DNA from: an uncultured Fodinibius sp.
GTDB taxonomy: Bacteria > Bacteroidota > Rhodothermia > Balneolales > Balneolaceae
NCBI GenBank assembly: GCA_913056455.1
Contig: CAJXMJ010000001.1
Span: 124,001 to 188,000, forward strand
Direction of reading: 5' to 3'
DNA: 64,000 bases
Below, one piece after another: positions 1 to 64,000 of this stretch; position 1 is the first letter of the stretch, and each line of letters begins with the position of its first letter. A model generated the notes under the pieces. The model made no database searches and was not told where the DNA came from. It was given only the letters and a program-made list of their open reading frames with translations. Made by a program: the position numbers and the translations under genes.

Positions 1-402
1 TTGAAATCCTTCCTCATCTAATGTCACCTTATCAACTGTAATATTGTGAATGTTAGCGGAGACATTATACATTCCATAGGTTGGGGGAGTTGTTAGTACT
101 CGATCTTTTTCCGGTTGGCAGAAGATCCGATAGAGCAGGTCTATTCCTTCATCACTGCCGACACCGGTAAACACATTTTGAGGCCGAAGCCCTCGCCATT
201 CGGCAATAAGTTCTTTCAGTTTTTGTTGTTTGGGATCGGGATAACGATGCAGCTGTTCATTATCGGGGAACGGAGCTCCGAGGCTATTTTCGTTGGCATC
301 AAGCAGTAACCCCTCGCCAAAATCATCCCGAGCACTATGATATGGCACCAGCTTTTTAATATTAGGACGAACGAGCTTTTCAAGGTCAAAAGAACGGTTC
401 AT
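1..402 (-). CDS. hisC: Histidinol-phosphate aminotransferase, N-terminal 134 residues (runs off left edge)
   Basis: PLP-dependent transaminase that makes L-histidinol phosphate from imidazole-acetol phosphate and glutamate in cytoplasmic histidine synthesis. Reading leftward from the ATG at 402, the frame stays open to the window edge (134 codons). It contains the family's LLLDANENSLG substrate-loop motif near residues 33-43, RYPDPKQQKLKE, and the GSDEGIDLLYR helix. It starts 17 bp after the hisD stop and is the third gene of the operon. The PLP lysine lies outside the window, so activity cannot be judged. Confidence 0.93.
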   Translation of the reverse strand, partial: MNRSFDLEKLVRPNIKKLVPYHSARDDFGEGLLLDANENSLGAPFPDNEQLHRYPDPKQQKLKELIAEWRGLRPQNVFTGVGSDEGIDLLYRIFCQPEKDRVLTTPPTYGMYNVSANIHNITVDKVTLDEEGFQ

Positions 403-419
403 AGTCTTATTAAAAAATG

Positions 420-1715
420 TTAGGTGTTTTGATTAATGTCTCTCAAACGTATAGTAACGGCATTTTTATGGGCTTCCAGTTTCTCCAATCCCGCAAGCTT
501 TTCAATAGTAGGTCCCACATTTTGCAAACCATCCGATGAAATTTGCTGCATAGTAATTTGTTTTAAAAAAGAATCAACAGAAACCCCGCTGAACATTCGT
601 GCATAACCGTAAGTGGGGAGCGTGTGGTTTGTTCCCGACGCGTAATCCCCGGCACTTTCGGGTGTCCATTTCCCCAGAAATACTGAGCCCGCATTTATGA
701 TTTGATCTTCATACTGTTCGGGGTTTTTACACTGTACTATAAGGTGTTCAGGGGCATACTGATTTGAAAATGCAAGTCCTTCCTCCAAGGTATCGACTGT
801 GAGAATAAAACTTTTGTCTATAGCTTTTTGGGCAACTTGTTGACGCGGGAGCTCTCCAAGCTGTTTATTAATTTCGTTTTGGCACCTACTCAAATCAAAG
901 CCCGGAGTAGCGACTAACACCACCTGGCTATCTTCTCCGTGCTCAGCCTGTGACAATAGATCGGCTGCAACATAAGCAGGGTTGGCAGTCTCGTCAGCAA
1001 TGACGAGCACTTCTGATGGTCCCGCCGGCATATCAATAGCAATTTGGGCCTCACTATTTTGCAGCATCATTTTGGCCGCCGTTACATATTGGTTTCCGGG
1101 TCCCAGAATTTTATCCACTTTTGGGACTGTTTTTGTCCCCAACGCCATACCGGCTATCGCTTGTGCGCCGCCTGCTTTCAACAGATGTGTTGCACTAATT
1201 TTTTTTGCGATATACAGAATCTCATCGGCAACAGAACCCTCACTGTCTGGAGGCGTTGCCACCACTATTGTTGAGCATCCGGCCAGCATAGCGGGGATAC
1301 CAAGCATCATGAGAGTAGAGGGGAGAATGGCGGTGCCGCCGGGTACATATAATCCCACTCGTTCAATGGGACGTGTTACGCGTTTGCACTGCACGCCCGG
1401 CATTGTTTCCACTTTGAGTGGTTGTGGAAGTTGGGCTTTGTGAAACTGGTAAATATTATCAAAAGCTGTATCAATCGCTTCTTTGATATCCTCATCAACA
1501 GTGACCTCTGTATCCGCGGGATTCATTACGAGCGGATCTGGGGTGACCCCATCGAACTGCTTCGTAAAGTGATTGATGCCAGCATTGCCTTCCTCTTTCA
1601 CTTTTTTGATAATCGGTTCAACCTGACCGAAGATAGAGCGGAAGTCCATCTTCGGTCGTTGGACAAGCTCTTTGAGCTGACTATCTGATAGGTTTTTAAA
1701 GCTGTAGGTTTTCAT
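420..1715 (-). CDS. hisD: Histidinol dehydrogenase
   Basis: NAD-dependent, zinc-containing enzyme that oxidises L-histidinol to L-histidine in two steps, the end of the pathway. At 431 residues it has the usual family length. Visible motifs are RVGLYVPGGTAILPST (about 118-134), LSQAEHG with the zinc-ligand Gln/His pair (about 255-261), YAPEHL with the catalytic Glu/His (about 320-326) and the C-terminal SGTNHTLPT. The ATG at 1715 lies 2 bp from the hisG stop, so translational coupling with hisG is likely. The gene order G-D-C is typical for Bacteroidota-like his operons. Confidence 0.97.
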   Translation of the reverse strand: MKTYSFKNLSDSQLKELVQRPKMDFRSIFGQVEPIIKKVKEEGNAGINHFTKQFDGVTPDPLVMNPADTEVTVDEDIKEAIDTAFDNIYQFHKAQLPQPLKVETMPGVQCKRVTRPIERVGLYVPGGTAILPSTLMMLGIPAMLAGCSTIVVATPPDSEGSVADEILYIAKKISATHLLKAGGAQAIAGMALGTKTVPKVDKILGPGNQYVTAAKMMLQNSEAQIAIDMPAGPSEVLVIADETANPAYVAADLLSQAEHGEDSQVVLVATPGFDLSRCQNEINKQLGELPRQQVAQKAIDKSFILTVDTLEEGLAFSNQYAPEHLIVQCKNPEQYEDQIINAGSVFLGKWTPESAGDYASGTNHTLPTYGYARMFSGVSVDSFLKQITMQQISSDGLQNVGPTIEKLAGLEKLEAHKNAVTIRLRDINQNT

Positions 1716-1717
1716 AT

Positions 1718-2599
1718 CTATAATATCATACTTTCTATGGGAAGTATTACAATTCCGCTGGCACCTTCGGCTTTTAATTTCTCCATTACAACCCAGAATT
1801 CATCAATGGGAATGACCGTATGAACAGCAACCATGCCGTTATCAGCAAGGGGCATCACGGTGGGACTTTTGAGCGATGGAATGATTTCCTTGATTTTGGG
1901 AACAGCTTCTTCCGGAGCATTCATCATAATATATCGACTGCGTTCGGCCTGCTGGTGACCATCCATTCGCTGCAGGAATTTTTCGATGAGCTGCTGTTTC
2001 CCGGGCGATAGCTCTTTATTGGTGCGGATCAGTTGGGTTTCGGATTCTAATATCGTCTCCAGTTCCTCAAGTCCATTGGCTTTGAGCGTATTTCCGGTTG
2101 AAACCAAGTCGCAAATGGCATCGGCTACTTCAAGACGGGGAGCAATTTCTACGGCCCCAGAGATAGTTACAATTTCGGCATTGATATCACGCTCTTCGAA
2201 AAAATTCTTTGTCAAATTCGGGTAGCTTGTTGCTATCGACTTGCCCTCAAAGTCCGCAATAGATTGTATATCACCATCTTTTCGAGCAGCTAGTGAAAGG
2301 CGACATATTCCATAATCAAGTCCGCGAAGAACGGTGACGTCGGCTCCTTTTTCCTGCGTCTCATTTGCGCCAACGAATCCGAGGTCACAGACGCCATCCT
2401 GTACATATTCGGGGATATCGTCATCGCGTATTAAAAGAAGTTCAACGTCGAAATTACGACACTTGACGAGAAGGTTTCGTTTATAATCATCAAATCGGAG
2501 GCCGATGCCTTTAAGCAGATCAATGGTTTTGTCGGTCAATCGACCTGATTTCTGAATGGCAATACGTAGAGAAGTTGTAGAGTCAGCAGTGCGTTGCAT
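1718..2599 (-). CDS. hisG: ATP phosphoribosyltransferase, long form
   Basis: First and committed enzyme of histidine biosynthesis: condenses ATP with PRPP to phosphoribosyl-ATP. At 293 residues it is the long form. The two-lobe catalytic part is followed, from about residue 215, by a C-terminal ACT-like regulatory domain that binds histidine in this family, so no HisZ partner is expected. Motifs: GRLTDKTIDLLKGIGL near the start, DGVCDLGFVGANE, ATSYPNLTKNFF and DAICDLVSTGNTLKANGL in the PRPP-binding region. It is the first structural gene after the His-rich leader at 2694-2750, so both feedback inhibition and transcript-level control are plausible. Confidence 0.97.
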   Translation of the reverse strand: MQRTADSTTSLRIAIQKSGRLTDKTIDLLKGIGLRFDDYKRNLLVKCRNFDVELLLIRDDDIPEYVQDGVCDLGFVGANETQEKGADVTVLRGLDYGICRLSLAARKDGDIQSIADFEGKSIATSYPNLTKNFFEERDINAEIVTISGAVEIAPRLEVADAICDLVSTGNTLKANGLEELETILESETQLIRTNKELSPGKQQLIEKFLQRMDGHQQAERSRYIMMNAPEEAVPKIKEIIPSLKSPTVMPLADNGMVAVHTVIPIDEFWVVMEKLKAEGASGIVILPIESMIL

Positions 2600-2693
2600 A
2601 ACAATTGGTTCTTGAATTTTTTTGGGAAACTGTTTAAAAAAAGTGGGAAAGACGATGTAGCTTCAGCTACACAAAGTGATGCTATAGACGGTG
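2600..2693 (-). promoter_or_regulatory. Putative his attenuator region between leader peptide and hisG
   Basis: On the minus strand, downstream of the leader stop, three pairings can be drawn. The first is GGCGGT-TAGC-ACCGTC, overlapping the leader stop. The second pairs AGC..CAC with GTG..GCT around a TTT loop. The third is a perfect TGTAGC-TGAA-GCTACA stem. The second and third share TGTAGC and are mutually exclusive, as in antiterminator/terminator switches. A T7 run follows the third stem, but 13 nt later, so it is not a textbook intrinsic terminator. The layout is seen; the function is inferred. Confidence 0.5.
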
Positions 2694-2750
2694 CTAACCG
2701 CCGTGATGGAGGTGAGAATGGAAAGAGTTATATAGGCTTTGTTTTTGCAT
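2694..2750 (-). CDS. Histidine-rich leader peptide of the his operon (18 aa)
   Basis: ATG at 2750 opens an 18-codon frame, MQKQSLYNSFHSHLHHGG, ending at TAG 2694-2696. Four of the last eight residues are histidine (H-S-H-L-H-H). It sits 94 bp before hisG on the same strand and is followed by alternative hairpins. This is the arrangement of classical amino-acid attenuator leaders, where ribosome stalling at His codons under histidine shortage favours the antiterminator. Unlike the enterobacterial leader, the His codons are interrupted by Ser and Leu. The frame and context are seen; attenuation is inferred. Confidence 0.72.
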   Translation of the reverse strand: MQKQSLYNSFHSHLHHGG

Positions 2751-2755
2751 CAGGC

Positions 2756-2763
2756 CAAAGATA
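2756..2763 (-). promoter_or_regulatory. -7 promoter box TATCTTTG for the his leader/operon
   Basis: TATCTTTG on the minus strand matches the Bacteroidota housekeeping -7 consensus TAnnTTTG and lies 5 nt before the leader ATG. An ATTG, a possible -33 element, sits 22 nt upstream. With the usual geometry the transcript would begin at or next to the leader start codon, giving an almost leaderless mRNA. Confidence 0.5.
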
Positions 2764-2868
2764 AGATTTTTACGGAATTCTTCCACAATCATTTTTTAAA
2801 TTTTAGTAAAAAGTTCGCTTTTCGACATCGAATGTGGGTAACTGGATAAGTGAGAAAAACATTCCGAA

Positions 2869-2900
2869 AGAAAAAAGGCCCTTGCCGGCGGGCAAGAGCC
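2869..2900 (-). terminator. Strong intrinsic terminator (minus strand)
   Basis: Hairpin with arms GGCCCTTGCC and GGGCAAGAGCC around a short loop. On the minus strand the stem is followed at once by six T residues. It would end a transcript coming from the right, where the only candidate gene is the small frame at 3059-3148. It also insulates the his promoter from upstream transcription. Confidence 0.75.
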
Positions 2901-2914
2901 TTTGACTGTCCGTT

Positions 2915-2930
2915 TTACCTTGAGGGGTAA
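2915..2930. repeat. Inverted-repeat site TTACCT-N4-GGGTAA, copy 1
   Basis: The 16-mer TTACCTTGAGGGGTAA is a near-perfect inverted repeat. A close relative, TTACCCTTAGGGGTAA, occurs at 55017-55032 in front of a sensor kinase gene. Both are followed by an A-rich run. Size and symmetry suit a dimeric regulator site, but no regulator can be named, and chance is possible for one such pair in 64 kb. Confidence 0.3.
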
Positions 2931-3058
2931 AGAAATAGTATTCGCCTGACATTTTCGGCCGGCTGAATATTCTTTAATATTATGTTACCGGTTTTGTTGA
3001 ACGCTTATTGATAGGTATAAATTTATAAAGTCCAATTGCTAATGACCTGCGGGAAAAG

Positions 3059-3148
3059 TTATGCTGAGATGGCAACAACGAATACAATGAGCATTAACGT
3101 AAACAGTGTAAGCTGAATGACGGGGTTGTGAACAATTCGTTTATGCAT
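3059..3148 (-). CDS. Possible 29-residue single-pass membrane peptide
   Basis: ATG at 3148 to TAA at 3059. The first 12 residues include three basic residues (M-H-K-R-I-V-H-N-P...) and are followed by an unbroken hydrophobic stretch of about 16 (LTLFTLMLIVFVVAIS), as in a one-helix inner-membrane peptide. It is the only credible frame in the 740 bp between hisG and the gene at 3342, and a strong terminator lies about 160 nt downstream on the same strand. I see no clear Shine-Dalgarno or -7 box. Product and function unknown; it could also be chance coding within a small RNA. Confidence 0.4.
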   Translation of the reverse strand: MHKRIVHNPVIQLTLFTLMLIVFVVAISA

Positions 3149-3341
3149 TGGGATTCTTTTTGTGATATCTGATTAGCCCCATTTAAATGTGAATGCGGAC
3201 CTGTTGTTCCGGGATTTCTGAAATTATTTTGAGGTACTTTAAAAAACAGGATTAAATTTTATCACGAATCGATTGAAGTATTATTACTAAAAGGGTATTC
3301 TTACATCCCCATTAATTAAAACAGATAACAGACATTACATT

Positions 3342-3617
3342 ATGATTACAACTGCCCAGTTTACCTATATTCCACTCAAAGCTTCTGATCCGCGAGAAAG
3401 TATTGATTATTTGCTTGAGCTGGTAGCCCAGCATGATGTAGAGGTAGATGTAAATTATATGTCAACAAGTGTGCGCGGAGAAACGGAGGTTGTTTTTGAA
3501 CTTATTCGGGAAATGTACGATACAATGACGATAGAAAAAGAGGAGTTTCGATTTCATGTTGAACTGCTGAGCCCTGAGTCGGAAGAAGAGGATCCGCTCG
3601 ATATCCCGAAGGCGTAA
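3342..3617 (+). CDS. Small thiamine-binding (YkoF/MTH1187-like) family protein
   Basis: A 91-residue cytoplasmic protein with the pattern of the YkoF/MTH1187 ferredoxin-like family. It has an N-terminal strand (TTAQFTYIPL), a helix (ESIDYLLELVAQH), then VDVNYMSTSVRGETEVVFELIREMYD, matching that family's ST.V.GE..EVF stretch. Relatives bind thiamine or its pyrimidine moiety, but no thiamine genes are nearby. The tail is acidic (SPESEEEDPLD). Transcribed alone, with a terminator directly after it. The family call rests on motif resemblance only. Confidence 0.5.
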   Translation: MITTAQFTYIPLKASDPRESIDYLLELVAQHDVEVDVNYMSTSVRGETEVVFELIREMYDTMTIEKEEFRFHVELLSPESEEEDPLDIPKA

Positions 3618-3644
3618 CTCTTAGCTTTATTTAAAATTTATCCT

Positions 3645-3674
3645 CCCAATGCCTGACGGGTATTGGGTTTTTTT
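3645..3674 (+). terminator. Intrinsic terminator after the 3342 gene
   Basis: Arms CCCAATGCC and GGGTATTGGG around TGAC form a stem followed by seven T residues. It separates the small 3342 gene from the lepA operon. Confidence 0.8.
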
Positions 3675-3731
3675 ATGAATTCTTTTACAACCCTTAGATG
3701 AATATTTTCTGCAATCCCATCGTCATTTTTG

Positions 3732-3739
3732 TATCTTTA
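3732..3739 (+). promoter_or_regulatory. -7-like box TATCTTTA upstream of lepA
   Basis: TATCTTTA differs from the TAnnTTTG box in its last base only and lies 43 nt before the lepA ATG. A TCTG is found 20 nt upstream in place of the TTTG -33 element. It follows the terminator at 3645-3674, so a promoter is needed here. Confidence 0.4.
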
Positions 3740-3782
3740 GCGTTCTTTTGAGCAAGCAAAATAGTGCTGTAAGCACATCTAT

Positions 3783-5597
3783 ATGACCCAGATTCGCAAC
3801 TTTAGTATTATTGCCCATATTGATCATGGCAAATCCACGCTCGCAGATCGGCTCTTGGAGCGTACCGGTGCTATCACCGAGCGCGAGATGCAGGAGCAAA
3901 TTCTTGACGACATGGATTTGGAACGTGAGCGTGGTATTACGATTAAAAGTCACGCCATAAGAATGGACTATGAACGTCCAACTGGCGAAAATGTGATTTT
4001 TAATCTGATTGATACACCGGGTCACGTTGACTTTTCTTATGAGGTATCGCGTGCGCTCAAAGCCTGTGAAGGTGTACTTTTAGTAGTGGATGCAGCTCAG
4101 GGTATAGAGGCGCAAACCATTTCCACCTTATATCAAGCCATCGATCAGGATCTGGAAATTATACCGGTGCTCAATAAGATTGATTTGCCGAGTGCTGATG
4201 TTGAAGGAGTAGGACAACAGATTGTCGATCTTATTGGTTGTACGCATGATGAGATTTTGAAAGTCTCGGCTAAAACCGGAGAGGGTGTTGACGAACTTCT
4301 TGAGGCTATTGTAGAACGAATTCCCGCTCCGGAGCAAGAAACCGAGAAGCCATTAAAAGCTCTTATTTTTGATTCTGTGTTCAATAGCTATCGTGGATCT
4401 ATTGTATATGTGCGCGTGATGCAGGGAACGCTTAATAAAGGCGACGGCATCCGTTTTATAGCAACGGATAAAGAATACGAAGCTGAGGAGATTGGATTCT
4501 TAAAGCTGGAAAAGGAAAAGACTGATAAGCTCGAAGCCGGCGATGTGGGATATATTGTCGGAAGCGTAAAATCGTTGCAGGATGCTCGAGTGGGGGATAC
4601 GGTAACACGAACAGATAATCCTGCAGATAAAGCGATTCCCGGATATCAGGAACCGAAGCCGATGGTATTTAGTGGTTTGTTTCCTACGCAATCGGATGAT
4701 TTTGAGGATCTGCGCTCGGCACTGGAAAAGCTGCAGCTTAATGATGCCTCCTTAACCTATCAGCCTGAAACATCGGAAGCATTGGGCTTTGGATTTCGAG
4801 CCGGATTTTTGGGAATGCTTCATATGGAGATCGTGCAGGAGCGTCTGGATCGCGAGTTTGATATTGATATTATCACCACGGTTCCCAATGTGGAATATGA
4901 GGTGCATATCACGGAACGAGGAGAGCACAAGAAGGTCATAGTTGATAATCCGAGCGACATGCCCGATCCGGCCAAGGTGGAGGCGGTTTATGAACCCTAT
5001 ATCAAAGCCAGTATTTTAACGCCTTCCGATTATATCGGTCCGGTGATGACCCTGTGTCAGGAAAAACGCGGAAAATATGTGAATCAGCTCCATATGCAGA
5101 GTCAGCGGGTAGAAATTAAATACGAGCTGCCCATGGCTGAAGTGGTCTTCGATTTTTATGATCGTTTGAAAAGCGGAACCCGCGGTTATGCATCCCTTGA
5201 TTATGAATTTCTTGAATACCGAGAGGGAGATCTTGTCCGGTTAGATATTTTACTAAATAAAGAGCCGGTTGATGCGTTATCAAGTATTGTGCATAGGGAT
5301 AAAGCATACGACCTGGGACGTAAGTTGTGCAAAAAGCTTAAAGAGCTGATCGACCGTCACCAGTTTGAGGTGCCCATACAGGCGGCTATTGGTAATAATG
5401 TGATTGCCCGTGAGACCATTCCTGCCATCCGTAAAGATGTGACGGCTAAATGCTATGGGGGCGATGTTTCGCGAAAACGTAAGCTTCTTGAGAAACAGAA
5501 AGAAGGTAAAAAGCGTATGAAGCAGGTAGGAACTGTTGAAATACCCCAGGAAGCATTTTTGGCGGTTCTCTCTATGGACGATGACAATAATAATTAA
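3783..5597 (+). CDS. lepA: Elongation factor 4 (LepA), ribosome back-translocating GTPase
   Basis: Translational GTPase that acts on ribosomes and aids translation or 30S biogenesis under stress. At 604 residues it is close to the usual 600. The G-domain carries [10 protein letters not shown] (P-loop), [15 protein letters not shown] and NKIDLP. The C-terminal domain has the LepA-specific stretch ending [24 protein letters not shown]. First gene of a lepA-unknown-lepB operon: its TAA overlaps the next ATG by one base. Confidence 0.98.
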
Positions 5598-6244
5598 TGC
5601 AATATTATACAATGGACAGGACATTTTTTGATTCAGTTAAATACACTTCAAGCTTTCCCTTTTCGAAAATAGTGATTACCGGAATTGTAATCCTTTTATT
5701 AGGACTGTCATCACTACCGGCGTATGCCCAGTTTGAGGCGGCAGAATTTGAAAAGATAACCAGAGAAAATCGCGCACAGTTTGAGCGTCAGACTCAAGAT
5801 ATTAGCCTGACCGGCCAAGGGTTATATGAAGATACCAAGCTTGATGACCGGCAGACCAACGAAATAAGAGCTCGGTTACAGGCACAGTTCGGAGATCCTA
5901 CACAAACGCTTGAGGATCTAATTAATAAAGACAATTTCAGACCTGGGAAGGCTATACAATTTGAGTATTGGTTTATGGTTAATGACAGCATCCCCTTAAT
6001 GGTCTTAGACTGGAACGGGCCGTTTGGAAGTGGCCTGACGTACGGTGGGGCAAGCAAATACGTAGACTTAATGCCTCAAATTAAAAGAGAATTTGTGCAA
6101 AAGTTGATGTCGGTTGAGGAGCTCGGTGAGTACGAGGATTATTTTTATTCCCCGGAAAAAGAACAGTGGTATATTGTCAAATATGAAGATGGGAAGTTCA
6201 GGAACGAAGAAATTGACTCACCTGAGGGAATGAGTATAGATTAA
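5597..6244 (+). CDS. Secreted protein of unknown function between lepA and lepB
   Basis: 215 residues. A hydrophobic segment (about 24-45, KIVITGIVILLLGLSSLPAYAQ) ends in AYA-Q, a good signal peptidase I site, so a periplasmic or exported location is likely. The mature part is polar with no Cys, no repeats and no motif I recognise; GPFGSGLTYGG and the Glu/Tyr-rich tail stand out. The frame overlaps the lepA stop by one base. A second ATG at 5612 would also keep the signal peptide. It sits 23 bp before lepB, whose product could cleave it, but that is inference. Confidence 0.8.
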   Translation: MQYYTMDRTFFDSVKYTSSFPFSKIVITGIVILLLGLSSLPAYAQFEAAEFEKITRENRAQFERQTQDISLTGQGLYEDTKLDDRQTNEIRARLQAQFGDPTQTLEDLINKDNFRPGKAIQFEYWFMVNDSIPLMVLDWNGPFGSGLTYGGASKYVDLMPQIKREFVQKLMSVEELGEYEDYFYSPEKEQWYIVKYEDGKFRNEEIDSPEGMSID

Positions 6245-6257
6245 TTTATTAATAATT

Positions 6258-6262
6258 AGGAG
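6258..6262 (+). promoter_or_regulatory. Shine-Dalgarno AGGAG that fixes the TTG start of lepB
   Basis: AGGAG followed by a 5-nt spacer (TAACA) and then TTG at 6268. This is one of the few strong Shine-Dalgarno sequences in the window and supports the rare TTG start codon over any downstream ATG. Confidence 0.7.
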
Positions 6263-6267
6263 TAACA

Positions 6268-7365
6268 TTGGCAGATCAATTATCAAAAGAAGAACGCCAG
6301 GAACGGCGATCTAAAAGGAAGCGACGAAGAGGAGAAGAGAACGAAAAGGCAAAAAGTTGGCTTCGGGAATGGATGGATGCGCTGCTGTTTGCAGCAGTGG
6401 CGGCGATAATAATTCGTGCACTATTATTTGAGGCCTATCGCATTCCCACGCCTTCGATGGAGAAAACCCTGATGACGGGAGATTTTCTGATTGTTTCGAA
6501 AATCAGTTATGGGCCTCGTACCCCGATGGTATTGGGCGTACCCTTTACGAATATTTATATGCCCGGTGCGGTACTTCCGTGGACGCGTTTGCCCGGCTTC
6601 AATGAAGTGGAACGTAATGATATTGTTGTCTTTAATTATCCTATTGATTTAGATCCTATTGCGGCCAAAACAAGCTATATTAAACGGGCCGTTGGTGTAC
6701 CCGGAGATACGGTCACTGTTGATGATGCTGAGCTTTTTATAAACGGCGATGATGCAAAGTCGTTTGAAGGTATTCAGCGAACATATGTTGTTTCTGTTCG
6801 GGATCGCGTGCGACTGAGTCCGGCCAAGGTTGAGGCAGCCGGAGGAAGACTTATCGGATCACAGAATCAGGGAAGATATAGAGTGACGATGACGCAGGAT
6901 GTAGCCGAAAAAATTAGTGACTGGCCTGAAGTCAATAATGTTGAATTATTCGTTTTACCAGAGGATTTTAACGAGTTTAATAGACGTGATTTCAGTTTTT
7001 CATCCGGATTTAACAACCATCACCATATTCCGCCGGTTGTTGTTCCTTTTGAAGGACAGACGGTTACACTAACAGCTGATAACTATCATATCTACGAAAA
7101 TATTATCACTCGATACGAGGGGAATAATGTAGAACGAAATGGTAGTCAGTTTGTAATCGATGGGGATACTACAAATGAATATACCATCAAGCAGGATTAC
7201 TATTTTGTGATGGGAGATAATCGTGACGACAGTGAGGACAGCCGTTTTTGGGGATTTGTCCCTCAAACACATATCGTTGGGAAAGCGGGTCTTATTTACT
7301 TTTCATGGGATAGCGAACGTATGTTACCCCGCTTTGGTCGAATCTTAAATTTTATCCACGATTAA
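6268..7365 (+). CDS. lepB: Signal peptidase I
   Basis: Membrane serine protease that cleaves signal peptides of exported proteins. Starts at TTG 6268. A very basic N-terminus (residues 8-21) precedes one transmembrane helix (about 38-54). The catalytic Ser63 lies in IPTPSMEKT and the general-base Lys139 in SYIKRAVGVPGD; the C-terminal box MGDNRDDSEDSRFWGFV is intact. A long insert of about 150 residues separates the last two boxes, giving 365 residues, as is common in Bacteroidota-like enzymes. Its TAA overlaps the rlmN stop on the other strand within TTAA 7362-7365. Confidence 0.97.
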   Translation: MADQLSKEERQERRSKRKRRRGEENEKAKSWLREWMDALLFAAVAAIIIRALLFEAYRIPTPSMEKTLMTGDFLIVSKISYGPRTPMVLGVPFTNIYMPGAVLPWTRLPGFNEVERNDIVVFNYPIDLDPIAAKTSYIKRAVGVPGDTVTVDDAELFINGDDAKSFEGIQRTYVVSVRDRVRLSPAKVEAAGGRLIGSQNQGRYRVTMTQDVAEKISDWPEVNNVELFVLPEDFNEFNRRDFSFSSGFNNHHHIPPVVVPFEGQTVTLTADNYHIYENIITRYEGNNVERNGSQFVIDGDTTNEYTIKQDYYFVMGDNRDDSEDSRFWGFVPQTHIVGKAGLIYFSWDSERMLPRFGRILNFIHD

Positions 7366-8474
7366 TTTTTGCGGATGGTTTTGCCCATCGGTTGACCTTC
7401 TTTGATGGCGAGCTGTCCGCATCCGGCATCAATATCATCACCGCGACTTCTACGAACGGTAGCTGTTACATCACGCGAAACGAGTTCTTGCATAAAAGCA
7501 TCCAGACGTTGTTCACGAGCTCGCTTTAACGCAACCCCGGCCACATCGTTATACATGATGATATTTACCTTGCTTGGTGCCCATTGTACTATATCAGCGA
7601 GCTGCTGCGCATCTTCGGGGCTGTCATTGAATTCATCAAAAAGTAGGTATTCGTAAGTTATAGGCCGGTGAAGCTTGTCGTAATAATACTGGACTGCTTC
7701 TTTCAATTTATCGAGTCCCATCGAGTTATTAATGGGCATAATTTCGTCCCGCTTTTCATCATTGGCCGCATGCAATGATATTGCCAGGTTGAACGGTTGG
7801 CGTTCATCGGCCAGTTTCTTTATCTGCTTTGTAAGCCCGACTGTGGAAACCGTAATCCGTTTAGGCGAAAGACCGATACTGAGTTCATCTGTTATGATAT
7901 TTGCCGAATTGACGACTGCTTCATAGTTGTGGAGGGGTTCGCCCATCCCCATATATACAATATTGGTGATGCCTTTTCCGAATCGTTCTTCACAGAGCTC
8001 GTTGATGTACTGTACCTGATCGACGATTTCGCCGTGCGTTAGGCTGCGAAAAAATCCCATCTTGCCTGTTGCGCAAAATGAACAGCCGAATACGCAGCCC
8101 ACCTGTGATGAGACACAAACCGTGAGCCTGTTGGCAGCCCCATCCTCATAAAAGTCGGGAATAAGAACAGCCTCAACTTTATGATCTTCTTCGCTCTGCA
8201 GTTTAAAGAGGAACTTCATAGTTCCATCTTCAGATTCCTGATGAGTGACGTATTCGATAGTAGGGACCTTCGCTATTTCTTTAAGACGTGAACGCAGGTC
8301 TTTGGAGAGATTGGTCATCTCATCAAAACTGTGCACGCCTTTTTGATACAGCCATTGGAATAGCTGGTCACTTCGAAAGGATTGAAGTCCGAGTTCTTCG
8401 GTAAAATCCTGCAGTTCTTCTTTGGTTAACTTCTTTAAGTTAGTTTTTTCGTCGATATCGGTTTGTGTAGTCAT
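7362..8474 (-). CDS. rlmN: 23S rRNA (adenine-2503-C2)-methyltransferase
   Basis: Radical SAM enzyme that methylates A2503 of 23S rRNA (and A37 of some tRNAs), tuning the peptide exit tunnel. The CxxxCxxC cluster motif is C127-VFG-C131-SF-C134. The family's C-terminal RRSRGDDIDAGCGQLA supplies the second catalytic Cys. At 370 residues the length is normal. Its own -7 box lies 5 nt upstream of the ATG. It converges on lepB with a 4-bp overlap of stop codons. Confidence 0.97.
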   Translation of the reverse strand: MTTQTDIDEKTNLKKLTKEELQDFTEELGLQSFRSDQLFQWLYQKGVHSFDEMTNLSKDLRSRLKEIAKVPTIEYVTHQESEDGTMKFLFKLQSEEDHKVEAVLIPDFYEDGAANRLTVCVSSQVGCVFGCSFCATGKMGFFRSLTHGEIVDQVQYINELCEERFGKGITNIVYMGMGEPLHNYEAVVNSANIITDELSIGLSPKRITVSTVGLTKQIKKLADERQPFNLAISLHAANDEKRDEIMPINNSMGLDKLKEAVQYYYDKLHRPITYEYLLFDEFNDSPEDAQQLADIVQWAPSKVNIIMYNDVAGVALKRAREQRLDAFMQELVSRDVTATVRRSRGDDIDAGCGQLAIKEGQPMGKTIRKN

Positions 8475-8479
8475 AACTT

Positions 8480-8487
8480 CAAAGATA
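8480..8487 (-). promoter_or_regulatory. -7 promoter box TATCTTTG for rlmN
   Basis: Exact TAnnTTTG match on the minus strand, five bases before the rlmN ATG. Expected initiation would fall at or just before the start codon, suggesting a near-leaderless mRNA. The -33 region is poor (TTTA at 21 nt; a TTTG lies 25 nt away). Confidence 0.5.
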
Positions 8488-8544
8488 CAAATCCTACGGC
8501 ACGTTTGTTAAACAAAGGGCAATGATTTTTTGAGATGTTATTAA

Positions 8545-8577
8545 ATTAAAAAGGGGATGTCTCAAAAGACATCCCCG
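8545..8577 (-). terminator. Intrinsic terminator of osmC
   Basis: A perfect nine-pair stem, GGGGATGTC / GACATCCCC with a 6-nt loop, followed on the minus strand by TTTTTAATTT. It lies about 25 bp past the osmC stop. Confidence 0.85.
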
Positions 8578-8601
8578 GGGATTGTAATTTTCAGAAAAGT
8601 A

Positions 8602-9030
8602 TTAACTGTCGAGTGTTGCATTGAGCTCAATATTGACTCCGGCTAATGCTTTTGAAACCGGGCAGTTTTTCTTGGCTCCTTCGGCAAATTCGAGGAAGTC
8701 CTCTTCATTAATATCAGGAATATTAGCTGTTACATTTAAGGTGATAGTCGTTATCGCAGGATCGCCATCGACCATTTCGAGAGCAACATCAGCGTTGGTG
8801 GTGACGGCTTCTGGTGCATATCCGGCTTCGGCTAAATCAGCAGAGAGAGCCATAGAGTAACAACCGGCATGGGCGGCTCCAATCAATTCTTCAGGATTGG
8901 TTCCGGTGCCATCTTCAAAACGGGATTTGAATGAGTAGGAACCTTTATAAGCTCCACTTCCAAATGACATACTTCCATTCCCATTTTTGAGATCCCCATT
9001 CCAGCTTGCTTTTGCTTTACGTGTAGGCAT
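8602..9030 (-). CDS. OsmC/Ohr family peroxiredoxin
   Basis: Thiol peroxidase that reduces organic hydroperoxides. The two redox cysteines are present: Cys57 in GAAHAGCYSM and Cys123 in KKNCPVSKAL. 142 residues, normal for OsmC. The N-terminal ASWNGDLKNGNGSMSFGSGAYKG matches the OsmC rather than the Ohr subfamily. Single-gene unit with its own terminator. I do not see the regulator or its site in the 246-bp upstream gap. Confidence 0.92.
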   Translation of the reverse strand: MPTRKAKASWNGDLKNGNGSMSFGSGAYKGSYSFKSRFEDGTGTNPEELIGAAHAGCYSMALSADLAEAGYAPEAVTTNADVALEMVDGDPAITTITLNVTANIPDINEEDFLEFAEGAKKNCPVSKALAGVNIELNATLDS

Positions 9031-9276
9031 AGATAAATAATGTTTAGTTAAACTTTGAATGTGAGATATAAAAACAGCTTATTCTCTCTTGGCATTCCTG
9101 TAAGATATGATCATTTATTTTGCATGAATCGAAAGCATGAATAATTCTCAAAAAAGCGGGAATGAGATTGTTATAATGAAAATCGCTATTTAAATGAACG
9201 ATCTTTTTTTGTATTTAATTTTAGGCATTTAATTCGAAGTGTATACAGATAAATTGCAATAAAAAAATTATTACGG

Positions 9277-10188
9277 ATGAATCAAGAAATGGAAGCAGAA
9301 TTTGTGGATGTGTACAGCACACTCACAGAAAAATTGTTGAATTGGCTGGAGACGACTATTGCGATGCTGCCAAACCTTGTGGTAGCACTGCTTGTTTTAA
9401 TTGTTTTCATGGTATTGGGTCGCCTTGTTCGTAGTGGTGTAAAACACATGCTTGAAAGGACGACCCGCAACAAAACAATTATTAATTTGCTGGAAACGAT
9501 TGTCGGGGTTTTGATTGTTGGTATTGGAGTTTTTATTGCTTTAAGTGTTCTCAAACTTGACGGGGCGGTAACCTCACTCCTTGCCGGTGCCGGTATTATT
9601 GGTTTGGCCTTAGGTTTTGCATTTCAGGATATTGCCTCAAATTTTATCTCGGGTATTATTTTATCTATCCGCCATCCATTTGGTATTGGTGATATTATAG
9701 AAACCAATGGTTTTTATGGTGAGGTAGAGAAAATGAATCTCAGAAATACCATCATCCGAACGCCGGAGGGACAAATTGTATATATACCCAATAAAAGCGT
9801 GTTTGAAAATCCCCTGGAAAATTTCACCAGCAGTGGGGTGCGACGCGTTGATCTGTCTTGTGGTGTTTCCTATGGTGATGATCTGGAAAAGGCCAGGGAA
9901 GTAGCTATTGAAGCCGTTAAAGGACTGGAAAACTATAACGACGATAAGGGAATTGATTTTTATTATGAGGAGTTTGGCGGTAGCTCAATCAATTTTAATA
10001 TTCACTTTTGGGTAAACTTCCGTAGAAATCCTGATTACTTGTCGGCGCGTAGTGAAGCCATTATTGCTATTACTAAAGCGTTTGATGAGAACGATATTAT
10101 GATACCATTCCCCATTCGCACACTCGATTTTGGTATTCGCGGGGGCGAAAAGCTGAATACCATGTTGCACGACGGTAAGGAATCATAA
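9277..10188 (+). CDS. Small-conductance mechanosensitive channel, MscS family
   Basis: Inner-membrane channel that opens on membrane tension to release solutes during hypo-osmotic shock. 303 residues, like E. coli MscS. Three hydrophobic segments lie in the first 150 residues (about 30-50, 75-95, 100-125), the last being the pore helix GLALGFAFQDIASNFISGIIL. It is followed by the beta domain (GDIIETNGFYGEVEKMNLRNTIIRTPEG) and the alpha/beta vestibule ending in FPIRTLDFG. Monocistronic, facing dpp4 across a two-way terminator. Confidence 0.94.
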   Translation: MNQEMEAEFVDVYSTLTEKLLNWLETTIAMLPNLVVALLVLIVFMVLGRLVRSGVKHMLERTTRNKTIINLLETIVGVLIVGIGVFIALSVLKLDGAVTSLLAGAGIIGLALGFAFQDIASNFISGIILSIRHPFGIGDIIETNGFYGEVEKMNLRNTIIRTPEGQIVYIPNKSVFENPLENFTSSGVRRVDLSCGVSYGDDLEKAREVAIEAVKGLENYNDDKGIDFYYEEFGGSSINFNIHFWVNFRRNPDYLSARSEAIIAITKAFDENDIMIPFPIRTLDFGIRGGEKLNTMLHDGKES

Positions 10189-10214
10189 GAAGTAAGAAAA
10201 GAATACATTCAATT

Positions 10215-10250
10215 AAAAAAAGGCCGAGTGCTAAGCTCGGCCTTTTTCTT
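10215..10250. terminator. Bidirectional terminator between mscS and the DPP4 gene
   Basis: Stem GGCCGAG / CTCGGCC with a 7-nt loop, flanked by seven A on the left and five T on the right, so it works as an intrinsic terminator on both strands for two converging genes. Confidence 0.88.
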
Positions 10251-10270
10251 TTATAAGAAATTGTTGATTG

Positions 10271-12505
10271 CTATTTGAGGTGGCGGTTTAGGTATTCTAC
10301 ATACGAAGTATAGAGCAGATAATAGCTTGCGGTATTAAAGGCAACTCCGTGAGCACCGGGAGGAAAAATCTGTAAATCTACTTCTTGTCCATTTCCAGTG
10401 AGCTCAGTTAAAAGCTGCATGGTGTTTTGAACGTGCACATTTTCATCCATCGTGGAGTGTGAGAGTAAAAGATTGCCTTTTAAGTTTTGAGCGTGTGTGA
10501 TAGATGAACTTTGGTCATAGCCATCTTTATTATTTTCGAGCAGTCCCATATAACGCTCAGTATAGATACTGTCATAAAATCGCCAGTCCGTAACGGGTGC
10601 TGTTGAAATGCCAACCTCAAAAACATCGGGATAATTAAACATCGTATAGGTTGTCATGTATCCGCCATAGCTGTGTCCCCGTATGGCCATTCTGCTGCTG
10701 TCAACCCAGCTTTTATCACCCATGTATCGTGCTGTTTCTACAAAATCTTTGGCTTCCCATTTCCCGAGCTGCTTGTAAACAATTTTTTCAAATTCAGATC
10801 CGTATCCGCCGCTGCCTCGATTATTTACATTTACAACAACGTAGCCTTCCTGTGCCAGGTATTGGTTCCATCCCCCGGATTCCCAGCTGTTATATACACC
10901 CTGTGCACTGGGACCTCCATAAATATTAAGCACCAGTGGATATTCTTTATCGGGATCAAAATCAACGGGCTTAATCATGTAGCCGTCCAATTTCTGGCCG
11001 TCGGAAGTCGTAAAGGAAAATAGTTCACGCGGGGCATAAACATGTTTTTCTGTAAATTTATCTACCGATGCATTATCCTCGAGTACTTCCAGCTTACCGT
11101 TCATCGTACTCCAGAGCTCAACTTGTGCGGGGGTTGAAGTGTTTGAATAACGATCAATATAATACTTGCTGTTCGAGCCCATGCTGATATCATGCGTACC
11201 TTCTACCTGGGTGTGCTTGGTTTTATTTCGACCGCTAAAGTTGACAGAATACAAGTGCCGCTGTAGTGGTGATTCCTCGGTAGAGGTAAAGTAGATTCTG
11301 TTATTTCGATAATCCACTGTGTGGACATACGTCACCTCCCACTTGCCACTGGTAACTTGATTTTTGACAGTGCCGTCATAACCATAGCGATAAATATGGC
11401 TCCAGCCATTGCGATCAGAAATCCAGAAAAATTCTTCGCTGTCCTTGGGAAAGAAAAACAGGTGATCAATGCCGGCAAAAAAGTCAAAAACGTCAATCCA
11501 GGCATCAGACTGCTCTTGCATGACCAGCCGTCGATCACCATTATTAATATCATTAAAGAACAGTTTTAGATGGTTTTGAGCTCTATTCAGATGTACGGTT
11601 GCCAGTTTGTTTTCATCGGCTGTCCAATAAATTCTGGGGATGTATCCGTCGCTCGGTGTATCCATCCACTGTTGCTTGCCGGACTCTACATTTATAACGC
11701 CAATTTTCACCTTGGGATTTTTATCACCTACTTTGGGATAAGGTATCTTTTCGTATTCAGGATGTTGTCCGGAATAATCGGTCATTTGAAAAATGTTGAC
11801 ATGGCGCTCATCCGTTTGCCAGTAGGCAATTTTTTTGCTGTCGGGCGACCATACCCATGCTTGGGCCAGACCAAATTCCTCTTCATACACCCAGCCAAAG
11901 CGTCCGTTATAAAAATATTTTTTAGCACTATTAGTGAGCTGTGTTTCTTTCTGTGCCTCCAGATCATAAACAAAGAGATCTCCATCACGTTCATAGCCGA
12001 TTTTACTACCATCGGGTGAAAGTTCAGCAGTACGTGCATCTTCCACGAGCAGACTCAGCGATCCATCTTCGACAGAATATAGGTAGTAGTCAGAAATGCC
12101 AGACCGCCGATATACAGGACGGAAATTCGATTGAAATACCAAGTACTTTGAATCATCAGACCATTGAAACGAAGAATATTCAAAGGTGGAATCTGATTCT
12201 GGAAAGGTGTGATTGGCACTATTGAATATTAGCTCATCTTCTTCGGATGCAGGATCGTACGCCCGGATTTCCATATTTTCCGTTTCCTCGTTGTATTTCA
12301 TGTACGAGTATCGGTTACCGTCGTCAATCCAGTTGACATTTCTGGGCCCGTTAGACCCACTAAGTTGACTGCTTTTAGAAAGGGCTTCTTTAACGCTGGA
12401 ATAGCGCTGTTTTTCCTGCGCTAAAGTTGGTTGTTGAAATATAAAGGCTCCCACTAACACACCGAGAGCCAATGCTTTAAAAAATAAAGAGAATGAGTAT
12501 TTCAT
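10271..12505 (-). CDS. Dipeptidyl peptidase IV (S9B prolyl oligopeptidase family), secreted
   Basis: Serine exopeptidase releasing X-Pro or X-Ala dipeptides, probably in the periplasm or at the surface. 744 residues. A signal peptide (1-29, ending TLA-Q) is followed by an eight-bladed propeller domain and an alpha/beta-hydrolase domain from about residue 490. The nucleophile is Ser612 in GHSYGG; the Asp lies in TMDENVH and the His in PPGAHGV. The YEEEFG segment supplies the double Glu that anchors the substrate N-terminus, which favours DPP4 over acylaminoacyl peptidases. Typical of peptide-feeding marine FCB bacteria. Confidence 0.93.
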   Translation of the reverse strand: MKYSFSLFFKALALGVLVGAFIFQQPTLAQEKQRYSSVKEALSKSSQLSGSNGPRNVNWIDDGNRYSYMKYNEETENMEIRAYDPASEEDELIFNSANHTFPESDSTFEYSSFQWSDDSKYLVFQSNFRPVYRRSGISDYYLYSVEDGSLSLLVEDARTAELSPDGSKIGYERDGDLFVYDLEAQKETQLTNSAKKYFYNGRFGWVYEEEFGLAQAWVWSPDSKKIAYWQTDERHVNIFQMTDYSGQHPEYEKIPYPKVGDKNPKVKIGVINVESGKQQWMDTPSDGYIPRIYWTADENKLATVHLNRAQNHLKLFFNDINNGDRRLVMQEQSDAWIDVFDFFAGIDHLFFFPKDSEEFFWISDRNGWSHIYRYGYDGTVKNQVTSGKWEVTYVHTVDYRNNRIYFTSTEESPLQRHLYSVNFSGRNKTKHTQVEGTHDISMGSNSKYYIDRYSNTSTPAQVELWSTMNGKLEVLEDNASVDKFTEKHVYAPRELFSFTTSDGQKLDGYMIKPVDFDPDKEYPLVLNIYGGPSAQGVYNSWESGGWNQYLAQEGYVVVNVNNRGSGGYGSEFEKIVYKQLGKWEAKDFVETARYMGDKSWVDSSRMAIRGHSYGGYMTTYTMFNYPDVFEVGISTAPVTDWRFYDSIYTERYMGLLENNKDGYDQSSSITHAQNLKGNLLLSHSTMDENVHVQNTMQLLTELTGNGQEVDLQIFPPGAHGVAFNTASYYLLYTSYVEYLNRHLK

Positions 12506-12542
12506 TTTATCGGATATCTATTTAGAGAAAAGGTCTTTTATG

Positions 12543-12563
12543 ATAATTGAAGAAATCAATTAT
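12543..12563. repeat. Perfect hairpin between the ZIP and DPP4 genes
   Basis: ATAATTGA / TCAATTAT, eight perfect pairs around a 5-nt loop, in the 91-bp gap. All pairs but two are A-T and no T-run follows directly, so it is a poor terminator; it may be an operator or mRNA structure ahead of the DPP4 gene. Confidence 0.3.
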
Positions 12564-12596
12564 TAAAAGCCGGTACATATTAAAATTTCTAATTGG

Positions 12597-13349
12597 TTAT
12601 TCTATCAGAACCTGGAATATAATCATGAGGGCAATAGATATAGTAATTGTTGTGGCAACAGTGGAAGTATTACTTTCTTCCATGGCGTCGGGGATGAGCT
12701 CTGCAAAGACCATCCATATCATGGCTCCGGCCGCAAAACCAAGTCCCATGGGCAGATAAGTGCGAAATATTTCAACAAATAAGAAAGCGGGCACGGCCAT
12801 CAACGGCTGAGGTAAACTCGAAAAAATACTCCACCATGCTGCTTTTATAGGAGAGGTGCCTCGTGGAATCAGTACAAGACTGATGGCGAGTCCCTCGGGA
12901 ATATTGTGCACGGCAATAGCAGTGGTTATAAATAATCCCAGATCCATTCCACCACTAAAAGAAACGCCAACACTTACCCCCTCGGTAAATGAGTGAACCG
13001 TCATAATGCCGACGATCAGAAGCATCTTGGTGGCATCGGCTTGATTAATGTGCTTAATAGAGAATTTGTCATCATATCTATTGAGCATTTTTTCACTGCC
13101 GATGATAAAAATAAGTCCGATGATAATGCCCCAAAATGTTAGCCAAATATCGTGGTTAATACCTTCATAGATGAGGCCAAAGCTTGCTGCAATCATCAGC
13201 CCGGAGGCAATGGCATTGGAGATACCAAGCCAGTTTCGAGTTAAGTTTTTAAAGAAGAAAAAGGGAAGGGCACCAAAACCCGTAGCAACGGCAGTGATCA
13301 GGGCATAAATAAAAACATCAAATGCGGGTTGTTGTAGTAAATCACTCAT
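12597..13349 (-). CDS. ZIP family divalent metal transporter
   Basis: Inner-membrane importer of zinc or other divalent metals, ZupT-like. 250 residues with about eight hydrophobic segments. The metal-site helices carry HSFTEG and HNIPEG, the paired signature of the family. A short loop with HINQAD lies between helices 3 and 4. It is 91 bp upstream of the DPP4 gene on the same strand; co-transcription is possible but no functional link is evident. Confidence 0.93.
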   Translation of the reverse strand: MSDLLQQPAFDVFIYALITAVATGFGALPFFFFKNLTRNWLGISNAIASGLMIAASFGLIYEGINHDIWLTFWGIIIGLIFIIGSEKMLNRYDDKFSIKHINQADATKMLLIVGIMTVHSFTEGVSVGVSFSGGMDLGLFITTAIAVHNIPEGLAISLVLIPRGTSPIKAAWWSIFSSLPQPLMAVPAFLFVEIFRTYLPMGLGFAAGAMIWMVFAELIPDAMEESNTSTVATTITISIALMIIFQVLIE

Positions 13350-13452
13350 AGTCTTATATGATTAGTGCCCAAGAATATACAGAGTGATTCTCGTTAATCC
13401 ACTGATTTTAAAAATTTAGAATTGAATTAAATAGGGTAAGAGAGGGATAGTA

Positions 13453-13486
13453 AGTGATGAGTAATACAGACGAATTGCTCATCACT
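13453..13486 (-). repeat. Hairpin downstream of the phosphohexomutase gene
   Basis: AGTGATGAG / CTCATCACT, nine perfect pairs, extended by three A-T pairs, about 18 bp past the stop of the phosphohexomutase gene. No T-run follows on the minus strand (CTTACTATCCC), so it is either a factor-aided terminator or an RNA-stabilising 3' stem. Confidence 0.4.
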
Positions 13487-13504
13487 CTAACTGTTGGAAA
13501 GATG

Positions 13505-15247
13505 TTAGGGGCTTTCTGTCAGTTCTTGAATAATAGTATCCATTTTATCTTCAAGATTGCCGGTCGTCTCATCAAAAGTGGTGCGGTTAGCCAACTCGGT
13601 ATTAACGCTGCAGTAGAACTTAATCTTGGGTTCTGTACCGGATGGGCGCACGGTTACCATTGTTTTATCTTCGGTAACAAACTGGAGCACATTTGATACG
13701 GGCAGATCGATATCCTTAGCTTCACCTGTTTTAACATTTCGTGATACTTGGGTTTTATAATCTTTGATGAGAACCACATCAGATCCTGCAAGCTTCTTGG
13801 GAGGATCTTCTCGATAGTTTTTCAGCATTTTTTGAATTTCCTCAGCACCTTCGCGGCCGCGTTTATAAACTGAAACCAGTTTTTCACGATAATAGCCGTG
13901 CTGTAGGTAGATATCTAACAGGGCCTCAAACAGACTGGTGCCTTGGTCTTTGTAGTAGGCCGCCATTTCGGCAATAATAACCGAAGAAACAATAGCATCT
14001 TTATCCCGCACATGATCACCAATGAGATACCCGTAACTTTCCTCCCCGCCGGCAATAAACTGTTTTTCGTCTTCCAGCTTAGTCATCAGTTCACCGATGT
14101 ATTTAAATCCGGTAAGTGTATTATAGCATTCCACGCCATAATGTTCGGCAATGGCATCAATCAGGTATGAGGTGACAATGGTTTTGACGATATATTCATC
14201 GCCGTCCAGCTTATCGGCTTCATCCCATACATTGAGAACGTAGTTGATAATCAGTGCCCCGGTTTGATTTCCGTTAAGCAGAACCCATTCATTATGGTGA
14301 TCCTTAATGGCAATACCAACACGGTCGGCATCGGGGTCGGTAGCCATCACCAGCTCGGCGTCGATTTCTTTGGCTTTATTTAAGGCCATGGTGAGTGCCT
14401 CTTTTTCCTCTGGATTGGGGTATTCAACCGTGGGAAAATCACCGTCATAGGTCATCTGCTCTTCGACGAGCGTAACGTTTTTGAAGCCATATCTTTTTAG
14501 AGCTGGTGGAACCATGACGCCTGATGTCCCGTGAATAGGGGAGAAGACAATACTCAGGTCGTTTTGACGGCTGACGGCATCACGAGATAATGATACGTCC
14601 ATCAGAGCATCCAGGTACTTCTCATCAATTTCTTTGCCAATAGTTTCAATATTTTTTGATACCCCCTCAAATGTAACATCATCAATGTCCTCGATCTGTT
14701 GCACTTCTCCCATTACTGCTTTGTCCTGCGGTGCAACTAACTGACAGCCATGTTCGTCATAAGCTTTGTAGCCGTTGTATTCTTTGGGATTATGTGAGGC
14801 TGTCAGCATTACTCCGCCATGGCAGTCCAGTTCGCGGATTGCAAATGATAACTCAGGCGTGGGACGTAGTCCTTCAAAAAGGTACACGTAGATACCATTG
14901 GCAGAAAATACATCAGCCACTACTTGAGCAAGTTCGGAAGAATTATTTCTGCAGTCGTGTGCAATTACAACTTTAATCTGTTCATCGGGATAATTCTTCT
15001 TCAAAAAGTTGCTAAATCCCTGGGTGGCCATTCCGAAGGTATATTTGTTAACCCGATTGGACCCAACGCCCATAATGCCGCGTAACCCGCCGGTGCCAAA
15101 TTCCAATTCCTTATAAAATGCATCTGTCAGCTCTTGATATTCGTTATTGTCGAGCTTCTTGCGAATGACAGCTTTGGTTTCCTCATCATAATTGCCATTC
15201 AACCAGCTGTCAATATTCTGCTTTATTTGTGGATCTAATGATTCCAT
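13505..15247 (-). CDS. Alpha-D-phosphohexomutase (phosphoglucomutase/phosphomannomutase)
   Basis: Interconverts hexose-1- and hexose-6-phosphates through a phosphoserine intermediate. 580 residues, the long PgcA-like type. The active Ser is in TASHNPKEYNGYK, the metal loop is DPDADR and the phosphate-binding loop is RPSGTEPKIKFY near the C-terminus, so all are intact. The start lies 20 bp after lgt and the two probably form one transcript. Glucose versus mannose preference cannot be read from the sequence. A second, shorter family member (glmM) is at 60246-61589. Confidence 0.93.
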   Translation of the reverse strand: MESLDPQIKQNIDSWLNGNYDEETKAVIRKKLDNNEYQELTDAFYKELEFGTGGLRGIMGVGSNRVNKYTFGMATQGFSNFLKKNYPDEQIKVVIAHDCRNNSSELAQVVADVFSANGIYVYLFEGLRPTPELSFAIRELDCHGGVMLTASHNPKEYNGYKAYDEHGCQLVAPQDKAVMGEVQQIEDIDDVTFEGVSKNIETIGKEIDEKYLDALMDVSLSRDAVSRQNDLSIVFSPIHGTSGVMVPPALKRYGFKNVTLVEEQMTYDGDFPTVEYPNPEEKEALTMALNKAKEIDAELVMATDPDADRVGIAIKDHHNEWVLLNGNQTGALIINYVLNVWDEADKLDGDEYIVKTIVTSYLIDAIAEHYGVECYNTLTGFKYIGELMTKLEDEKQFIAGGEESYGYLIGDHVRDKDAIVSSVIIAEMAAYYKDQGTSLFEALLDIYLQHGYYREKLVSVYKRGREGAEEIQKMLKNYREDPPKKLAGSDVVLIKDYKTQVSRNVKTGEAKDIDLPVSNVLQFVTEDKTMVTVRPSGTEPKIKFYCSVNTELANRTTFDETTGNLEDKMDTIIQELTESP

Positions 15248-15267
15248 AGTAAGTAAAAGTTGATGAA

Positions 15268-16098
15268 TTAATTGTTTTGTGACTCAACGGCCGGAGATTG
15301 ACTCCAGTTTACTTTTTTGATCATTAGCCAAAGGCCGATAGCAATAAGTGGGACACTGAGCCATTGTCCCATATTAAATACCCAGTCAGCGGCAAAAGCG
15401 GCCTGTTCCATCTTGGTGAACTCAAGGAGAAAACGTCCGGAAAATAGGGTAGTTAAAAATAGGGCAAATAGGGATCCCTCAGGCGGATTCTTTTTATAAG
15501 CGTGATACACTTTCCATAAAATGCCGAATACCAAAATACAAAGCAGCGCTTCATAAAGCTGTGTTGGATGGCGAGGAATCATGTCGACTCTGGTGAAAAT
15601 GACCCCCCAGGCCAGTTCGGTCGGCTGACCGACAATCTCGGAATTCATGAAATTCCCTGTTCGAATAAAAGCTCCCGCAATGGCAACGACGACAACCACA
15701 CGATCGGCCAGCCAGAGAAAACTCATATCCCTGAATTTTTTGGTAAACAGATACATGGCAATAATAATACCGATAGCCGCACCGTGACTGGCCAAGCCCC
15801 CATGCCAAATTTTTAAAATCTCGGCTGGATATCGTAAGTAAAAGCCGGGGTCATAGAACAGTACATGTCCCAGACGAGCACCGACAACCGTAGCAATTAA
15901 AACATAGGTTAACAGCTGGTCTACTTCTTCAGGATCACGGTCTGCATGTAGGAACATTTTGCGTGTCAGCCAAAAACCAACAAGAAATGAGCAGGCAAAA
16001 AGAATCCCATACCAGCGTGGTTCAAGTGGTCCGAGACTAAAGGCTACAGGATCGGCTGACCACGTAAAATAATCGTTAGCTAAAAGTAATAAGTTCAT
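15268..16098 (-). CDS. lgt: Prolipoprotein diacylglyceryl transferase
   Basis: Inner-membrane enzyme that attaches diacylglycerol to the lipobox Cys of prolipoproteins, the first lipoprotein maturation step. 276 residues with about seven hydrophobic helices. Conserved stretches include RWYGILFACSFLVG, the HGGLASHGAAIG loop with the essential His, the signature RTGNFMNSEIVG, and RHPTQLYEA. Its substrates plausibly include the collagen-like and propeller lipoproteins at 30-36 kb. First gene of a pair with the phosphohexomutase. Confidence 0.96.
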   Translation of the reverse strand: MNLLLLANDYFTWSADPVAFSLGPLEPRWYGILFACSFLVGFWLTRKMFLHADRDPEEVDQLLTYVLIATVVGARLGHVLFYDPGFYLRYPAEILKIWHGGLASHGAAIGIIIAMYLFTKKFRDMSFLWLADRVVVVVAIAGAFIRTGNFMNSEIVGQPTELAWGVIFTRVDMIPRHPTQLYEALLCILVFGILWKVYHAYKKNPPEGSLFALFLTTLFSGRFLLEFTKMEQAAFAADWVFNMGQWLSVPLIAIGLWLMIKKVNWSQSPAVESQNN

Positions 16099-16210
16099 GC
16101 AATAATTTATCTATTCGGATGGTTTTGCTATAAGAATTTGTCACGTTTCCTGTGATAGCGAGAACTATATAATGCCTATGTTCAAAAACCTTAAATAATT
16201 CTATTAGCTG

Positions 16211-17665
16211 TTATTTCACAATTTTATAATCTGTTCCTTCAGGGCTGTCCATCAGCTTGATATTCAGTTCTTCGAGGCGGTCACGAATAGTGTCAGAAAG
16301 CTCAAAATTCTTTTCGTGACGCGCATTATTTCGGATATCAATAAGCAGTTCAATAAGATCATGTGTCTTATCATCGCCAGTAGATGATTGATCTTCTTGT
16401 GGCCAGAGTCGAAGTACATCGTCAACGAAACTCCGCAGAAATTCTTTAACATCGGCAATATTTTCAGGAATATCTCCGCTGTTAATTTGTTTGCGGATGG
16501 TTTTTAACTCTTCAAACAGAACGGCAATAGCCTGAGCTGTATTAAAGTCGTCATTGAGTTTACTTTCGAGTGAGGTTCTCAGTGATTTCAGATCGTAAGC
16601 ATTGGCAGAACCATTCTCTGCACTGTTAATGGTGTTAATCATTTCTTGTAGGCTTCGAAGTCCGTTTTCGGCACCGGCAAGGGCCTCTTCAGAAAAGTCA
16701 GTGGTACTGCGATAGTGACTCTGAAGTAAAAAGAATCGTATAATCTGCGGATCCCAGGCGCGATTCAGCAGCTCGTGATCACCGGAGAAAAATTCGTGCA
16801 GCGAGATCGCATTGCCCAGCGACTTACCCATCTTTTGTCCCTCGAGGGTTACCATATTGTTGTGCATCCAGTAGTTGGCAAAAGGTTTGTTGAAAGCACC
16901 CTCGCTCTGTGCAATCTCGCATTCATGATGTGGAAATTGGTTGTCCATGCCACCGCCGTGAATATCGAAATGTTCACCAAGGTACTTTGTTGACATGGCC
17001 GAGCACTCTACGTGCCAGCCGGGATATCCCTTTCCCCAGGGCGACGGCCACTTCATGATATGTCCGTCGTCAGCTTTTTTCCAGAGGGCAAAATCCTCGG
17101 GGGAACGCTTGTCGCTTGCCGTTTCGATACGGGCACCGCTTTCTTGGTCTTCAACATCCCGGCCGCTGAGCTTGCCGTAATCTTCATCGGAGGAAACATC
17201 AAAATAGACATTGCCGTCGGTTTCGTAGGCATGCCCATTTTCGAGTAGTTTTTTAACCATCTCAATCTGCTCGATAATGTGTCCTGTTGCACGGGGTGAA
17301 ATATCGGGACGCTGTACCCCCAGCGCATCCATGTCACGGAAATAGTTATAGGTATACTTTTCGGCAATTTCCATGGGCTCCAGCTTTTCAATGGCAGCCT
17401 GTTTCTCCAGCTTATCCTCACCCTGATCGGCATCGTCGGTTAAGTGTCCCACATCCGTGATATTCTGGACGTAACGAACCTTGTATCCCAAATAGCGGAG
17501 GTATCGTATAACCACATCAAATGAGACATAACTTTTGGCATGTCCCAGGTGGGGATCACCATATACCGTAGGTCCACAAACGTAGATGCCTACAAACCCC
17601 TCCTTGATGGGCTCAAATTCTTCTTTTTGGCGGGATAGCGTATTGTAAATATGTAATTTATCCAT
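16211..17665 (-). CDS. cysS: Cysteinyl-tRNA synthetase
   Basis: Class I synthetase that charges tRNA-Cys. 484 residues. The HIGH-type motif is HLGH in CGPTVYGDPHLGHAKSY, whose Cys is a zinc ligand. The ECS of WHVECSAMS and the HHECE segment supply the rest of the zinc site. The KMSKS equivalent is KMGKSLGN. The C-terminal helical domain is complete. Monocistronic, with a -7 box 47 nt upstream. Confidence 0.97.
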   Translation of the reverse strand: MDKLHIYNTLSRQKEEFEPIKEGFVGIYVCGPTVYGDPHLGHAKSYVSFDVVIRYLRYLGYKVRYVQNITDVGHLTDDADQGEDKLEKQAAIEKLEPMEIAEKYTYNYFRDMDALGVQRPDISPRATGHIIEQIEMVKKLLENGHAYETDGNVYFDVSSDEDYGKLSGRDVEDQESGARIETASDKRSPEDFALWKKADDGHIMKWPSPWGKGYPGWHVECSAMSTKYLGEHFDIHGGGMDNQFPHHECEIAQSEGAFNKPFANYWMHNNMVTLEGQKMGKSLGNAISLHEFFSGDHELLNRAWDPQIIRFFLLQSHYRSTTDFSEEALAGAENGLRSLQEMINTINSAENGSANAYDLKSLRTSLESKLNDDFNTAQAIAVLFEELKTIRKQINSGDIPENIADVKEFLRSFVDDVLRLWPQEDQSSTGDDKTHDLIELLIDIRNNARHEKNFELSDTIRDRLEELNIKLMDSPEGTDYKIVK

Positions 17666-17712
17666 GAATCAGGATGCTTCCTTATTTATCGTACAATTGC
17701 ATTTACAGTTCG

Positions 17713-17720
17713 CAAAGATA
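17713..17720 (-). promoter_or_regulatory. Promoter of cysS: GTTG-N21-TATCTTTG
   Basis: Exact TAnnTTTG -7 box with a GTTG 21 nt upstream, close to the TTTG -33 element in position. It gives a 5' leader of roughly 40 nt. This is one of the better-formed promoters in the window. Confidence 0.6.
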
Positions 17721-17773
17721 ACGTTTCATTGCAACAGTTGACAACGTGTATTGCTGTAAAATCGTTGTCGATA

Positions 17774-20700
17774 TTAGTTGTCAAATAATCCCTTAAGAAG
17801 ATTTTTGCCCTTATCTTTCAGATATTGTTTCACAATGGGAGCAATGGCTTCTTTGTCAGGGCGGATGTTTGGACTTTCCTGGGTTCCTGTCATTCGAAGA
17901 GGAACCATAATGGTCCCGTTATCTTGTGTTAAGGCTTCGGTGGCTTGGGAGCTTATGACTGATGCAATCCCTTTTTTGAAACGGCCCGGCAAGAATAGTT
18001 TGGTTTGATAGTCAATCTTTCCGGATGTCATATGCTGAGTACCATTGAGCTCCATCCCGATATCGTCGCTGGTCATACGCAAGTCATTAATAGTAAAGAC
18101 GCTATTTTTCAGGGAGTAAGTGCTGTTAAATTTATCAAGGCCTATATTGTTAAACTCTTTTGCATTCAGCATTGTGGCCAGCTTTATTTGGATGGGATGT
18201 CCCTGAATTCGGGAGTTGGTCATTCCAAAATTTCCGTCCATTGTTGAGGTTTCAATAACCGGTTCCAAAAACTTGTTGAGCTCGGTAAAGTATTTGACGT
18301 CAGCACTGAATGCTCCGGATACATACTCATGAAAATTACTATCTTCGCCAAGTACTTGGAATTCATCGAAGAAGGCTGAGGCTTGCAAGCCATTTAAGTT
18401 GCCATTAAAAGAAATATTGGTGCGCTCAGGTTGGGGAACATCCCAGGTAAAAGAGCCCGTTGCTTTCCCGTCAAAAAGATTGATGGAAGCTTGATTCATT
18501 GTAATCTTCGTTGGCGTTGTGGAAGCCTTGGCCGTTAAGTTTGTCATTGTTACGCCGGTGACAATCATCTTACCAATTTTGGCACTTACCGAGCTTGTTA
18601 GATCCGGCAGATGGATGGGGATTGGTTCCGTAGTTGATGTTGTGTCACTCCAGTCGATCAGTTCATCTAAATCAAGAAGGTCACTTTTATAGGAACCCTT
18701 CAGATGTGGGGTTGTTGTTCTGTTTTTTTCAGCTTTGAGATACTCCATATAATCGCGAAGTGATCCTGACAGTGCAATATCAGAAGAGCCGATATTAAAG
18801 GTCAACTGATCTAAATCTACTGAACCGGGAGAGAGGTTAAGTTTCCCATTGAGATCGGTCACCGGCTGAATCATGGCATCTCCATCCATATTAATGTCTT
18901 GTGCCGTTAACTGTCCGCTAAACTGCATATTTGCAGGGTTGTTAGGGGCGCCCTGTACACGCAGATTGAGATCGGCCAAGCCGGTAAGTTCTGTGATGGT
19001 AGGTTGCAGCTCGTAATAATCCTTAATCTGATTAAGCGCTGCTTTGCCGGTTAATTGTATATCAACTGTTCTATCATCGCTTAGGTAATTTCGTACATTT
19101 CCTGAAACGCCCAGATTGTTATTGCCTGTGGTAAAGCTGGCTTTTGATATAGTGAGATTTGGGCCATCTAATGAAGAGTTTAAGGTGATGTTTTCAATTG
19201 GTTTCCCTAATGATTTATGGCTGATAAATCCATTGGAAATCGATATGCTACCCGACTGTACAGCATTTTCAATTTGATCAGCTTTGCCTTTTAACGTGGC
19301 ATTAGCCTTGAATTGTCCGCGCAGGGCCAGCGTATCTTCGTCGATGGGATAAAAATTCTTAATCGTAGCTAAGTCGAAATCGAGGTCAGTTGTCAAATTA
19401 ACACTTCGCTGTGTTTCATCCATCGGATTGTTGATAGAGCCGTTCATTGAGAAAGTATTGGCCGCGGCTTGAAGTTCCATATTATTTATCGTGATGACCG
19501 ATTGGTTTGCCTGGGCATCGATGGAGATATTTTCAATCGGCTCAGCTACTTCAGCATATTTAAGTAAGCCATTACTGAGCGAAATAGTAGCATCGAAAGT
19601 GGCTTCTTCGGGAGTGGCCATATTTCCGGAAGCCTGCCCGTTGGCTGTGAGCTCTCCACCCAGATTTTCGACATCGAATTGACTGATATCATAGAATTTA
19701 CTGACGGTAGCCAGGTTTACATCCGAGTCAAAATCAATAGAAAATAAGCCGTTGTCTTCCAATGGTTTTTCGAGCTGTCCGCTTGCGGATAGATTATTTT
19801 CTCCGGCCTGGGCGGTTAGATTTTTAACCGCTATTAATTCATTGGATGCATTAACGGTCAGCTGAATGTCTTCAATGGCTTGAGGGAGGTCCGGGTTTTT
19901 AACGTAGCCGTCACTGACGGTAACTCCTATATCAAAGTTAGGCAGTTGGTCACCTAATAGCGCTCCCTGTACAGTTCCGTCAATGGACAATGCTCCTCGG
20001 CTTTCGAGTCCTTCAGTATATTCTTCATATTCAGCGGGAACCAGTCGAAGAAGTTCGCCAAAATTATCTGAAGAAGAGGTAAAGGTGAAATTACCGTTCA
20101 GGTTATTGCTCCATTCAGACAGTGAACCGGTTAGATTAAGCGCCAATCCGCGAATGGAGAAGGTGCCTTCATCGAGTGTCACTGTTTCGTTTTCCAGGTT
20201 AATAGTGGACTGCTGACTGATACTCAATGGCAGATTGTTTAGATAAGTACTTTTACCCACTGAAGCTGAAAGACCGCCCAATTGCAGGTCGATCGTACTT
20301 TTAATTAGGTCGGCATAGGTGAGAGAAATATCAGCATTAAGATCATCCAGTTGAACGTTAGTTTCGGTTGTTGCATCTCGATAGCCAAATTCTCCTCCGC
20401 TGATATTAAAATAGGGAATATTAATTCCCATGCTTTCGGCCGTGGTATCGGCTTCCGTTTCTCCGGCCATCAAAAAATCAATATTTGTTGTACTGTCGGC
20501 ATTAACTACATAGGTAAACTTTGGATTTTGAAGGCTTATTTCTGAAATATTGATCTGGTCGCCCAATAGGGAAAAAAGCTCTACGGAAACCACCATTTCA
20601 TCCAGTGAGAGCAACGTGTCTTCTTCTACTTCACCGGGGATACTCATATTCTGTATACTAATACCTGGTTGTGGAAACGTACTGAATAGGGTTAACGACA

Positions 20701-20854
20701 TTTGTTCAACGTTGACGGTCCGTCCCACTGCATCATCTACATAGGGCATGACGGTGCTTTTGAGGCGCTCGTCAGTAAAGTAAATATTCAGGCCAATTAT
20801 AATGACGATGAGTACTCCGAAAATAGCACCGGCTATCTTTAGAAAAGTTTTCAT
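17774..20854 (-). CDS. AsmA family protein
   Basis: 1026 residues. An N-terminal membrane anchor (about 4-27, ending IYFTDERLK) is followed by the AsmA N-terminal signature with VMPYVDDAVGRTVNVEQMSLTLFSTFPQPGISIQNMSI. A long run of repeating beta-strand units follows, in which NL..SG.L and similar phrases recur, as in AsmA/TamB/YhdP-like bridge proteins that carry phospholipid across the periplasm. The C-terminal AsmA-like segment (MTSGKIDYQTKLFLPGRFKKG) is present. The transport role is known for relatives only. Divergent from pcm. Confidence 0.9.
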   Translation of the reverse strand: MKTFLKIAGAIFGVLIVIIIGLNIYFTDERLKSTVMPYVDDAVGRTVNVEQMSLTLFSTFPQPGISIQNMSIPGEVEEDTLLSLDEMVVSVELFSLLGDQINISEISLQNPKFTYVVNADSTTNIDFLMAGETEADTTAESMGINIPYFNISGGEFGYRDATTETNVQLDDLNADISLTYADLIKSTIDLQLGGLSASVGKSTYLNNLPLSISQQSTINLENETVTLDEGTFSIRGLALNLTGSLSEWSNNLNGNFTFTSSSDNFGELLRLVPAEYEEYTEGLESRGALSIDGTVQGALLGDQLPNFDIGVTVSDGYVKNPDLPQAIEDIQLTVNASNELIAVKNLTAQAGENNLSASGQLEKPLEDNGLFSIDFDSDVNLATVSKFYDISQFDVENLGGELTANGQASGNMATPEEATFDATISLSNGLLKYAEVAEPIENISIDAQANQSVITINNMELQAAANTFSMNGSINNPMDETQRSVNLTTDLDFDLATIKNFYPIDEDTLALRGQFKANATLKGKADQIENAVQSGSISISNGFISHKSLGKPIENITLNSSLDGPNLTISKASFTTGNNNLGVSGNVRNYLSDDRTVDIQLTGKAALNQIKDYYELQPTITELTGLADLNLRVQGAPNNPANMQFSGQLTAQDINMDGDAMIQPVTDLNGKLNLSPGSVDLDQLTFNIGSSDIALSGSLRDYMEYLKAEKNRTTTPHLKGSYKSDLLDLDELIDWSDTTSTTEPIPIHLPDLTSSVSAKIGKMIVTGVTMTNLTAKASTTPTKITMNQASINLFDGKATGSFTWDVPQPERTNISFNGNLNGLQASAFFDEFQVLGEDSNFHEYVSGAFSADVKYFTELNKFLEPVIETSTMDGNFGMTNSRIQGHPIQIKLATMLNAKEFNNIGLDKFNSTYSLKNSVFTINDLRMTSDDIGMELNGTQHMTSGKIDYQTKLFLPGRFKKGIASVISSQATEALTQDNGTIMVPLRMTGTQESPNIRPDKEAIAPIVKQYLKDKGKNLLKGLFDN

Positions 20855-21001
20855 AATTTCAAGATGTTGGTCTCAATTGAATTTTTATCCCACAATTTTG
20901 ATAGTAAAAAAGATTCTACTGATTAAAAATCGAATAAATTGCCACAAGTTCCTTATGTTATATTTAATTCATAATCGGTTGGTAAAATACAAAAGTTTAT
21001 C

Positions 21002-21670
21002 ATGTTAAATTGGGGTTCAGGAGCAGATAATCCAAAGTTTAAACAACGGCGCCGTAGATTAGTGCAAGGGCTGGCTGATAAAGGAATTGAAAATCAGCGT
21101 GTGTTGGAGGCCTTTAATGTCGTTCCGAGACATGTTTTTGTGGATACGGCGTTGCAGGATCGCGCCTACAAAGATACTGCATTGCCCATCGGAAAAGATC
21201 AAACAATATCCCAGCCTTACACAGTAGCTCGGCAGACGGAATTGCTTGAAGTACAGCCAGGTGAAAAAGTGCTTGAGATTGGTACGGGGTCAGGATATCA
21301 GGCGGCAATTTTGTGTGAATTAGGGGCTAATGTATATACGGTCGAGCGTCATGACAAGCTGTATAAAAAGGCAAAGTCCACGTTGAAAGAGCTTGGCTAT
21401 TCCATTCGTGCCAAGCTGGGTGATGGGACGCTGGGGTGGTCGGCCTATGCCCCTTATGACGCCATTGTAGTTACGGCAGGTGCTCCGGTTGTTCCAGAGG
21501 ATTTAGTTGAACAACTTAATATAAATGGCCGTCTGGTAGTTCCCGTGGGAGACGACAAGAGACAGGAGATGGTCCGAATTATTAAAATTCGCGAGGATGA
21601 GTTTGAAGAGGAGCATTTCAGTGATTTTAAATTCGTACCACTTATCGGAGAGAAAGGCTGGAAGAAGTAA
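21002..21670 (+). CDS. pcm: Protein-L-isoaspartate O-methyltransferase
   Basis: SAM-dependent enzyme that methylates isoaspartyl residues to start repair of aged proteins. 222 residues. It contains VPRHVFVD, the QTISQPYTVA substrate motif and the SAM-binding VLEIGTGSGYQAA (about 93-105). The C-terminus (GRLVVPVGDD, FVPLIGEKGW) is as in the family. First gene of a rightward series with the PopT-like gene and the UspA gene, though the next gap holds an inverted repeat. Confidence 0.96.
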   Translation: MLNWGSGADNPKFKQRRRRLVQGLADKGIENQRVLEAFNVVPRHVFVDTALQDRAYKDTALPIGKDQTISQPYTVARQTELLEVQPGEKVLEIGTGSGYQAAILCELGANVYTVERHDKLYKKAKSTLKELGYSIRAKLGDGTLGWSAYAPYDAIVVTAGAPVVPEDLVEQLNINGRLVVPVGDDKRQEMVRIIKIREDEFEEEHFSDFKFVPLIGEKGWKK

Positions 21671-21767
21671 TTGGGAATTAAAAATTATGCAATGAAAAAT
21701 TGTGATCCTTGGCCTATCTTCAATTCTTCACTATTTCCTCATTTTTAACTTCTAATTCCTAACTCTT
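21671..21767. repeat. Imperfect AT-rich inverted repeat between pcm and the PopT-like gene
   Basis: The left arm (GGGAATTAAAAATTATGCAA..., 21671 on) and right arm (...TTTTTAACTTCTAATTCCTAAC) are imperfect complements over some 30 nt each, with GAAAAATTG / CAATTCTTC near the centre. It resembles degenerate intergenic repeats built of GGAATTA and AAAAATT words that I know from other bacterial genomes. Transcribed, it could fold into a weak long stem. No gene is seen in it. Confidence 0.4.
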
Positions 21768-22898
21768 TTGTCAAAAACTGATCAGCCTGAAACCGAACCC
21801 AATAAAGATTCAACATCGTGGAGCGAATCTCCCTATCTGTTAATCAAAGGATTTTTAATGGGATCTGCGGATATTGTACCGGGAGTGAGTGGAGGAACAC
21901 TTGCGCTAATTGTGGGGATTTACACTCGGCTTATCAATGCGATTAAGAGTTTTGATACCCGCTTTTTTAAGCAGTTTATTACTTTGAAATTTCGGGATGC
22001 TCTTCGAGAGGTTCATTGGAGATTCATGGTAGTACTGCTCTCGGGTATGTTCTGTGCAATCCTGTTTTTTACGAAAGTCGTGCCTCTCCAGGTATATATG
22101 TTTACGAATCCCGAGTTGATTTATGGTCTCTTTTTTGGATTAATAGTGGGATCTATTGTGGTTCTCATCAAAGCGATTGACGGCTTTGGCTGGATGCATG
22201 GTCTGATGGTTTTAATTGGAGCAGGTGTTGGTTTTTGGGTTGTTACCTTAGTCCCGACTGATACCCCCGAGGCACCGTGGTTCGTTTTTTTAAGCGGATC
22301 GATTGCTATTTGTGCGATGATTTTGCCGGGAATATCCGGATCATATTTTCTGCTGATCTTGCGAAAATATGACTATATATTAGCCCAATTTGGCAAGCTG
22401 GGCACCACGGAGACAACCGCCGGAATAGTATCATTATTGCCGTTTGTTGCAGGAGCCATAGTTGGGTTGGTACTTTTTTCAAGAGTATTGTCATGGTTAT
22501 TACGTCGATATGAGGCAAAAACGTTAGCTGTGCTTATTGGGTTCTTGATTGGATCGCTATATGTTATTTGGCCTTATCAAGACCGAACGTATGAACAGTT
22601 TGTTAGTAAGACAGAAATAGTAGCTTTTGATAGTTCGGTTGCCCAAGAGTTGCGAAATGATCCGCCGGATGAAAATCGTCCCGAATTTAAGCGGCTGGGG
22701 GAAACAGTAAATTCCGATGGCGCACAAAAAGAAATAGAGATTTTGACCATCAAAAATAAACTCATCAAGAGCGATCCATTCATCCCTTATTTAACCGTTC
22801 AGAAGGCCGGAACAGACCATTTTTGGAGTGGCATTTGGGGAATGCTTATCGGATTAATAATGGTGATGGGACTTGACTATTTACGGACGGAAACCTAA
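21768..22898 (+). CDS. DUF368 (PopT-type) undecaprenyl-phosphate carrier family protein
   Basis: Multi-pass membrane protein. The family (DUF368/PopT) has been shown to return undecaprenyl phosphate across the membrane for reuse in wall synthesis. The signature LLIKGFLMGSADIVPGVSGGTLALIVGIY occupies about residues 26-54 and is echoed by a second half, AMILPGISGSYFLLIL, giving the typical inverted-repeat fold. The assigned start is TTG 21768 with no Shine-Dalgarno; ATG 21858 lies too far into the signature helix. Unusually, a hydrophilic segment of about 85 residues (roughly 265-350) precedes the last helix. Confidence 0.88.
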   Translation: MSKTDQPETEPNKDSTSWSESPYLLIKGFLMGSADIVPGVSGGTLALIVGIYTRLINAIKSFDTRFFKQFITLKFRDALREVHWRFMVVLLSGMFCAILFFTKVVPLQVYMFTNPELIYGLFFGLIVGSIVVLIKAIDGFGWMHGLMVLIGAGVGFWVVTLVPTDTPEAPWFVFLSGSIAICAMILPGISGSYFLLILRKYDYILAQFGKLGTTETTAGIVSLLPFVAGAIVGLVLFSRVLSWLLRRYEAKTLAVLIGFLIGSLYVIWPYQDRTYEQFVSKTEIVAFDSSVAQELRNDPPDENRPEFKRLGETVNSDGAQKEIEILTIKNKLIKSDPFIPYLTVQKAGTDHFWSGIWGMLIGLIMVMGLDYLRTET

Positions 22899-22940
22899 CG
22901 TTAAATAAACAGTTGAATCTACATATTAAGGACTATTATC

Positions 22941-23933
22941 ATGCAAGAAATCAGAAAAATATTAGTACCTACAGACTTTTCGGAAAATGCACAGTTGGCA
23001 TATCGTCACGCCCAGGAAATTGCTCATCGCGTTGGAGCCACGGTGGATTTTATTCACATCATTCCTACTCTAACATATTTCCATAAAAGCTTGTCGAATA
23101 TGCAGGCGCCCTTAAATTTGGATGATGAAATTTATCCCATGGCACAAAAAGAGGCGGTCCACCAGATGCAGACAGCAATGGATGATTATATTGCTGATGA
23201 AACCAAAGGAGAAGCAGTTTGCAAGATTGATCGAAAGTCTTCGACAGCTATTGCCAAGCATGCCAAAGAAAACAATCACGACCTTATTGTAATGGCATCG
23301 AAAGGCCATCATAAATCAGCATTGCTGCGTGGTTCTACGACCAACAAAGTTGTGCGACAATCTGAGGTTCCGGTGTTTACGGTGGATGAAGGACTCAATG
23401 CCGAGGGGCTCAAAGATATCATGATTCCAACGGATGGATCTCCGTTGTCTTTTACGGCGCTTCCCATGGCACTGACACTGGCAACGATCTATGATGCAGA
23501 CATTACTTTTTACCACGTGCAAGAACTTTATGGCAGTCCGCTGGAAACTAAAGGTCGGGATCCCAAAAAGTCTGATGAACAAAATATCTATGAGGCTCTC
23601 ATAGGTCGCTTGGATGATTATTTAGCTGCTGAAGGTATCGATAATGTGAAGATAGCTCGCGGTGATGAAAAGTTCAGAGATCAGTTTGTGATATCAGATA
23701 ATGCCTCAAGTAGGCGTGTTAATACTTATACCGCAATTGAACGAGGCGTTTCGGCCCACCTTGGAATCGAAGATTATGCAGCAGATCATGCAGATGTGGT
23801 AGTGATGGCAACACATGGACACAGTGGCTTTGCACATCTTCTCCTGGGTTCTACGACAGAGAAGGTAGCACAGTCATTGAGTACACCGGTAGTTACCGTT
23901 AAGCCGGATGAAAAGAAGTTGTCGAAAAAGTAG
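22941..23933 (+). CDS. Universal stress protein with two UspA domains
   Basis: 330-residue tandem UspA protein, cytoplasmic. Domain 1 begins IRKILVPTDFSENA and ends at the nucleotide motif ASKGHHKSALLRGSTTNKV. Domain 2 begins KDIMIPTDGSPLS and ends THGHSGFAHLLLGSTTEKV. Both show the G-2x-G-9x-G(S/T) pattern of ATP-binding members. A GGA word lies 12 nt before the ATG. The last gene before a two-way terminator. Confidence 0.93.
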   Translation: MQEIRKILVPTDFSENAQLAYRHAQEIAHRVGATVDFIHIIPTLTYFHKSLSNMQAPLNLDDEIYPMAQKEAVHQMQTAMDDYIADETKGEAVCKIDRKSSTAIAKHAKENNHDLIVMASKGHHKSALLRGSTTNKVVRQSEVPVFTVDEGLNAEGLKDIMIPTDGSPLSFTALPMALTLATIYDADITFYHVQELYGSPLETKGRDPKKSDEQNIYEALIGRLDDYLAAEGIDNVKIARGDEKFRDQFVISDNASSRRVNTYTAIERGVSAHLGIEDYAADHADVVVMATHGHSGFAHLLLGSTTEKVAQSLSTPVVTVKPDEKKLSKK

Positions 23934-23960
23934 CGGTTTTGTGTAAGGCCTATAAATAAG

Positions 23961-23989
23961 AAAAAGGCGCAAAAAAATTTGCGCCTTTT
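23961..23989. terminator. Bidirectional terminator between the UspA and UPF0173 genes
   Basis: AAAAAGGCGCAAA / TTTGCGCCTTTT with a short A-rich loop. A-run and T-run on opposite sides serve both converging genes. Confidence 0.85.
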
Positions 23990-24010
23990 CTATTGAAATG
24001 AATCTATGTC

Positions 24011-24718
24011 TTACGCTAAGAATTGCTCTCCTGCTTCGGGAATCCAGACTTCGGTATCGGTTGATTTCTCGGCGTATTTCTTGAAGTCTTCGGGGTCTCC
24101 TGTTAACGGTGGAAACGTGCCATAGTGAATGGGGACGGCATAATCGGCTTGAAGCAGATCGCAGGCCATAGCAGCTTCGCCAGGCCCCATAGTATAATGG
24201 TCGCCCATCGGTACGGCAACGATATCGGGTTCATAGAGTTCACCATACAATTCAAGTTCATAAAAGATGTTGGTATCTCCAAGGTGATAAAAGGTAATAT
24301 CATCATAGAAGGAGATCACGAGTCCGGCCGGTTCGCCTGCGTAATCGCCCTGGAAAGATGAACTGTGATTCGCTGATACCATAGTGACGGAAAAATCATC
24401 AAAAGCAACCGTACCGCCTTTATTGAATTCGACTGCTTGTTCTTCGTCGAGACCGTGCTTGCTAACAAGCAGACGAGAAAGTTCAACCATCGTAACTACT
24501 TTACATCCCGTTTCTTTGGCAATGTCGAGAGTATCACCCACATGATCTTCGTGGCCGTGAGTTAGCAGAATATAATCGATATCATTCTGTTGTTTATACT
24601 CGTCCGGGGTGGTAGGATTTCCTGACAAAAAGGGATCAACTAAAATATTGGTATTCTGTGGACTTACGAGTTTAAAGGCAGAATGGCCTAACCATTGTGC
24701 TTGCACTGATGTATCCAT
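24011..24718 (-). CDS. UPF0173 metal-dependent hydrolase (metallo-beta-lactamase fold)
   Basis: 235 residues. The zinc-binding motif THGHEDHVGD (HxHxDH) is near residue 53; further metal ligands lie in ANHSSS and in HLGDTNIFYE, and the C-terminal PIHYGTFPP is typical of the UPF0173/UlaG-like branch. Length and motif set match UPF0173; the natural substrate of this family is not settled. Single gene, convergent with the UspA gene. Confidence 0.9.
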   Translation of the reverse strand: MDTSVQAQWLGHSAFKLVSPQNTNILVDPFLSGNPTTPDEYKQQNDIDYILLTHGHEDHVGDTLDIAKETGCKVVTMVELSRLLVSKHGLDEEQAVEFNKGGTVAFDDFSVTMVSANHSSSFQGDYAGEPAGLVISFYDDITFYHLGDTNIFYELELYGELYEPDIVAVPMGDHYTMGPGEAAMACDLLQADYAVPIHYGTFPPLTGDPEDFKKYAEKSTDTEVWIPEAGEQFLA

Positions 24719-24939
24719 AACTGTAATAGTTTATTTAATGATTTATTAGAAATACTATTGATTATCCGAGATCAATGTGTTATTAATGAAGTTCAAAAGC
24801 GCATAAAATATTGATGCATTATGAGGTTGAATGTTATTCCATTTGGTTTACTATCACAACATTTTATAGCGAATCATTCCGTGTGCTTTTTTGAGCTTAT
24901 CTAATACCGTATAACTCCAAAAATATTTGAGGTTTATTC

Positions 24940-25605
24940 ATGGCAGAACGAATCAAACTGCATCCCGAAACCCCCCATGTGAAACGATTATTCGAAATTG
25001 CTGACAAGGTGAAAGACGGCGCTGTGGTACTTTTTCCGACTGATAGTCAATATGCCCTTGGATGTGATTACAAAAATAAAAAAGGGATAGAACGGATTCG
25101 TGAGATTCGACAGCTTGGAAAGGGCGACCATTTAACTATCTTATGCGATTCTTTATCGGGCATAGCAAAGTTTGCTCATATTTCTGATTATAATTTTAAG
25201 CTTATTAAGCGTCTGATTCCCGGTCCCTACACTTTTATTTTGCCGGCAACCAAAGAGGTGCCTAAGCTGCTCGTTCATCCCAAGAAAAAGACGGTAGGTA
25301 TTCGCGTGCCGGATTATCCTATTTGTGAGGGCTTGGTCCGCGAGGTGGGCAATCCCATGCTGGCCATAACGGCTAAAAAACCCGAAATGGCTGAAAATGC
25401 TCTCGAAAAATTCGACAGAGAACCATTTTTACGACAATTTGAGAAACAGGTTGATGTGACCATTGATAATCAGCAGGATCTGCCTTCCCAGGAAACTACA
25501 ATCCTGGATATGACCGATGATAATACTAAGATTATTCGTCGTGGTCTTGGAATTGAACGAGTAGAAGAAGTGTTTGACAGGGAACGTGAACCATTAGAAA
25601 AATAA
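24940..25605 (+). CDS. Sua5/YciO/YrdC family protein
   Basis: 221 residues with the YrdC-like fold: VVLFPTDSQYALGCD (the PTDT.YGL equivalent), KGDHLTILC, LIPGPYTFIL and VGIRVPDYP. True TsaC/Sua5 proteins make threonylcarbamoyl-AMP for tRNA t6A. This copy has PTDSQYALG and a long N-terminus like YciO, so it may be the paralogue whose role is less clear. It overlaps nothing and lies 10 bp before pfkA, so the two probably share a transcript. Confidence 0.85.
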   Translation: MAERIKLHPETPHVKRLFEIADKVKDGAVVLFPTDSQYALGCDYKNKKGIERIREIRQLGKGDHLTILCDSLSGIAKFAHISDYNFKLIKRLIPGPYTFILPATKEVPKLLVHPKKKTVGIRVPDYPICEGLVREVGNPMLAITAKKPEMAENALEKFDREPFLRQFEKQVDVTIDNQQDLPSQETTILDMTDDNTKIIRRGLGIERVEEVFDREREPLEK

Positions 25606-25615
25606 ACATAGTTTT

Positions 25616-26692
25616 ATGAAAATTGCTATCAATACAGGAGGGGGTGATGCTCCCGGTCTTAATGCTGCTATAAGAGCGGCAACATTGGCTGCGCTGAAAA
25701 GAGGTTGGGAAGTGTATGGCATTAAGAATGGATATGGATCGATATTTACGGATGAACCTTTCGTAAAGCTTGATGCCAAAGCCGTTGAGGGAATAACGCT
25801 GCAGGGCGGTACTATTTTAGGAACTGCTAATAGGGGTAATCCTTTTGAGATGCCGTATAAAAAAGATGATGGCAGCTGGGATACCAAAGATGTTTCTGAC
25901 CAGCTTGTTCAGACCTTTGAGGATTACGGTATTGATGCGCTTGTGGCCATCGGCGGCGACGGTTCGATGAATATTGCCAGCAAGCTTATCCAGAAGGGGC
26001 TTGATATTGTAGGTGTTCCCAAAACTATTGACAACGATATCTACGGCTGCGATGTGACCCTTGGTTTTGATACTGCTATTGATATTGCAACGGAGGCCAT
26101 CGACCGAATTACGACTACGGCTGAATCGCATCATCGACTGATGGTAGTGGAAGTGATGGGACGTTATGCCGGATGGATTGCTCTTTACTCAGGTATTGCA
26201 GCGTCGGCTGATGTAGTATTGATTCCGGAAATACCTTTTAGTTATGATTCTATCGTTGAAAAAATAAAAGAGCGTGAGTCGAAAGGCTTGCACTATACCA
26301 TGATTGTGGTAGCCGAGGGAGCAAAAAGAAAAGACGGTGAAATTGTGACGAAGGGCAAAACCCCGGGCCAAGAGGTACAGCTGGGAGGGATTGCCGATCA
26401 GGTTGCCGATGAACTTTCTGAGCGAACAGGTAAGGAATCCAGATCTGTAGTGCTGGGACATCTCCAGCGGGGCGGGTCACCCTCTACTTATGACCGGTTA
26501 ATTTCACTGCGTTTCGGCGCGGCTGCCATTCGGTGTGTGGAGGAACACGACTACAATAAACTGGTTGTGCTACAGGATAATAAGCTGACACGAATCCCGA
26601 TTACCAGTATCGAAGGGAAGATGAAGTCGGTTTCTCTTGAAAGCGACACGGTGCAGACGGCCCGTGATATTGGTATTTGTTTAGGTGATTAA
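25616..26692 (+). CDS. pfkA: 6-phosphofructokinase with mixed phosphoryl-donor residues
   Basis: Phosphorylates fructose-6-phosphate in glycolysis. 358 residues. It has GGGDAPGLNAAIR at the N-terminus, the donor loop GGDGS (113-117), PKTIDND (135-141) with the catalytic Asp139, and MGRYAGW. The residue that decides the donor is Gly116 (ATP-type; pyrophosphate enzymes have Asp), whereas Lys136 in PKTIDND replaces the Gly of E. coli-type enzymes. Such Gly/Lys combinations are known in ATP-dependent PFKs outside the E. coli group, so ATP is more likely, but this needs assay. Confidence 0.92.
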   Translation: MKIAINTGGGDAPGLNAAIRAATLAALKRGWEVYGIKNGYGSIFTDEPFVKLDAKAVEGITLQGGTILGTANRGNPFEMPYKKDDGSWDTKDVSDQLVQTFEDYGIDALVAIGGDGSMNIASKLIQKGLDIVGVPKTIDNDIYGCDVTLGFDTAIDIATEAIDRITTTAESHHRLMVVEVMGRYAGWIALYSGIAASADVVLIPEIPFSYDSIVEKIKERESKGLHYTMIVVAEGAKRKDGEIVTKGKTPGQEVQLGGIADQVADELSERTGKESRSVVLGHLQRGGSPSTYDRLISLRFGAAAIRCVEEHDYNKLVVLQDNKLTRIPITSIEGKMKSVSLESDTVQTARDIGICLGD

Positions 26693-26758
26693 TGCTAAGA
26701 AATGAATGGGTCATGTTGTCCCAAAACCTTTCGCGATCAGCATCTAAAAGATAAATAT

Positions 26759-27142
26759 ATGGGATTGTTTAATTCAGTAAAAAATATGTTTTCAGGGTCT
26801 GATACGAGCGAGATCTGGGAGATGATTTCTGATTCTTCTCAGGTAGAACCTATTATTGAAGCCTCAAAGGAAAAGCCGCAGCTGATCTATAAACACAGCC
26901 ATCGCTGCAGCGTTTGTTTTGTTGCAAGAGGAGAGTTAGAACAGTCGGCAGAAGACATTAAAGAACATGCCGATATGTATTTTGTGAATGTGGTTCGTAA
27001 CCGGGATGCCTCTAACAAAATAGCATCAGAGTTGGATGTCCGACATGAATCACCGCAGGCTATTTTGATCAACAAAGGGGAGGTGGTCTGGCACGGCTCG
27101 CACGGCAGTATCAATGCTGGTGCTATGTTGGAATATTTTTGA
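26759..27142 (+). CDS. ytxJ: YtxJ-type monothiol bacilliredoxin
   Basis: 127 residues in the thioredoxin fold. The active-site region is KHSHRCSVC with Cys50 and Cys53 (family HS..C motif), followed by VRNRDASNKIASELDVRHESPQAILINKGEVVWHGSHG. In Bacillus, YtxJ relatives remove bacillithiol from proteins, which suggests that this organism makes bacillithiol. An in-frame ATG at 26702 would add 19 residues with two Cys and no homology, so I prefer ATG 26759, where MGLFNSVKNMF begins. It follows pfkA by 66 bp and converges with mtnA. Confidence 0.85.
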   Translation: MGLFNSVKNMFSGSDTSEIWEMISDSSQVEPIIEASKEKPQLIYKHSHRCSVCFVARGELEQSAEDIKEHADMYFVNVVRNRDASNKIASELDVRHESPQAILINKGEVVWHGSHGSINAGAMLEYF

Positions 27143-27166
27143 ATGAAGATTATTAAGTAGAGCTCT

Positions 27167-28225
27167 TTAATCTTCAAACATATTCTTGAAGTTTTTTTCA
27201 AAAGACGGTTCAATAATACCTTCTTCTGTTATGATGCCATCAATATAGGTATGTGGAGTAACATCAAATGCAGGATTGTAAGCCTCTGCTTTTTTAGGAG
27301 CTATTTGTGCATCACTATAATTAAGTATTTCTTCTTGCTCGCGCTCCTCCAAAGGGATCTCATCTCCGGTTTCCATTTCCATATCGATAGTTGAAAGTGG
27401 TGCTGCTACATAAAATGGGATCTCATTTTCACGGGCTAACACTGCAAGGGGATAGGTGCCAATTTTATTAGCCACATCTCCATTACCCGCAATGCGATCG
27501 GCACCTACCATGATAAGATCAACTTCTCCGCGACGCATAAGTAGACCTGCACTGGAATCAGTTATTATTTTCATAGGGATCTCAGCATTCATCAGTTCCC
27601 AGGCAGTAAGACGTGATCCCTGCAGAAGTGGACGCGTTTCATCTACCCAGACAAATGGCTTTTTGCCTTGCTCGTGTGCGTGGAATATTACTGACAGGGC
27701 CGTACCGTATTGTCCCGTGGCAAGACTGCCGGTATTGCAATGGGTTAGTAGTTGTGCTTCTTTGGGGATAAGCTCAACACCGTTTTCTCCTATCTTTTTG
27801 CAGATGCGCTTATCCTCATCATGGATGGTTTTAGCCGTTTGCAGAACGATCTCTTTAATCTTACTGATATCTTTATCTTTATGCGCCCGAATGGTTGATT
27901 TAATTCGATTAGTTGCCCAGCTGAGGTTTACTGCCGTGGGGCGGGCCCCTTCCAGGTATTCAGCGACCCGGTTTACTTCTACGATAAAACTTTCAAATGA
28001 GTTTTCGGGCAGATCTTTAATGCCCAGATACAAACCGTATGCTGCTGCAATACCTATGGCGGGTGCTCCGCGAATACGAAGCTTTTTAATAGCTTCCCAG
28101 ATACGTCCCACATCTCGGATATCGCTATAGACTTCGCGTCCGGGCAGATATGTTTGATCTAAAATCCGAACATGATCTTCTCGCCATTCAATAGACTGTA
28201 CTGCAGTATCAATGTTATTGCTCAT
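27167..28225 (-). CDS. mtnA: S-methyl-5-thioribose-1-phosphate isomerase
   Basis: Methionine-salvage enzyme that converts methylthioribose-1-phosphate to methylthioribulose-1-phosphate. 352 residues. Motifs: RIRGAPAIGIAAAYG near residue 51, the catalytic Cys in LLTHCNTGSLATG, and the catalytic Asp in MVGADRIAGNGDVANKIGTY. The homologous eIF2B-like subunits lack this Cys/Asp pair. AGAGGAAG upstream of the ATG is a fair Shine-Dalgarno. No other mtn gene lies in the window. Confidence 0.95.
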   Translation of the reverse strand: MSNNIDTAVQSIEWREDHVRILDQTYLPGREVYSDIRDVGRIWEAIKKLRIRGAPAIGIAAAYGLYLGIKDLPENSFESFIVEVNRVAEYLEGARPTAVNLSWATNRIKSTIRAHKDKDISKIKEIVLQTAKTIHDEDKRICKKIGENGVELIPKEAQLLTHCNTGSLATGQYGTALSVIFHAHEQGKKPFVWVDETRPLLQGSRLTAWELMNAEIPMKIITDSSAGLLMRRGEVDLIMVGADRIAGNGDVANKIGTYPLAVLARENEIPFYVAAPLSTIDMEMETGDEIPLEEREQEEILNYSDAQIAPKKAEAYNPAFDVTPHTYIDGIITEEGIIEPSFEKNFKNMFED

Positions 28226-28372
28226 AATAGAGTTGCTTCCTCTTAAATTATACGATACTGATTATGGCAAAAGAAGCCGGATTTTACAACCTTAATTAAA
28301 TAGTGCCTTTTTATGCTATCTGATAATCATGCTGATATGAGATTTGTAGGATATTAAATAACTGGTCAGTAA

Positions 28373-30112
28373 TTAATATCCTTCGGCGGTACCGTCACCC
28401 CGCGGATCAGGTGATCCATATTTCAGGCCATTATCATCAATATAAATAGTATGTGCTCGGCCAACCCCACCTGTTGCACTTAGCGTGTGGCCCCATTCTT
28501 TGAGTTTTTCTCTTGTATCGGGACTCAGACCGAACTCTTCGTAATACAGTTTGTCAGGCATCCATTGATGGTGGAAGCGTGGAGCAGAGTTGGCTGCTTG
28601 GGGCTCCATGCCAAAGACTGTCATATTCAGAAAGTTGTGAAACGTGGCAGTAATGATACGGGGTCCGCCTGCAGCGCCCAGTACCATTCGTGTAGTATCA
28701 TTTTTCGTTACAATGGTAGGAGACATGCTGCTAAGCATCCTTTTTTTCGGTGCCACAGCATTGGCTTTCCCCTGTATTAAGCCAAACATGTTGGGTTCGC
28801 CCGGCTGAGCGGTAAAATCATCCATCTCGTTGTTGAGCAAAAATCCGGCGCCATCAACAGCAATTTTATTCCCGAAAGATCCGTTGAGCGTCGTAGTAAC
28901 TCCAACAGCGTTTCCATTTTTATCAACGATGGAAAAATGGGTGGTTTCTTTGGATTCCTGGTATTGTAATGGGTCACCGTGCGAAATACTGTCACTGGAA
29001 GAAGCCTTATTCCAGTTAAAGCTCTCCATACGTTGTTGATTATATTTCTCGGTTAATAATTCTAATTGAGGAATGTTGACAAAATCAGGATCACCGAGAA
29101 AGTGTGCTCGATCGGCAAAAGCCCTACGCATGACTTCTGTAACAAGATGAACATATTCGGCAGAGTTATACCCAAGCTCTTTTAAATTATAATCCTCAAG
29201 CATAGTTAACATTTGTGCAATGGCAATGCTTCCGCTGCTGGGGGGCGGCATGATATGCAGGTTAAATCCCTTAATGGTAGTTGTAACGGGATCACGCCAT
29301 TTACTTTCATAATTTTTGAGATCGCTGTAACTGATAATCCCCCCAAGTTCATCCATGGTATTGATAATACGATCAGCGGTAACGCCCGAATAAAATCCGT
29401 CTCTCCCCATTCGGGAAATACGGTCAAGGGTATTGGCTAAATCCTTTTGTACAAAAAGGTCTCCCTCTTGATACGGGGATCCGTCTTTCTTTGTAAAGTA
29501 TTTTTTGGAGGAGTGGTACTTTTCAAACTGTTCTGCTTTATCGTTAAGATCTTGGGCTTGCAGCCATGTGAGTGGATATCCTTCTCGGGCCAGTTTTATT
29601 GCTGGAGCCATAACCGTTTCCAGCGGAAGGTTACCGTACCGCTCAAGCGCTTTAATCATACCGTCAACCACTCCGGGAACACCGGATGCCAGGGCCGATC
29701 TTCTGCTGAGATCCGGTTGGTATTCCCCATCCTTAATGAACATATCTTTTGTGGCTTTTTGCGGAGCTCTTTCACGAAAGTCCAGAGAAGTAGTACCCCC
29801 ATCGGCCATATGTAATACCATGAATCCTCCGCCACCAATATTGCCGGCGCGTGGTTCGGTAACGGCCAATGCAAATTGTACGGCAACAGCAGCATCAACG
29901 GCATTACCGCCTTGCTGAAGTATCTTTTTGCCTACTTTTGAGGCATGTTTCTCGGCAGTTACTACAACCGCGTTTTGATAGGACTTTGCCCACCCGATCT
30001 GGGCAAAGAGAGCTTCGGATTGAGCCGTAAGAACAAAAACAAAAGTGAGGAGTATTCGTAGGACGGTTCTCATTTCAGGAAACTTAAAATTGGAATTGAA
30101 ACTTGCTCTCAA
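28373..30112 (-). CDS. ggt: Gamma-glutamyltranspeptidase, secreted
   Basis: N-terminal nucleophile hydrolase that cleaves the gamma-glutamyl bond of glutathione and similar peptides in the periplasm. 579 residues. A signal peptide ends near ALFAQ. GGNAVDAAVAVQFALAVTEPRAGNIGGGGFM lies at the start of the large subunit. Autocleavage before the Thr of KETTHFSIVD yields the small subunit with the nucleophilic Thr. GGPRIITA binds the glutamyl part. An internal ATG at 30073 (MRTVLRILL) gives a more ordinary signal peptide and may be the true start. Confidence 0.93.
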   Translation of the reverse strand: MRASFNSNFKFPEMRTVLRILLTFVFVLTAQSEALFAQIGWAKSYQNAVVVTAEKHASKVGKKILQQGGNAVDAAVAVQFALAVTEPRAGNIGGGGFMVLHMADGGTTSLDFRERAPQKATKDMFIKDGEYQPDLSRRSALASGVPGVVDGMIKALERYGNLPLETVMAPAIKLAREGYPLTWLQAQDLNDKAEQFEKYHSSKKYFTKKDGSPYQEGDLFVQKDLANTLDRISRMGRDGFYSGVTADRIINTMDELGGIISYSDLKNYESKWRDPVTTTIKGFNLHIMPPPSSGSIAIAQMLTMLEDYNLKELGYNSAEYVHLVTEVMRRAFADRAHFLGDPDFVNIPQLELLTEKYNQQRMESFNWNKASSSDSISHGDPLQYQESKETTHFSIVDKNGNAVGVTTTLNGSFGNKIAVDGAGFLLNNEMDDFTAQPGEPNMFGLIQGKANAVAPKKRMLSSMSPTIVTKNDTTRMVLGAAGGPRIITATFHNFLNMTVFGMEPQAANSAPRFHHQWMPDKLYYEEFGLSPDTREKLKEWGHTLSATGGVGRAHTIYIDDNGLKYGSPDPRGDGTAEGY

Positions 30113-30119
30113 ATATAGA

Positions 30120-30157
30120 AAAATATTACAAGGTCTCTATTTTGATGGGAACCTTGT
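30120..30157 (-). terminator. Terminator after the kinase N-terminal fragment
   Basis: On the minus strand, ACAAGGT / ACCTTGT (seven pairs, 16-nt loop) is followed by AATATTTTTC. It lies about 6 bp past the stop of the 62-residue frame and just ahead of ggt, so the fragment may still be transcribed as its own unit. Confidence 0.55.
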
Positions 30158-30162
30158 TGATA

Positions 30163-30351
30163 TTATTGGTCTTCCATGAAGTTTGACTCCTCAGCTTTTT
30201 GGATAGCTGCCAGCAAAGAAGAGACTTCTTGAAAAAGTACATCATTATTTTTGCAAGCTTTTTTGATGTATAGTTTTCTGCTTTCTGAATGATCTATTCG
30301 CATGGCTGTATCGATGATATCTTCAATTTTATTCCACCGTTGCTGATTCAT
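30163..30351 (-). pseudogene. Isolated N-terminal segment of a Ser/Thr kinase-TPR receptor (62 aa)
   Basis: The 62 residues align end to end with residues 1-60 of the kinase at 36359-39178: M-QQ-W-KI--I-DTA near the start, YI-K-ACK-N in the middle, and E-SNF--D at the end. It then stops at TAA before any kinase motif. Either it is what remains of a second kinase gene, or a free-standing adaptor module. A copy of the shared promoter-like element sits 22 bp upstream and a terminator follows, so expression is possible. Confidence 0.65.
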
Positions 30352-30372
30352 AAAGCAAAAACTATCCTTTCT

Positions 30373-30415
30373 CTTTTATTAGTATATGCGAGAAAAAAGG
30401 TGGAAATGGGCCAAA
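30373..30415 (-). promoter_or_regulatory. Shared promoter-like element, copy F (before the kinase fragment)
   Basis: On the minus strand: TTTG (30415-30412), exactly 19 nt of pyrimidine-rich spacer, then CTCGCATATACTAATAAAAG. It has the same TTTG-N19-nnCGYATR layout as copies A, C and E. The downstream half departs from the TACTATGTA seen in B and E. Confidence 0.5.
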
Positions 30416-30444
30416 AAGGTAGGGTTCCTTTTTATTTGAATGGG

Positions 30445-30486
30445 TTTGATCTTTTTTCGCCTGCCCCTACGTATTTCATTATGTAG
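30445..30486 (+). promoter_or_regulatory. Shared promoter-like element, copy A (before collagen-like gene 1)
   Basis: TTTG (30445-30448), a 19-nt spacer, then TACGTATTTCATTATGTAG (30468-30486), ending 29 bp before the ATG of the collagen-like gene. Matches copy B (TACGCATGTTGCTATGTAG) at 13 of 19 bases. Confidence 0.6.
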
Positions 30487-30515
30487 GGATTATTAATTCT
30501 AAAAAAAGTGAAGCT

Positions 30516-31397
30516 ATGCATCGATTAACACGAATTGTGACGTTACTTATAGTTTGTTCAATATCCATTTTTATGGCCTGCGAAGGTCCATCTGGCACCG
30601 AAGGGCCTCAGGGTCCTGAAGGACCAGAAGGGCCCGTGGGACCGGCAGGTGATGATGGAAGCATGATGTACTCCGGACAAGGTGCCCCGGATGCTGATAT
30701 TGGTAAAACCGGTGATTACTACCTTAATACTGGTACCGGTGAAATGTATGGTCCGAAAGATGAGTATGGGTGGGGAAATCCCATTATTGTATTGATGGGG
30801 GAAGATGGCACTAACGGACAGGATGGCGCGGATGGTGAAGACGGTAGTCAGATTTATTCGGGCAGTGGTGCTCCTGATGCCTCGTTGGGTGTTGAGGGTG
30901 ATTATTATCTTGATAAATTCTCTTACCACTTGTATGGACCGAAAACAGGAAGCGGATGGGGCACCCCATTGAATTTAAAAGGAGCTGATGGCAATGCTAA
31001 TGTGACTCGATATATATTTCCTGGATTTGATTTTAGTTCAAATTCACAATTTGTAGCTATATTCAGTGATTTGACAGAAATGGAGATGAAGCAGAGTTCT
31101 TGGTCAGTATATCTAATGTATGATACAGGAAGTAATCAGATCTATTACTCCGTGCCGGGACGTGCTCGAAATATTCTATACTCTGTTGAGCATAATTTCG
31201 TGAACGGGTCAATGTATTTACGAATAAAAACTGAGCCTAATACAACAGGAATACCCTATGATCAAATTGAAATAATTCGTACAGAGGCAAATAGTACTCA
31301 AGATAATACAGGCATTGCAGACACTGGTATTTTAGCTCCTGGTGGGTTGGATTTTTCGGATTATGAAGCCGTAGCTGAATATTATGGGTTTAAATGA
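30516..31397 (+). CDS. Collagen-like lipoprotein 1
   Basis: 293 residues. A lipoprotein signal ends IFMAC with Cys22. A Gly-X-Y run (residues 24-48, rich in GPE/GPQ/GPV) leads into two copies of a module of about 40 residues: YSGxGAPDxxxGxxGDYYLxxxTxxxYGPKxxxGWGxP, at about 52-95 and 109-152, separated by GTNGQDGADGEDGS. The C-terminal part (about 160-293) is unlike its paralogue at 33315 except for the tail DYEAVAEYYGFK. Likely an outer-membrane or surface protein forming a collagen-like trimer; the binding partner is unknown. Confidence 0.85.
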   Translation: MHRLTRIVTLLIVCSISIFMACEGPSGTEGPQGPEGPEGPVGPAGDDGSMMYSGQGAPDADIGKTGDYYLNTGTGEMYGPKDEYGWGNPIIVLMGEDGTNGQDGADGEDGSQIYSGSGAPDASLGVEGDYYLDKFSYHLYGPKTGSGWGTPLNLKGADGNANVTRYIFPGFDFSSNSQFVAIFSDLTEMEMKQSSWSVYLMYDTGSNQIYYSVPGRARNILYSVEHNFVNGSMYLRIKTEPNTTGIPYDQIEIIRTEANSTQDNTGIADTGILAPGGLDFSDYEAVAEYYGFK

Positions 31398-31461
31398 AAG
31401 GTAAGGATAGATGGGAAGTTTGACTTTAGAAAAAAAAGGGAAGTATAACCCCAAGATGTTG

Positions 31462-31810
31462 CAAAACCTATTTTGATGAGGCCGCCGCCAGTGTTACCCA
31501 GGAAATCATAGACCAAGGTACCGTATTGGCCTATACTAAGTTAGCTGGGGATGGAGGTAATATACGACCCCTTCCTGCGACCACTATCCACTCAAACAAG
31601 ATACTTTGGGGATATCACATCACGGGAGTAGGAAATATTCGTTTTACGGCCACAAGTGTAGACGCATCTAACATAAGTCCTGCTTCAACCAATGAGTATA
31701 GGTATGTCATTATTCCCGGCGGTACTTCAATCAGTAGTAAAGCCAAGAAAGAAAAATTAAAAGATATGTCATACGAAGAGGTTAAAAAGCGTTTTGGCAT
31801 TAAAGATTAG
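31462..31810 (+). pseudogene. C-terminal relic of a third collagen-like lipoprotein
   Basis: The frame reads TYFDEAAASVTQEIIDQGTVLAY... and ends YRYVIIPGG...SYEEVKKRFGIKD. This parallels YFDISANAMTQDIIDKG and RYVLIPGG...NYQEVKKYFGLPK of the intact gene at 33315. No lipobox, collagen run or module precedes it: upstream of about 31462 the homology stops and the frame has no good start (only TTG 31526). A strong terminator follows. It is best read as the 3' end of a gene lost by deletion. Confidence 0.7.
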
Positions 31811-31836
31811 AAGATAGCATAACATGCTAACAAAGA

Positions 31837-31868
31837 GGCCCTGTCGTTTTCGGCAGGGCCTTTTTTTT
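31837..31868 (+). terminator. Strong intrinsic terminator after the collagen relic
   Basis: GGCCCTG / CAGGGCC with loop TCGTTTTCGG, followed by eight T. It ends transcripts from the collagen-like gene 1 region. Confidence 0.88.
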
Positions 31869-31895
31869 ATGGGCATAAGATTAGCTGTTATAAAA

Positions 31896-31937
31896 AATGT
31901 CCCCCTTTCGTCTGACAATACGCATGTTGCTATGTAG
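31896..31937 (+). promoter_or_regulatory. Shared promoter-like element, copy B (before propeller lipoprotein 1)
   Basis: The core is TACGCATGTTGCTATGTAG (31919-31937), 45 bp before the ATG. The spacer is C/T-rich as in the other copies, but the -33 position reads AATG instead of TTTG. The right half GCTATGTAGC is itself a short inverted repeat. Confidence 0.55.
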
Positions 31938-31982
31938 CATGTCAAAGGAGTTGTTAATTATCATATTAAATAGACTATCATT

Positions 31983-33170
31983 ATGAGAAAATTCCTACGA
32001 ACTTTTTTACCTCTTTTGTTAATAGGATTGGTTATTTCCTGCGGAGATAACAGCACAGGCACCGATCCAGAACCTGAGCCGGACCCCGAACCCGAAGAGC
32101 CCACGACGGGGACGCTGGAAGTGACGACCAGTACCGGTGGCTCTGATATGGATTCCGACGGATATACCTTAACCGTAGACGGATCTGATCATTCCATTGG
32201 TACGGACGAGACTGTAACCGTCGAAGACTTGGAAGAAGGTAGTTACGATGCCGAACTCTCTGGACTTGCCGAGAACTGCTCGGTGGACGGGGACAACCCC
32301 CAACAAGTGGATATTACCGCGGAAAATACGACCACAGCCAGTTTTGATATTGCCTGCGAGGCGATGTTGAAAAATCAGATTGTGTTTGTTAGTGATCGTA
32401 ATACCAACATTAATTTGTATGTAACGAATCCGGATGGTACTGGACAGGAGCAGATAACCAATAGTTCGAGAAAAGAATATTATCCTTCGGTATCGCCCGA
32501 TGGCACCAAGATTGCATACACCAATATGTCAGACGGTAATATATATGTGATTAACGCAGACGGTACTAATCGCACCCAGCTCACCAGTTCTTCAGGTAAC
32601 GATCTGCTTCCCCGCTGGTCTCCCGATGGCAGTCAAATTTTATTTACCAGCAATCGTGATGGTGATGATGAAGTCTATATCATGAAAGCCGATGGCAGTG
32701 ATCAAACAAACGTGACGAATAATCCTAATGCCGATGATATTGCCGGAGCATGGTCTCCCGATGGTGATCGCCTTGCAATTTATAGTAACAGGGGTACAGA
32801 TGGTGATCAAGAGATCTATACGGTGAATGCCGAAGGGACAGCTCTGCAAAAGTTAACTGACAACACTCATTGGGATGGGGTACCCATCTACAGCCCGGAT
32901 GGCTCGCAGATTGCCTTTATAAGCGACCGGGATGGAAATAACGAAATATATGTAATGAATACTGATGGAAGCAGTCACCAGCGAGTAACAAATAATTCTG
33001 GGAGCGATCTTTTCCCCTCATGGTCGCCTGATGGAAGCAAGCTCTTGTTCCAAAGCGATCGGGACGGGAATGATGAAGTGTATACCATCAATAGCGATGG
33101 GACAGGTGCGACTAACCTAACGGTAAATACTGCTGAAGACGGCATCCCCTTTTGGAGCCCGGTCAAATAG
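31983..33170 (+). CDS. Beta-propeller (TolB/PD40-like) lipoprotein 1
   Basis: 395 residues. The lipobox ends LVISC (Cys20), followed by an acidic linker (PEPEPDPEPEEP). A domain of about 85 residues (43-127, LEVTTSTGG...SFDIAC) contains two Cys and is shared with the 34337 gene. Six PD40 repeats (about 130-395) follow, with phrases such as WSPDGSQILFTSNRDG and EIYVMNTDGSS, predicting a six-bladed propeller. TolB-like propellers bind proteins or sugars; the ligand is unknown. It has its own element (copy B) and terminator. Confidence 0.85.
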   Translation: MRKFLRTFLPLLLIGLVISCGDNSTGTDPEPEPDPEPEEPTTGTLEVTTSTGGSDMDSDGYTLTVDGSDHSIGTDETVTVEDLEEGSYDAELSGLAENCSVDGDNPQQVDITAENTTTASFDIACEAMLKNQIVFVSDRNTNINLYVTNPDGTGQEQITNSSRKEYYPSVSPDGTKIAYTNMSDGNIYVINADGTNRTQLTSSSGNDLLPRWSPDGSQILFTSNRDGDDEVYIMKADGSDQTNVTNNPNADDIAGAWSPDGDRLAIYSNRGTDGDQEIYTVNAEGTALQKLTDNTHWDGVPIYSPDGSQIAFISDRDGNNEIYVMNTDGSSHQRVTNNSGSDLFPSWSPDGSKLLFQSDRDGNDEVYTINSDGTGATNLTVNTAEDGIPFWSPVK

Positions 33171-33192
33171 AAGTTTACTACTAATATTTCTA

Positions 33193-33230
33193 AACCCACA
33201 GTGGTGATAATGCCGCTGTGGGTTATTGTT
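33193..33230 (+). terminator. Terminator after propeller lipoprotein 1
   Basis: AACCCACAG / CTGTGGGTT, nine perfect pairs with a 14-nt loop, followed by ATTGTTTT. The T-run is interrupted but the stem is strong. Confidence 0.7.
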
Positions 33231-33241
33231 TTGGAAATTAA

Positions 33242-33283
33242 TTTGTCCTCCTCCTGCTATTTGATACGCATGTTACTGTGTTA
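33242..33283 (+). promoter_or_regulatory. Shared promoter-like element, copy C (before collagen-like gene 2)
   Basis: TTTG (33242-33245), a 19-nt spacer, then TACGCATGTTACTGTGTTA (33265-33283), ending 31 bp before the ATG. The first 10 bases of the core are identical to copy B, although the genes downstream of B and C are unrelated. Confidence 0.6.
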
Positions 33284-33314
33284 ATGTATTGAATGTAAAT
33301 CAAACTGAGAATAT

Positions 33315-34205
33315 ATGCAGCAATTAACAAAAATAGCGTCATTTGTATTAATATTATTAGTATTTGGATTGGCTGGATGTGAAGGTCCAGCTGGTGAACA
33401 AGGCCCTCAGGGTCCAGAAGGTCCGGAAGGTCCTGTTGGTCCAGCTGGGGAAGACGGGAGCATGATGTATTCAGGGAGTGGAGCCCCCGATGCCAATACT
33501 GGCGAAAATGGGGATTATTATTTGGATGAAACGACAGGAGATCTGTATGGCCCGAAGAATGACCAAGGTTGGGGAACACCCATAAGTCTGCAAGGCCCTC
33601 CCGGTCAAGATGGACAGGATGGTGAGGATGGCAGTCAGATTTACTCTGGTACCAGTGCACCTCAGTCTTCTCTGGGAAAAGAGGGAGATTATTACCTAAA
33701 CACTAGTACATTTGATCTTTACGGACCCAAAACGAACAGTGGATGGGGCACGCCTATCAACTTAAAGGGAACAGCCAATGTGATGTATTCGAGCTGGGTA
33801 AATCCCCCACAATGGAATGGGAGTACGCAAACCACGACTAAATATCGCTACTTTGATATTTCAGCAAATGCAATGACACAGGATATTATTGATAAGGGAA
33901 TCGTAAAAGTATATACCGATTTCAATACTCAATCTGTTTATTCATTACCTGTAGGTAAAGCAGATACTCCGGGTAACCCCAATTATAGTTATTTTTTCCA
34001 GCTAAAACCTCAGCAATTGCGGATTGGTTATATGAATCCTGATGCCACCGGGACTCTTCCCATGGCTATCGGAACAAGTAGTAGTTTTCGTTACGTACTT
34101 ATTCCAGGTGGTAAAAGTTTAAAAGCAAAAGCTAAAAACGGCAAACTACCGATAGATTTGAATAATTATCAAGAGGTCAAAAAGTACTTTGGACTCCCAA
34201 AGTAA
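33315..34205 (+). CDS. Collagen-like lipoprotein 2
   Basis: 296 residues and the best-preserved member of the family. The lipobox ends GLAGC (Cys22), with a Gly-X-Y run over residues 24-48 and two YSGxGAPxxxxGxxGDYYL...LYGPK...GWGTPI modules separated by a second collagen stretch (GPPGQDGQDGEDG). The C-terminal domain (about 158-296) contains YFDISANAMTQDIIDKG and RYVLIPGG and ends NYQEVKKYFGLPK, as does the relic at 31462. Probably surface-exposed. It shares no Cys pairs or propeller with its neighbours. Confidence 0.86.
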   Translation: MQQLTKIASFVLILLVFGLAGCEGPAGEQGPQGPEGPEGPVGPAGEDGSMMYSGSGAPDANTGENGDYYLDETTGDLYGPKNDQGWGTPISLQGPPGQDGQDGEDGSQIYSGTSAPQSSLGKEGDYYLNTSTFDLYGPKTNSGWGTPINLKGTANVMYSSWVNPPQWNGSTQTTTKYRYFDISANAMTQDIIDKGIVKVYTDFNTQSVYSLPVGKADTPGNPNYSYFFQLKPQQLRIGYMNPDATGTLPMAIGTSSSFRYVLIPGGKSLKAKAKNGKLPIDLNNYQEVKKYFGLPK

Positions 34206-34225
34206 CTCCATAGAACAAGTAAGTA

Positions 34226-34252
34226 GGGGCACTGATATAGTGCCCCTTTTTA
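34226..34252 (+). terminator. Terminator after collagen-like gene 2
   Basis: GGGGCAC / GTGCCCC around TGATATA, followed by TTTTT. Compact and strong. Confidence 0.87.
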
Positions 34253-34336
34253 ATGGGATTTCAAGTTTACCCCTATCTACCTATCAGCATATAATAAACT
34301 TTAGAATGAGAATTGTATTAAGATAGTCTATTGATT

Positions 34337-35986
34337 ATGAAAAAATTGCTACAACTTACGACACTATTCATCACAATGCTATTTATGATTTCCTGTGGAT
34401 CGGATTCTGGAGGCCCAAACCCTGAAGTTACCAGTATCCAACCCGAAAACGGCCCATCAGGTACCTCTGTGACAATTGTCGGCAAAGGGTTTCGTCCCAA
34501 AGGAGATATGAGCGTGACCTTTGGCAGTAGCGCTGCTTCGCTTATTAGCGTTACCGAAGATCAAATACAGACGGAAGTGCCAGAAGGTCTGTCCGAAGGG
34601 TCAGCTTCTGTGGAGGTAAGCGTTGAAGGAGTAAGCGTTTCGGGTCCCAGCTTTATGGTAGAAGCGAAGGCCCCGGGCATCAGCGCCGTGGAGCCCGACA
34701 GCGGTACGGTAGGAACGGAAGTGACGATTAACGGCATGAATTTTAGTGGTAGTGCTTCAGATATTGCCATTGTTTTTAATGGTACTGATGCCCCGGTACA
34801 TAGTGCCTCGGGGGATCAGTTAGTTACCGAAGTACCACAAGGTGCAACGGATGGTCCAATCAAGGTTACTGTCAAAGAAAAGTTCACAACCGGTCCCGAT
34901 TTTGATGTGATTACTGACGGTGTACTTGAAGTGATTACACAGTCCAGCGGAGACGATCAAGACCCTGATGGTTATTCGGTGGCCGTGGATGGTTCATCAG
35001 GCAAATCTATAGATATCAATGATAAGATATATTACAAAGATCTGCAGAAAGGAAGCTATAACTTAGCACTTAGTGGTATTGCACAGAATTGTAGTGTCTC
35101 GGATAAAAACCCACGCAGTATAAGTATTAGTGCTGGAGATACCACATCTACCTCTTTTGATATTGAATGCCAAACCGTTATAAATGATCGAATTGCTTTT
35201 CAATCAAATAGAGGTTCTGTTGCTGATATTTATTTGATGGACCCAGATGGGGCAGATCAACAAGCATTGACCAATGATCCGGCAACGGATTATTTGCCAC
35301 AGATTTCTTATTCAGGAATGCGTGTGCTCTTTTCCAGCTACCGCAATGGAAACTTTAATTTGTTTGTCGTTAATGCTGACGGTTCAAATATTCGACAGGT
35401 TACAAGTTCTTCCGGGGAAACATTTAACGGTAGTTGGGCACCTGATGATTCTAAGATTGTGTTTGCGGATGACCGCAGTGGCAATGGTGAAATATATACC
35501 ATCGCATCCGACGGCAGTAATGAACAGCGGCTTACCAACAACAGTGTCAATGAGCAAGATCCCAGTTGGTCGCCTGATGGTAGTAAAATTGTATTTGTTA
35601 GGAAGAGGAAAAATGCAGGTTTTGATATTTATACGATGAATCCCGATGGCAGTAATGTAAATCAGTTGACAAGCACTAATTCTAGTGATGAAGATCCTGT
35701 ATGGTCTGCAGACGGCAGCAAGATAGCTTTTGTTAGCAGAAGGGATGGAAATGATGAAATATATGTAATGAATGCGGACGGCAGTAATACCCAGCGTATT
35801 ACAAACAATTCGGCAAGTGATGAATATCCCAGCTGGTCACGAGATGGGACAGAAATCATATTTGATTCCGATCGTGACGGGAATGATGAAATTTATAAAA
35901 TAAATGCTGACGGTACTGGAAGTCCTGTTAACCTTTCAAATAATAGTGCAAATGACCGATTTCCGGATTGGAGTCCGGTAGAGTAA
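34337..35986 (+). CDS. TIG-domain and beta-propeller lipoprotein 2
   Basis: 549 residues from ATG 34337; a TTG six bases upstream is in frame but less likely. The lipobox ends FMISC (Cys20). Two IPT/TIG immunoglobulin-like domains (about 30-112 and 113-190; PENGPSGTSVTIVGKGF and PDSGTVGTEVTINGMNF) come first. The domain of about 85 residues with two Cys, shared with the 31983 gene, follows (about 197-280), then six PD40 repeats. Bases next to the start codon resemble those of the 31983 gene, so the two are duplicates, one of which gained or lost TIG domains. Upstream, only a degenerate form of the shared element is seen (GCATATAATAAACTTT near 34288). Confidence 0.85.
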   Translation: MKKLLQLTTLFITMLFMISCGSDSGGPNPEVTSIQPENGPSGTSVTIVGKGFRPKGDMSVTFGSSAASLISVTEDQIQTEVPEGLSEGSASVEVSVEGVSVSGPSFMVEAKAPGISAVEPDSGTVGTEVTINGMNFSGSASDIAIVFNGTDAPVHSASGDQLVTEVPQGATDGPIKVTVKEKFTTGPDFDVITDGVLEVITQSSGDDQDPDGYSVAVDGSSGKSIDINDKIYYKDLQKGSYNLALSGIAQNCSVSDKNPRSISISAGDTTSTSFDIECQTVINDRIAFQSNRGSVADIYLMDPDGADQQALTNDPATDYLPQISYSGMRVLFSSYRNGNFNLFVVNADGSNIRQVTSSSGETFNGSWAPDDSKIVFADDRSGNGEIYTIASDGSNEQRLTNNSVNEQDPSWSPDGSKIVFVRKRKNAGFDIYTMNPDGSNVNQLTSTNSSDEDPVWSADGSKIAFVSRRDGNDEIYVMNADGSNTQRITNNSASDEYPSWSRDGTEIIFDSDRDGNDEIYKINADGTGSPVNLSNNSANDRFPDWSPVE

Positions 35987-36148
35987 GTCAATAGAGTCAA
36001 TTATATAGAGGTTAAGAATAACAAGGGTTAAATAGAAACTGTAACTGATTGCTACAAGTCTTATTGATAACCAAAATAAAAAGTAAAGGACGATTCAAGA
36101 TAGTCTCTTTAATAGGGTTTTGCTGAGAGATAGAACCTGTTAGATTTT

Positions 36149-36203
36149 ACCTCAATTTTAAAGAGGTTTGAGGTAGTATTTGAAATTGATTTGACCTCTT
36201 TTT
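36149..36203 (+). terminator. Overlapping stems after propeller lipoprotein 2, possible terminator
   Basis: Two exclusive pairings: ACCTCAA / TTGAGGT (36149-36174), or AAAGAGGT (36160-36167) with ACCTCTTT (36194-36201), the latter followed by more T. The second looks like a terminator with a long loop. Its right arm coincides with the spacer of element copy E, so reading from upstream and firing of E may interfere. Confidence 0.4.
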
Positions 36204-36231
36204 CTCTGTTGTAGCGCATATTACTATGTAA
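36190..36231 (+). promoter_or_regulatory. Shared promoter-like element, copy E (no gene downstream)
   Basis: TTTG (36190-36193), a 19-nt spacer, then AGCGCATATTACTATGTAA (36213-36231). It points right, toward the 3' end of the convergent kinase gene. Only a 45-codon frame (36286-36423) with no recognisable product follows. It may be a relic of a lost lipoprotein gene or a promoter for an antisense RNA. The rest of the 372-bp gap shows nothing else. Confidence 0.5.
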
Positions 36232-36358
36232 ACTTTCTACAGTTGAGAGGGATAAATTGTACAATAATCAATTACCCAAGGCAGTATGAAAGCTGTTTCG
36301 GGGTTTTATCTGGCTGACACCTTGTTAAACTGCCTGCTATATTTGCGGCGTAATATGA

Positions 36359-39178
36359 TTATATTTCGGATTTGTATTTATTTGCCATTGCTGGCTTTTC
36401 CCAGGTTTCGTAGAGTTTTATAATATTATTCTTGGCTTTTTGGGTAAAATTATCTGAAGCGCCTCGTTCTTCTGTTAGTGTTTCGTATGCTTGTAACAAA
36501 TAGGATTCAGCTTTTTGGTACTCGGTGCTTTTTATAAGGGCTTTTCCTAAGATTGATTTGCTATGGGCAATTTGCCAGCTCCCTCTATCATAAGATTTGT
36601 TTTTAATTGTTAAGGCCTCTTGCAATAAAGAAATGGCTTCTGTCAAGTTATTCTGAAGAACAAGCAGGTCCCCTAGTTCTGTAAGGATATCGGCTATTTT
36701 CCTATGATCCGAAGGTAATGTTGCCCTAAAAATCGACAGGGATTTCCGTAAATGGTTTTCAGCCATATTTAATGACCCATTTTCTTTTTCAATACGTGCC
36801 AAGTTTGCGAGGTCACCTGCCACATATGGATGCTTCTCACCAAAATTTTCTCGATCAATTTCAAGTGCTTCCTCCAGGTACGGATGTGCTTTTTCGTAAT
36901 TTTCCAGTTCTATATAAAGTCGCCCCAGGTTGTTTAAGCTTTCTGCAAGTTTTGGATGGAATTCTGAAAACAGTTTACGGCGCATAGCTACTGCTTTGGT
37001 CAAATAAGGTTTGGAATCTTGGTAACGGCCTTGTTGCCCATAAAAGATCCCAATATTATTATATGATTGGGCAATCTGTCTGTTAGGGGGTTTATAAAGT
37101 TGTTTATCAATCTCCAACCCTTTATGGTACAGAGAATCTGCCTTTTCAAGTTGCCCTTGCTGATTTAGTACTAAGGCAAGATCGTGATAACCCATTGCTG
37201 TACTTGGGTGGATGTCTCCTTTTTTCTTCTTCCAAATAGTCAATGCTTTTCTATAAAGCCCTTCTGCTTTTTCGTATTGTCCTTGTTTACGCAGAACTCC
37301 CGCTCTGTTATTGTACGTATGGGCAAGTTTGGGATGGCTGGGTTCGTAAAGCCGTTGTTGTATCTGGAGAACAGCCTTATAAACTGAATCGGCCTCCTGA
37401 TATTTACCCCGCTGGTCAAGTATTAAGCCAAGCTCATTTAATCCATTTGAAAGTAGCGTTTCATTTTTAGGAGGATTGTTTCTAATTATAGAAATGGATT
37501 CGCGGGTCAGCGATTCTGCTTCTGCAAAATTTCCTCTTAGTCGTTGAAAAACGACTAATGCATCAAGGCTCTGTGAGTACGCGATACTGGTAGTTCCTTG
37601 ATATGTTTTTCTAAGCCGGAGACTTTTTTGTAGCAGGGGGCTTGCCTTCTCAAATCGTCCAATCTCGGTATAGGCTCTTCCCATTACTTCAAGCAGCTGA
37701 GCCTGGACTTCCGGCTGATTTTCGAGCTGATCAATACGTTCTTCTCCTCGCTTTAAAAAAGTGGCAGCGGTAACAGTATCTTGGGGATTGTAATAGGGAT
37801 TACTGGCCCGGAACATATCCGTAAGAAATTTACTCACTTCTTGGGCTTTTTGAGCTTCCAATTGTGCCTTATTACGTTCCTGTGTAATTTGCAAGGTATA
37901 AAAAGCAGTAAAGCCAATTATAAATAGCAAGAAACCAGCTGCTGCTGACAACCTGGTTTTGTGACGCTTTATAAATTTGGATGCATTGTAACGGAAAGTA
38001 TCTTCACGGGCGATAATAGGCAGATCGGTTTTACGCCTGTTAATGTCTTCCAGCAGCTGCTCGGCCGAACTATACCTGTGATCCGGTTCTTTACGCAAAG
38101 CCTTTAACACAATAGCATCGAGATCACCTTTGATGGTACTGATCAAGGCATTGGGGGAGATATTCCTCGTTTCTCCAATTTGTTGCTGTTTCTGAGAGGA
38201 TAACTCGCTAAATGTTTCTGAAGGGGCTTTGGGTTGTTCTTCTCGGATTTGCTCTTCAATTTCCACAAGCTTTTTATCATCCATATCAAATGGATGAACA
38301 CCGGCCAAAAGTTCAAATAAAAGGATGCCGAGCACATACGAATCAGTAGCTGTTGTTATAGGCTGGCTTTCTAATTGCTCGGGCGCTGCATAGCCCAATG
38401 TAAGCATGCGAGCCCCGGTACGTGTCTGAAAAGTGGCTCCGTCCTCATCGGGGTCCATAAGTTTAGCAATACCGAAATCCAGCACTTTTACTTCGCCCTT
38501 GGTATCTACCAAAATATTAGAGGGCTTTAAATCACGATGGATGATTGTATTTTGATGGGCATGCTGAACGGCTGAGCAGACTTGTTCAAATAACGCCAAG
38601 CGTTTTTCAATTGACAGCTTATTTTTATCACAGTACTGCAGTAAAGGGGTGCCATTTACATATTCCATGACCAGGTATGGCATTCCTTCTTCAGTAAGTC
38701 CCCCATCAAGCAAACGAGCAATATTGGGATGTTCTAAATTCGCTAAAATATTACGCTCGCGTTTAAAACGGGCAATATTTGAGGGGGTATCCATCCCTCG
38801 CCGTAATATTTTAACAGCTACTTTTTTTTCGTATGCTTCATCTGATCGTTCAGCCAGAAATACCGATCCCATCCCGCCATGTCCGATAAGATCAATAAGT
38901 TTGTACTTGCCTATGGTAGTGCCCAGGAGGGAGGAAGTGTGTTTTTCGGTTTCCTGTTCCGAGATTTCGCGGGCAAGGTGCAGGGGATAATCATCGGTAT
39001 CTCCCAAAAAGTTTTCCGTATCGGATTGCTCAATCGAAGCAATAAGTTCGGTTACCTGTCGCTTGAGTTGTTTATTGCCCTTACACTCTTCTTGGATATA
39101 TATCGATTGTTCCTTTTTACTTAGATCAAGAGCGGTATCTACAATACGATTAATTTTCTTCCATTGCTGCTGATCCAT
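36359..39178 (-). CDS. Membrane Ser/Thr protein kinase with C-terminal TPR domain
   Basis: 939 residues. A family-specific N-terminal module (1-60) is followed by a Hanks-type kinase domain (about 92-365): glycine loop GHGGMGSVFLAE, Lys123 in VAVKIL, HRDLKPSN with Asp216, DFG at 234-236 and APEQ. All catalytic residues are present. A transmembrane helix (about 405-428) leads to some ten TPR units (about 470-930), predicted to be outside the cytoplasm. It starts 17 bp after the sigma factor gene, so the two form an operon. A role in sensing envelope proteins and controlling the sigma factor is inference. Confidence 0.93.
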   Translation of the reverse strand: MDQQQWKKINRIVDTALDLSKKEQSIYIQEECKGNKQLKRQVTELIASIEQSDTENFLGDTDDYPLHLAREISEQETEKHTSSLLGTTIGKYKLIDLIGHGGMGSVFLAERSDEAYEKKVAVKILRRGMDTPSNIARFKRERNILANLEHPNIARLLDGGLTEEGMPYLVMEYVNGTPLLQYCDKNKLSIEKRLALFEQVCSAVQHAHQNTIIHRDLKPSNILVDTKGEVKVLDFGIAKLMDPDEDGATFQTRTGARMLTLGYAAPEQLESQPITTATDSYVLGILLFELLAGVHPFDMDDKKLVEIEEQIREEQPKAPSETFSELSSQKQQQIGETRNISPNALISTIKGDLDAIVLKALRKEPDHRYSSAEQLLEDINRRKTDLPIIAREDTFRYNASKFIKRHKTRLSAAAGFLLFIIGFTAFYTLQITQERNKAQLEAQKAQEVSKFLTDMFRASNPYYNPQDTVTAATFLKRGEERIDQLENQPEVQAQLLEVMGRAYTEIGRFEKASPLLQKSLRLRKTYQGTTSIAYSQSLDALVVFQRLRGNFAEAESLTRESISIIRNNPPKNETLLSNGLNELGLILDQRGKYQEADSVYKAVLQIQQRLYEPSHPKLAHTYNNRAGVLRKQGQYEKAEGLYRKALTIWKKKKGDIHPSTAMGYHDLALVLNQQGQLEKADSLYHKGLEIDKQLYKPPNRQIAQSYNNIGIFYGQQGRYQDSKPYLTKAVAMRRKLFSEFHPKLAESLNNLGRLYIELENYEKAHPYLEEALEIDRENFGEKHPYVAGDLANLARIEKENGSLNMAENHLRKSLSIFRATLPSDHRKIADILTELGDLLVLQNNLTEAISLLQEALTIKNKSYDRGSWQIAHSKSILGKALIKSTEYQKAESYLLQAYETLTEERGASDNFTQKAKNNIIKLYETWEKPAMANKYKSEI

Positions 39179-39195
39179 ATAAAAACACTCTCGAA

Positions 39196-39759
39196 TTATT
39201 CTTTTTTCAATTCTTTATAAAGCCATCCCCGTGCCTTGGCCCAGTCGCGTTTGACAGTACGTTCGGAAATTCCCAGTGCGTTGGCCGTTTGATGAACCGT
39301 CATTTGGCCGAAGTAACGAAGTGTTACTACATCAGCCATTCGTTCATCCAGTTGAGCAAGCTCATCTAATTTCTCATCGATATTGATGATTTTTTCAGAC
39401 TCTTGACGGGCTTTTAATAACTCATCGATATAGGTAATATCTTTTTGTTTACCGCCGCGTTTCTCTGCTTTCTTTTTTCGTGCGTGATCCACCAGGATTT
39501 GACGCATACAACGAGCTGAAATAGCCAGAAAGTGATTCTTGTCATTGGCTTCAATGCTGGTTTGGTTTATCATTTTCAGGTAAACCTCGTGTACAAGTTC
39601 GGTCCCCGAAACAGTAATATCATCGTGTTCAGCCTGCAGCTTTGAATAAGCCAACCGCTTAAGTTCGCTGTAAATAAGAGGAAATAGCTCGTCGTAGGCC
39701 TCTCCGTCACCTTCCTGAACTCTAATTAGCAGCTTGGTGACCTTAGATTTTTCCTTCAT
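39196..39759 (-). CDS. ECF-type RNA polymerase sigma factor (Sigma70_ECF / TIGR02999 type)
   Basis: 187 residues. Region 2 contains LKRLAYSKLQAEHDDITVSGTELVHEVYLKM and HFLAISARCMRQILVDHARKKKAEKRGG, the hallmark of the ECF branch found beside Ser/Thr kinases in Planctomycetes, Acidobacteria and Balneolota. Region 4 reads LDERMADVVTLRYFGQMTVHQTANALGISERTVKRDWAKARGWL. No anti-sigma gene is adjacent; in this group the partner kinase is thought to regulate it. Upstream I see TTTG-N20-TATTTATA, a possible promoter, and not the CGYATR element. Confidence 0.93.
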   Translation of the reverse strand: MKEKSKVTKLLIRVQEGDGEAYDELFPLIYSELKRLAYSKLQAEHDDITVSGTELVHEVYLKMINQTSIEANDKNHFLAISARCMRQILVDHARKKKAEKRGGKQKDITYIDELLKARQESEKIINIDEKLDELAQLDERMADVVTLRYFGQMTVHQTANALGISERTVKRDWAKARGWLYKELKKE

Positions 39760-39929
39760 GATCCCTAAAATTCATCAATTGTTCTCCTATAAATACAAAG
39801 GCTCATCTTTATGATCAAAATATGGAACAAGTTATTTGGCACTTCGAATATTCTAACCAGAGAGTGCAAGAAACCTTAAATAAAGATGAACCAGTTCTGG
39901 TTAGTGTATCGCAGCCTGTTTCACCAGTA

Positions 39930-40105
39930 GTACTGGAAGTATTACTACGATGAATAGCCATTGATTGTGTAAGCAGGCTATCTGCTTTACCCAATTAGCC
40001 TAATTCGAAGTATACTTGTCCCATCACCGTTTTTAATTCTGCTTCATCCGAGCCCTTTTTAACCTGAAGTAATAACTGGGTAATTTCTGATTTGGTCTTT
40101 GACAC
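39930..40105 (-). pseudogene. Relic of a second sigma-kinase operon (sigma N-terminus fused to kinase TPR)
   Basis: A GTG at 40105 opens 36 codons. Residues 5-22 (KSEITQLLLQVKKGSDEA) match residues 4-21 of the ECF sigma factor (K-S--T-LL--V--G--EA). From residue 26 the sequence switches to TVMGQVYFELG, matching kinase residues 497-508 (EVMGRAYTEIG). A stop at 39995-39997 follows, yet the homology continues beyond it (LGKADSLLTQSMAIHR against FEKASPLLQKSLRLRK). A deletion from early sigma to mid-kinase in an operon like 36359-39759 would create exactly this. The rest of the 453-bp gap (39760-40212) shows no intact gene. Confidence 0.6.
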
Positions 40106-40212
40106 TGAGCAAATAGGATACTTTGCAGTTTATGGTTCAAGGTATATAAGTAAACTTTGCTATATCAAATGAAATCCAAACAAGTGAATTTACTTCAAAG
40201 AAATCCTTTAGT

Positions 40213-41121
40213 TTATGCTCTTGGGTGAAACTCTTTATGTACCTGGTGAAGCAGGCTGCGATCCACGTGTGTATAAATTTCAGTAGTGTTGATGGACGCA
40301 TGTCCCAGCATTTCCTGTACGGCGCGGAGATCGGCTCCGCCTTCTAACAGATGAGTGGCAAAAGAGTGGCGAAAAATATGGGGATACACATTCTTTTCGA
40401 TTCCGGCACGTTCGGCGGCATCATTTACGATATTCCATATACTCATGCGTGAAAGTGGGTTGCCACGCTGACTCAGAAAAACTTTGTTTTCGGCTTTATG
40501 TGGATTTTTATCACTCTGAAATCTTGGCCGAACAACCTCAATATAGTGTTCCAATGCCGATTGGGCCATTTCTCCGACGGGGACCAGGCGTTCCTTATTA
40601 CCCTTGCCAACCACGCGGATGAATCCGATTTCAAAGATTAGATTATCAAGTTCCAAACTGGTGAGTTCGCTGACACGCATACCGGTGGCATAGAGTGTTT
40701 CCAGAATAGCGGCATTGCGTATGCCGGCATCGGTTTCACGATTTGGGATATCAATGATAGCAGAAACTTCATCCGGATTTAATACATCCGGCAAATTTTT
40801 TGCTTTCTTAGGCAAATCAACCAATTCGGCGGGATTTGCTTCTGCCATTCCTTCAACAACGGCAAACTCGTGGAAGCCACGGATGCTGGATATGTTTCTT
40901 GCAATAGAGCTTACCGATAAGTCCATAGCTGTAAGCTCCTCAAGGTAGTTTTCGATATGACGAAGTTCTACGCCTCCCAAGTCAGAAATTTGCAAGTCAT
41001 TAGCTACGAATTTTAAATATCGCTCCAGATCATTTTTATAAGATACAACGGAGTTCTCTGACAAACTTTTTTCCAATTTAACAAACTGGATATACCGCTG
41101 TAACTCTTTTTTAAAATGCAT
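40213..41121 (-). CDS. xerD: Site-specific tyrosine recombinase XerD
   Basis: Tyrosine recombinase acting with XerC at dif to resolve chromosome dimers. 302 residues. A SAM-like N-terminal core-binding domain (LSENSVVSYKNDLERYLKF) is followed by the catalytic domain with Arg in ATGMRVSELTSL, HIFRHSFATHLLEGG, LGHASINTTEIYTHV (His and nucleophile Tyr) and GKGNKERLVPVG. Length and sequence fit the chromosomal XerD, not an integrase of a mobile element. The start is 5 bp from the pgpH stop, so they are co-transcribed. Confidence 0.93.
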   Translation of the reverse strand: MHFKKELQRYIQFVKLEKSLSENSVVSYKNDLERYLKFVANDLQISDLGGVELRHIENYLEELTAMDLSVSSIARNISSIRGFHEFAVVEGMAEANPAELVDLPKKAKNLPDVLNPDEVSAIIDIPNRETDAGIRNAAILETLYATGMRVSELTSLELDNLIFEIGFIRVVGKGNKERLVPVGEMAQSALEHYIEVVRPRFQSDKNPHKAENKVFLSQRGNPLSRMSIWNIVNDAAERAGIEKNVYPHIFRHSFATHLLEGGADLRAVQEMLGHASINTTEIYTHVDRSLLHQVHKEFHPRA

Positions 41122-41126
41122 CTTGA

Positions 41127-43562
41127 TTACGAATTGTAATATTCGTCTACTCGGGGCGGTTTTTTAGGAGATTCAGGATGATCGGGCATTTCATCTGTAG
41201 CCGGTTTTTCCTCAAGATCAATATCATCTGTTTTTTCTTGTGTTTCCTGCTCTTCTTGCTCATCATCAGGGTACTCAACACGGCTGTGGTATATACCCAC
41301 TAAAATATTTAGAAATGTCTCTTTAATCGTCCGGATATCCTGGAAGGTGAGGGGGGTTTTACTGAGTTGCCCTTCATTGACGCGCTCATCAATCATCTTA
41401 TCGATGAGATTTTCCAGTTTTTGATAGTTGGGATCTTTCATTGCCCGTGAGGAAGCCTCAATGCAATCGGCCAACAGCAAAATACCTGTTTCTTTAGTTT
41501 GAGGAAGAGGCCCATCGTATCTGAAATCTTCTTCACGGATTTCTTTTTTACTGGAATCAGCCTGTTCTTTGGCTTTTTCCCAGAAAAACTTAATAAGTGA
41601 GTCCCCATGGTGTGTTTTGATAAAGTCTATGATAACTTCGGGGAGTCCATGCTCTTCAGCTATCTTGACACCATTAGAAACGTGTGCTTTAATGACGAGA
41701 GCACTCATACGTGGTTTTAGCTTGTCATGTTCATTGCTCTCAGTCTGGTTTTCGGTAAAGTAGCCCGGATTTTCCATTTTGCCTATATCGTGATACAGGC
41801 CTCCGACGCGGCAAAGCAATCCGTTTGCCTGGATAGCCCCCGCAGCAGCTTCGGCAAGATTTGATACTTGCAAACTGTGATGGAAAGTACCCGGAGCCTT
41901 TGTCATTAATGTTTTGAGCAATGGTAGGTTTGTGTCGCTTAGTTCTAACAGAGAAAAATCGGTAGTTACGTTGAATGACTTTTCAAAGAGCAAAATTAAC
42001 GGATAGGTGAAAAGAATGAATATCGCGTTAATCCCAATAAATAAGAGTTCGCTACCGAGGACGCTCCAGCTGTCGAAAGTGGTCATGCTAAATCCCAGTA
42101 CTACCAGAAGGTAGGAGCCAAAGACAATGCCGGGGGTGGTAAAGAAAAACTGTGAACGCTTTTTAATATCACGTACCGAGAATAATCCAAGACTACAGGC
42201 AACGGTGGTAGCGGTGACGAATTCAAAATTATTACCATTAATAAGTCCGGTTAGGAGGGCCAGTGTAATTGTCGACAATAGGCCTACCCGGGAATCAAAA
42301 ATAATAGTCAGAATAATAGGGGCGATAGCAACCGGTACAATGAATGGAGAGATATCATCAAGGTGAAAGACAATAGAGCTGCCGACAATTACAAGCGACA
42401 GTGCAATAAGTACGAGGCTTAACATTGAGTTGTTGACAAAGATATACCTCCGGTACAGATAGAGGTAGAAGAAGAAAATGGTTAAGATAGCAATAACCAC
42501 TATTATATCTCCACCGTAGCGGAGCCACCGTTCGAGGGTACTTGCATTTTGAGCTCGAGCATCGGCTAAGCTTTGTAGCATGTTGTACTTCTCGGGTGTG
42601 ACAATATCACCCCGCCGAATGATGACTTGTCCTTGGGCTACAGCTCCTTTTGAAGTGGAAATTTCATCGAGAGCATCCTGGATACGTGCCTGTGTTTCTT
42701 CTTTGTTAAAGATGTAATTTGGTTGGATTATCTGGGCGAAAACTTCACTTCCCGCCTTTGCTAACGCATCATAAAAATTACGGGAAAGGCGATATTGTGC
42801 ATATTCTTTTGCTTCTGGCAAATCACGGACATTTGCTAAGTTGAGTGTTTGTTCAGTGCGCTCTTGCAAATCGCGTATGGTAATTTCATCGTTGGATAGT
42901 TCTGATTTGGAAATGTCTAAAACTCCATCATCCAGAACGTCGGCAGTAAGGGTTTCCAGCTGATCTTCAAGATTAACATCGGAAAACTCGCCGTCTGTAC
43001 TGTTGTTTCGTGTAGAAACAGACTCATAATTTTCCAAAAGTGCTTTCCAGGCGGAATCAGATAGATTAATGGGGGATCTGTCTTTTAACTCTTCGAATCG
43101 TAAGCTGTCTCGTTGGGCATCTGACTCTGTATCTTGTTTTGCTTGCTGCCAAGCATCGTATCCCTTTTTTATTGTTCCTAAATTTTGAAAGAGGGAATCT
43201 AATTTGCTTTGTACAGCAATTTGAACATCCGGCTCCTTATGAAAAATAGGCGGGGTTGTCTCTCGTATTGTTTGTCGTTCTTTTTCGAGCTCCTGGTCAC
43301 TTTTTTGGATAGCAAAAGTGAAAGGTGCTGTTAAATCATCAGCCCGCCATGGTTCGCCAACATTGTAGTTAATTGGCTCTTTATAGGAGCTTTCGGGTAT
43401 TGCAAGAACAATAACTCCCAAAAATAGAACAAGAATAAATGCTCTGAGATAGGGGTTGTACTTAAATGAAGATGCTTCTTCCTGCTTTTTCTTTTTTTCC
43501 CCGAGTACAGGCGCGTCCGGCCTTTTTTTGGGTGCCAATCCTAATTTTTCAAGAATACCCAT
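41127..43562 (-). CDS. pgpH: PgpH-type 7TM-HD cyclic di-AMP phosphodiesterase
   Basis: Inner-membrane enzyme family that hydrolyses c-di-AMP, which controls potassium and osmotic balance. 811 residues. One N-terminal membrane helix (about 34-52) leads to a periplasmic 7TM-7TMR_HDED domain of about 290 residues, then seven transmembrane helices (about 345-545). The cytoplasmic HD domain carries HHSLQVSNLAEAAAG, GGLYHDIGKMENPGYF, KAHVSNG and KTHHGDS. The tail is acidic (about 760-811). The c-di-AMP specificity is inferred from the family; no diadenylate cyclase lies in the window. Confidence 0.92.
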   Translation of the reverse strand: MGILEKLGLAPKKRPDAPVLGEKKKKQEEASSFKYNPYLRAFILVLFLGVIVLAIPESSYKEPINYNVGEPWRADDLTAPFTFAIQKSDQELEKERQTIRETTPPIFHKEPDVQIAVQSKLDSLFQNLGTIKKGYDAWQQAKQDTESDAQRDSLRFEELKDRSPINLSDSAWKALLENYESVSTRNNSTDGEFSDVNLEDQLETLTADVLDDGVLDISKSELSNDEITIRDLQERTEQTLNLANVRDLPEAKEYAQYRLSRNFYDALAKAGSEVFAQIIQPNYIFNKEETQARIQDALDEISTSKGAVAQGQVIIRRGDIVTPEKYNMLQSLADARAQNASTLERWLRYGGDIIVVIAILTIFFFYLYLYRRYIFVNNSMLSLVLIALSLVIVGSSIVFHLDDISPFIVPVAIAPIILTIIFDSRVGLLSTITLALLTGLINGNNFEFVTATTVACSLGLFSVRDIKKRSQFFFTTPGIVFGSYLLVVLGFSMTTFDSWSVLGSELLFIGINAIFILFTYPLILLFEKSFNVTTDFSLLELSDTNLPLLKTLMTKAPGTFHHSLQVSNLAEAAAGAIQANGLLCRVGGLYHDIGKMENPGYFTENQTESNEHDKLKPRMSALVIKAHVSNGVKIAEEHGLPEVIIDFIKTHHGDSLIKFFWEKAKEQADSSKKEIREEDFRYDGPLPQTKETGILLLADCIEASSRAMKDPNYQKLENLIDKMIDERVNEGQLSKTPLTFQDIRTIKETFLNILVGIYHSRVEYPDDEQEEQETQEKTDDIDLEEKPATDEMPDHPESPKKPPRVDEYYNS

Positions 43563-43622
43563 AAAAATTTATTCAGTCGGTCTCTGTGATACCTAAGCTA
43601 ACAGAAACATTACATTGTTTGG

Positions 43623-43630
43623 ATAAGATA
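43623..43630 (-). promoter_or_regulatory. Promoter of pgpH-xerD: GTTG-N20-TATCTTAT
   Basis: The minus strand reads GTTG, 20 nt, TATCTTATCC. The -7 box is a variant of TATCTTTG. The same CGTATCTTATCC word occurs upstream of yicC (60211-60222), which supports it as a real promoter form. Confidence 0.45.
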
Positions 43631-43684
43631 CGTTGATTACAAAATTATACCAACCCATAACCATATTACCAAACCAGTAATAGG

Positions 43685-46866
<3,182 letters not shown>

Positions 46867-46920
46867 AAATAATATCCTGAATTAGTAGTGGCAAACCGTT
46901 TATTTGGCGTATAATCTAAA

Positions 46921-46928
46921 CAAATATA
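46921..46928 (-). promoter_or_regulatory. -7 promoter box TATATTTG for the rodZ-like-ligA operon
   Basis: Exact TAnnTTTG match on the minus strand, about 55 nt before the ATG. No good TTTG is found at the expected -33 position (GGCA at 19 nt). Confidence 0.45.
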
Positions 46929-47015
46929 GTGGTTGCCAAAAATTTTTTGCCGAAAAGAAGATTCTCTGTAAGGATTTGTGCCAACAACAGATCTTACCTA
47001 TAAAAGTGGACGACT

Positions 47016-47726
47016 ATGAGTAAACTCTTAAATTTTGCAAACGGTTTTAAAAGGGTAGTATTCCCCAATGTTTGCGTGTGCTGTGGTCGTGAACATACAG
47101 AGCAGCAACGGCAAATTTGTTCATTCTGTTTAAGCGATCGTTTTGAGGATGGGAATCTCCAAAATGAAAGGGTTTCTTCTGACTCTCTGCTACCAGACGG
47201 AATTGTGGTTCAGCATGCACTATGGGAATTCGATAAGGGCGGTGACCTGCAGAATTTATTGCATCAGCTCAAGTACGAGCGGCTTACAACAGTGGGTCGT
47301 GATTTGGGCAGGGCGTTGGGGCGACGTGTGCAAGAGCACCCTGTCATTGTAGATATGTTGGATGAGCACCAATCAGTGATTGTGCCCGTACCATTACACT
47401 ATTTGAAATTCCGCTACCGTGGATTCAATCAAGCTTTTGAATTAGCACAGGGATTTCAAGAGATCTGGGAAGATGTTCCTATTTGTGATATTGATGATAT
47501 CATTCGAAGAAAGAACACCCGTACCCAAACAGGTTTTAGCCTGGAAAAACGTCTTAAAAACATGCAAAAAGCGTTCAGTGTCAAAAATAAAACATTGATA
47601 AAAAATCGATTGTGTGTAATTATTGATGACGTATTTACAACCGGTGCTACTACTTTTGAGTTAGCAGATACCTTAAAGAAGGGAGGGGCAGGACCTGCTA
47701 TTATTTTAACAGTGGCGCAGGCATAA
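47016..47726 (+). CDS. ComF family phosphoribosyltransferase-like protein
   Basis: 236 residues. An N-terminal zinc-ribbon (CVCC...ICSFC) is followed by a type I phosphoribosyltransferase fold with the PRPP motif CVIIDDVFTTGATTFELA near the C-terminus and VPVPLHYLKFRYRGFNQAFELA in the middle, as in ComF/GntX. ComF is needed for DNA uptake in Bacillus and relatives; no other competence genes are here. It begins a rightward run with the next two genes. Confidence 0.92.
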   Translation: MSKLLNFANGFKRVVFPNVCVCCGREHTEQQRQICSFCLSDRFEDGNLQNERVSSDSLLPDGIVVQHALWEFDKGGDLQNLLHQLKYERLTTVGRDLGRALGRRVQEHPVIVDMLDEHQSVIVPVPLHYLKFRYRGFNQAFELAQGFQEIWEDVPICDIDDIIRRKNTRTQTGFSLEKRLKNMQKAFSVKNKTLIKNRLCVIIDDVFTTGATTFELADTLKKGGAGPAIILTVAQA

Positions 47727-47778
47727 TTAATCGCATTGAAAATTCGTTTTTTGCAAAAAGAAGGATATTTTTCGGTTT

Positions 47779-48414
47779 ATGAAAAAGCAAAACCCTGGCA
47801 CGCAAAATTTATTTCTGGAAACGCAACTTGGAATCGTTACCCGAACCGGTGACTGGTTTCATATTACTACCGAACAGATTAAGGAGTTTGCGCCTGGACT
47901 GTTGGAAAAACGTCCCTTGGATAAGTTGGTTGAAGAAGCTGTTGCCTGGGTGCGCAGTGCCGATAGTCTCTCACTTACCCTTTTGCTAATATTGTTGCTG
48001 TTAGTTCATCCTATATTTGCAGTGACGATCGCCATTGCTTTTCATTTTTTATGGTATCGGTCTAAAAGTGCATTTGTGACGGTTTATCTCGGCAAAATAC
48101 TGAGATTATTGAATACCGATGGGTACTTGTTGATAACATCATTGGTTATAATCAGTGCATTAGGTATGACCGGCCAGTATTTGGCCGCCGGAATTGGACT
48201 CGTATTTTTCTTTTTGATGAAGCTCGGCCTTTTAAAACGCTTATGGGATAAGATTGACCAAGGCGTTGATAAGAAACTGACGCTCAATGATCGTGTTTTT
48301 AAAATGATATTGGTTAAATACGGTATGCATTACAACTTGGAACCATCAGAAGTAAAACAGATGGAAGATAAGTTTGTAGAGTTGGCAACAAGTCGAAAAG
48401 AGGGGAAGAGTTGA
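47779..48414 (+). CDS. Membrane protein of unknown function
   Basis: 211 residues. About 70 polar N-terminal residues are followed by four hydrophobic segments (about 64-80, 80-95, 115-133 and 135-150), then a basic/acidic C-terminal part (DKKLTLNDRVFKMILVKYGMHYNLEPSEVKQMEDKF). I do not recognise the family. It ends one base before the start of the phosphatase gene (TGA-T-ATG), so translation is probably coupled. Confidence 0.8.
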   Translation: MKKQNPGTQNLFLETQLGIVTRTGDWFHITTEQIKEFAPGLLEKRPLDKLVEEAVAWVRSADSLSLTLLLILLLLVHPIFAVTIAIAFHFLWYRSKSAFVTVYLGKILRLLNTDGYLLITSLVIISALGMTGQYLAAGIGLVFFFLMKLGLLKRLWDKIDQGVDKKLTLNDRVFKMILVKYGMHYNLEPSEVKQMEDKFVELATSRKEGKS

Positions 48415-48415
48415 T

Positions 48416-49060
48416 ATGCGAGTAACGAATATCTATTTGGCACGTCACGGGGAAACAGAGTACAATCGTTGTGATCAAATACAGGGGCGCGGTATCGATG
48501 CCTCATTGAATGATACCGGCATTCGACAAGCGCGTGCTATAGCTCATCATTTGCAAGATGCTTCAATCCAACACATTGTTAGCAGTAGTTTAAAGCGATC
48601 TCGACAGACGGCGGAAATGGTGGCAAAAAACCATCGTTTAAATGCTTTGTCGTACCGTGATTTGGATGAGATGGATTTTGGTATCTTGGAAGGAAAGCCT
48701 ATCTCAGAGATTGAGTCTGAATTAAAAAATTTGCATGAGCGATGGAAGTCTGGAAATGTGGATTATGCATCGGAGCAAGGTGAAAGCCCCAATGCTGTTT
48801 TTAAAAGAGCTAATAGCAGGGCAAGAATGATAGTGGATGAACATCAGCATAAGAATTTGCTATTTATCTTGCACGGTCGCCTGTTGCGCATCCTATTATC
48901 AGAATGGCTTGGCTATGGACTTCAGAATATGCACAAAATACCCCATAGCAACGGGGCTTTATACCATTTGAAGTGGAACGGTTCTGGGTTTAAATCATTA
49001 TATATTAATAAGACTGACCATTTGACTGAAATACCTTCTGAGGAAGAAATTGCATCCTAA
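48416..49060 (+). CDS. Histidine phosphatase superfamily protein (PhoE/CobC-like)
   Basis: 214 residues. The phosphorylated His lies in LARHGETEYNRCDQIQGRG; the second catalytic His is in FILHGRLLRIL, with SSLKRSRQTAEMV and DEMDFGILEG between them, the order of the phosphoglycerate mutase/PhoE branch. At 214 residues it could be an alpha-ribazole phosphatase or a broad phosphatase. No cobalamin genes are adjacent (a PduO enzyme lies at 61.7 kb), so the substrate is left open. Confidence 0.9.
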   Translation: MRVTNIYLARHGETEYNRCDQIQGRGIDASLNDTGIRQARAIAHHLQDASIQHIVSSSLKRSRQTAEMVAKNHRLNALSYRDLDEMDFGILEGKPISEIESELKNLHERWKSGNVDYASEQGESPNAVFKRANSRARMIVDEHQHKNLLFILHGRLLRILLSEWLGYGLQNMHKIPHSNGALYHLKWNGSGFKSLYINKTDHLTEIPSEEEIAS

Positions 49061-49096
49061 CTACAGGTTGAAATTGATTAATTTGTACAAAGTTCT

Positions 49097-49786
49097 ATGA
49101 GTGAAAAAGTTCGAAAAATGTTTGCGGATATCGCCGATGATTATGATCGGGTGAATACTATCTTGTCATTTGGTATCCACCATATATGGCGAGATCGTAC
49201 GGTAGCGTTAAGTGGGGCTAAGACTGGTGATCGTGTGCTGGATTGTGCTACTGGAACGGGGGATTTGGCACTGGAGTTCAAAGAGGAAGTCGGTGATGAG
49301 GGGTATGTGCTGGGAACCGATTTTTGTGCCGAGATGATAGAACACGCCCCCGCTAAGGCAGAAGACAATAACTTGGTTGTCGATTTTGAAGTTGCCGATG
49401 CGATGGATTTGCCATATGAGGATAATATTTTTGATATTTCGAGCATTGCTTTTGGAATCCGTAATGTTGATGATCCTGTACAAGCGCTTAAAGAGATGGC
49501 TCGTGTTGTAGTTCCGGGGGGGAAAGTTGTAGTTTTAGAATTTGGACAACCCAAGGGATTATTGAAATATCCCTATGAGTTATATAGCCAATATATTATG
49601 CCTACATTGGGAGGGTGGATAAGTGGTAATCGAGAGGCCTATACGTATCTGCCACGAACAAGTGCAGAATTTCCCGCCGGGAATGACTTTATAGCACTTA
49701 TGGAAAAAGCAGGATCGTTTTCATCACAGTTTTTTGAAAAATTAACTGGCGGTATCGCCTACATTTATGTAGGTACCGTAGAATAA
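49097..49786 (+). CDS. ubiE: Demethylmenaquinone methyltransferase
   Basis: SAM-dependent C-methyltransferase for the last step of menaquinone synthesis. 229 residues. It has MFADIADDYDRVNTILSFGIHHIWRD, SAM motif VLDCATGTGDLA, DAMDLPYEDNIFD, and VVPGGKVVVLEFGQPKG of the UbiE/MenG signature. A menaquinone rather than ubiquinone role is inferred from the likely phylum, and it fits the quinone-linked SdhC at the right end. Confidence 0.95.
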   Translation: MSEKVRKMFADIADDYDRVNTILSFGIHHIWRDRTVALSGAKTGDRVLDCATGTGDLALEFKEEVGDEGYVLGTDFCAEMIEHAPAKAEDNNLVVDFEVADAMDLPYEDNIFDISSIAFGIRNVDDPVQALKEMARVVVPGGKVVVLEFGQPKGLLKYPYELYSQYIMPTLGGWISGNREAYTYLPRTSAEFPAGNDFIALMEKAGSFSSQFFEKLTGGIAYIYVGTVE

Positions 49787-49826
49787 AAAACTAATACTAT
49801 TATACATCTAAAAATATTACGTAATC

Positions 49827-50270
49827 ATGGACCAGCTAACAATTGATGAAATAAAAAAACTAATTCCACATCGGTATCCGTTTTTACTGGTTGACCGTGT
49901 GTTAGAAGTCGAAGAGGGACGCATTCTATCATTAAAAAATGTTACAGCTAATGAGGATTTTTTTAACGGCCATTTTCCGAATCGGCCCATCATGCCTGGT
50001 GTACTTCAGGTTGAGGCGATTGCTCAAAGTGGCTGTTTGATGTTGATGCATTCCCATATCGACAATCCGGAAGATTATATTCCGGTATTTACGGGAATCA
50101 ATAGAGCGAAATTTCGCAAATCAGTAGTACCCGGTGACCAGCTTAAGATGGAAGTAAAGCTGGTTCAGGAAAAAAGAAATTTTTACAATATGACAGCGGA
50201 AGCACGAGTTGATGGTAATGTTGTATGTGAATTGGATGCCACTGCGGCTATAGTTCCAAGTGAGGAATAG
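49827..50270 (+). CDS. fabZ: 3-hydroxyacyl-[ACP] dehydratase FabZ
   Basis: Hot-dog fold dehydratase in fatty-acid elongation. 147 residues. IPHRYPFLLVDRVLE is at the N-terminus. The catalytic His is in NGHFPNRPIMPGVLQVEAIAQSG, which also contains the catalytic Glu. GINRAKFRKSVVPGDQL follows. In many Bacteroidota FabZ is fused to LpxC; here it stands alone. Its TAG abuts the panB ATG directly. Confidence 0.96.
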   Translation: MDQLTIDEIKKLIPHRYPFLLVDRVLEVEEGRILSLKNVTANEDFFNGHFPNRPIMPGVLQVEAIAQSGCLMLMHSHIDNPEDYIPVFTGINRAKFRKSVVPGDQLKMEVKLVQEKRNFYNMTAEARVDGNVVCELDATAAIVPSEE

Positions 50271-51098
50271 ATGAGTACCCAACAATCTTCAGACCGTCCC
50301 AAAAAAGTTACTACTCAGACTGTTGTTGAAATGAAGCAGCAGTCTGAGAAGATTAGCATGCTTACTGCCTACGATTATACGATGGCCCGCATTGTTGATC
50401 AGGCAGGTATTGACATAATACTGGTAGGTGATTCGGCCAGTAATGTAATGGCCGGTTATGATACCACTGTACCTATGACTATGGAGCATATGATTTATCA
50501 TGCTTCATGTGTAACTCGGGGAGTGGAAACGGCACTGGTTATTGCAGATTTGCCGTTTATGAGTTATCAGGTGACAGCTGAAGAGGCCCTTGAAAATGCC
50601 GGACGCATGATGAAAGAGGCAGGCGTGCATGGGGTTAAATTGGAAGGCGGGAAGCCTGTGGTGCAAACCATTGCCAAGATTGTAGAAGCAGGTATTCCTG
50701 TTATGGGGCATCTGGGACTTACTCCACAGAGTATTTATAAATTTGGGACATACAAGGTGAGAGCCACCGAACAGACGGAAGCTGAACAACTGGTTGAAGA
50801 TGCCAAAAAATTGGAGGAAGCAGGATGTTTCTCCATCGTGCTGGAAAAAATTCCGGCCGAATTAGCAAAAAAGGTGACAGAAGCAATCTCAATTCCGACT
50901 ATCGGTATTGGGGCCGGGCCCAAGTGTGACGGGCAGGTACTGGTTACTCACGATATGCTTGGGCTTAACAAAGAGTTTAAACCGCGTTTCCTCCGCCGGT
51001 ATGATGATATGCATTCTTCGATGACGAATGCGGTACAACAATATATTACGGATATCAAATCCGGAGATTTTCCCAATGAAAATGAGCAATACGACTAA
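50271..51098 (+). CDS. panB: 3-methyl-2-oxobutanoate hydroxymethyltransferase
   Basis: Makes ketopantoate from alpha-ketoisovalerate and methylenetetrahydrofolate, the first pantothenate-specific step toward CoA. 275 residues, with the motifs [57 protein letters not shown] (metal and general-acid region) and [15 protein letters not shown]. It begins with no gap after fabZ. The later CoA genes coaBC are at 57.2-58.4 kb on the other strand. Confidence 0.97.
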
Positions 51099-51114
51099 TT
51101 GACTATATTTGTAT

Positions 51115-51882
51115 ATGAGTAAATCTGATAACAATCCGGTAATTTTAGTTTGTAATGATGACGGTATCTTTTCCCCGGGGATACGAGCGCTTGCCCAAGT
51201 TGCTGATGAGTTCGGGGATGTGGAAATCATTGCCCCCGACCGACAGCAAAGTGCGGTAGGGCATGCTGTTACGGTAAATACGCCGCTTCGGTCGCGATCA
51301 TTTCAAATTGATGGTCGCTTTAATGGACAAGCGGTGACAGGGACTCCCGCTGACTCTGTAAAATTAGCACATGACCAACTGATGCAACGGAAGCCAGACT
51401 TGGTTGTCAGTGGGATTAATCACGGGAGTAATGCAGGTATTAATATTTTGTATTCAGGTACGGTAAGTGCCGCCACAGAGGGTACGATACTGGGATATCC
51501 ATCTATAGCGGTAAGCTGTACCGACTACGATGAAGATGCAGATCTGTCGGGAGCTAAAGATGCAGCACGTAAAGTTATCGGTTATGTATTAAGTGAAGGA
51601 CTTCCGAAAGGGGTTACCATGAACTTGAATGTTCCGGCCGGGCCGCTCAAAGGTATTAAATGGGCACGTCAGGCCAACAGTCGCTATGTGGAGGAGTTTG
51701 AAGGCCGCGTAGATCCCAATAACAGGTCGTATTATTGGATGACAGGTAAACTTGAGCTATTAGATGAAGGTGATGACTTGGATGTTAATGTTTTGGAAAA
51801 AGGATATGCATCGCTGACCCCGATACAGTATGATATGACAGCCTATACGTTGCTTAAGAAAAAGGAAGATATTGAGCTGTAA
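51115..51882 (+). CDS. surE: 5'/3'-nucleotidase SurE
   Basis: Metal-dependent acid phosphatase acting on nucleoside monophosphates. The N-terminal metal site is ILVCNDDGIFSPGIRAL; the other conserved loops are APDRQQSAVGH, VSGINHGSNAG and YSGTVSAATEG. 255 residues from ATG 51115; a TTG six bases upstream is in frame but less likely. It ends 3 bp from the stop of the convergent lipase gene. Confidence 0.95.
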   Translation: MSKSDNNPVILVCNDDGIFSPGIRALAQVADEFGDVEIIAPDRQQSAVGHAVTVNTPLRSRSFQIDGRFNGQAVTGTPADSVKLAHDQLMQRKPDLVVSGINHGSNAGINILYSGTVSAATEGTILGYPSIAVSCTDYDEDADLSGAKDAARKVIGYVLSEGLPKGVTMNLNVPAGPLKGIKWARQANSRYVEEFEGRVDPNNRSYYWMTGKLELLDEGDDLDVNVLEKGYASLTPIQYDMTAYTLLKKKEDIEL

Positions 51883-51885
51883 GGC

Positions 51886-52746
51886 TTAATGACCTTTGGC
51901 TTCCAGCATTTTTACGACATCGAGCCAAAAGGAGTTAAACAGTACCTCTCGGTCATCCTTAATACGCAAGTTCATTTGTTCGAGGTGAGAAAGGTTGGAA
52001 GTCTTAATATGTTCGCCCCATTTGGCGCTTTCTACCGATACCATCCCGTCATTAGGCCCCTCCTCTTTAAAAATGTGGTTGTTTTGATATCTCGCGATAA
52101 CGCGGATTGGTTCGCTGGTCCCTTTGCCTACGGCTGATGTATAGGAGTAATATGGGATGCCATCAACGTTTGGCGTTGCGGGATTGAAGACCTCCGTAAC
52201 ATATTGTCGGGTTAATTGTGCTGCCGATGCCACGGAATCACTTTTTGTATGCGGGTATATTCGGTCGCCCATCCAGTCGAGGAAATCAGCCAGTTTATCA
52301 CGAATAGCATCCGGCGTTTTTAGAGTAAGTTCGGCCAGACTTGTTCCACGATGAGGGGTGCTTACCGTAGTAAAGGAAGCTACATGTCGAGCTACATCGG
52401 TGTTGGAAAGAGCGTAGCGCATATCAAGTCCACCCATGCTGTGAGCTACAATATTTATTTTATCACTTTTCGTGTTTTCCGTGAGTTCTTTAATGAGCTT
52501 TACCCAGCCCCTAGCGCGGGTTTCAATTTTGGCATATGGAACGATGTTGGGGGCAAAAGCCAGCACGTTGTGAGTGCGAAGCATTAGGGCTATATCATAT
52601 AAGGGGGAAGGCTTAACAAGGGATGCTATGGCCCCGTACCCGTGGCAAAGTAGAACCGGGTGTTTGAGCTGTACGAATTCCGGTTCGGGAAATTCGTTGA
52701 GCTCAAAACGTTTGAGCCATTTGTCGGTATCAAGACGATCAATCAT
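51886..52746 (-). CDS. Alpha/beta-hydrolase, triacylglycerol lipase-like
   Basis: 286 residues with no signal peptide. The oxyanion-hole phrase is HPVLLCHGYGAIASL, the nucleophile Ser is in NIVAHSMGGLDMRYAL, the Asp is probably that of GPNDGMVSVESA and the His that of SNLSHLEQMN, the layout of Pseudomonas-type family I lipases. Whether it works on lipids or on smaller esters is unknown. It overlaps neither neighbour but abuts the 52748 gene upstream by one base, so the two are likely co-transcribed. Confidence 0.88.
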   Translation of the reverse strand: MIDRLDTDKWLKRFELNEFPEPEFVQLKHPVLLCHGYGAIASLVKPSPLYDIALMLRTHNVLAFAPNIVPYAKIETRARGWVKLIKELTENTKSDKINIVAHSMGGLDMRYALSNTDVARHVASFTTVSTPHRGTSLAELTLKTPDAIRDKLADFLDWMGDRIYPHTKSDSVASAAQLTRQYVTEVFNPATPNVDGIPYYSYTSAVGKGTSEPIRVIARYQNNHIFKEEGPNDGMVSVESAKWGEHIKTSNLSHLEQMNLRIKDDREVLFNSFWLDVVKMLEAKGH

Positions 52747-52747
52747 G

Positions 52748-53704
52748 TTACAAATTCATTTTTGGCGGAGGTATAATTCGGGCCCCCGTTTTTTTAAGAT
52801 CAGGCAATTCTTCTATTAGCCATTCAACAGTTGTTTCCGTGCCAGTAATTAGCGCTAAATAAGACCGCGTGTTGGATTGTAATAATGTAAGCTTTTCAAG
52901 AAAAACTTTTTTTCCTAACTGTTCGTGAAGTAGTTGAGCCTTAGATGCATCCACAAAGGTAAGTGTATTGAATTTACTGACCAGCGGTTTTGCGTTACTT
53001 CCTGTGATTAAAACGTGAGAGTTGGGAGAAATATCCTGTAGGCGATCTAGTCGGGCACGTGCCGCTTCCGGATTTGTTTTAATCAGATCATCCCCATTTT
53101 TATTCTGAAACCAAAATATGACAGAGGAATATCGACCATTGAGTTCTTCTTTAAGTGATTGTACCTGCATAGGTTGCTCAATTTTTAGAACGATGGGAAT
53201 AGGTTCGGCAAGGGCGTTTAGTTGTGATATGATTTCAGGCTGAGGGATGTTTTCAAAACTTAACAAAAGACTGATATCATTTTGTTGTAGGGAGAGCTCT
53301 GGATCGGTTTGTAGTGAAATCGTCCGAATTACCGTCTCTCGATATGATAGTTGAATATCTATATCCTTTTGGGGAAAGGTGACTCGAGCCGGGGTTCGTA
53401 CCCCAAATGGATGAAGGAACTCATTGAGCTCTGCGTGGAACTGAGTCTTTGAGAAACGATAGGGAAGTCCCACGTAATACGTTTTTCGTGCAAAGCTTGA
53501 ATCGACTCGGGTTATAGCAACAGAGATCTGATCCTCAGAGATATTGAAACTCGAAAATTGTTGCTGAATGAGCGAGTCAGCCTGTGCTAGAGATTTGAGT
53601 CGTTTTGTATTTTGATCAGAGGTAGAAAAGAGGATGAATCCGCTTACAAAACATGACACTAACAACAGAATTGCTATTAGCTGTTTTTTCTTTTGTTCCT
53701 TCAA
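52748..53704 (-). CDS. Membrane-anchored protein of unknown function
   Basis: 318 residues. A basic start (MKEQKKKQ) and a hydrophobic helix (about 9-28) form an uncleaved anchor or signal. The rest is predicted periplasmic. The C-terminal third (SHVLITGSNAKPLVSKFN..., TTVEWLIEELPDLKKTGARIIPP) faintly recalls the YibQ/DUF610 divergent polysaccharide deacetylases, but I see no metal-binding triad, so I leave it unnamed. It precedes the lipase-like gene by one base and faces away from the GNAT-like gene. Confidence 0.75.
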   Translation of the reverse strand: MKEQKKKQLIAILLLVSCFVSGFILFSTSDQNTKRLKSLAQADSLIQQQFSSFNISEDQISVAITRVDSSFARKTYYVGLPYRFSKTQFHAELNEFLHPFGVRTPARVTFPQKDIDIQLSYRETVIRTISLQTDPELSLQQNDISLLLSFENIPQPEIISQLNALAEPIPIVLKIEQPMQVQSLKEELNGRYSSVIFWFQNKNGDDLIKTNPEAARARLDRLQDISPNSHVLITGSNAKPLVSKFNTLTFVDASKAQLLHEQLGKKVFLEKLTLLQSNTRSYLALITGTETTVEWLIEELPDLKKTGARIIPPPKMNL

Positions 53705-53835
53705 GCCAGTTGTCGATATTAAGTTGGCATTTTGCCGTCTAATAATAGGTGTTATTCTGTTGTAAATCTATGAATAATTTCCTGAATTAGACGAATAGAA
53801 AGATTAGTGTTTAAACGAAGTGACCTTTCTGTCAA

Positions 53836-54978
53836 ATGGCTTATAGCTTTGAATCGGTAAGTACAGCACAACAAATTGATGCATTCCATCAATTGCCATT
53901 TCGAATTTATGAGAATTATCCCAATTGGGCACCTCCCTTTCGTTCTGAAATAGAAAGTATTTTTGATCCCGATGAAAATGTTTTTTTTGAAAAGGGAGAG
54001 TGCGAGCGATTCCTTGTAAAGGAGGGTAGGGAAGTTGTGGGGCGTTTCGCGGTGATGAATACTCCGGAGCGTGATAAAGTGCTTGACCCTATAATGGGAG
54101 GAATGGGATTTATAGAAATGCAGGATGATCCGGACATTGCAGAAGCAATAGTAAACTTTGCTGCCGACTGGCATCAAGAGCGGGGCTATCATGCAATGCG
54201 CGGACCCATTAATTTTGGAGAAAATGATATTTATTGGGGATTACTTGTAGAAAACTATGACGCTCCTCCTATCTATGGTATGTTTTATCACCCTCCGTAC
54301 TACAAAGAATTTCTGGAGCTGACCGGCGCGGAAAAACTTGATGACCATTGGAGTTATAAGCGCAATTTTGATCAGCCTATTCCGGATCGCATGAAACGAA
54401 TTACAAACCGTATTGAATCCCGATCTGATGTAACCTTGCGGTCATTAGATAAGAAAAATATCCATCGAGATGCAGAATATATTCGTCAAATATATAACGA
54501 AGCCTGGAGTCAGCAGGATATCAGGGAGCGAGAAATGGAGTTTACAGAGCTCACCCAGGATACTGTTGAGGCCATGATAAAGAAACTTAAGCCGGTATTA
54601 ATACCTGAGAGCGTGCTTATTGCTTTTGTGGATGGTGAGCCGGCCTCGTTTGTCGTTTGTGTGCCGGATCTTAATGAATTGTCAAGAGAGACAGGAGGCG
54701 AATTACGCTGGTGGCACTATCCCAAACTGTTATGGTTTAAACGACGAGCACGACATTTAAGAACTCTTGTGTACGGCACGCGCCCACAATATCGCAAAAT
54801 GGGATTGGAAGCGCTCACATTTACCCGGGGTATTCAGTTCACTAAAGAGGCTGCCCCCTCATTACAATATCTGGAAGGAGCCTGGGTGAGTGAGAGCAAC
54901 TGGTTGATGCAGCGTAGCTTAGAAGCCTTGGGATGTTACCATCATAAAACTCATCGGACGTATAAATGGGAGTTTTAA
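53836..54978 (+). CDS. GNAT-fold N-acetyltransferase-like protein
   Basis: 380 residues. The order of segments (RFLVKEGREVVGRFAVM; GFIEMQDDPDIAEAIVNFAADWHQERGYHAMRGPINFGENDIYWGLL; PPYYKEFLELTGAEK; LVYGTRPQYRKMGLEALTF) matches a broadly conserved GNAT-like family in FCB bacteria whose substrate is not known. The acetyl-CoA loop is degenerate (RPQYRKMG in place of RxxGxG/A), so catalysis is uncertain. Monocistronic. Confidence 0.8.
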   Translation: MAYSFESVSTAQQIDAFHQLPFRIYENYPNWAPPFRSEIESIFDPDENVFFEKGECERFLVKEGREVVGRFAVMNTPERDKVLDPIMGGMGFIEMQDDPDIAEAIVNFAADWHQERGYHAMRGPINFGENDIYWGLLVENYDAPPIYGMFYHPPYYKEFLELTGAEKLDDHWSYKRNFDQPIPDRMKRITNRIESRSDVTLRSLDKKNIHRDAEYIRQIYNEAWSQQDIREREMEFTELTQDTVEAMIKKLKPVLIPESVLIAFVDGEPASFVVCVPDLNELSRETGGELRWWHYPKLLWFKRRARHLRTLVYGTRPQYRKMGLEALTFTRGIQFTKEAAPSLQYLEGAWVSESNWLMQRSLEALGCYHHKTHRTYKWEF

Positions 54979-55016
54979 TTTTAATTCACAAAACTTGAAT
55001 TAGATAGTTTGTTCAG

Positions 55017-55032
55017 TTACCCTTAGGGGTAA
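55017..55032. repeat. Inverted-repeat site TTACCC-N4-GGGTAA, copy 2
   Basis: TTACCCTTAGGGGTAA, with perfect 6-bp arms, lies 25 bp before the ATG of the sensor kinase at 55058. It corresponds to 2915-2930. Its place between a TTTG (55009 region) and the start codon suggests a repressor or activator site. Confidence 0.35.
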
Positions 55033-55057
55033 ATAAAAGGACAAGCAAAAATCATCT

Positions 55058-57211
55058 ATGGATCGGTCGCTTTTTGATCTAAACCCCAACCCCGTCCTTA
55101 TCTATGATAAGGATTCATTAAAAATACTGGAAGCCAACGGAGCATTTTGGGAGAGGTATGGATTTCCAAAAGATGAACTCAATTCTTTAACCCTTTATGA
55201 CTTGCGTCCGAAGGATGTATACGGAGAACTGGATACAGCAATAGAGAGTCGTAAAGATAACGAATCCAATCACACCCAGGTTGCCCGCCATCATACAAGA
55301 GACGGAGATTTGATGCATGTAATGGTTTCATCTCATCCCTATAAAAATGGATACAAAAATGCTCGTATGGCATTTATACATGACGTGACAGAACGCGTTG
55401 AGGCTGAAGAGAAAGCAACGCAAGCATTTGATGAGTTAAATCATCACGTAAATCACAGTCCGCTGGCCATGATAAAATGGGATGCGGACTTTAGAATTAT
55501 TGAATGGTCTGAAAGGGCAAAAGAGATTACCGGTTATCCCAGAAGCTTGGTGCTGGGTCATTCTCCCGAGGTGTTTGATTTTTATGAGGATGATATGGAG
55601 GTGGTCGAAAGGAATATGGACTACCTTATGAGTGGAAAGGGGGATAAAACTCACTTTGAGGTTAAGATGTACCATCATGATGGTCATTTGGTTGACCTCA
55701 GTATTCATACTTCAGTAATGCGGAATGAGAGCGGTGATCTAATTTCTGTTCTTACTTTTATTGAGGATGTGACAAATGAAAAGCAGGCGGAGATTCGGTA
55801 TCAACGATTGTTTGAGAATGCCAACGATGGCATTTTTATTATGGATGGGGACGAATTTATTGAGTGCAATAGTCAGGTAGTCAATATTTTTGGATTGGAT
55901 ACCAAAGAGCAGATTTTAGGCAAATCACCTGTTGATTTTTCGCCTGAATTACAGCCTGATGGACAAAAATCAGTTACAAAAGCCCGCAGAAAAATTAAGA
56001 AAGCTCTTGAGGGAACGCCTCAAGTTTTTGAATGGCAGCATCAGACACTGGATGGTAAGCCGGTAGATGTAGAGGTGAGTTTAAATCGTTTACAATTAGT
56101 AGAAGATGTGTGTGTGCAAGCCATAGTACGAGATTTGACGGAACAGAAAAAGGCACAGGAAAAACTGAGAAAAAGTGAGGAATTGTTTAGAAAGTTATTT
56201 CTGAAAGCCCCTGGAGCCATGGTAATGATTGATACCAAGAATAGGGTGCAGAAAGTAAATAAAAGCTTTGAAGAACTTTTTGGGTACACCGAACAAGAGT
56301 TGCTAAATAAGGATATTGATGAAATTATTGTTGGCAAAGAGGATGATCAAATTGTGCCTCGTATGCCTGACAAGGGGTTTGAAAAGGATAAATTTTATAC
56401 CGATATCATTAGATATTCAAAACAGGGTGAAAAACTAAATCTTTTGTTAGGAGCTATACCTGTTTATTTGGATGATAATCCCATTGCTGGTTTTGGTATT
56501 TATGTAGATATAACTGAACAGAAAAAATACCAAGAGCAACTGCAGCAGTCGGTGAAAGAAAAGCAGGTGCTGTTGGAAGAGATACATCATCGCGTAAAAA
56601 ACAACCTGGCGATTATTTCCGGGATGTTGCAATTACAGTCATTTGAGGCGGAAAACGAAGAAATTCGTAATGCTTTGAATGATGGTCAGTTGCGGATACA
56701 GTCAATTGGTATTGTGCACGAGCTGTTATATCAATCGGAGAATTTCATTGATATTTCATTTGAAGAATATATCTCTAAATTGATTGATACGATTAAAAAT
56801 ACCCTGCCATTTAATCATCAGCATATCGATGTAGAAGTCGATACCGGGGATGTTTTGTTGGATATCAATCAAGCAATACCAAGCGCAATTCTTATAAATG
56901 AACTGGTGACAAATGCCTATAAACATGCATTTGATGATAATCAGCCGGGGACAATTGAGATTCTGCTTGCCAAATCAGATAAGGAGATTTCTATTATCGT
57001 GCGTGATAATGGCAAAGGATTGCCGGATGGCTTTACGGTAGCGGATCATGCTTCAATTGGCATGAACTTGATAGAAACCTTAACCAACCAACTTGAAGGA
57101 GAACTGTATTATACTTCTGATGGCGGAACGGAGTTTAAGGTTGTATTTGAAAATAAAAAGCAAACCGGCAGTGGCAGTTTACTGCTTGCAGAGAAAAACA
57201 AGAAAAGTTAA
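55058..57211 (+). CDS. Multi-PAS sensor histidine kinase, HisKA_2 type
   Basis: 717 residues, no transmembrane helix, so cytosolic. Four PAS domains in a row (starts near 8, 132, 252 and 382) are each followed by PAC phrases such as TVVMRNE or DLTEQKKAQEKLR. HisKA_2 follows, with the phospho-acceptor His510 in LLEEIHHRVKNNLAIISGMLQLQS, and an HATPase with INELVTNAYKHAF (N box) and VRDNGKGLP. No response regulator is adjacent. HisKA_2 kinases often act in light, redox or general stress signalling. Its stop shares TTAA with coaBC. Confidence 0.93.
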   Translation: MDRSLFDLNPNPVLIYDKDSLKILEANGAFWERYGFPKDELNSLTLYDLRPKDVYGELDTAIESRKDNESNHTQVARHHTRDGDLMHVMVSSHPYKNGYKNARMAFIHDVTERVEAEEKATQAFDELNHHVNHSPLAMIKWDADFRIIEWSERAKEITGYPRSLVLGHSPEVFDFYEDDMEVVERNMDYLMSGKGDKTHFEVKMYHHDGHLVDLSIHTSVMRNESGDLISVLTFIEDVTNEKQAEIRYQRLFENANDGIFIMDGDEFIECNSQVVNIFGLDTKEQILGKSPVDFSPELQPDGQKSVTKARRKIKKALEGTPQVFEWQHQTLDGKPVDVEVSLNRLQLVEDVCVQAIVRDLTEQKKAQEKLRKSEELFRKLFLKAPGAMVMIDTKNRVQKVNKSFEELFGYTEQELLNKDIDEIIVGKEDDQIVPRMPDKGFEKDKFYTDIIRYSKQGEKLNLLLGAIPVYLDDNPIAGFGIYVDITEQKKYQEQLQQSVKEKQVLLEEIHHRVKNNLAIISGMLQLQSFEAENEEIRNALNDGQLRIQSIGIVHELLYQSENFIDISFEEYISKLIDTIKNTLPFNHQHIDVEVDTGDVLLDINQAIPSAILINELVTNAYKHAFDDNQPGTIEILLAKSDKEISIIVRDNGKGLPDGFTVADHASIGMNLIETLTNQLEGELYYTSDGGTEFKVVFENKKQTGSGSLLLAEKNKKS

Positions 57212-58410
57212 TTGTTCCTAAAGATGTGCGAAAGTACTTTTCGTGCAACGTCAGACTTTAGCCCTTCTATCTGTATTGTCTCTTTTGCTCCAAGGAGGTG
57301 CACTTTGTTTTTGTCGGATGCAAACCCAGAGTCTTCTTTATTGAGAGCGTTAGCTACAATCCAGTCGGCACTTTTCTTTTTTAATTTCACCTGAGCATTC
57401 TCAAGTAGATTTTCTGTCTCCATTGCAAAGCCGATGAGTACCTGTCCATCTTTCTTTTGATCACCGAGCCATGCAAGAATATCTGGGGTTTGCTTGAGCT
57501 GAATGGTTGAGTCAGCCGTGTCTTTTTTTACTTTTTGAGAATGAACTTCTTTGGGAGAAAAGTCTGAAACAGCAGCAGTCATAATAATTACATCGGCATT
57601 AGCATGTTCTTTGACCTTCTCAAAAAGCTCATTGGCCGATTTAATTTCAATGGATGTAATGCCTGCTGGCTTCGAGATGTTGACCGGTCCGTGAATTAAG
57701 GTAACATCAGCACCTAACCGTTCAGCAGCTTCGGCCATGGCAAAGCCCATCTTTCCGGAGCTCGGGTTCGAAATAAAACGAACAGGATCGATATGTTCCC
57801 GGGTTGGTCCTGCGGTAACCACCACTTTTTGACCGGATAAGGGACCTTCTGATTTATTTTTTTTTAGAATAGCATTGCATTCTTCGAGAATAAGATCTGT
57901 GTCGGGCAGTCGTCCTTTACCTTCCAATCCACTGGCTAAATAACCTTCTGCGGGTTCCAGAAGATTGTAGCCAAATTCCTGAACGGTGTCCAGGTTCTTT
58001 TGGACTGCCGGAGACTCATACATTTCTCCATCCATAGTAGGACAGATAAGCAATGGGCAACGAGCCGCTAATACTGTTGATGTAAGCATGTTATCTGCGG
58101 CCCCGGCAGCAATCTTGGAAAGAGTATTGGCCGTACAGGGAGCAATTACAAAGAGATCAGCCCATTCTCCCCAAGAGATATGCTGTGTCCACGATTGCGT
58201 TGCCGAACTATTTTCGGGAAAAACATCTACAGCAACTTCATGTTTGGAAAGGGAGGAGAAGGTTTCAGCGCCTACAAATCGGGTAGCAGAAGGTGTCATG
58301 GTAACGCGTACTTCTGCACCGGCTTTTTGTAAGGCACGTAAAAGAAAAGCAGCCTTGTAGGCTGCAATTCCCCCGGTAACACCAAGTATTATCCGTTTTC
58401 CGGATAACAT
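57208..58410 (-). CDS. coaBC: Bifunctional phosphopantothenoylcysteine decarboxylase/phosphopantothenate-cysteine ligase
   Basis: Two steps of CoA synthesis in one protein, 400 residues. The CoaC flavoprotein part (1-185) has [11 protein letters not shown], the active His in [11 protein letters not shown] and the substrate motif [20 protein letters not shown]; the PxMNxxM motif reads PTMDGEM, with Asp for Asn. The flexible flap is [12 protein letters not shown], with Ser where E. coli has the acid Cys. The CoaB part (190-400) has [24 protein letters not shown] and [18 protein letters not shown]. The substitutions are probably lineage features. Last gene of the yicC-gmk-rpoZ-coaBC operon. Confidence 0.95.
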
Positions 58411-58413
58411 ATA

Positions 58414-58707
58414 TTAATCTTCTTCTTGTGGATAACGGAAATAAATTTCCCCATTGCGCATTTCTTCAATAGCGCGTTGTGTAGAATGGTTCCGCTTTTC
58501 AAACTCTTTTGAGATGTTTTCCTGTTCCTCGTTAAAGGTGAACTCGTCGTCATCCTCAAAGCCTTCGAAGTACTTCAGTTTTTCATCAAGCTCAAGCTTT
58601 TCTTGGGCTGCAATTTGACGTGCCCGTTTAGACATGATCGTAATCAGCTCGTACTGATTACCAGTGTCCTTATTCAGCTTTTCGATATCTAATGTTTTAA
58701 TACCCAT
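58414..58707 (-). CDS. rpoZ: DNA-directed RNA polymerase omega subunit
   Basis: 97 residues. Conserved omega phrases: NQYELITIMSKRARQIA near residue 17 and STQRAIEEMRNGEIYF near the C-terminus. An acidic insert (EGFEDDDEFTFNEEQE) lies between. It sits between gmk and coaBC, as in many bacteria, with gaps of 15 and 3 bp. Confidence 0.9.
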   Translation of the reverse strand: MGIKTLDIEKLNKDTGNQYELITIMSKRARQIAAQEKLELDEKLKYFEGFEDDDEFTFNEEQENISKEFEKRNHSTQRAIEEMRNGEIYFRYPQEED

Positions 58708-58722
58708 GTTGTAATCCAGCTT

Positions 58723-59301
58723 TTAATCAGTGATAAAGGGTTCTATAATATTCTTGACTTCTGTGTATGCTTCTTCAAGATCGTCATTAACGACAGAATA
58801 ATCGAAGCGATCGGCATATTTTATTTCCATTTCTGCCCGTTTCAGACGTTGCTGCAGTGAACTTTCTGTTTCACTGCCTCGTTTTGAAAGCCTGTTTTTA
58901 AGTTCTTCAAGCGAGGGCGGTTCAATAAAAATGGAAATGGCGCCTGAGTTGTAGAGCCTCTGTACATTAAGGGCTCCCTTCACTTCGATATCAAGCAAGG
59001 GAAAATACCCAGATTCAACCAGTTTATCAACTTCAGATCGCAGAGTGCCGTAGCGATTTCCGCTGTAGTGCTCCCATTCGAGAAACTCCTCATCTTTTAT
59101 TTTTTGATCAAACTCTTCCTCGCTTAAAAAATAGTAGTCCTCACCATCTTGTTCGCCTTTACGAGGCTTTCGTGTAGTGGCTGAAACCGAAAATTGTATT
59201 TTCGGATATTCCTTTAGCAAGCGCTGAGCAATGGTTGTTTTGCCGGCGCCGCTGGGTGCTACTATTACGATAACTTTGCCGGGAGTTGTGTTTTTATTCA
59301 A
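58723..59301 (-). CDS. gmk: Guanylate kinase
   Basis: Phosphorylates GMP to GDP. 192 residues. The P-loop is VAPSGAGKTTIAQRLL; the GMP-binding part reads SVSATTRKPRKGEQDGEDYYFLSEEEF and EWEHYSGNRYGT. Its start overlaps the end of yicC by 8 bp, implying coupled translation. Confidence 0.97.
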   Translation of the reverse strand: MNKNTTPGKVIVIVAPSGAGKTTIAQRLLKEYPKIQFSVSATTRKPRKGEQDGEDYYFLSEEEFDQKIKDEEFLEWEHYSGNRYGTLRSEVDKLVESGYFPLLDIEVKGALNVQRLYNSGAISIFIEPPSLEELKNRLSKRGSETESSLQQRLKRAEMEIKYADRFDYSVVNDDLEEAYTEVKNIIEPFITD

Positions 59302-60175
59302 CGTTCTGTACCTGTTCTCGAATTTGTTCTAAGCTTTCTTTCGCTTTAACGATATATTGCGATATTTCTGAGTCGTTTGCTTTGGAGCCAATCGTATTGA
59401 TTTCCCGATTAATTTCCTGACTCAGAAAATTGAGTCGCCTTCCTACAGAGTTGTCGTTATTAACGGCCTCACGGAAGAATTTAATGTGTGATTGGGTCCG
59501 CACAATTTCCTCTGTGATATCCATTTTATCAACCAGCACAGCTACTTCCATTTCGAGGCGATCGGGATCAATTTTATCACTGTCGATCAGTTCATTGATT
59601 CGTTCTATAAGATCTTCCTTAATTTCCTTAGAACGGCCGTCTACCTTATCCATCACGATGTTTAACATTTTCTCGATGTGGTCGATCCGCTGGTTTAGGT
59701 CGTTTTCGAGTTGACTGCCTTCCTGCAAGCGCATGTTCTTTAACTCATTGGCAGCATCTTTAACGGCTTGTTGCGTAAGATTCCAAATCTGTTCTTTGGT
59801 TTCTTCATCATCTTCACGGGATTCAAAGATATCGTTAAATTCCAGAAAGGTTTGCAGCGTAATAGGTTCTTCTATGCCTGCTGCCTTTCGTAAATTATTC
59901 AGCATCTCTTTATAACCTTGAACCAGGTTTTCGTTGAAGGTTATCTCTGGTTCACCGGTATCCGATTTATCCACTCGAATTGAAACATTCACTTTTCCAC
60001 GTTCAACGTGTTCTTGCAGGATTTCCTTAATATCCAGCTCCTTATCTTGCAATGATTGTGGAAGGCGTAGAGAAATATCCAGGTAGCGGCTGTTCACAGA
60101 TTTGAGTTCCACTGTTACTGTGATACCGTTTTCTGAGGCTTCACCGCGTCCAAAGCCCGTCATCGATGTAATCAT
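59294..60175 (-). CDS. yicC: YicC-family endoribonuclease
   Basis: 293 residues. The N-terminus reads MITSMTGFGRGEASENG and SVNSRYLDISLRLPQSL. The C-terminal DUF1732 part contains ELIDSDKIDPDRLEMEVAVLVDKMDITEEIVRTQSH and ends GRRLNFLSQEINREINTIGSKAND, all hallmarks of YicC. E. coli YicC was shown to cleave RNA, including RyhB. First gene of the operon with gmk, rpoZ and coaBC. Confidence 0.94.
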   Translation of the reverse strand: MITSMTGFGRGEASENGITVTVELKSVNSRYLDISLRLPQSLQDKELDIKEILQEHVERGKVNVSIRVDKSDTGEPEITFNENLVQGYKEMLNNLRKAAGIEEPITLQTFLEFNDIFESREDDEETKEQIWNLTQQAVKDAANELKNMRLQEGSQLENDLNQRIDHIEKMLNIVMDKVDGRSKEIKEDLIERINELIDSDKIDPDRLEMEVAVLVDKMDITEEIVRTQSHIKFFREAVNNDNSVGRRLNFLSQEINREINTIGSKANDSEISQYIVKAKESLEQIREQVQNVE

Positions 60176-60214
60176 AAAAGAGGAATCTATATAAAGTTAG
60201 AAAGTTAGAAACGG

Positions 60215-60222
60215 ATAAGATA
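60215..60222 (-). promoter_or_regulatory. -7-like box TATCTTAT upstream of yicC
   Basis: The minus strand reads CGTATCTTATCC, the same word as upstream of pgpH. A TTTT stands 19 nt upstream. It lies about 40 nt before the ATG. Confidence 0.4.
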
Positions 60223-60245
60223 CGAAAGTAAGTTCCGCTTAAAAA

Positions 60246-61589
60246 TTACTGAATAGAAGCTACGACTTCTTCGGCAAGCTCCTCTGCTTTTTCAGGCGAT
60301 ATGCCTTCGGAATAAATGCGAATGATAGGTTCAGTATTCGATTTTCTAAGGTGTACCCATCCATCCTCAAAGTCTATTTTAACACCGTCTGTGGTGTCGG
60401 GATTATAATCTTCATATTTTGATTTAGCTTTTTCGAGCAGGGCGTCACCGTCAATGTCAGCCAGTTGCATTTTGCTTTTTCGCATATAATAATCGGGCAG
60501 ACTTTTGCGGTAATCATCGGCCGTGATATCGCGTTCGGCAAGTAATTGTAAGATCATGGCTGTGCCGACCAGCGCATCGCGCCCATAGTGTAAGTCGGGA
60601 TTAATTACGCCGCCATTTCCTTCTCCGCCGATTACGGCATCTACTTCCTGCATCTTTTTGACAACATTGATTTCTCCAACCGATGAGCGATGACATTTTT
60701 GCTCGTATTTCTTCGCTACATCTTCGGCAACTCGGGAAGAAGACAAGTTTGTAGCGCAAGGACCTGTTTTTTTATCCAGTATAAAATCAAAAGCCGCGGC
60801 TTGGGTGTACTCTTCCCCAAAAAGGTTGCCTTTGTCAGTTACCAGTGCCAGCCGGTCTGCATCAGGATCAGTAACGATGCCCAAATCGCAATTCTTTTCT
60901 TTTACAAGGTTACAGATATCTCCCAAATGTTCGGGTAGCGGTTCAGCTACGTGTGCAAAAATACCGGTGGGTTCATTGTTGATGGCATGAACAGTATCCA
61001 CGCCAAGAGCCTCAAAAAGTTGGGGTAAACTTACGGCTCCCGTACCGTTTACAGGGTCAATGGCTACCGAAAAGTTTTTCGAGGCAATGAGGTCGCGATC
61101 TATATAGGGGAGGGCCAATATTTTTTTGATGTGATAGTCCAGAAGCTCATGATCTTCTGTAACTGTACCAACTTTATCATAGTTCTTATAAGAATAGGAT
61201 TGCTCTTTACTGATCTCAATAACCTTTTTACCTTGACTCTCATCAAGAAACTCACTTTTGTCGTTTAATAGTTTTAATGCATTCCACTCTTCGGGATTGT
61301 GACTGGCCGAAATGATGATAGCCCCATCAGCTTGATGCTTAAGAACACCCATTGCTACCGTGGGAGTGGGGGCTACGCCTACTTTGACCACATCGCAGCC
61401 AACCGACTGGAGAACAGCGCAAACAATATCTTCACAAATCTGTCCGGTAACGCGGGTATCGCGACCCACCACAATTTTTCCACTGCCTGACCAATGGCCG
61501 AAGGCGGCTGTAAAGCGAGTTAGATTTTCCGGTGTAAGATCAGTTCCAAATACGCCCCGGATACCCGAGACTGAAATCATTAATGACAT
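60246..61589 (-). CDS. glmM: Phosphoglucosamine mutase-type phosphohexomutase
   Basis: 447 residues of the alpha-D-phosphohexomutase family; GlmM makes glucosamine-1-phosphate for UDP-GlcNAc. The active Ser is in ISASHNPEEWNALKLL, the metal loop is DPDADRLAL, the sugar loop is GGEGNGGV and the phosphate loop is LRKSNTEPIIRIYSE. The start MSLMISVSGIRGVFG is typical of GlmM of this group. A mannose or glucose mutase role is less likely given the separate long mutase at 13.5 kb. Monocistronic or with pduO upstream, separated by a repeat. Confidence 0.88.
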   Translation of the reverse strand: MSLMISVSGIRGVFGTDLTPENLTRFTAAFGHWSGSGKIVVGRDTRVTGQICEDIVCAVLQSVGCDVVKVGVAPTPTVAMGVLKHQADGAIIISASHNPEEWNALKLLNDKSEFLDESQGKKVIEISKEQSYSYKNYDKVGTVTEDHELLDYHIKKILALPYIDRDLIASKNFSVAIDPVNGTGAVSLPQLFEALGVDTVHAINNEPTGIFAHVAEPLPEHLGDICNLVKEKNCDLGIVTDPDADRLALVTDKGNLFGEEYTQAAAFDFILDKKTGPCATNLSSSRVAEDVAKKYEQKCHRSSVGEINVVKKMQEVDAVIGGEGNGGVINPDLHYGRDALVGTAMILQLLAERDITADDYRKSLPDYYMRKSKMQLADIDGDALLEKAKSKYEDYNPDTTDGVKIDFEDGWVHLRKSNTEPIIRIYSEGISPEKAEELAEEVVASIQ

Positions 61590-61607
61590 GGGTTAGAATA
61601 TTTTTGT

Positions 61608-61668
61608 GTCATACTGAATTTCTTTCAGCATCTGTATTTATGAGATCCTGAAACAAGTTTAGGATGAC
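61608..61668. repeat. Interspersed inverted-repeat element (REP/MITE-like)
   Basis: Left arm GTCATACTGAATTTCTTTCA... (61608-61633) and right arm ...ACAAGTTTAGGATGAC (61643-61668), each 26 nt, form an imperfect palindrome around a 9-nt centre. The words TCATCCTGAA and TTTCAGGATCT are familiar from a dispersed intergenic repeat in Bacteroidota and some Alphaproteobacteria. It lies in the glmM-pduO gap. Only one copy is seen in this window. Confidence 0.6.
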
Positions 61669-61700
61669 ATGAGGTTTGAAATTTAGGTAGCGATAAAGAT

Positions 61701-62249
61701 TTATTCCCTTTCCGGTTTCCAGGTTTCCTCGCGTACACCGGCCTGCTTATTTTCATAGCGCGCTATTACAAATAGAAAATCAGAAAGACGATTTAAGAAT
61801 TTGATACAGTTAGCAGATAAGTCATCAACCTCGGAACAAGCTACAGCTGCTCGTTCGGCACGCCGGCAAATGGTTCGGGCTGCGTGCAAGGTGGCCCCGG
61901 CTTGTGATCCGCCCGGCAAAATAAAATTCTTCAGGGCTTCAAGATCTTTTTCAAGCTCATCGATGGCATCTTCTAAAAAGATAACATCATCTTGGGAAAT
62001 ACGATCGATTCGTGTTTTTGAAGAAGGCGGTGTGGCCAGGTCCGCACCGAGGGTGAAAAGCAATTCCTGTACTTTCCGTAAATATTGTGTACCGGCATCC
62101 GAGAGGTCATAGCTGGCAGCTAATCCTACAAAAGAGTTTAGCTCGTCAACTGTTCCATAAGCCTCAATGCGTTCGTTGGATTTTGGAACCCGTGTGCCTC
62201 CAAAGAGTGAAGTTTCTCCTGAATCACCTTTCTTAGTATAGATTTTCAT
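61701..62249 (-). CDS. Cob(I)yrinic acid a,c-diamide adenosyltransferase, PduO type
   Basis: Transfers the adenosyl group of ATP to cob(I)alamin, giving coenzyme B12. 182 residues. The PduO ATP site MKIYTKKGDSGETSLFGGTRVPKSNERIEAYGTVDELN is at the N-terminus, followed by FILPGGSQAGATLHAARTICRRAERA and SANCIKFLNRLSDFLFVIARYEN. All standard motifs are present. It implies that the cell uses adenosylcobalamin, made or imported. Confidence 0.95.
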   Translation of the reverse strand: MKIYTKKGDSGETSLFGGTRVPKSNERIEAYGTVDELNSFVGLAASYDLSDAGTQYLRKVQELLFTLGADLATPPSSKTRIDRISQDDVIFLEDAIDELEKDLEALKNFILPGGSQAGATLHAARTICRRAERAAVACSEVDDLSANCIKFLNRLSDFLFVIARYENKQAGVREETWKPERE

Positions 62250-62322
62250 GATCTGTATTTTCTCTGAAATTTGATGACTAAAAGTACGGAGCAGGAAGCA
62301 GATTTTCAGATTTATTATGCCC

Positions 62323-62946
62323 TCAATTGTTACTCATTGTAACATAGCCATTTCCTAAGCGTTCTGCAGTGATACCGATATGTTCCAATTGTTTGAGGGC
62401 ATCCCAAAAGTCATCCGCTTGATCCGAGCGACAGGCCATTTTTATGGTTACTTTTTCTAAGTATTGGCCCTCGATTTCTTTGAGGTCAAAACGGTTTTTT
62501 AGTTGGTCTATCTCTTTCTGCTGATTATAGGGATAGGTGATTTCAATATTTTGTGTTGGGATAATGGAACTGAGCTTAGCTTTTTGGAGGCAAAGTTCAG
62601 CTGATCGACCGTATGCTTGGATTAATCCTGATGTGCCTAATTTTGTGCCTCCGTAATATCGTACCACGATGCATCCGCAATTAACTACTTCATGAGATTT
62701 TAATTTATTTAAAATCGGTTGTCCGGCTGTTCCACTTGGTTCTCCATCATCTTGGCTAAACTCTTCTACAGCAGTAGGATTAATTCGCCATGCATAGCAG
62801 TGATGAGTAGCGTCGGGATATTTTGATTTGATATCGTTTAACTTGTGCTCAAAATGTTCTCTCGAGGTAACGGGAAACAGATGACCAATGAATTTTGAAC
62901 CCGTTTCACGGAAGGAATGTTGTCTGTTCTCAGTAATCGTATTCAA
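62323..62946 (-). CDS. YigZ/IMPACT family protein
   Basis: 207 residues. The UPF0029 domain reads KSKYPDATHHCYAWRI, FSQDDGEPSGTAGQPILNKLKS and VVRYYGGTKLGTSGLIQAYGRSAE, then a C-terminal DUF1949-like ferredoxin fold. The start is TTG 62946; an ATG eight bases upstream is out of frame. Bacterial YigZ proteins have no firm function; eukaryotic IMPACT is linked to translation control. Single gene with its own -7 box. Confidence 0.9.
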   Translation of the reverse strand: MNTITENRQHSFRETGSKFIGHLFPVTSREHFEHKLNDIKSKYPDATHHCYAWRINPTAVEEFSQDDGEPSGTAGQPILNKLKSHEVVNCGCIVVRYYGGTKLGTSGLIQAYGRSAELCLQKAKLSSIIPTQNIEITYPYNQQKEIDQLKNRFDLKEIEGQYLEKVTIKMACRSDQADDFWDALKQLEHIGITAERLGNGYVTMSNN

Positions 62947-62989
62947 AGCATAAATTATTTATTTGCGATAAATAATGATTTAGGAGGTA

Positions 62990-62997
62990 CAAATATA
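62990..62997 (-). promoter_or_regulatory. -7 promoter box TATATTTG for yigZ
   Basis: Exact TAnnTTTG match on the minus strand, 43 nt before the TTG start. The -33 region is weak. Confidence 0.4.
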
Positions 62998-63162
62998 GGT
63001 ATTCAATTTAGAACATTTCTGAATAAGATTTTACCCGTAAAACTACGCTGCCTAACCTTGCCTTTTTATCCATTAAAACACATCTTCAACTCCTTGGATT
63101 AGGAGTCCAGGCGTTGGCGTTTTGCAGCGGTTTTAACAATAGATTAAATATTATCACTTACA

Positions 63163-63870
63163 ATGCCATCATTTTCAGACGCGCTAAAATCTCAGGTTGG
63201 TCGCAAGATATTAACGGGCGTAACCGGAGTAGGATTAATTGTCTTTATTATTTTCCACTTGGCTACAAACCTTCAGGTTTTTGGGGATGCTCATGCCTTT
63301 AACGAGGCGGCCCATGCGCTTGAAAGTATGGGGTGGTTATTATATATCCTCGAAGCCGGATTGGCTGTAGCGTTTCTTTTACATGCCTATGTAGGAATTT
63401 CAATCTGGTGGAATCGTCGTCAGGCCCGTCCCGAAGGTTATGAAAAATATCAGAGTAAGGGTGGCCCGAGTCATATGTCATGGGCTTCTAAATCAATGAT
63501 ATTTACCGGTATCGTACTCTTGGTTTTTCTGGTAATACATATTGATACATTTAAGTTTGGTGCAACTGAAATGGTTACGTTACCCGGTGGCGAGCAGGCC
63601 CGTGATCTTAAAGGGTTAATGATAGATACTTTTCAGCAACCGCTATGGGCTTTTGGATATACGGCTGTTATGATACTGCTCGGTTTTCACCTGGGACATG
63701 GGTTCTGGAGCGCTTTTACCTCGCTGACGATGAAGCACAATAAGTATTCTGCATTAATTTACACAGTGGGCGTAATTTTTGCTGTGTTAATGGCTGTCGG
63801 ATTTCTGTTTATTCCACTTTATATCTACTTTGGCGGAGGCTGTGAAGCAGCTCTCATTCAGTGCCAATAA
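63163..63870 (+). CDS. sdhC: Succinate dehydrogenase cytochrome b subunit (b558 type)
   Basis: Membrane anchor of complex II, carrying two haems in this single-subunit type. 235 residues with five hydrophobic helices. Histidines suited to haem binding are in IFHLATNLQ, FLLHAYVG, VIHIDTF and GFHLGHGFW. It is followed 27 bp later by sdhA, the order used by Bacteroidota-like organisms. It passes electrons to menaquinone, consistent with the UbiE/MenG enzyme at 49 kb. The 216-bp gap upstream shows no other gene. Confidence 0.94.
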   Translation: MPSFSDALKSQVGRKILTGVTGVGLIVFIIFHLATNLQVFGDAHAFNEAAHALESMGWLLYILEAGLAVAFLLHAYVGISIWWNRRQARPEGYEKYQSKGGPSHMSWASKSMIFTGIVLLVFLVIHIDTFKFGATEMVTLPGGEQARDLKGLMIDTFQQPLWAFGYTAVMILLGFHLGHGFWSAFTSLTMKHNKYSALIYTVGVIFAVLMAVGFLFIPLYIYFGGGCEAALIQCQ

Positions 63871-63897
63871 TCATTTTGTAAATCCACTTTAAGACTT

Positions 63898-64000
63898 ATG
63901 AATTTAGACTCAAAAGTTCCTTCCGGACCGCTCGAAGAAAAATGGTCCAAGCATTTGAATGATATAAAACTTGTTGCCCCTAACAATAAGCGTAAGCATG
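63898..64000 (+). CDS. sdhA: Succinate dehydrogenase flavoprotein subunit, first 34 codons
   Basis: ATG 63898 opens MNLDSKVPSGPLEEKWSKHL, with the start KVPSGPLEEKW of Bacteroidota-type SdhA, and runs off the right edge before the FAD-binding motif. It lies 27 bp after sdhC on the same strand, in the expected sdhC-sdhA order. Confidence 0.85.
   Translation, partial: MNLDSKVPSGPLEEKWSKHLNDIKLVAPNNKRKH

Follow-up and report, generated by a model that had tools for sequence, protein, structure and literature searches.

The his operon of the uncultured Fodinibius sp. analysed here is preceded by what may well be a leaderless attenuator, in which the His codons of a short leader peptide sense histidine and the intrinsic terminator has been replaced, most likely by Rho-dependent termination. 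We give this reading as a whole a probability of roughly 0.55. Leader-peptide attenuation is a textbook switch, and the locus was described in a sequence-only reading as having the layout of such an attenuator. Relatives lend strong support to the sensing half of that layout, namely a His-rich peptide with a leaderless start that controls hisG. The output half, alternative stems and a terminator, was not supported.

The features of the locus are given in Table 1; positions refer to the window, the stretch of 64,000 nucleotides that was analysed. The spacer between the promoter box TATCTTTG and the ATG of the leader is GCCTG, the 5 nt described earlier, and the 18-codon frame with four His among its last eight residues was correct in position and frame. 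Hairpin A adjoins the last His codons, and in the window's species the stop codon lies within its loop. The terminator upstream of the his promoter, judged by its sequence, closes off transcription coming from before that promoter; because it is present, ordinary hairpin-plus-U-run terminators are apparently in use nearby. Further upstream of the promoter lies a small hydrophobic frame of 29 amino acids, MHKRIVHNPVIQLTLFTLMLIVFVVAISA (3059–3148, minus strand), with a similar C-terminus in the related locus L003. It may encode a small membrane protein, with a transcript ending at the same terminator. A 91-amino-acid frame (3342–3617, plus strand) is divergent from the his operon and matched no NCBIfam family.

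Table 1. Features of the his leader region in the window and of the trp leader of the same genome
Feature	Position	Strand	Basis
hisD, second gene of the operon, after hisG	420–1715	-	NCBIfam TIGR00069
hisG, ATP phosphoribosyltransferase, long form, the controlled gene	1718–2599	-	NCBIfam TIGR00070 and TIGR03455, over cut-off
Leader stop to hisG start, C-over-G tract, candidate Rho-utilisation region	2600–2693	-	composition; scan with the Rho-utilisation (rut) rule
Hairpin B, TGTAGC/GCTACA, without adjacent U-run	2656–2671	-	fold and 12-sequence alignment
Hairpin A, GGCGGT/ACCGTC	2687–2702	-	fold and 12-sequence alignment
hisL leader peptide MQKQSLYNSFHSHLHHGG, ATG to TAG, 18 codons	2694–2750	-	sequence; His-rich frame conserved in relatives
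Promoter -7 box TATCTTTG, Bacteroidota TAnnTTTG type	2756–2763	-	sequence; TANNTT core in relatives
Intrinsic terminator upstream of the his promoter	2871–2903	-	sequence scan
trp leader peptide MKKSAHKNTNWWWPVKQHTQAVAFL, before trpE (L267:844)	L267:641–718		box TATCTTCA 7 nt before ATG; strong intrinsic terminator after

The Balneolaceae considered here are salt-loving bacteria; among named genomes, those of Aliifodinibius/Fodinibius are nearest to the one analysed. We gathered 146 hisG upstream loci from whole genomes. The scored set comprised the Balneolaceae loci L001–L073, with a hisG at least about 71% identical to that of the window; L013 and L023 were left out because their contigs stop too soon (n = 71). 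All 71 loci carry a His-rich leader peptide of 18–29 codons with 4–12 His (mean 8.3), the start codon being GTG in 48 and ATG in 23, and codon 7 is His in 63. The alignment of relatives proposed with the sequence-only reading thus bears out its conserved His codons; relatives without a His-rich frame, named there as evidence against it, do not occur in the scored set and leaders are missing mainly in family f3. We regard sensing of histidine through the His codons of the leader as almost certain. In a scan of 864 kb of the same genome, the his leader ranked first of 21 leaderless short-ORF candidates and was the only His-rich one. The window's leader is itself among the weaker copies, with 4 His and a C/G ratio of 1.92 in the tract that follows it. 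Its codon 7 (2730–2732, minus strand) is Tyr (TAT) as opposed to the widely conserved His, and its stop TAG (2694–2696, minus strand) stands against TGG in sibling sequences, which read GGT TGG and on to a later TAG; the window's own leader thus seems to be shortened relative to its siblings. Divergent members of the family were kept outside the count: in genus g5 (L074–L079) the leader frames are longer or shifted, and L120 (genus g15) has a leader with a terminator. In the other families of the order the leader is kept in many genomes and is absent from most of family f3, whose hisG stands behind a plain promoter. Four f3 loci (L091, L096, L104 and L106) have no His-rich frame and show a TTATCTT-type box about 50–60 nt upstream of hisG; there the leader seems to have been lost.

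A TANNTT core lies 3–7 nt before the leader start in 71/71 loci, at 4–5 nt in 63 by automatic tally; in the four loci for which the scan chose a box farther away, one at 4–5 nt is also visible in the sequence. Such a box at 4–5 nt precedes only 1.8% of intergenic RTG codons. As the choice of start had partly used the box score, the test was rerun without the start codon: within 110 nt searched, the best box ends 22–23 nt before the first His in 44/71. In 46/71 an upstream stop closes the frame, and no alternative start lies in between. In Flavobacterium johnsoniae, probable promoters have a box-to-TSS distance of 4–5 nt (PMC6847099). Because the box-to-start spacing matches the box-to-TSS spacing of Bacteroidota promoters, transcription is predicted to begin at the first base of the leader (2750) or the adjoining base. 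A leaderless mRNA, raised earlier as something that may be the case, is supported by the spacing in all 71 relatives and is very probable. Leaderless mRNAs are rare in Bacteroidota, 3.7–5.5% (PMC7366714, PMC9723704). A general habit of leaderless genes was not seen in this genome, the box of its other genes lying mainly 20–60 nt from the start.

The trp leader of the same genome served as a control. It carries Trp codons (WWW), parallel to the His codons of the his leader, and a box lies 2–9 nt (mostly 7 nt) from the trp leader start in 27/30 trpE loci of relatives. With a box at 7 nt, a 5' UTR of 2–3 nt is expected; the trp leader is therefore predicted to be leaderless or nearly so. A strong intrinsic terminator with a U-run (-12 to -24 kcal/mol) follows the leader in 27/27 cases. 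The same scan found no strong intrinsic terminator between leader and hisG in any of the 71 scored Balneolaceae loci; the best his candidate reaches -10.6 kcal/mol and 39/71 show nothing at all. The Balneolaceae his leaders thus very likely lack an intrinsic terminator. The missing T-run beside the terminator stem first proposed, TGTAGC/GCTACA, was confirmed, none abutting TGTAGCTGAAGCTACA (2656–2671). Rfam attenuator models, including the his leader, the T-box and other riboswitches, gave no match at the gathering score or in a lenient scan. Acetolactate synthase (TIGR00118) and leuA (TIGR00973) gave no match over the family cut-offs in this genome; branched-chain amino acid synthesis is possibly lacking, or its ilvB and leuA genes are divergent.

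Both hairpins are predicted in 12 congeners, A next to the His codons and B downstream of the stop. Compensatory changes, proposed earlier as a check of the stems, occur within the genus at one pair of A and two pairs of B. In the 12-congener alignment, almost no shuffle reaches the observed number of paired cells or the observed covariation score (1/500 in each case). Pairs altered on both sides were no more numerous than in shuffles, and the covariation was graded as moderate only for this reason; there is moderate support for A and B as conserved structures. In other genera the position of hairpin A is kept with a changed sequence. A stop-spanning hairpin is enriched there (mean -2.7 kcal/mol versus -0.6 kcal/mol shuffled; 52% at p ≤ 0.1), and synonymous shuffling somewhat weakens hairpin A (34% at p ≤ 0.1). 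RNAalifold gave almost no consensus on larger clades since the hairpins shift position, and per-sequence tests were used. The overall stability of the window's leader is at the level of shuffled sequences (z = -0.20). Contrary to the two mutually exclusive stems sharing TGTAGC that had been proposed, A and B are neighbours and fold together, and masking the bases under a stalled ribosome abolishes A but not B. Masked folding found no mutually exclusive pairing and none is conserved among the congeners, so such stems are not supported.

These results bear directly on a classical his attenuator, in which hairpin B would be a weak or atypical intrinsic terminator and stalling at the His codons would favour an antiterminator. 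Such an attenuator is in line with the arrangement of two hairpins downstream of a His frame, with the compensatory changes in B and with the occurrence in some genera of CUUUUUU directly after the stop-spanning hairpin (as in L016). It is nevertheless unlikely given the contrast between his and trp in the terminator scan and the lack of any switch between A and B; in the window, stem B is directly followed by UCGUCUUUCCCAC.

The interval between the leader stop and hisG (74 nt on average in the 71 loci) has an unusual composition. Its mean base fractions are A 0.247, C 0.262, G 0.065 and T 0.427, and C exceeds G in 71/71; the tract also has little structure. In 375 other upstream regions of the genome the means are C 0.166 and G 0.157, and 0/375 are as extreme in both. 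Only this interval is depleted of G: the fraction is 0.15 in the promoter, 0.19 at the start of hisG and 0.21 in trp leaders. We scanned with a Rho-utilisation (rut) rule (six C spaced 11–13 nt, C/G >1 in 78 nt), reportedly that of the published RhoTermPredict approach. It picks out 76% of the Balneolaceae his leaders (24% fail), 4% of trp leaders, 12% of upstream regions, 20% of coding pieces and 0/13 his leaders of the terminator type. With the threshold raised to a C/G above 2, the rule picks out 63% of his leaders, 0% of trp leaders, 4% of upstream regions and 2% of coding pieces. Among the congeners 3/12 fail the rule, the window's own ratio being 1.92. The genome has a rho gene (TIGR00767, 593.5 bits). 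A second rho-like match (L303, G000:C2:474490–475698) falls short of the curated cut-off at 422 bits and is reported to contain two TAA codons in frame. From this pattern, Rho-dependent termination is slightly favoured as the output step.

The depletion of G could instead keep the start region of hisG unfolded. This leads to translational attenuation, where the ribosome on the leader would govern access to the hisG start, as with the leaderless polycysteine short ORFs of mycobacteria. Leaderless ORFs with control codons are known (Canestrari 2020, as cited in PMC9031893), and low G content ahead of hisG could aid ribosome binding, the phylum having no Shine-Dalgarno sites; the other upstream regions of the genome, however, are not built in this way. 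The predicted accessibility of hisG -15 to +6 is 0.62 in the free RNA and 0.62 with a stalled ribosome, and there is no sequestering stem. Sequestration of the hisG start was rejected on this ground, and we consider translational attenuation improbable. The leader might also only feed ribosomes to hisG by reinitiation, or its peptide might act in trans, with histidine unsensed. Leader genes may raise expression by reinitiation (PMC4833913) and leader peptides can act in trans (PMC7298713). Against both, it is the His codons and not the peptide sequence that are conserved, and the trp leader has Trp codons. Reinitiation was rejected because the leader stop is too distant from hisG, 74 nt on average versus a peak near 10 nt; together these variants are very unlikely. 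A chance His-rich frame without function, which the short window copy with only 4 His might suggest (P = 0.0003 for His content alone), is contradicted by the His codons, the spacing of the start and the positions of the hairpins, all of which are conserved in many genera, and is hardly credible.

On composition and comparative grounds, Rho-dependent attenuation leads, its main rivals being the atypical terminator and translational control. Comparison of sequences gives a conserved frame with His codons, the distance from box to start, the lack of any strong intrinsic terminator, the rut-like composition and a rho gene; from these we infer the start of transcription, the pausing and the action of Rho, especially how pausing would block Rho. 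The mRNA would begin at the start codon of the leader, and a ribosome would load on the 5' AUG or GUG once it has emerged and translate the short His-rich peptide. With ample charged His-tRNA, the ribosome would finish and leave, exposing the G-poor, C/U-rich tract; Rho would then load on the tract and terminate transcription ahead of hisG or in its early part. Under a shortage of His-tRNA, the ribosome would pause at the His codons and block hairpin A; the paused ribosome or an altered fold would keep Rho off and hisG would be transcribed. The weakest link is the step from stall to output. The folds do not explain it, as the masks leave hairpin B and the accessibility of the hisG start as before. 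A stall upstream of the rut region would on its own favour Rho, so the paused ribosome must protect by means outside these folds, for instance by remaining coupled to the polymerase or with the help of a masking fold over the tract. A fold of the latter kind has been described for mgtL (PMC5021804).

Of 14 his leaders sampled outside the class, 13 have a terminator (-9 to -21 kcal/mol); the box-to-start distance is 12–35 nt in 11 of the 14 and 7 nt in two, and no distance was assigned in one. Within the class, leaders of family f10 have a terminator, with the start 3–4 nt from the box in two cases. In the Balneolales families f2–f5, most starts lie 3–6 nt from the box and a strong terminator is generally absent, L083 and L097 being among the exceptions. 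The terminator-type his leader is probably the ancestral form in the phylum. Judging by how these forms are spread among the families, Balneolales may have lost the terminator after the leader had turned leaderless. We put at a little under even odds the fuller account that Balneolales rebuilt the terminator-type his attenuator of the phylum with a leaderless leader and a Rho-utilisation tract in place of the terminator, the trp leader keeping its terminator. If true, leaderless initiation would provide fast ribosome loading for attenuation without Shine-Dalgarno sites. That the his and trp leaders are predicted to be leaderless or nearly so throughout the family suggests how ribosome loading is timed where such sites are lacking. 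The two operons would use one type of sensor with different endings, so that intrinsic and probably Rho-dependent attenuation can be compared in one cell, and in the his leader evolution appears to have exchanged the regulatory output and kept the sensor.

Attenuators in Bacteroidetes are said to be mentioned in a 2004 survey by Vitreschak and colleagues. In the open-access literature searched, we found only a passing mention of leader-peptide attenuation in Bacteroidota (PMC9723704), which hints at a terminator-type his leader in F. psychrophilum; a paper on the his genes of this superphylum (PMC8305728) nowhere uses the word 'leader'. Terminator-type his leaders of Bacteroidota share with the Balneolaceae leader the phylum, the promoter type and a His-rich peptide before hisG, and differ in the terminator (13/14), usually in having a 5' UTR (box-to-start 12–35 nt in 11/14) and in composition (0/13 rut-like). 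The his leader of E. coli and Salmonella likewise has a short His-rich peptide before hisG, a hairpin by the His codons and, presumably, sensing of charged His-tRNA. It has a run of seven His, whereas here the His codons are spread and the start is predicted to be leaderless, with no intrinsic terminator, antiterminator or Rfam match found. The mycobacterial polycysteine ORFs, as far as they are described in PMC9031893 (citing Canestrari 2020), are also leaderless, carry control codons for the amino acid of their operon and lack a terminator. By that account they differ in using Cys codons and in belonging to the Actinobacteria, where leaderless mRNAs are common, and they regulate translation of the downstream gene, of which the accessibility test gave no sign here. 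A pyrimidine-rich tract has been noted in mycobacterial cys leaders, as a weak Rho prediction (PMC1262725). In tnaC and mgtL (PMC5021804), as proposed here, translation of a leader peptide decides the loading of Rho before the structural gene, on a C-rich, G-poor tract. tnaC differs in that free Trp causes a stall at its stop codon and a catabolic operon is induced, and mgtL in using Pro codons; neither is leaderless or belongs to a his operon. The attenuator RNA of Sinorhizobium meliloti trpL (PMC7298713) starts, like the RNA predicted here, at the ATG of the leader peptide; it is an alphaproteobacterial Trp attenuator and is closer to the trp than to the his leaders of the Balneolaceae.

Follow-up and report, generated by a model that had tools for sequence, protein, structure and literature searches.

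Does the ECF sigma factor encoded in a cluster of surface lipoprotein genes of an uncultured Fodinibius sp. control these genes, and is it itself switched on by the membrane kinase encoded beside it? The question is raised by a block in the window (the whole 64,000-nucleotide stretch analysed here, from a genome of 3.28 Mb in 7 contigs), which lies between two genes that we take, judging by their protein sequences, to be ggt (28373-30112) and xerD (40213-41121). The block contains a sigma-kinase pair and four intact lipoprotein genes; a collagen-like gene in truncated form, a mini-gene and a relic complete it. Its features, including the copies of a predicted promoter, are as follows:

30163..30351 (-), mini-gene of 62 codons and a stop, a free-standing copy of the kinase N-terminal domain
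30386..30415 (-), predicted promoter TTTGGCCC-N17-CGCAT, 34 nt upstream of the mini-gene start codon
30445..30474 (+), predicted promoter TTTGATCT-N17-CGTAT, 41 nt before collagen-like lipoprotein gene 1
30516..31397 (+), collagen-like lipoprotein 1, 293 aa
31526..31810 (+), decayed collagen-like gene, C-terminal part only
31896..31925 (+), predicted promoter AATGTCCC-N17-CGCAT, 57 nt before propeller gene 1
31983..33170 (+), PD40 beta-propeller lipoprotein 1, 395 aa
33242..33271 (+), predicted promoter TTTGTCCT-N17-CGCAT, 43 nt before collagen-like lipoprotein gene 2
33315..34205 (+), collagen-like lipoprotein 2, 296 aa
34337..35986 (+), TIG and PD40 beta-propeller lipoprotein 2, no recognised promoter copy upstream (start taken as the ATG at 34337; the open frame itself begins at TTG 34331)
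36190..36219 (+), orphan promoter copy TTTGACCT-N17-CGCAT, directed at the 3' end of the kinase gene
36359..39178 (-), membrane Ser/Thr kinase-TPR
39196..39759 (-), ECF sigma factor, 187 aa, PF07638 / TIGR02999
39955..40108 (-), relic: sigma N-terminus TKSEITQLLLQVKKGSDEA, then a TPR-like piece with a stop (TPR assigned by eye)

Gene content of the block and its recurrence

The genes listed in the original prediction, i.e. the sigma-kinase pair, two collagen-like and two propeller lipoproteins and a decayed collagen gene, are all present. Of the two sigma-kinase relics that it also listed, the one at 40.0-40.1 kb is genuine and appears to be what a deletion left of a further sigma-kinase copy, while the one at 30.2-30.35 kb turned out to be the intact, conserved 62-codon gene with its promoter. 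An additional decayed sigma-kinase copy, with a broken sigma gene followed by the broken start of a kinase gene, was observed in another Fodinibius genome (L257, G010 C1:1365900-1366600).

The window sigma factor scores above the curated cutoffs of both TIGR02999 (199 bits, cutoff 126.15) and PF07638 (157 bits, cutoff 21.1), and the TIGR02999 label given to it earlier is correct. Its gene is separated from the kinase gene by 17 nt and no anti-sigma gene adjoins it, the other intact neighbours being xerD and the lipoprotein genes. Region 2.2 includes Thr53, within SGTELVHE, with SGTE standing where other ECF sigma factors have DAED; this threonine is conserved in 66 of 67 sigmas. Judging from PMC8999054 and PMC13147305, Thr53 occupies the position of the EcfP/EcfK phosphosite, which in EcfP is the second Thr of STTA (PMC8999054) and is aligned here with the Thr of SGTE. 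The motif of ECF43 is STTA or QTTA, whereas most of the sigmas compared here carry an acidic fourth residue (47 of 67), which speaks against a plain ECF43 assignment, and the sigma factor is possibly not fully inactive before phosphorylation.

The kinase has a Pkinase domain (residues 92-377), a single hydrophobic segment (~408-433) and, after this segment, a C-terminal TPR array. In its predicted structure (mean pLDDT 78) a three-helix domain (residues 3-54) is followed by a low-confidence linker to the kinase domain, and the best PDB match is 9eed (171 bits), an entry named in the PknS paper (PMC13147305). The protein fits the PknS-type receptor plan of an N-terminal extension, a Hanks kinase domain, one transmembrane segment and a TPR C-terminus; the periplasmic location earlier predicted for the TPRs is borne out at the level of topology only, with the kinase domain before the hydrophobic segment and the TPRs after it, as in PknS. 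PMC13147305 describes the N-terminal segment of PknS as 83 aa long, conserved among Xanthomonadaceae homologs and not visible in the crystal; a flexible linker bearing three to four helices is predicted for it, and a functional role is considered possible.

The two collagen-like lipoproteins (30516-31397 and 33315-34205) carry a lipoprotein anchor; apart from a C-terminal region they contain GDYYL...YGPK...GWG modules, which are repeated, and only a short Gly-X-Y stretch. Since they miss the gathering cutoff of Pfam Collagen (PF01391, cutoff 27.2; 24.6 and 26.7 bits), we call them "collagen-like" only; matches to the SclA/SclB/Lcl models are weak (best 36.9 bits, curated cutoffs 325-500). The predicted structure of collagen-like lipoprotein 2 (mean pLDDT 64) has no PDB fold match at E <= 0.001, and from such a middling model without a fold match the function cannot be read. 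The frame at 31526-31810 is 5'-truncated and 35% identical to residues 175-294 of the intact collagen-like protein.

The same genome harbors a second locus (~C1:1172180-1180670), in which one strand carries the genes of three lipoproteins (DUF1565/PKD, collagen-like and PKD), divergent from a sigma gene (product 59% identical to the window sigma) that has its kinase with it. A survey of 78 genomes of the order (this one included), which contain up to ten TIGR02999/PF07638-type sigmas each, found, at the score cutoffs applied, the sigma in 43 and the collagen-like protein in 21, all 21 within the 43. A sigma gene lies within 10 kb (start to start) of 34 of the 56 collagen-like genes in the 21 genomes (rows of one gene merged by hand), compared to 1.15 expected by random placement and a maximum of 8 in 200,000 trials, and at least one collagen-like gene is linked in 12 of the 21 genomes; as orthologous loci are not independent, owing to common descent, these linkage counts and the site counts given below overstate the certainty. 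The two loci hold fixed positions in most Fodinibius genomes mapped, and the lipoproteins within them differ in number and kind. A lack of co-occurrence of these families in other genomes, which by the original prediction itself would have spoken against it, was not seen; the neighbourhood check found the composition to recur in relatives as well as at the second locus. The coupling of sigma and collagen-like genes looks lineage-restricted, since at 12 loci with the collagen-like module outside Balneolaceae (L170, L172-L182) no such sigma was found in the sequence examined. R. sulfatireducens (L158) has a collagen-like gene with 69% identity, and neither a sigma gene nor an exact promoter site was found within 10 kb on each side of it.

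The predicted two-part promoter and its targets

The repeated promoter-like element noted in the original prediction is real (plus-strand copies at 30445, 31896, 33242 and 36190), but as described it is only half of a two-part promoter: it corresponds to the -10 half and the sequence after it, while the -35 half lies 17 nt upstream and was found by placing the upstream regions of the two loci side by side, where the spacing is constant. The alignment of these regions yields the predicted promoter TTTGWSCY-N17-CGYAT, located mostly 35-75 nt ahead of the start codon; the copy at 31896 deviates from the -35 consensus at bases 1 and 2. The copy at 36190, behind which no gene was found, may either have belonged to a lipoprotein gene since lost or give rise to antisense RNA.

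A somewhat broader consensus, TTTGWNCY-N17-CGYA[TG], was fixed on the window genome and tested in 11 other Fodinibius genomes, using simple rules of our own for gene, lipobox and export calls, which miss some lipoproteins. Exact sites stand ahead of collagen-like genes in 18 of 35 cases, of the other genes called as lipoproteins in 7 of 43 and of sigma/kinase genes in 1 of 69; for the remaining genes the figures are 6 of 258 near sigma and 0 of 54 far from it. The six near-sigma genes encode four lipoproteins by sequence (missed by the lipobox rule) and two barrel-like proteins that have a signal peptide. With the reverse strand as control, the counts were 0/35 for collagen-like, 1/43 for lipoprotein, 3/69 for sigma/kinase, 1/258 for near and 1/54 for far genes. 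Among other spacers (14-16 and 18-20), 18 yielded two collagen-like and two sigma/kinase genes and 16 yielded one match, and no exact match was found before the collagen-like genes of these genomes at spacers 14-16, 19 and 20.

Genome-wide, 87 exact sites were counted against 27 reversed-pattern controls in the 12 Fodinibius genomes, and 132 against 105 in the 66 other genomes. Outside Fodinibius, where the loci examined contain 13 collagen-like, 39 lipoprotein, 63 sigma/kinase and 285 other genes, exact sites precede 1, 1, 1 and 2 of these, respectively, so that the consensus carries little signal there. A weight matrix applied to 16 sigma-unlinked collagen-like loci (L137-L146, L148-L152, L154) gave scores of at least 16 for nine (eight from Fodinibius, one from G014), 11 for the Fodinibius locus L149 and none above 10 for six loci outside Fodinibius. 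Two simpler searches were discarded: the -10 half alone (TASGYATNTTNCTRTGTW) showed no excess (24 sites within 2 mismatches, 30 controls), and the one-mismatch whole-genome scan was too loose (145 sites, 99 controls).

After removal of one duplicate, 86 exact sites from the 12 Fodinibius genomes were examined for their targets; 21 lie inside called reading frames and 65 outside, 55 are followed by a gene start within 260 nt, and 10 have no gene start in range. With 21 sites in frames and 10 lacking a gene start, the motif alone predicts only part of the targets. The products of 52 of the 55 site-bearing genes are exported, membrane-bound or lipoprotein-like (42 of them lipoprotein-like), a count biased in favour of exported targets, as the rule took the start codon with the strongest export signal among the alternatives. 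The three exceptions are a kinase, a mini-gene and a membrane protein whose family passes the rule in two other species. As a control, the first 20 sites listed in sigma-less family members include 3 outside frames and none before a gene. Recurrent targets away from sigma include a ~270 aa lipoprotein (G001, G005, G007, G011), barrel-like proteins and a carboxypeptidase-regulatory-like lipoprotein (PF13620, 33.0 bits, cutoff 32.3). Altogether, the recurrence of the loci and the exported-gene targets support the proposal that the sigma-kinase pair and the lipoproteins form one unit, and the site pattern makes it very likely that the sigma factor drives the lipoprotein genes.

The promoter was also observed in three species before the gene of a ~340 aa conserved membrane protein that is not a lipoprotein (L191 in G005, L200 in G007, L203 in G001) and in several species before genes of small outer-membrane-barrel-like proteins (L192, L206, L207, L208, L108, L118); two barrel-like site bearers occur outside Fodinibius (G014, G032). 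In G006 (L081, L195, L221, L222) promoter copies and starts of propeller-lipoprotein genes are repeated at several contig ends, and the repeated propeller genes may drive rearrangement in this genome. Promoter-like copies are found right before the kinase gene at the loci L089, L091 and L094, where the sigma belongs to clade B (see below), and also at L098, L109 and L113 (exact in L089 and L098, relaxed in L091, L094, L109 and L113); this arrangement suggests that the kinase would be autoregulated at these loci, though not in the window.

Sigmas of the window type (clade A, nine sequences) and those of clade B (eight sequences) can be told apart by 24 columns without overlap, including columns 167 (R/S) and 174 (A or T/M) in region 4. 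Clade-A loci favour TTTGT with CGC, and clade-B loci favour TTTGAGC with CGT: of the 32 sites at clade-A loci, 22 have T as the fifth -35 base and 25 have CGC, and of the 13 at clade-B loci none has this T and 3 have CGC, in a comparison that is descriptive, since its 45 sites follow a relaxed pattern, are orthologous and hence not independent, and include three likely chance matches (L043 18161, L089 5218, L082 19375). In these sites, promoter version and sigma clade tend to go together. At several A loci one collagen-like gene has a CGTAT promoter (30445 in the window, L077, L080, L082, L083, L084), which hints at cross-talk between the clades. Clusters of two to three same-family sigma genes with separate kinases and lipoproteins were observed at L087 and L088 (in G010 and G004); both include a lipoprotein gene with TTTGAACC-N17-CGCAT, perhaps a third promoter version.

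The assignment of the promoter to this sigma is itself predicted from sequence, the motif precedes many unlinked genes too, and with up to ten sigmas of the family per genome the element could instead be the promoter of a different Fodinibius sigma (or of a sigma with an activator), the TIGR02999 pair being only a neighbour of the lipoprotein genes. Such a reader is unlikely, however, as the enrichment of sites is confined to the genus with clade A/B sigmas, the promoter version switches with the clade at the two loci, sites also precede the kinase gene at the clade-B loci L089, L091 and L094, and F. salsisoli (G007), with a B-like sigma in the A position, has a B-like promoter before its mini-gene.

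The mini-gene

That the kinase fragment at 30163-30351 is a relic finds no support: its 62-codon frame is open, with a start and a stop, is conserved and has its own predicted promoter. The mini-protein corresponds to the three-helix domain ahead of the kinase domain. A census of the 78 genomes (E <= 0.01) found an intact mini-gene, one each, in 10 of the 12 Fodinibius genomes (absent from G002 and G009) and no intact short frame outside the genus; a weaker extra short frame of 86 aa occurs in G004 (L116). Both ggt and xerD are in the stretch read for six of the ten mini-genes, and one of the two for four. In F. sediminis (G001) the mini-gene lies between ggt and xerD with no other frame >150 aa, and in F. 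roseus (G011) it shares this interval with a 489-aa frame that resembles, by eye, part of a TonB receptor; no sigma or kinase was found in the interval in either species. In G006 the mini-gene is again between ggt and xerD, and a sigma-kinase pair lies beyond ggt on the other side.

A promoter with spacer 17 and a relaxed -35 half is positioned 32-65 nt ahead of the start in 10/10 mini-genes. Of 846 genes called neither lipoprotein nor collagen-like, 11 have the same relaxed pattern upstream; by sequence these include six lipoproteins or exported proteins and four kinases. The promoter of the G001 mini-gene ends with CGCAT, the clade-A version, in a genome whose sigmas are only 61% and 46% identical to that of the window. 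Values of dN/dS are 0.12 (G010-G004), 0.21 (G003-G008) and 0.69 (G006-G004), obtained for the only three of 28 pairs (eight mini-genes) with dS of ~1 or less, the rest being near or beyond saturation.

Alternatively, the mini-gene could be what is left of the 5' part of an old kinase gene, without function and decaying slowly: it matches the kinase N-terminus only, the same block contains a true sigma-kinase relic and G010 a broken copy, and it is missing from two Fodinibius genomes. The dN/dS of 0.69 in one unsaturated pair and the CGCAT promoter in G001 add weight to this explanation and to that of another sigma. Nonetheless, the frame has stayed open at 60-63 codons in 10/10 genomes despite identities down to 33% among pairs of the eight compared, the other two unsaturated pairs have low ratios, and the promoter with its exact spacing is kept in all ten, including the two genomes where no sigma-kinase pair or cassette adjoins; decay without function therefore appears quite unlikely. 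A free-standing domain under the same promoter would most simply be a feedback part. Tentatively, and with somewhat less than even confidence, we propose that the mini-protein is a regulator derived from the N-terminal docking domain of the kinase, made under the control of the sigma factor, which would displace the sigma or a kinase partner from the kinase and so exert negative feedback on sigma phosphorylation; being kept where no sigma-kinase pair adjoins, it would also act in trans on other such pairs. Among the matches listed in the open-licence literature there is no paper on a free kinase N-terminal domain. If the proposal is true, the PknS-type N-terminal extension would have a function, namely substrate docking, and a conserved 62-aa protein makes the role of the extension directly testable.

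The proposed switch and known systems

On the evidence of sequence and of analogy to characterized systems, we consider it probable that a kinase-activated ECF sigma switch controls a surface lipoprotein regulon, in which the mini-protein possibly serves as a feedback component. As the original prediction has it, the TPR part of the kinase may read the state of the lipoproteins, and these may be adhesins or bind glycans. By analogy with PknS, a signal at the periplasmic TPR region would activate the membrane Ser/Thr kinase, which would then, as in EcfP/EcfK, phosphorylate the sigma encoded next to it; the likeliest target is Thr53 of region 2.2. The active sigma is predicted to open TTTGWSCY-N17-CGYAT promoters, which would serve the collagen-like, propeller and PKD lipoprotein genes beside it and, elsewhere in the genome, genes for more lipoproteins, outer-membrane-barrel-like proteins and one membrane protein. 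Two sigma clades at two fixed chromosomal places would read two related promoter versions, and the 62-aa mini-protein may compete for the partner docked by the N-terminal domain of the kinase, be it the sigma or another kinase molecule. Propeller gene 2 without a recognisable promoter, the copy at 36190 without a gene, and the mini-genes of G001 and G011 without an adjoining sigma-kinase pair count against this switch. That the block is instead an ordinary adhesin or surface-protein island, whose genes travel together by position without common control, would agree with cassettes that vary between genomes in gene number and kind and contain decayed copies, and with lipoproteins of very different folds in the same places, but is very improbable, as the promoter also precedes unlinked collagen-like, lipoprotein and barrel-like genes and the 20 control sites show no such pattern.

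Among the matches listed in the open-licence literature, no paper joins this sigma family with collagen-like lipoproteins or Balneolota. The collagen-like adhesins Scl1/2 and Lcl share with the proteins described here a short Gly-X-Y stretch in a surface-type protein, but the latter have a lipoprotein anchor, the GDYYL...YGPK...GWG modules and a C-terminal region without a PDB fold match. As far as the available parts of the sources go, kinase-activated sigmas have been worked out in few bacteria: EcfP/PknT, EcfK/PknS and one in Hyphomonas. EcfP/PknT of Vibrio parahaemolyticus (ECF43) likewise pairs an ECF sigma with a Ser/Thr kinase and no anti-sigma, and has the phosphosite Thr in region 2.2 where other ECFs have DAED; its targets are polymyxin-resistance genes, whereas a surface lipoprotein regulon is predicted here, the fourth motif residue here is acidic (SGTE, often SKTE in clade B), and the available parts of PMC8999054 and PMC8103513 do not mention a free kinase N-terminal gene. 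EcfK/PknS of Xanthomonas citri (ECF43; PMC13147305) has the same kinase plan (N-terminal extension, kinase, one transmembrane segment, periplasmic TPRs); its output is a type VI secretion system against amoebae, in contrast to the predicted lipoprotein regulon, and the N-terminal part is here also a separate gene with a sigma-type promoter. The individual parts are of known kinds; the predicted regulon, the promoter code in two versions and the free N-terminal domain were not met among the matches listed in the open-licence literature. The system would add a different output, a surface lipoprotein coat, to those of the kinase-activated sigmas. Its predicted promoter code is sharp enough for testing, and a single genome would contain two paralogous sigma-promoter pairs whose specificity has diverged.
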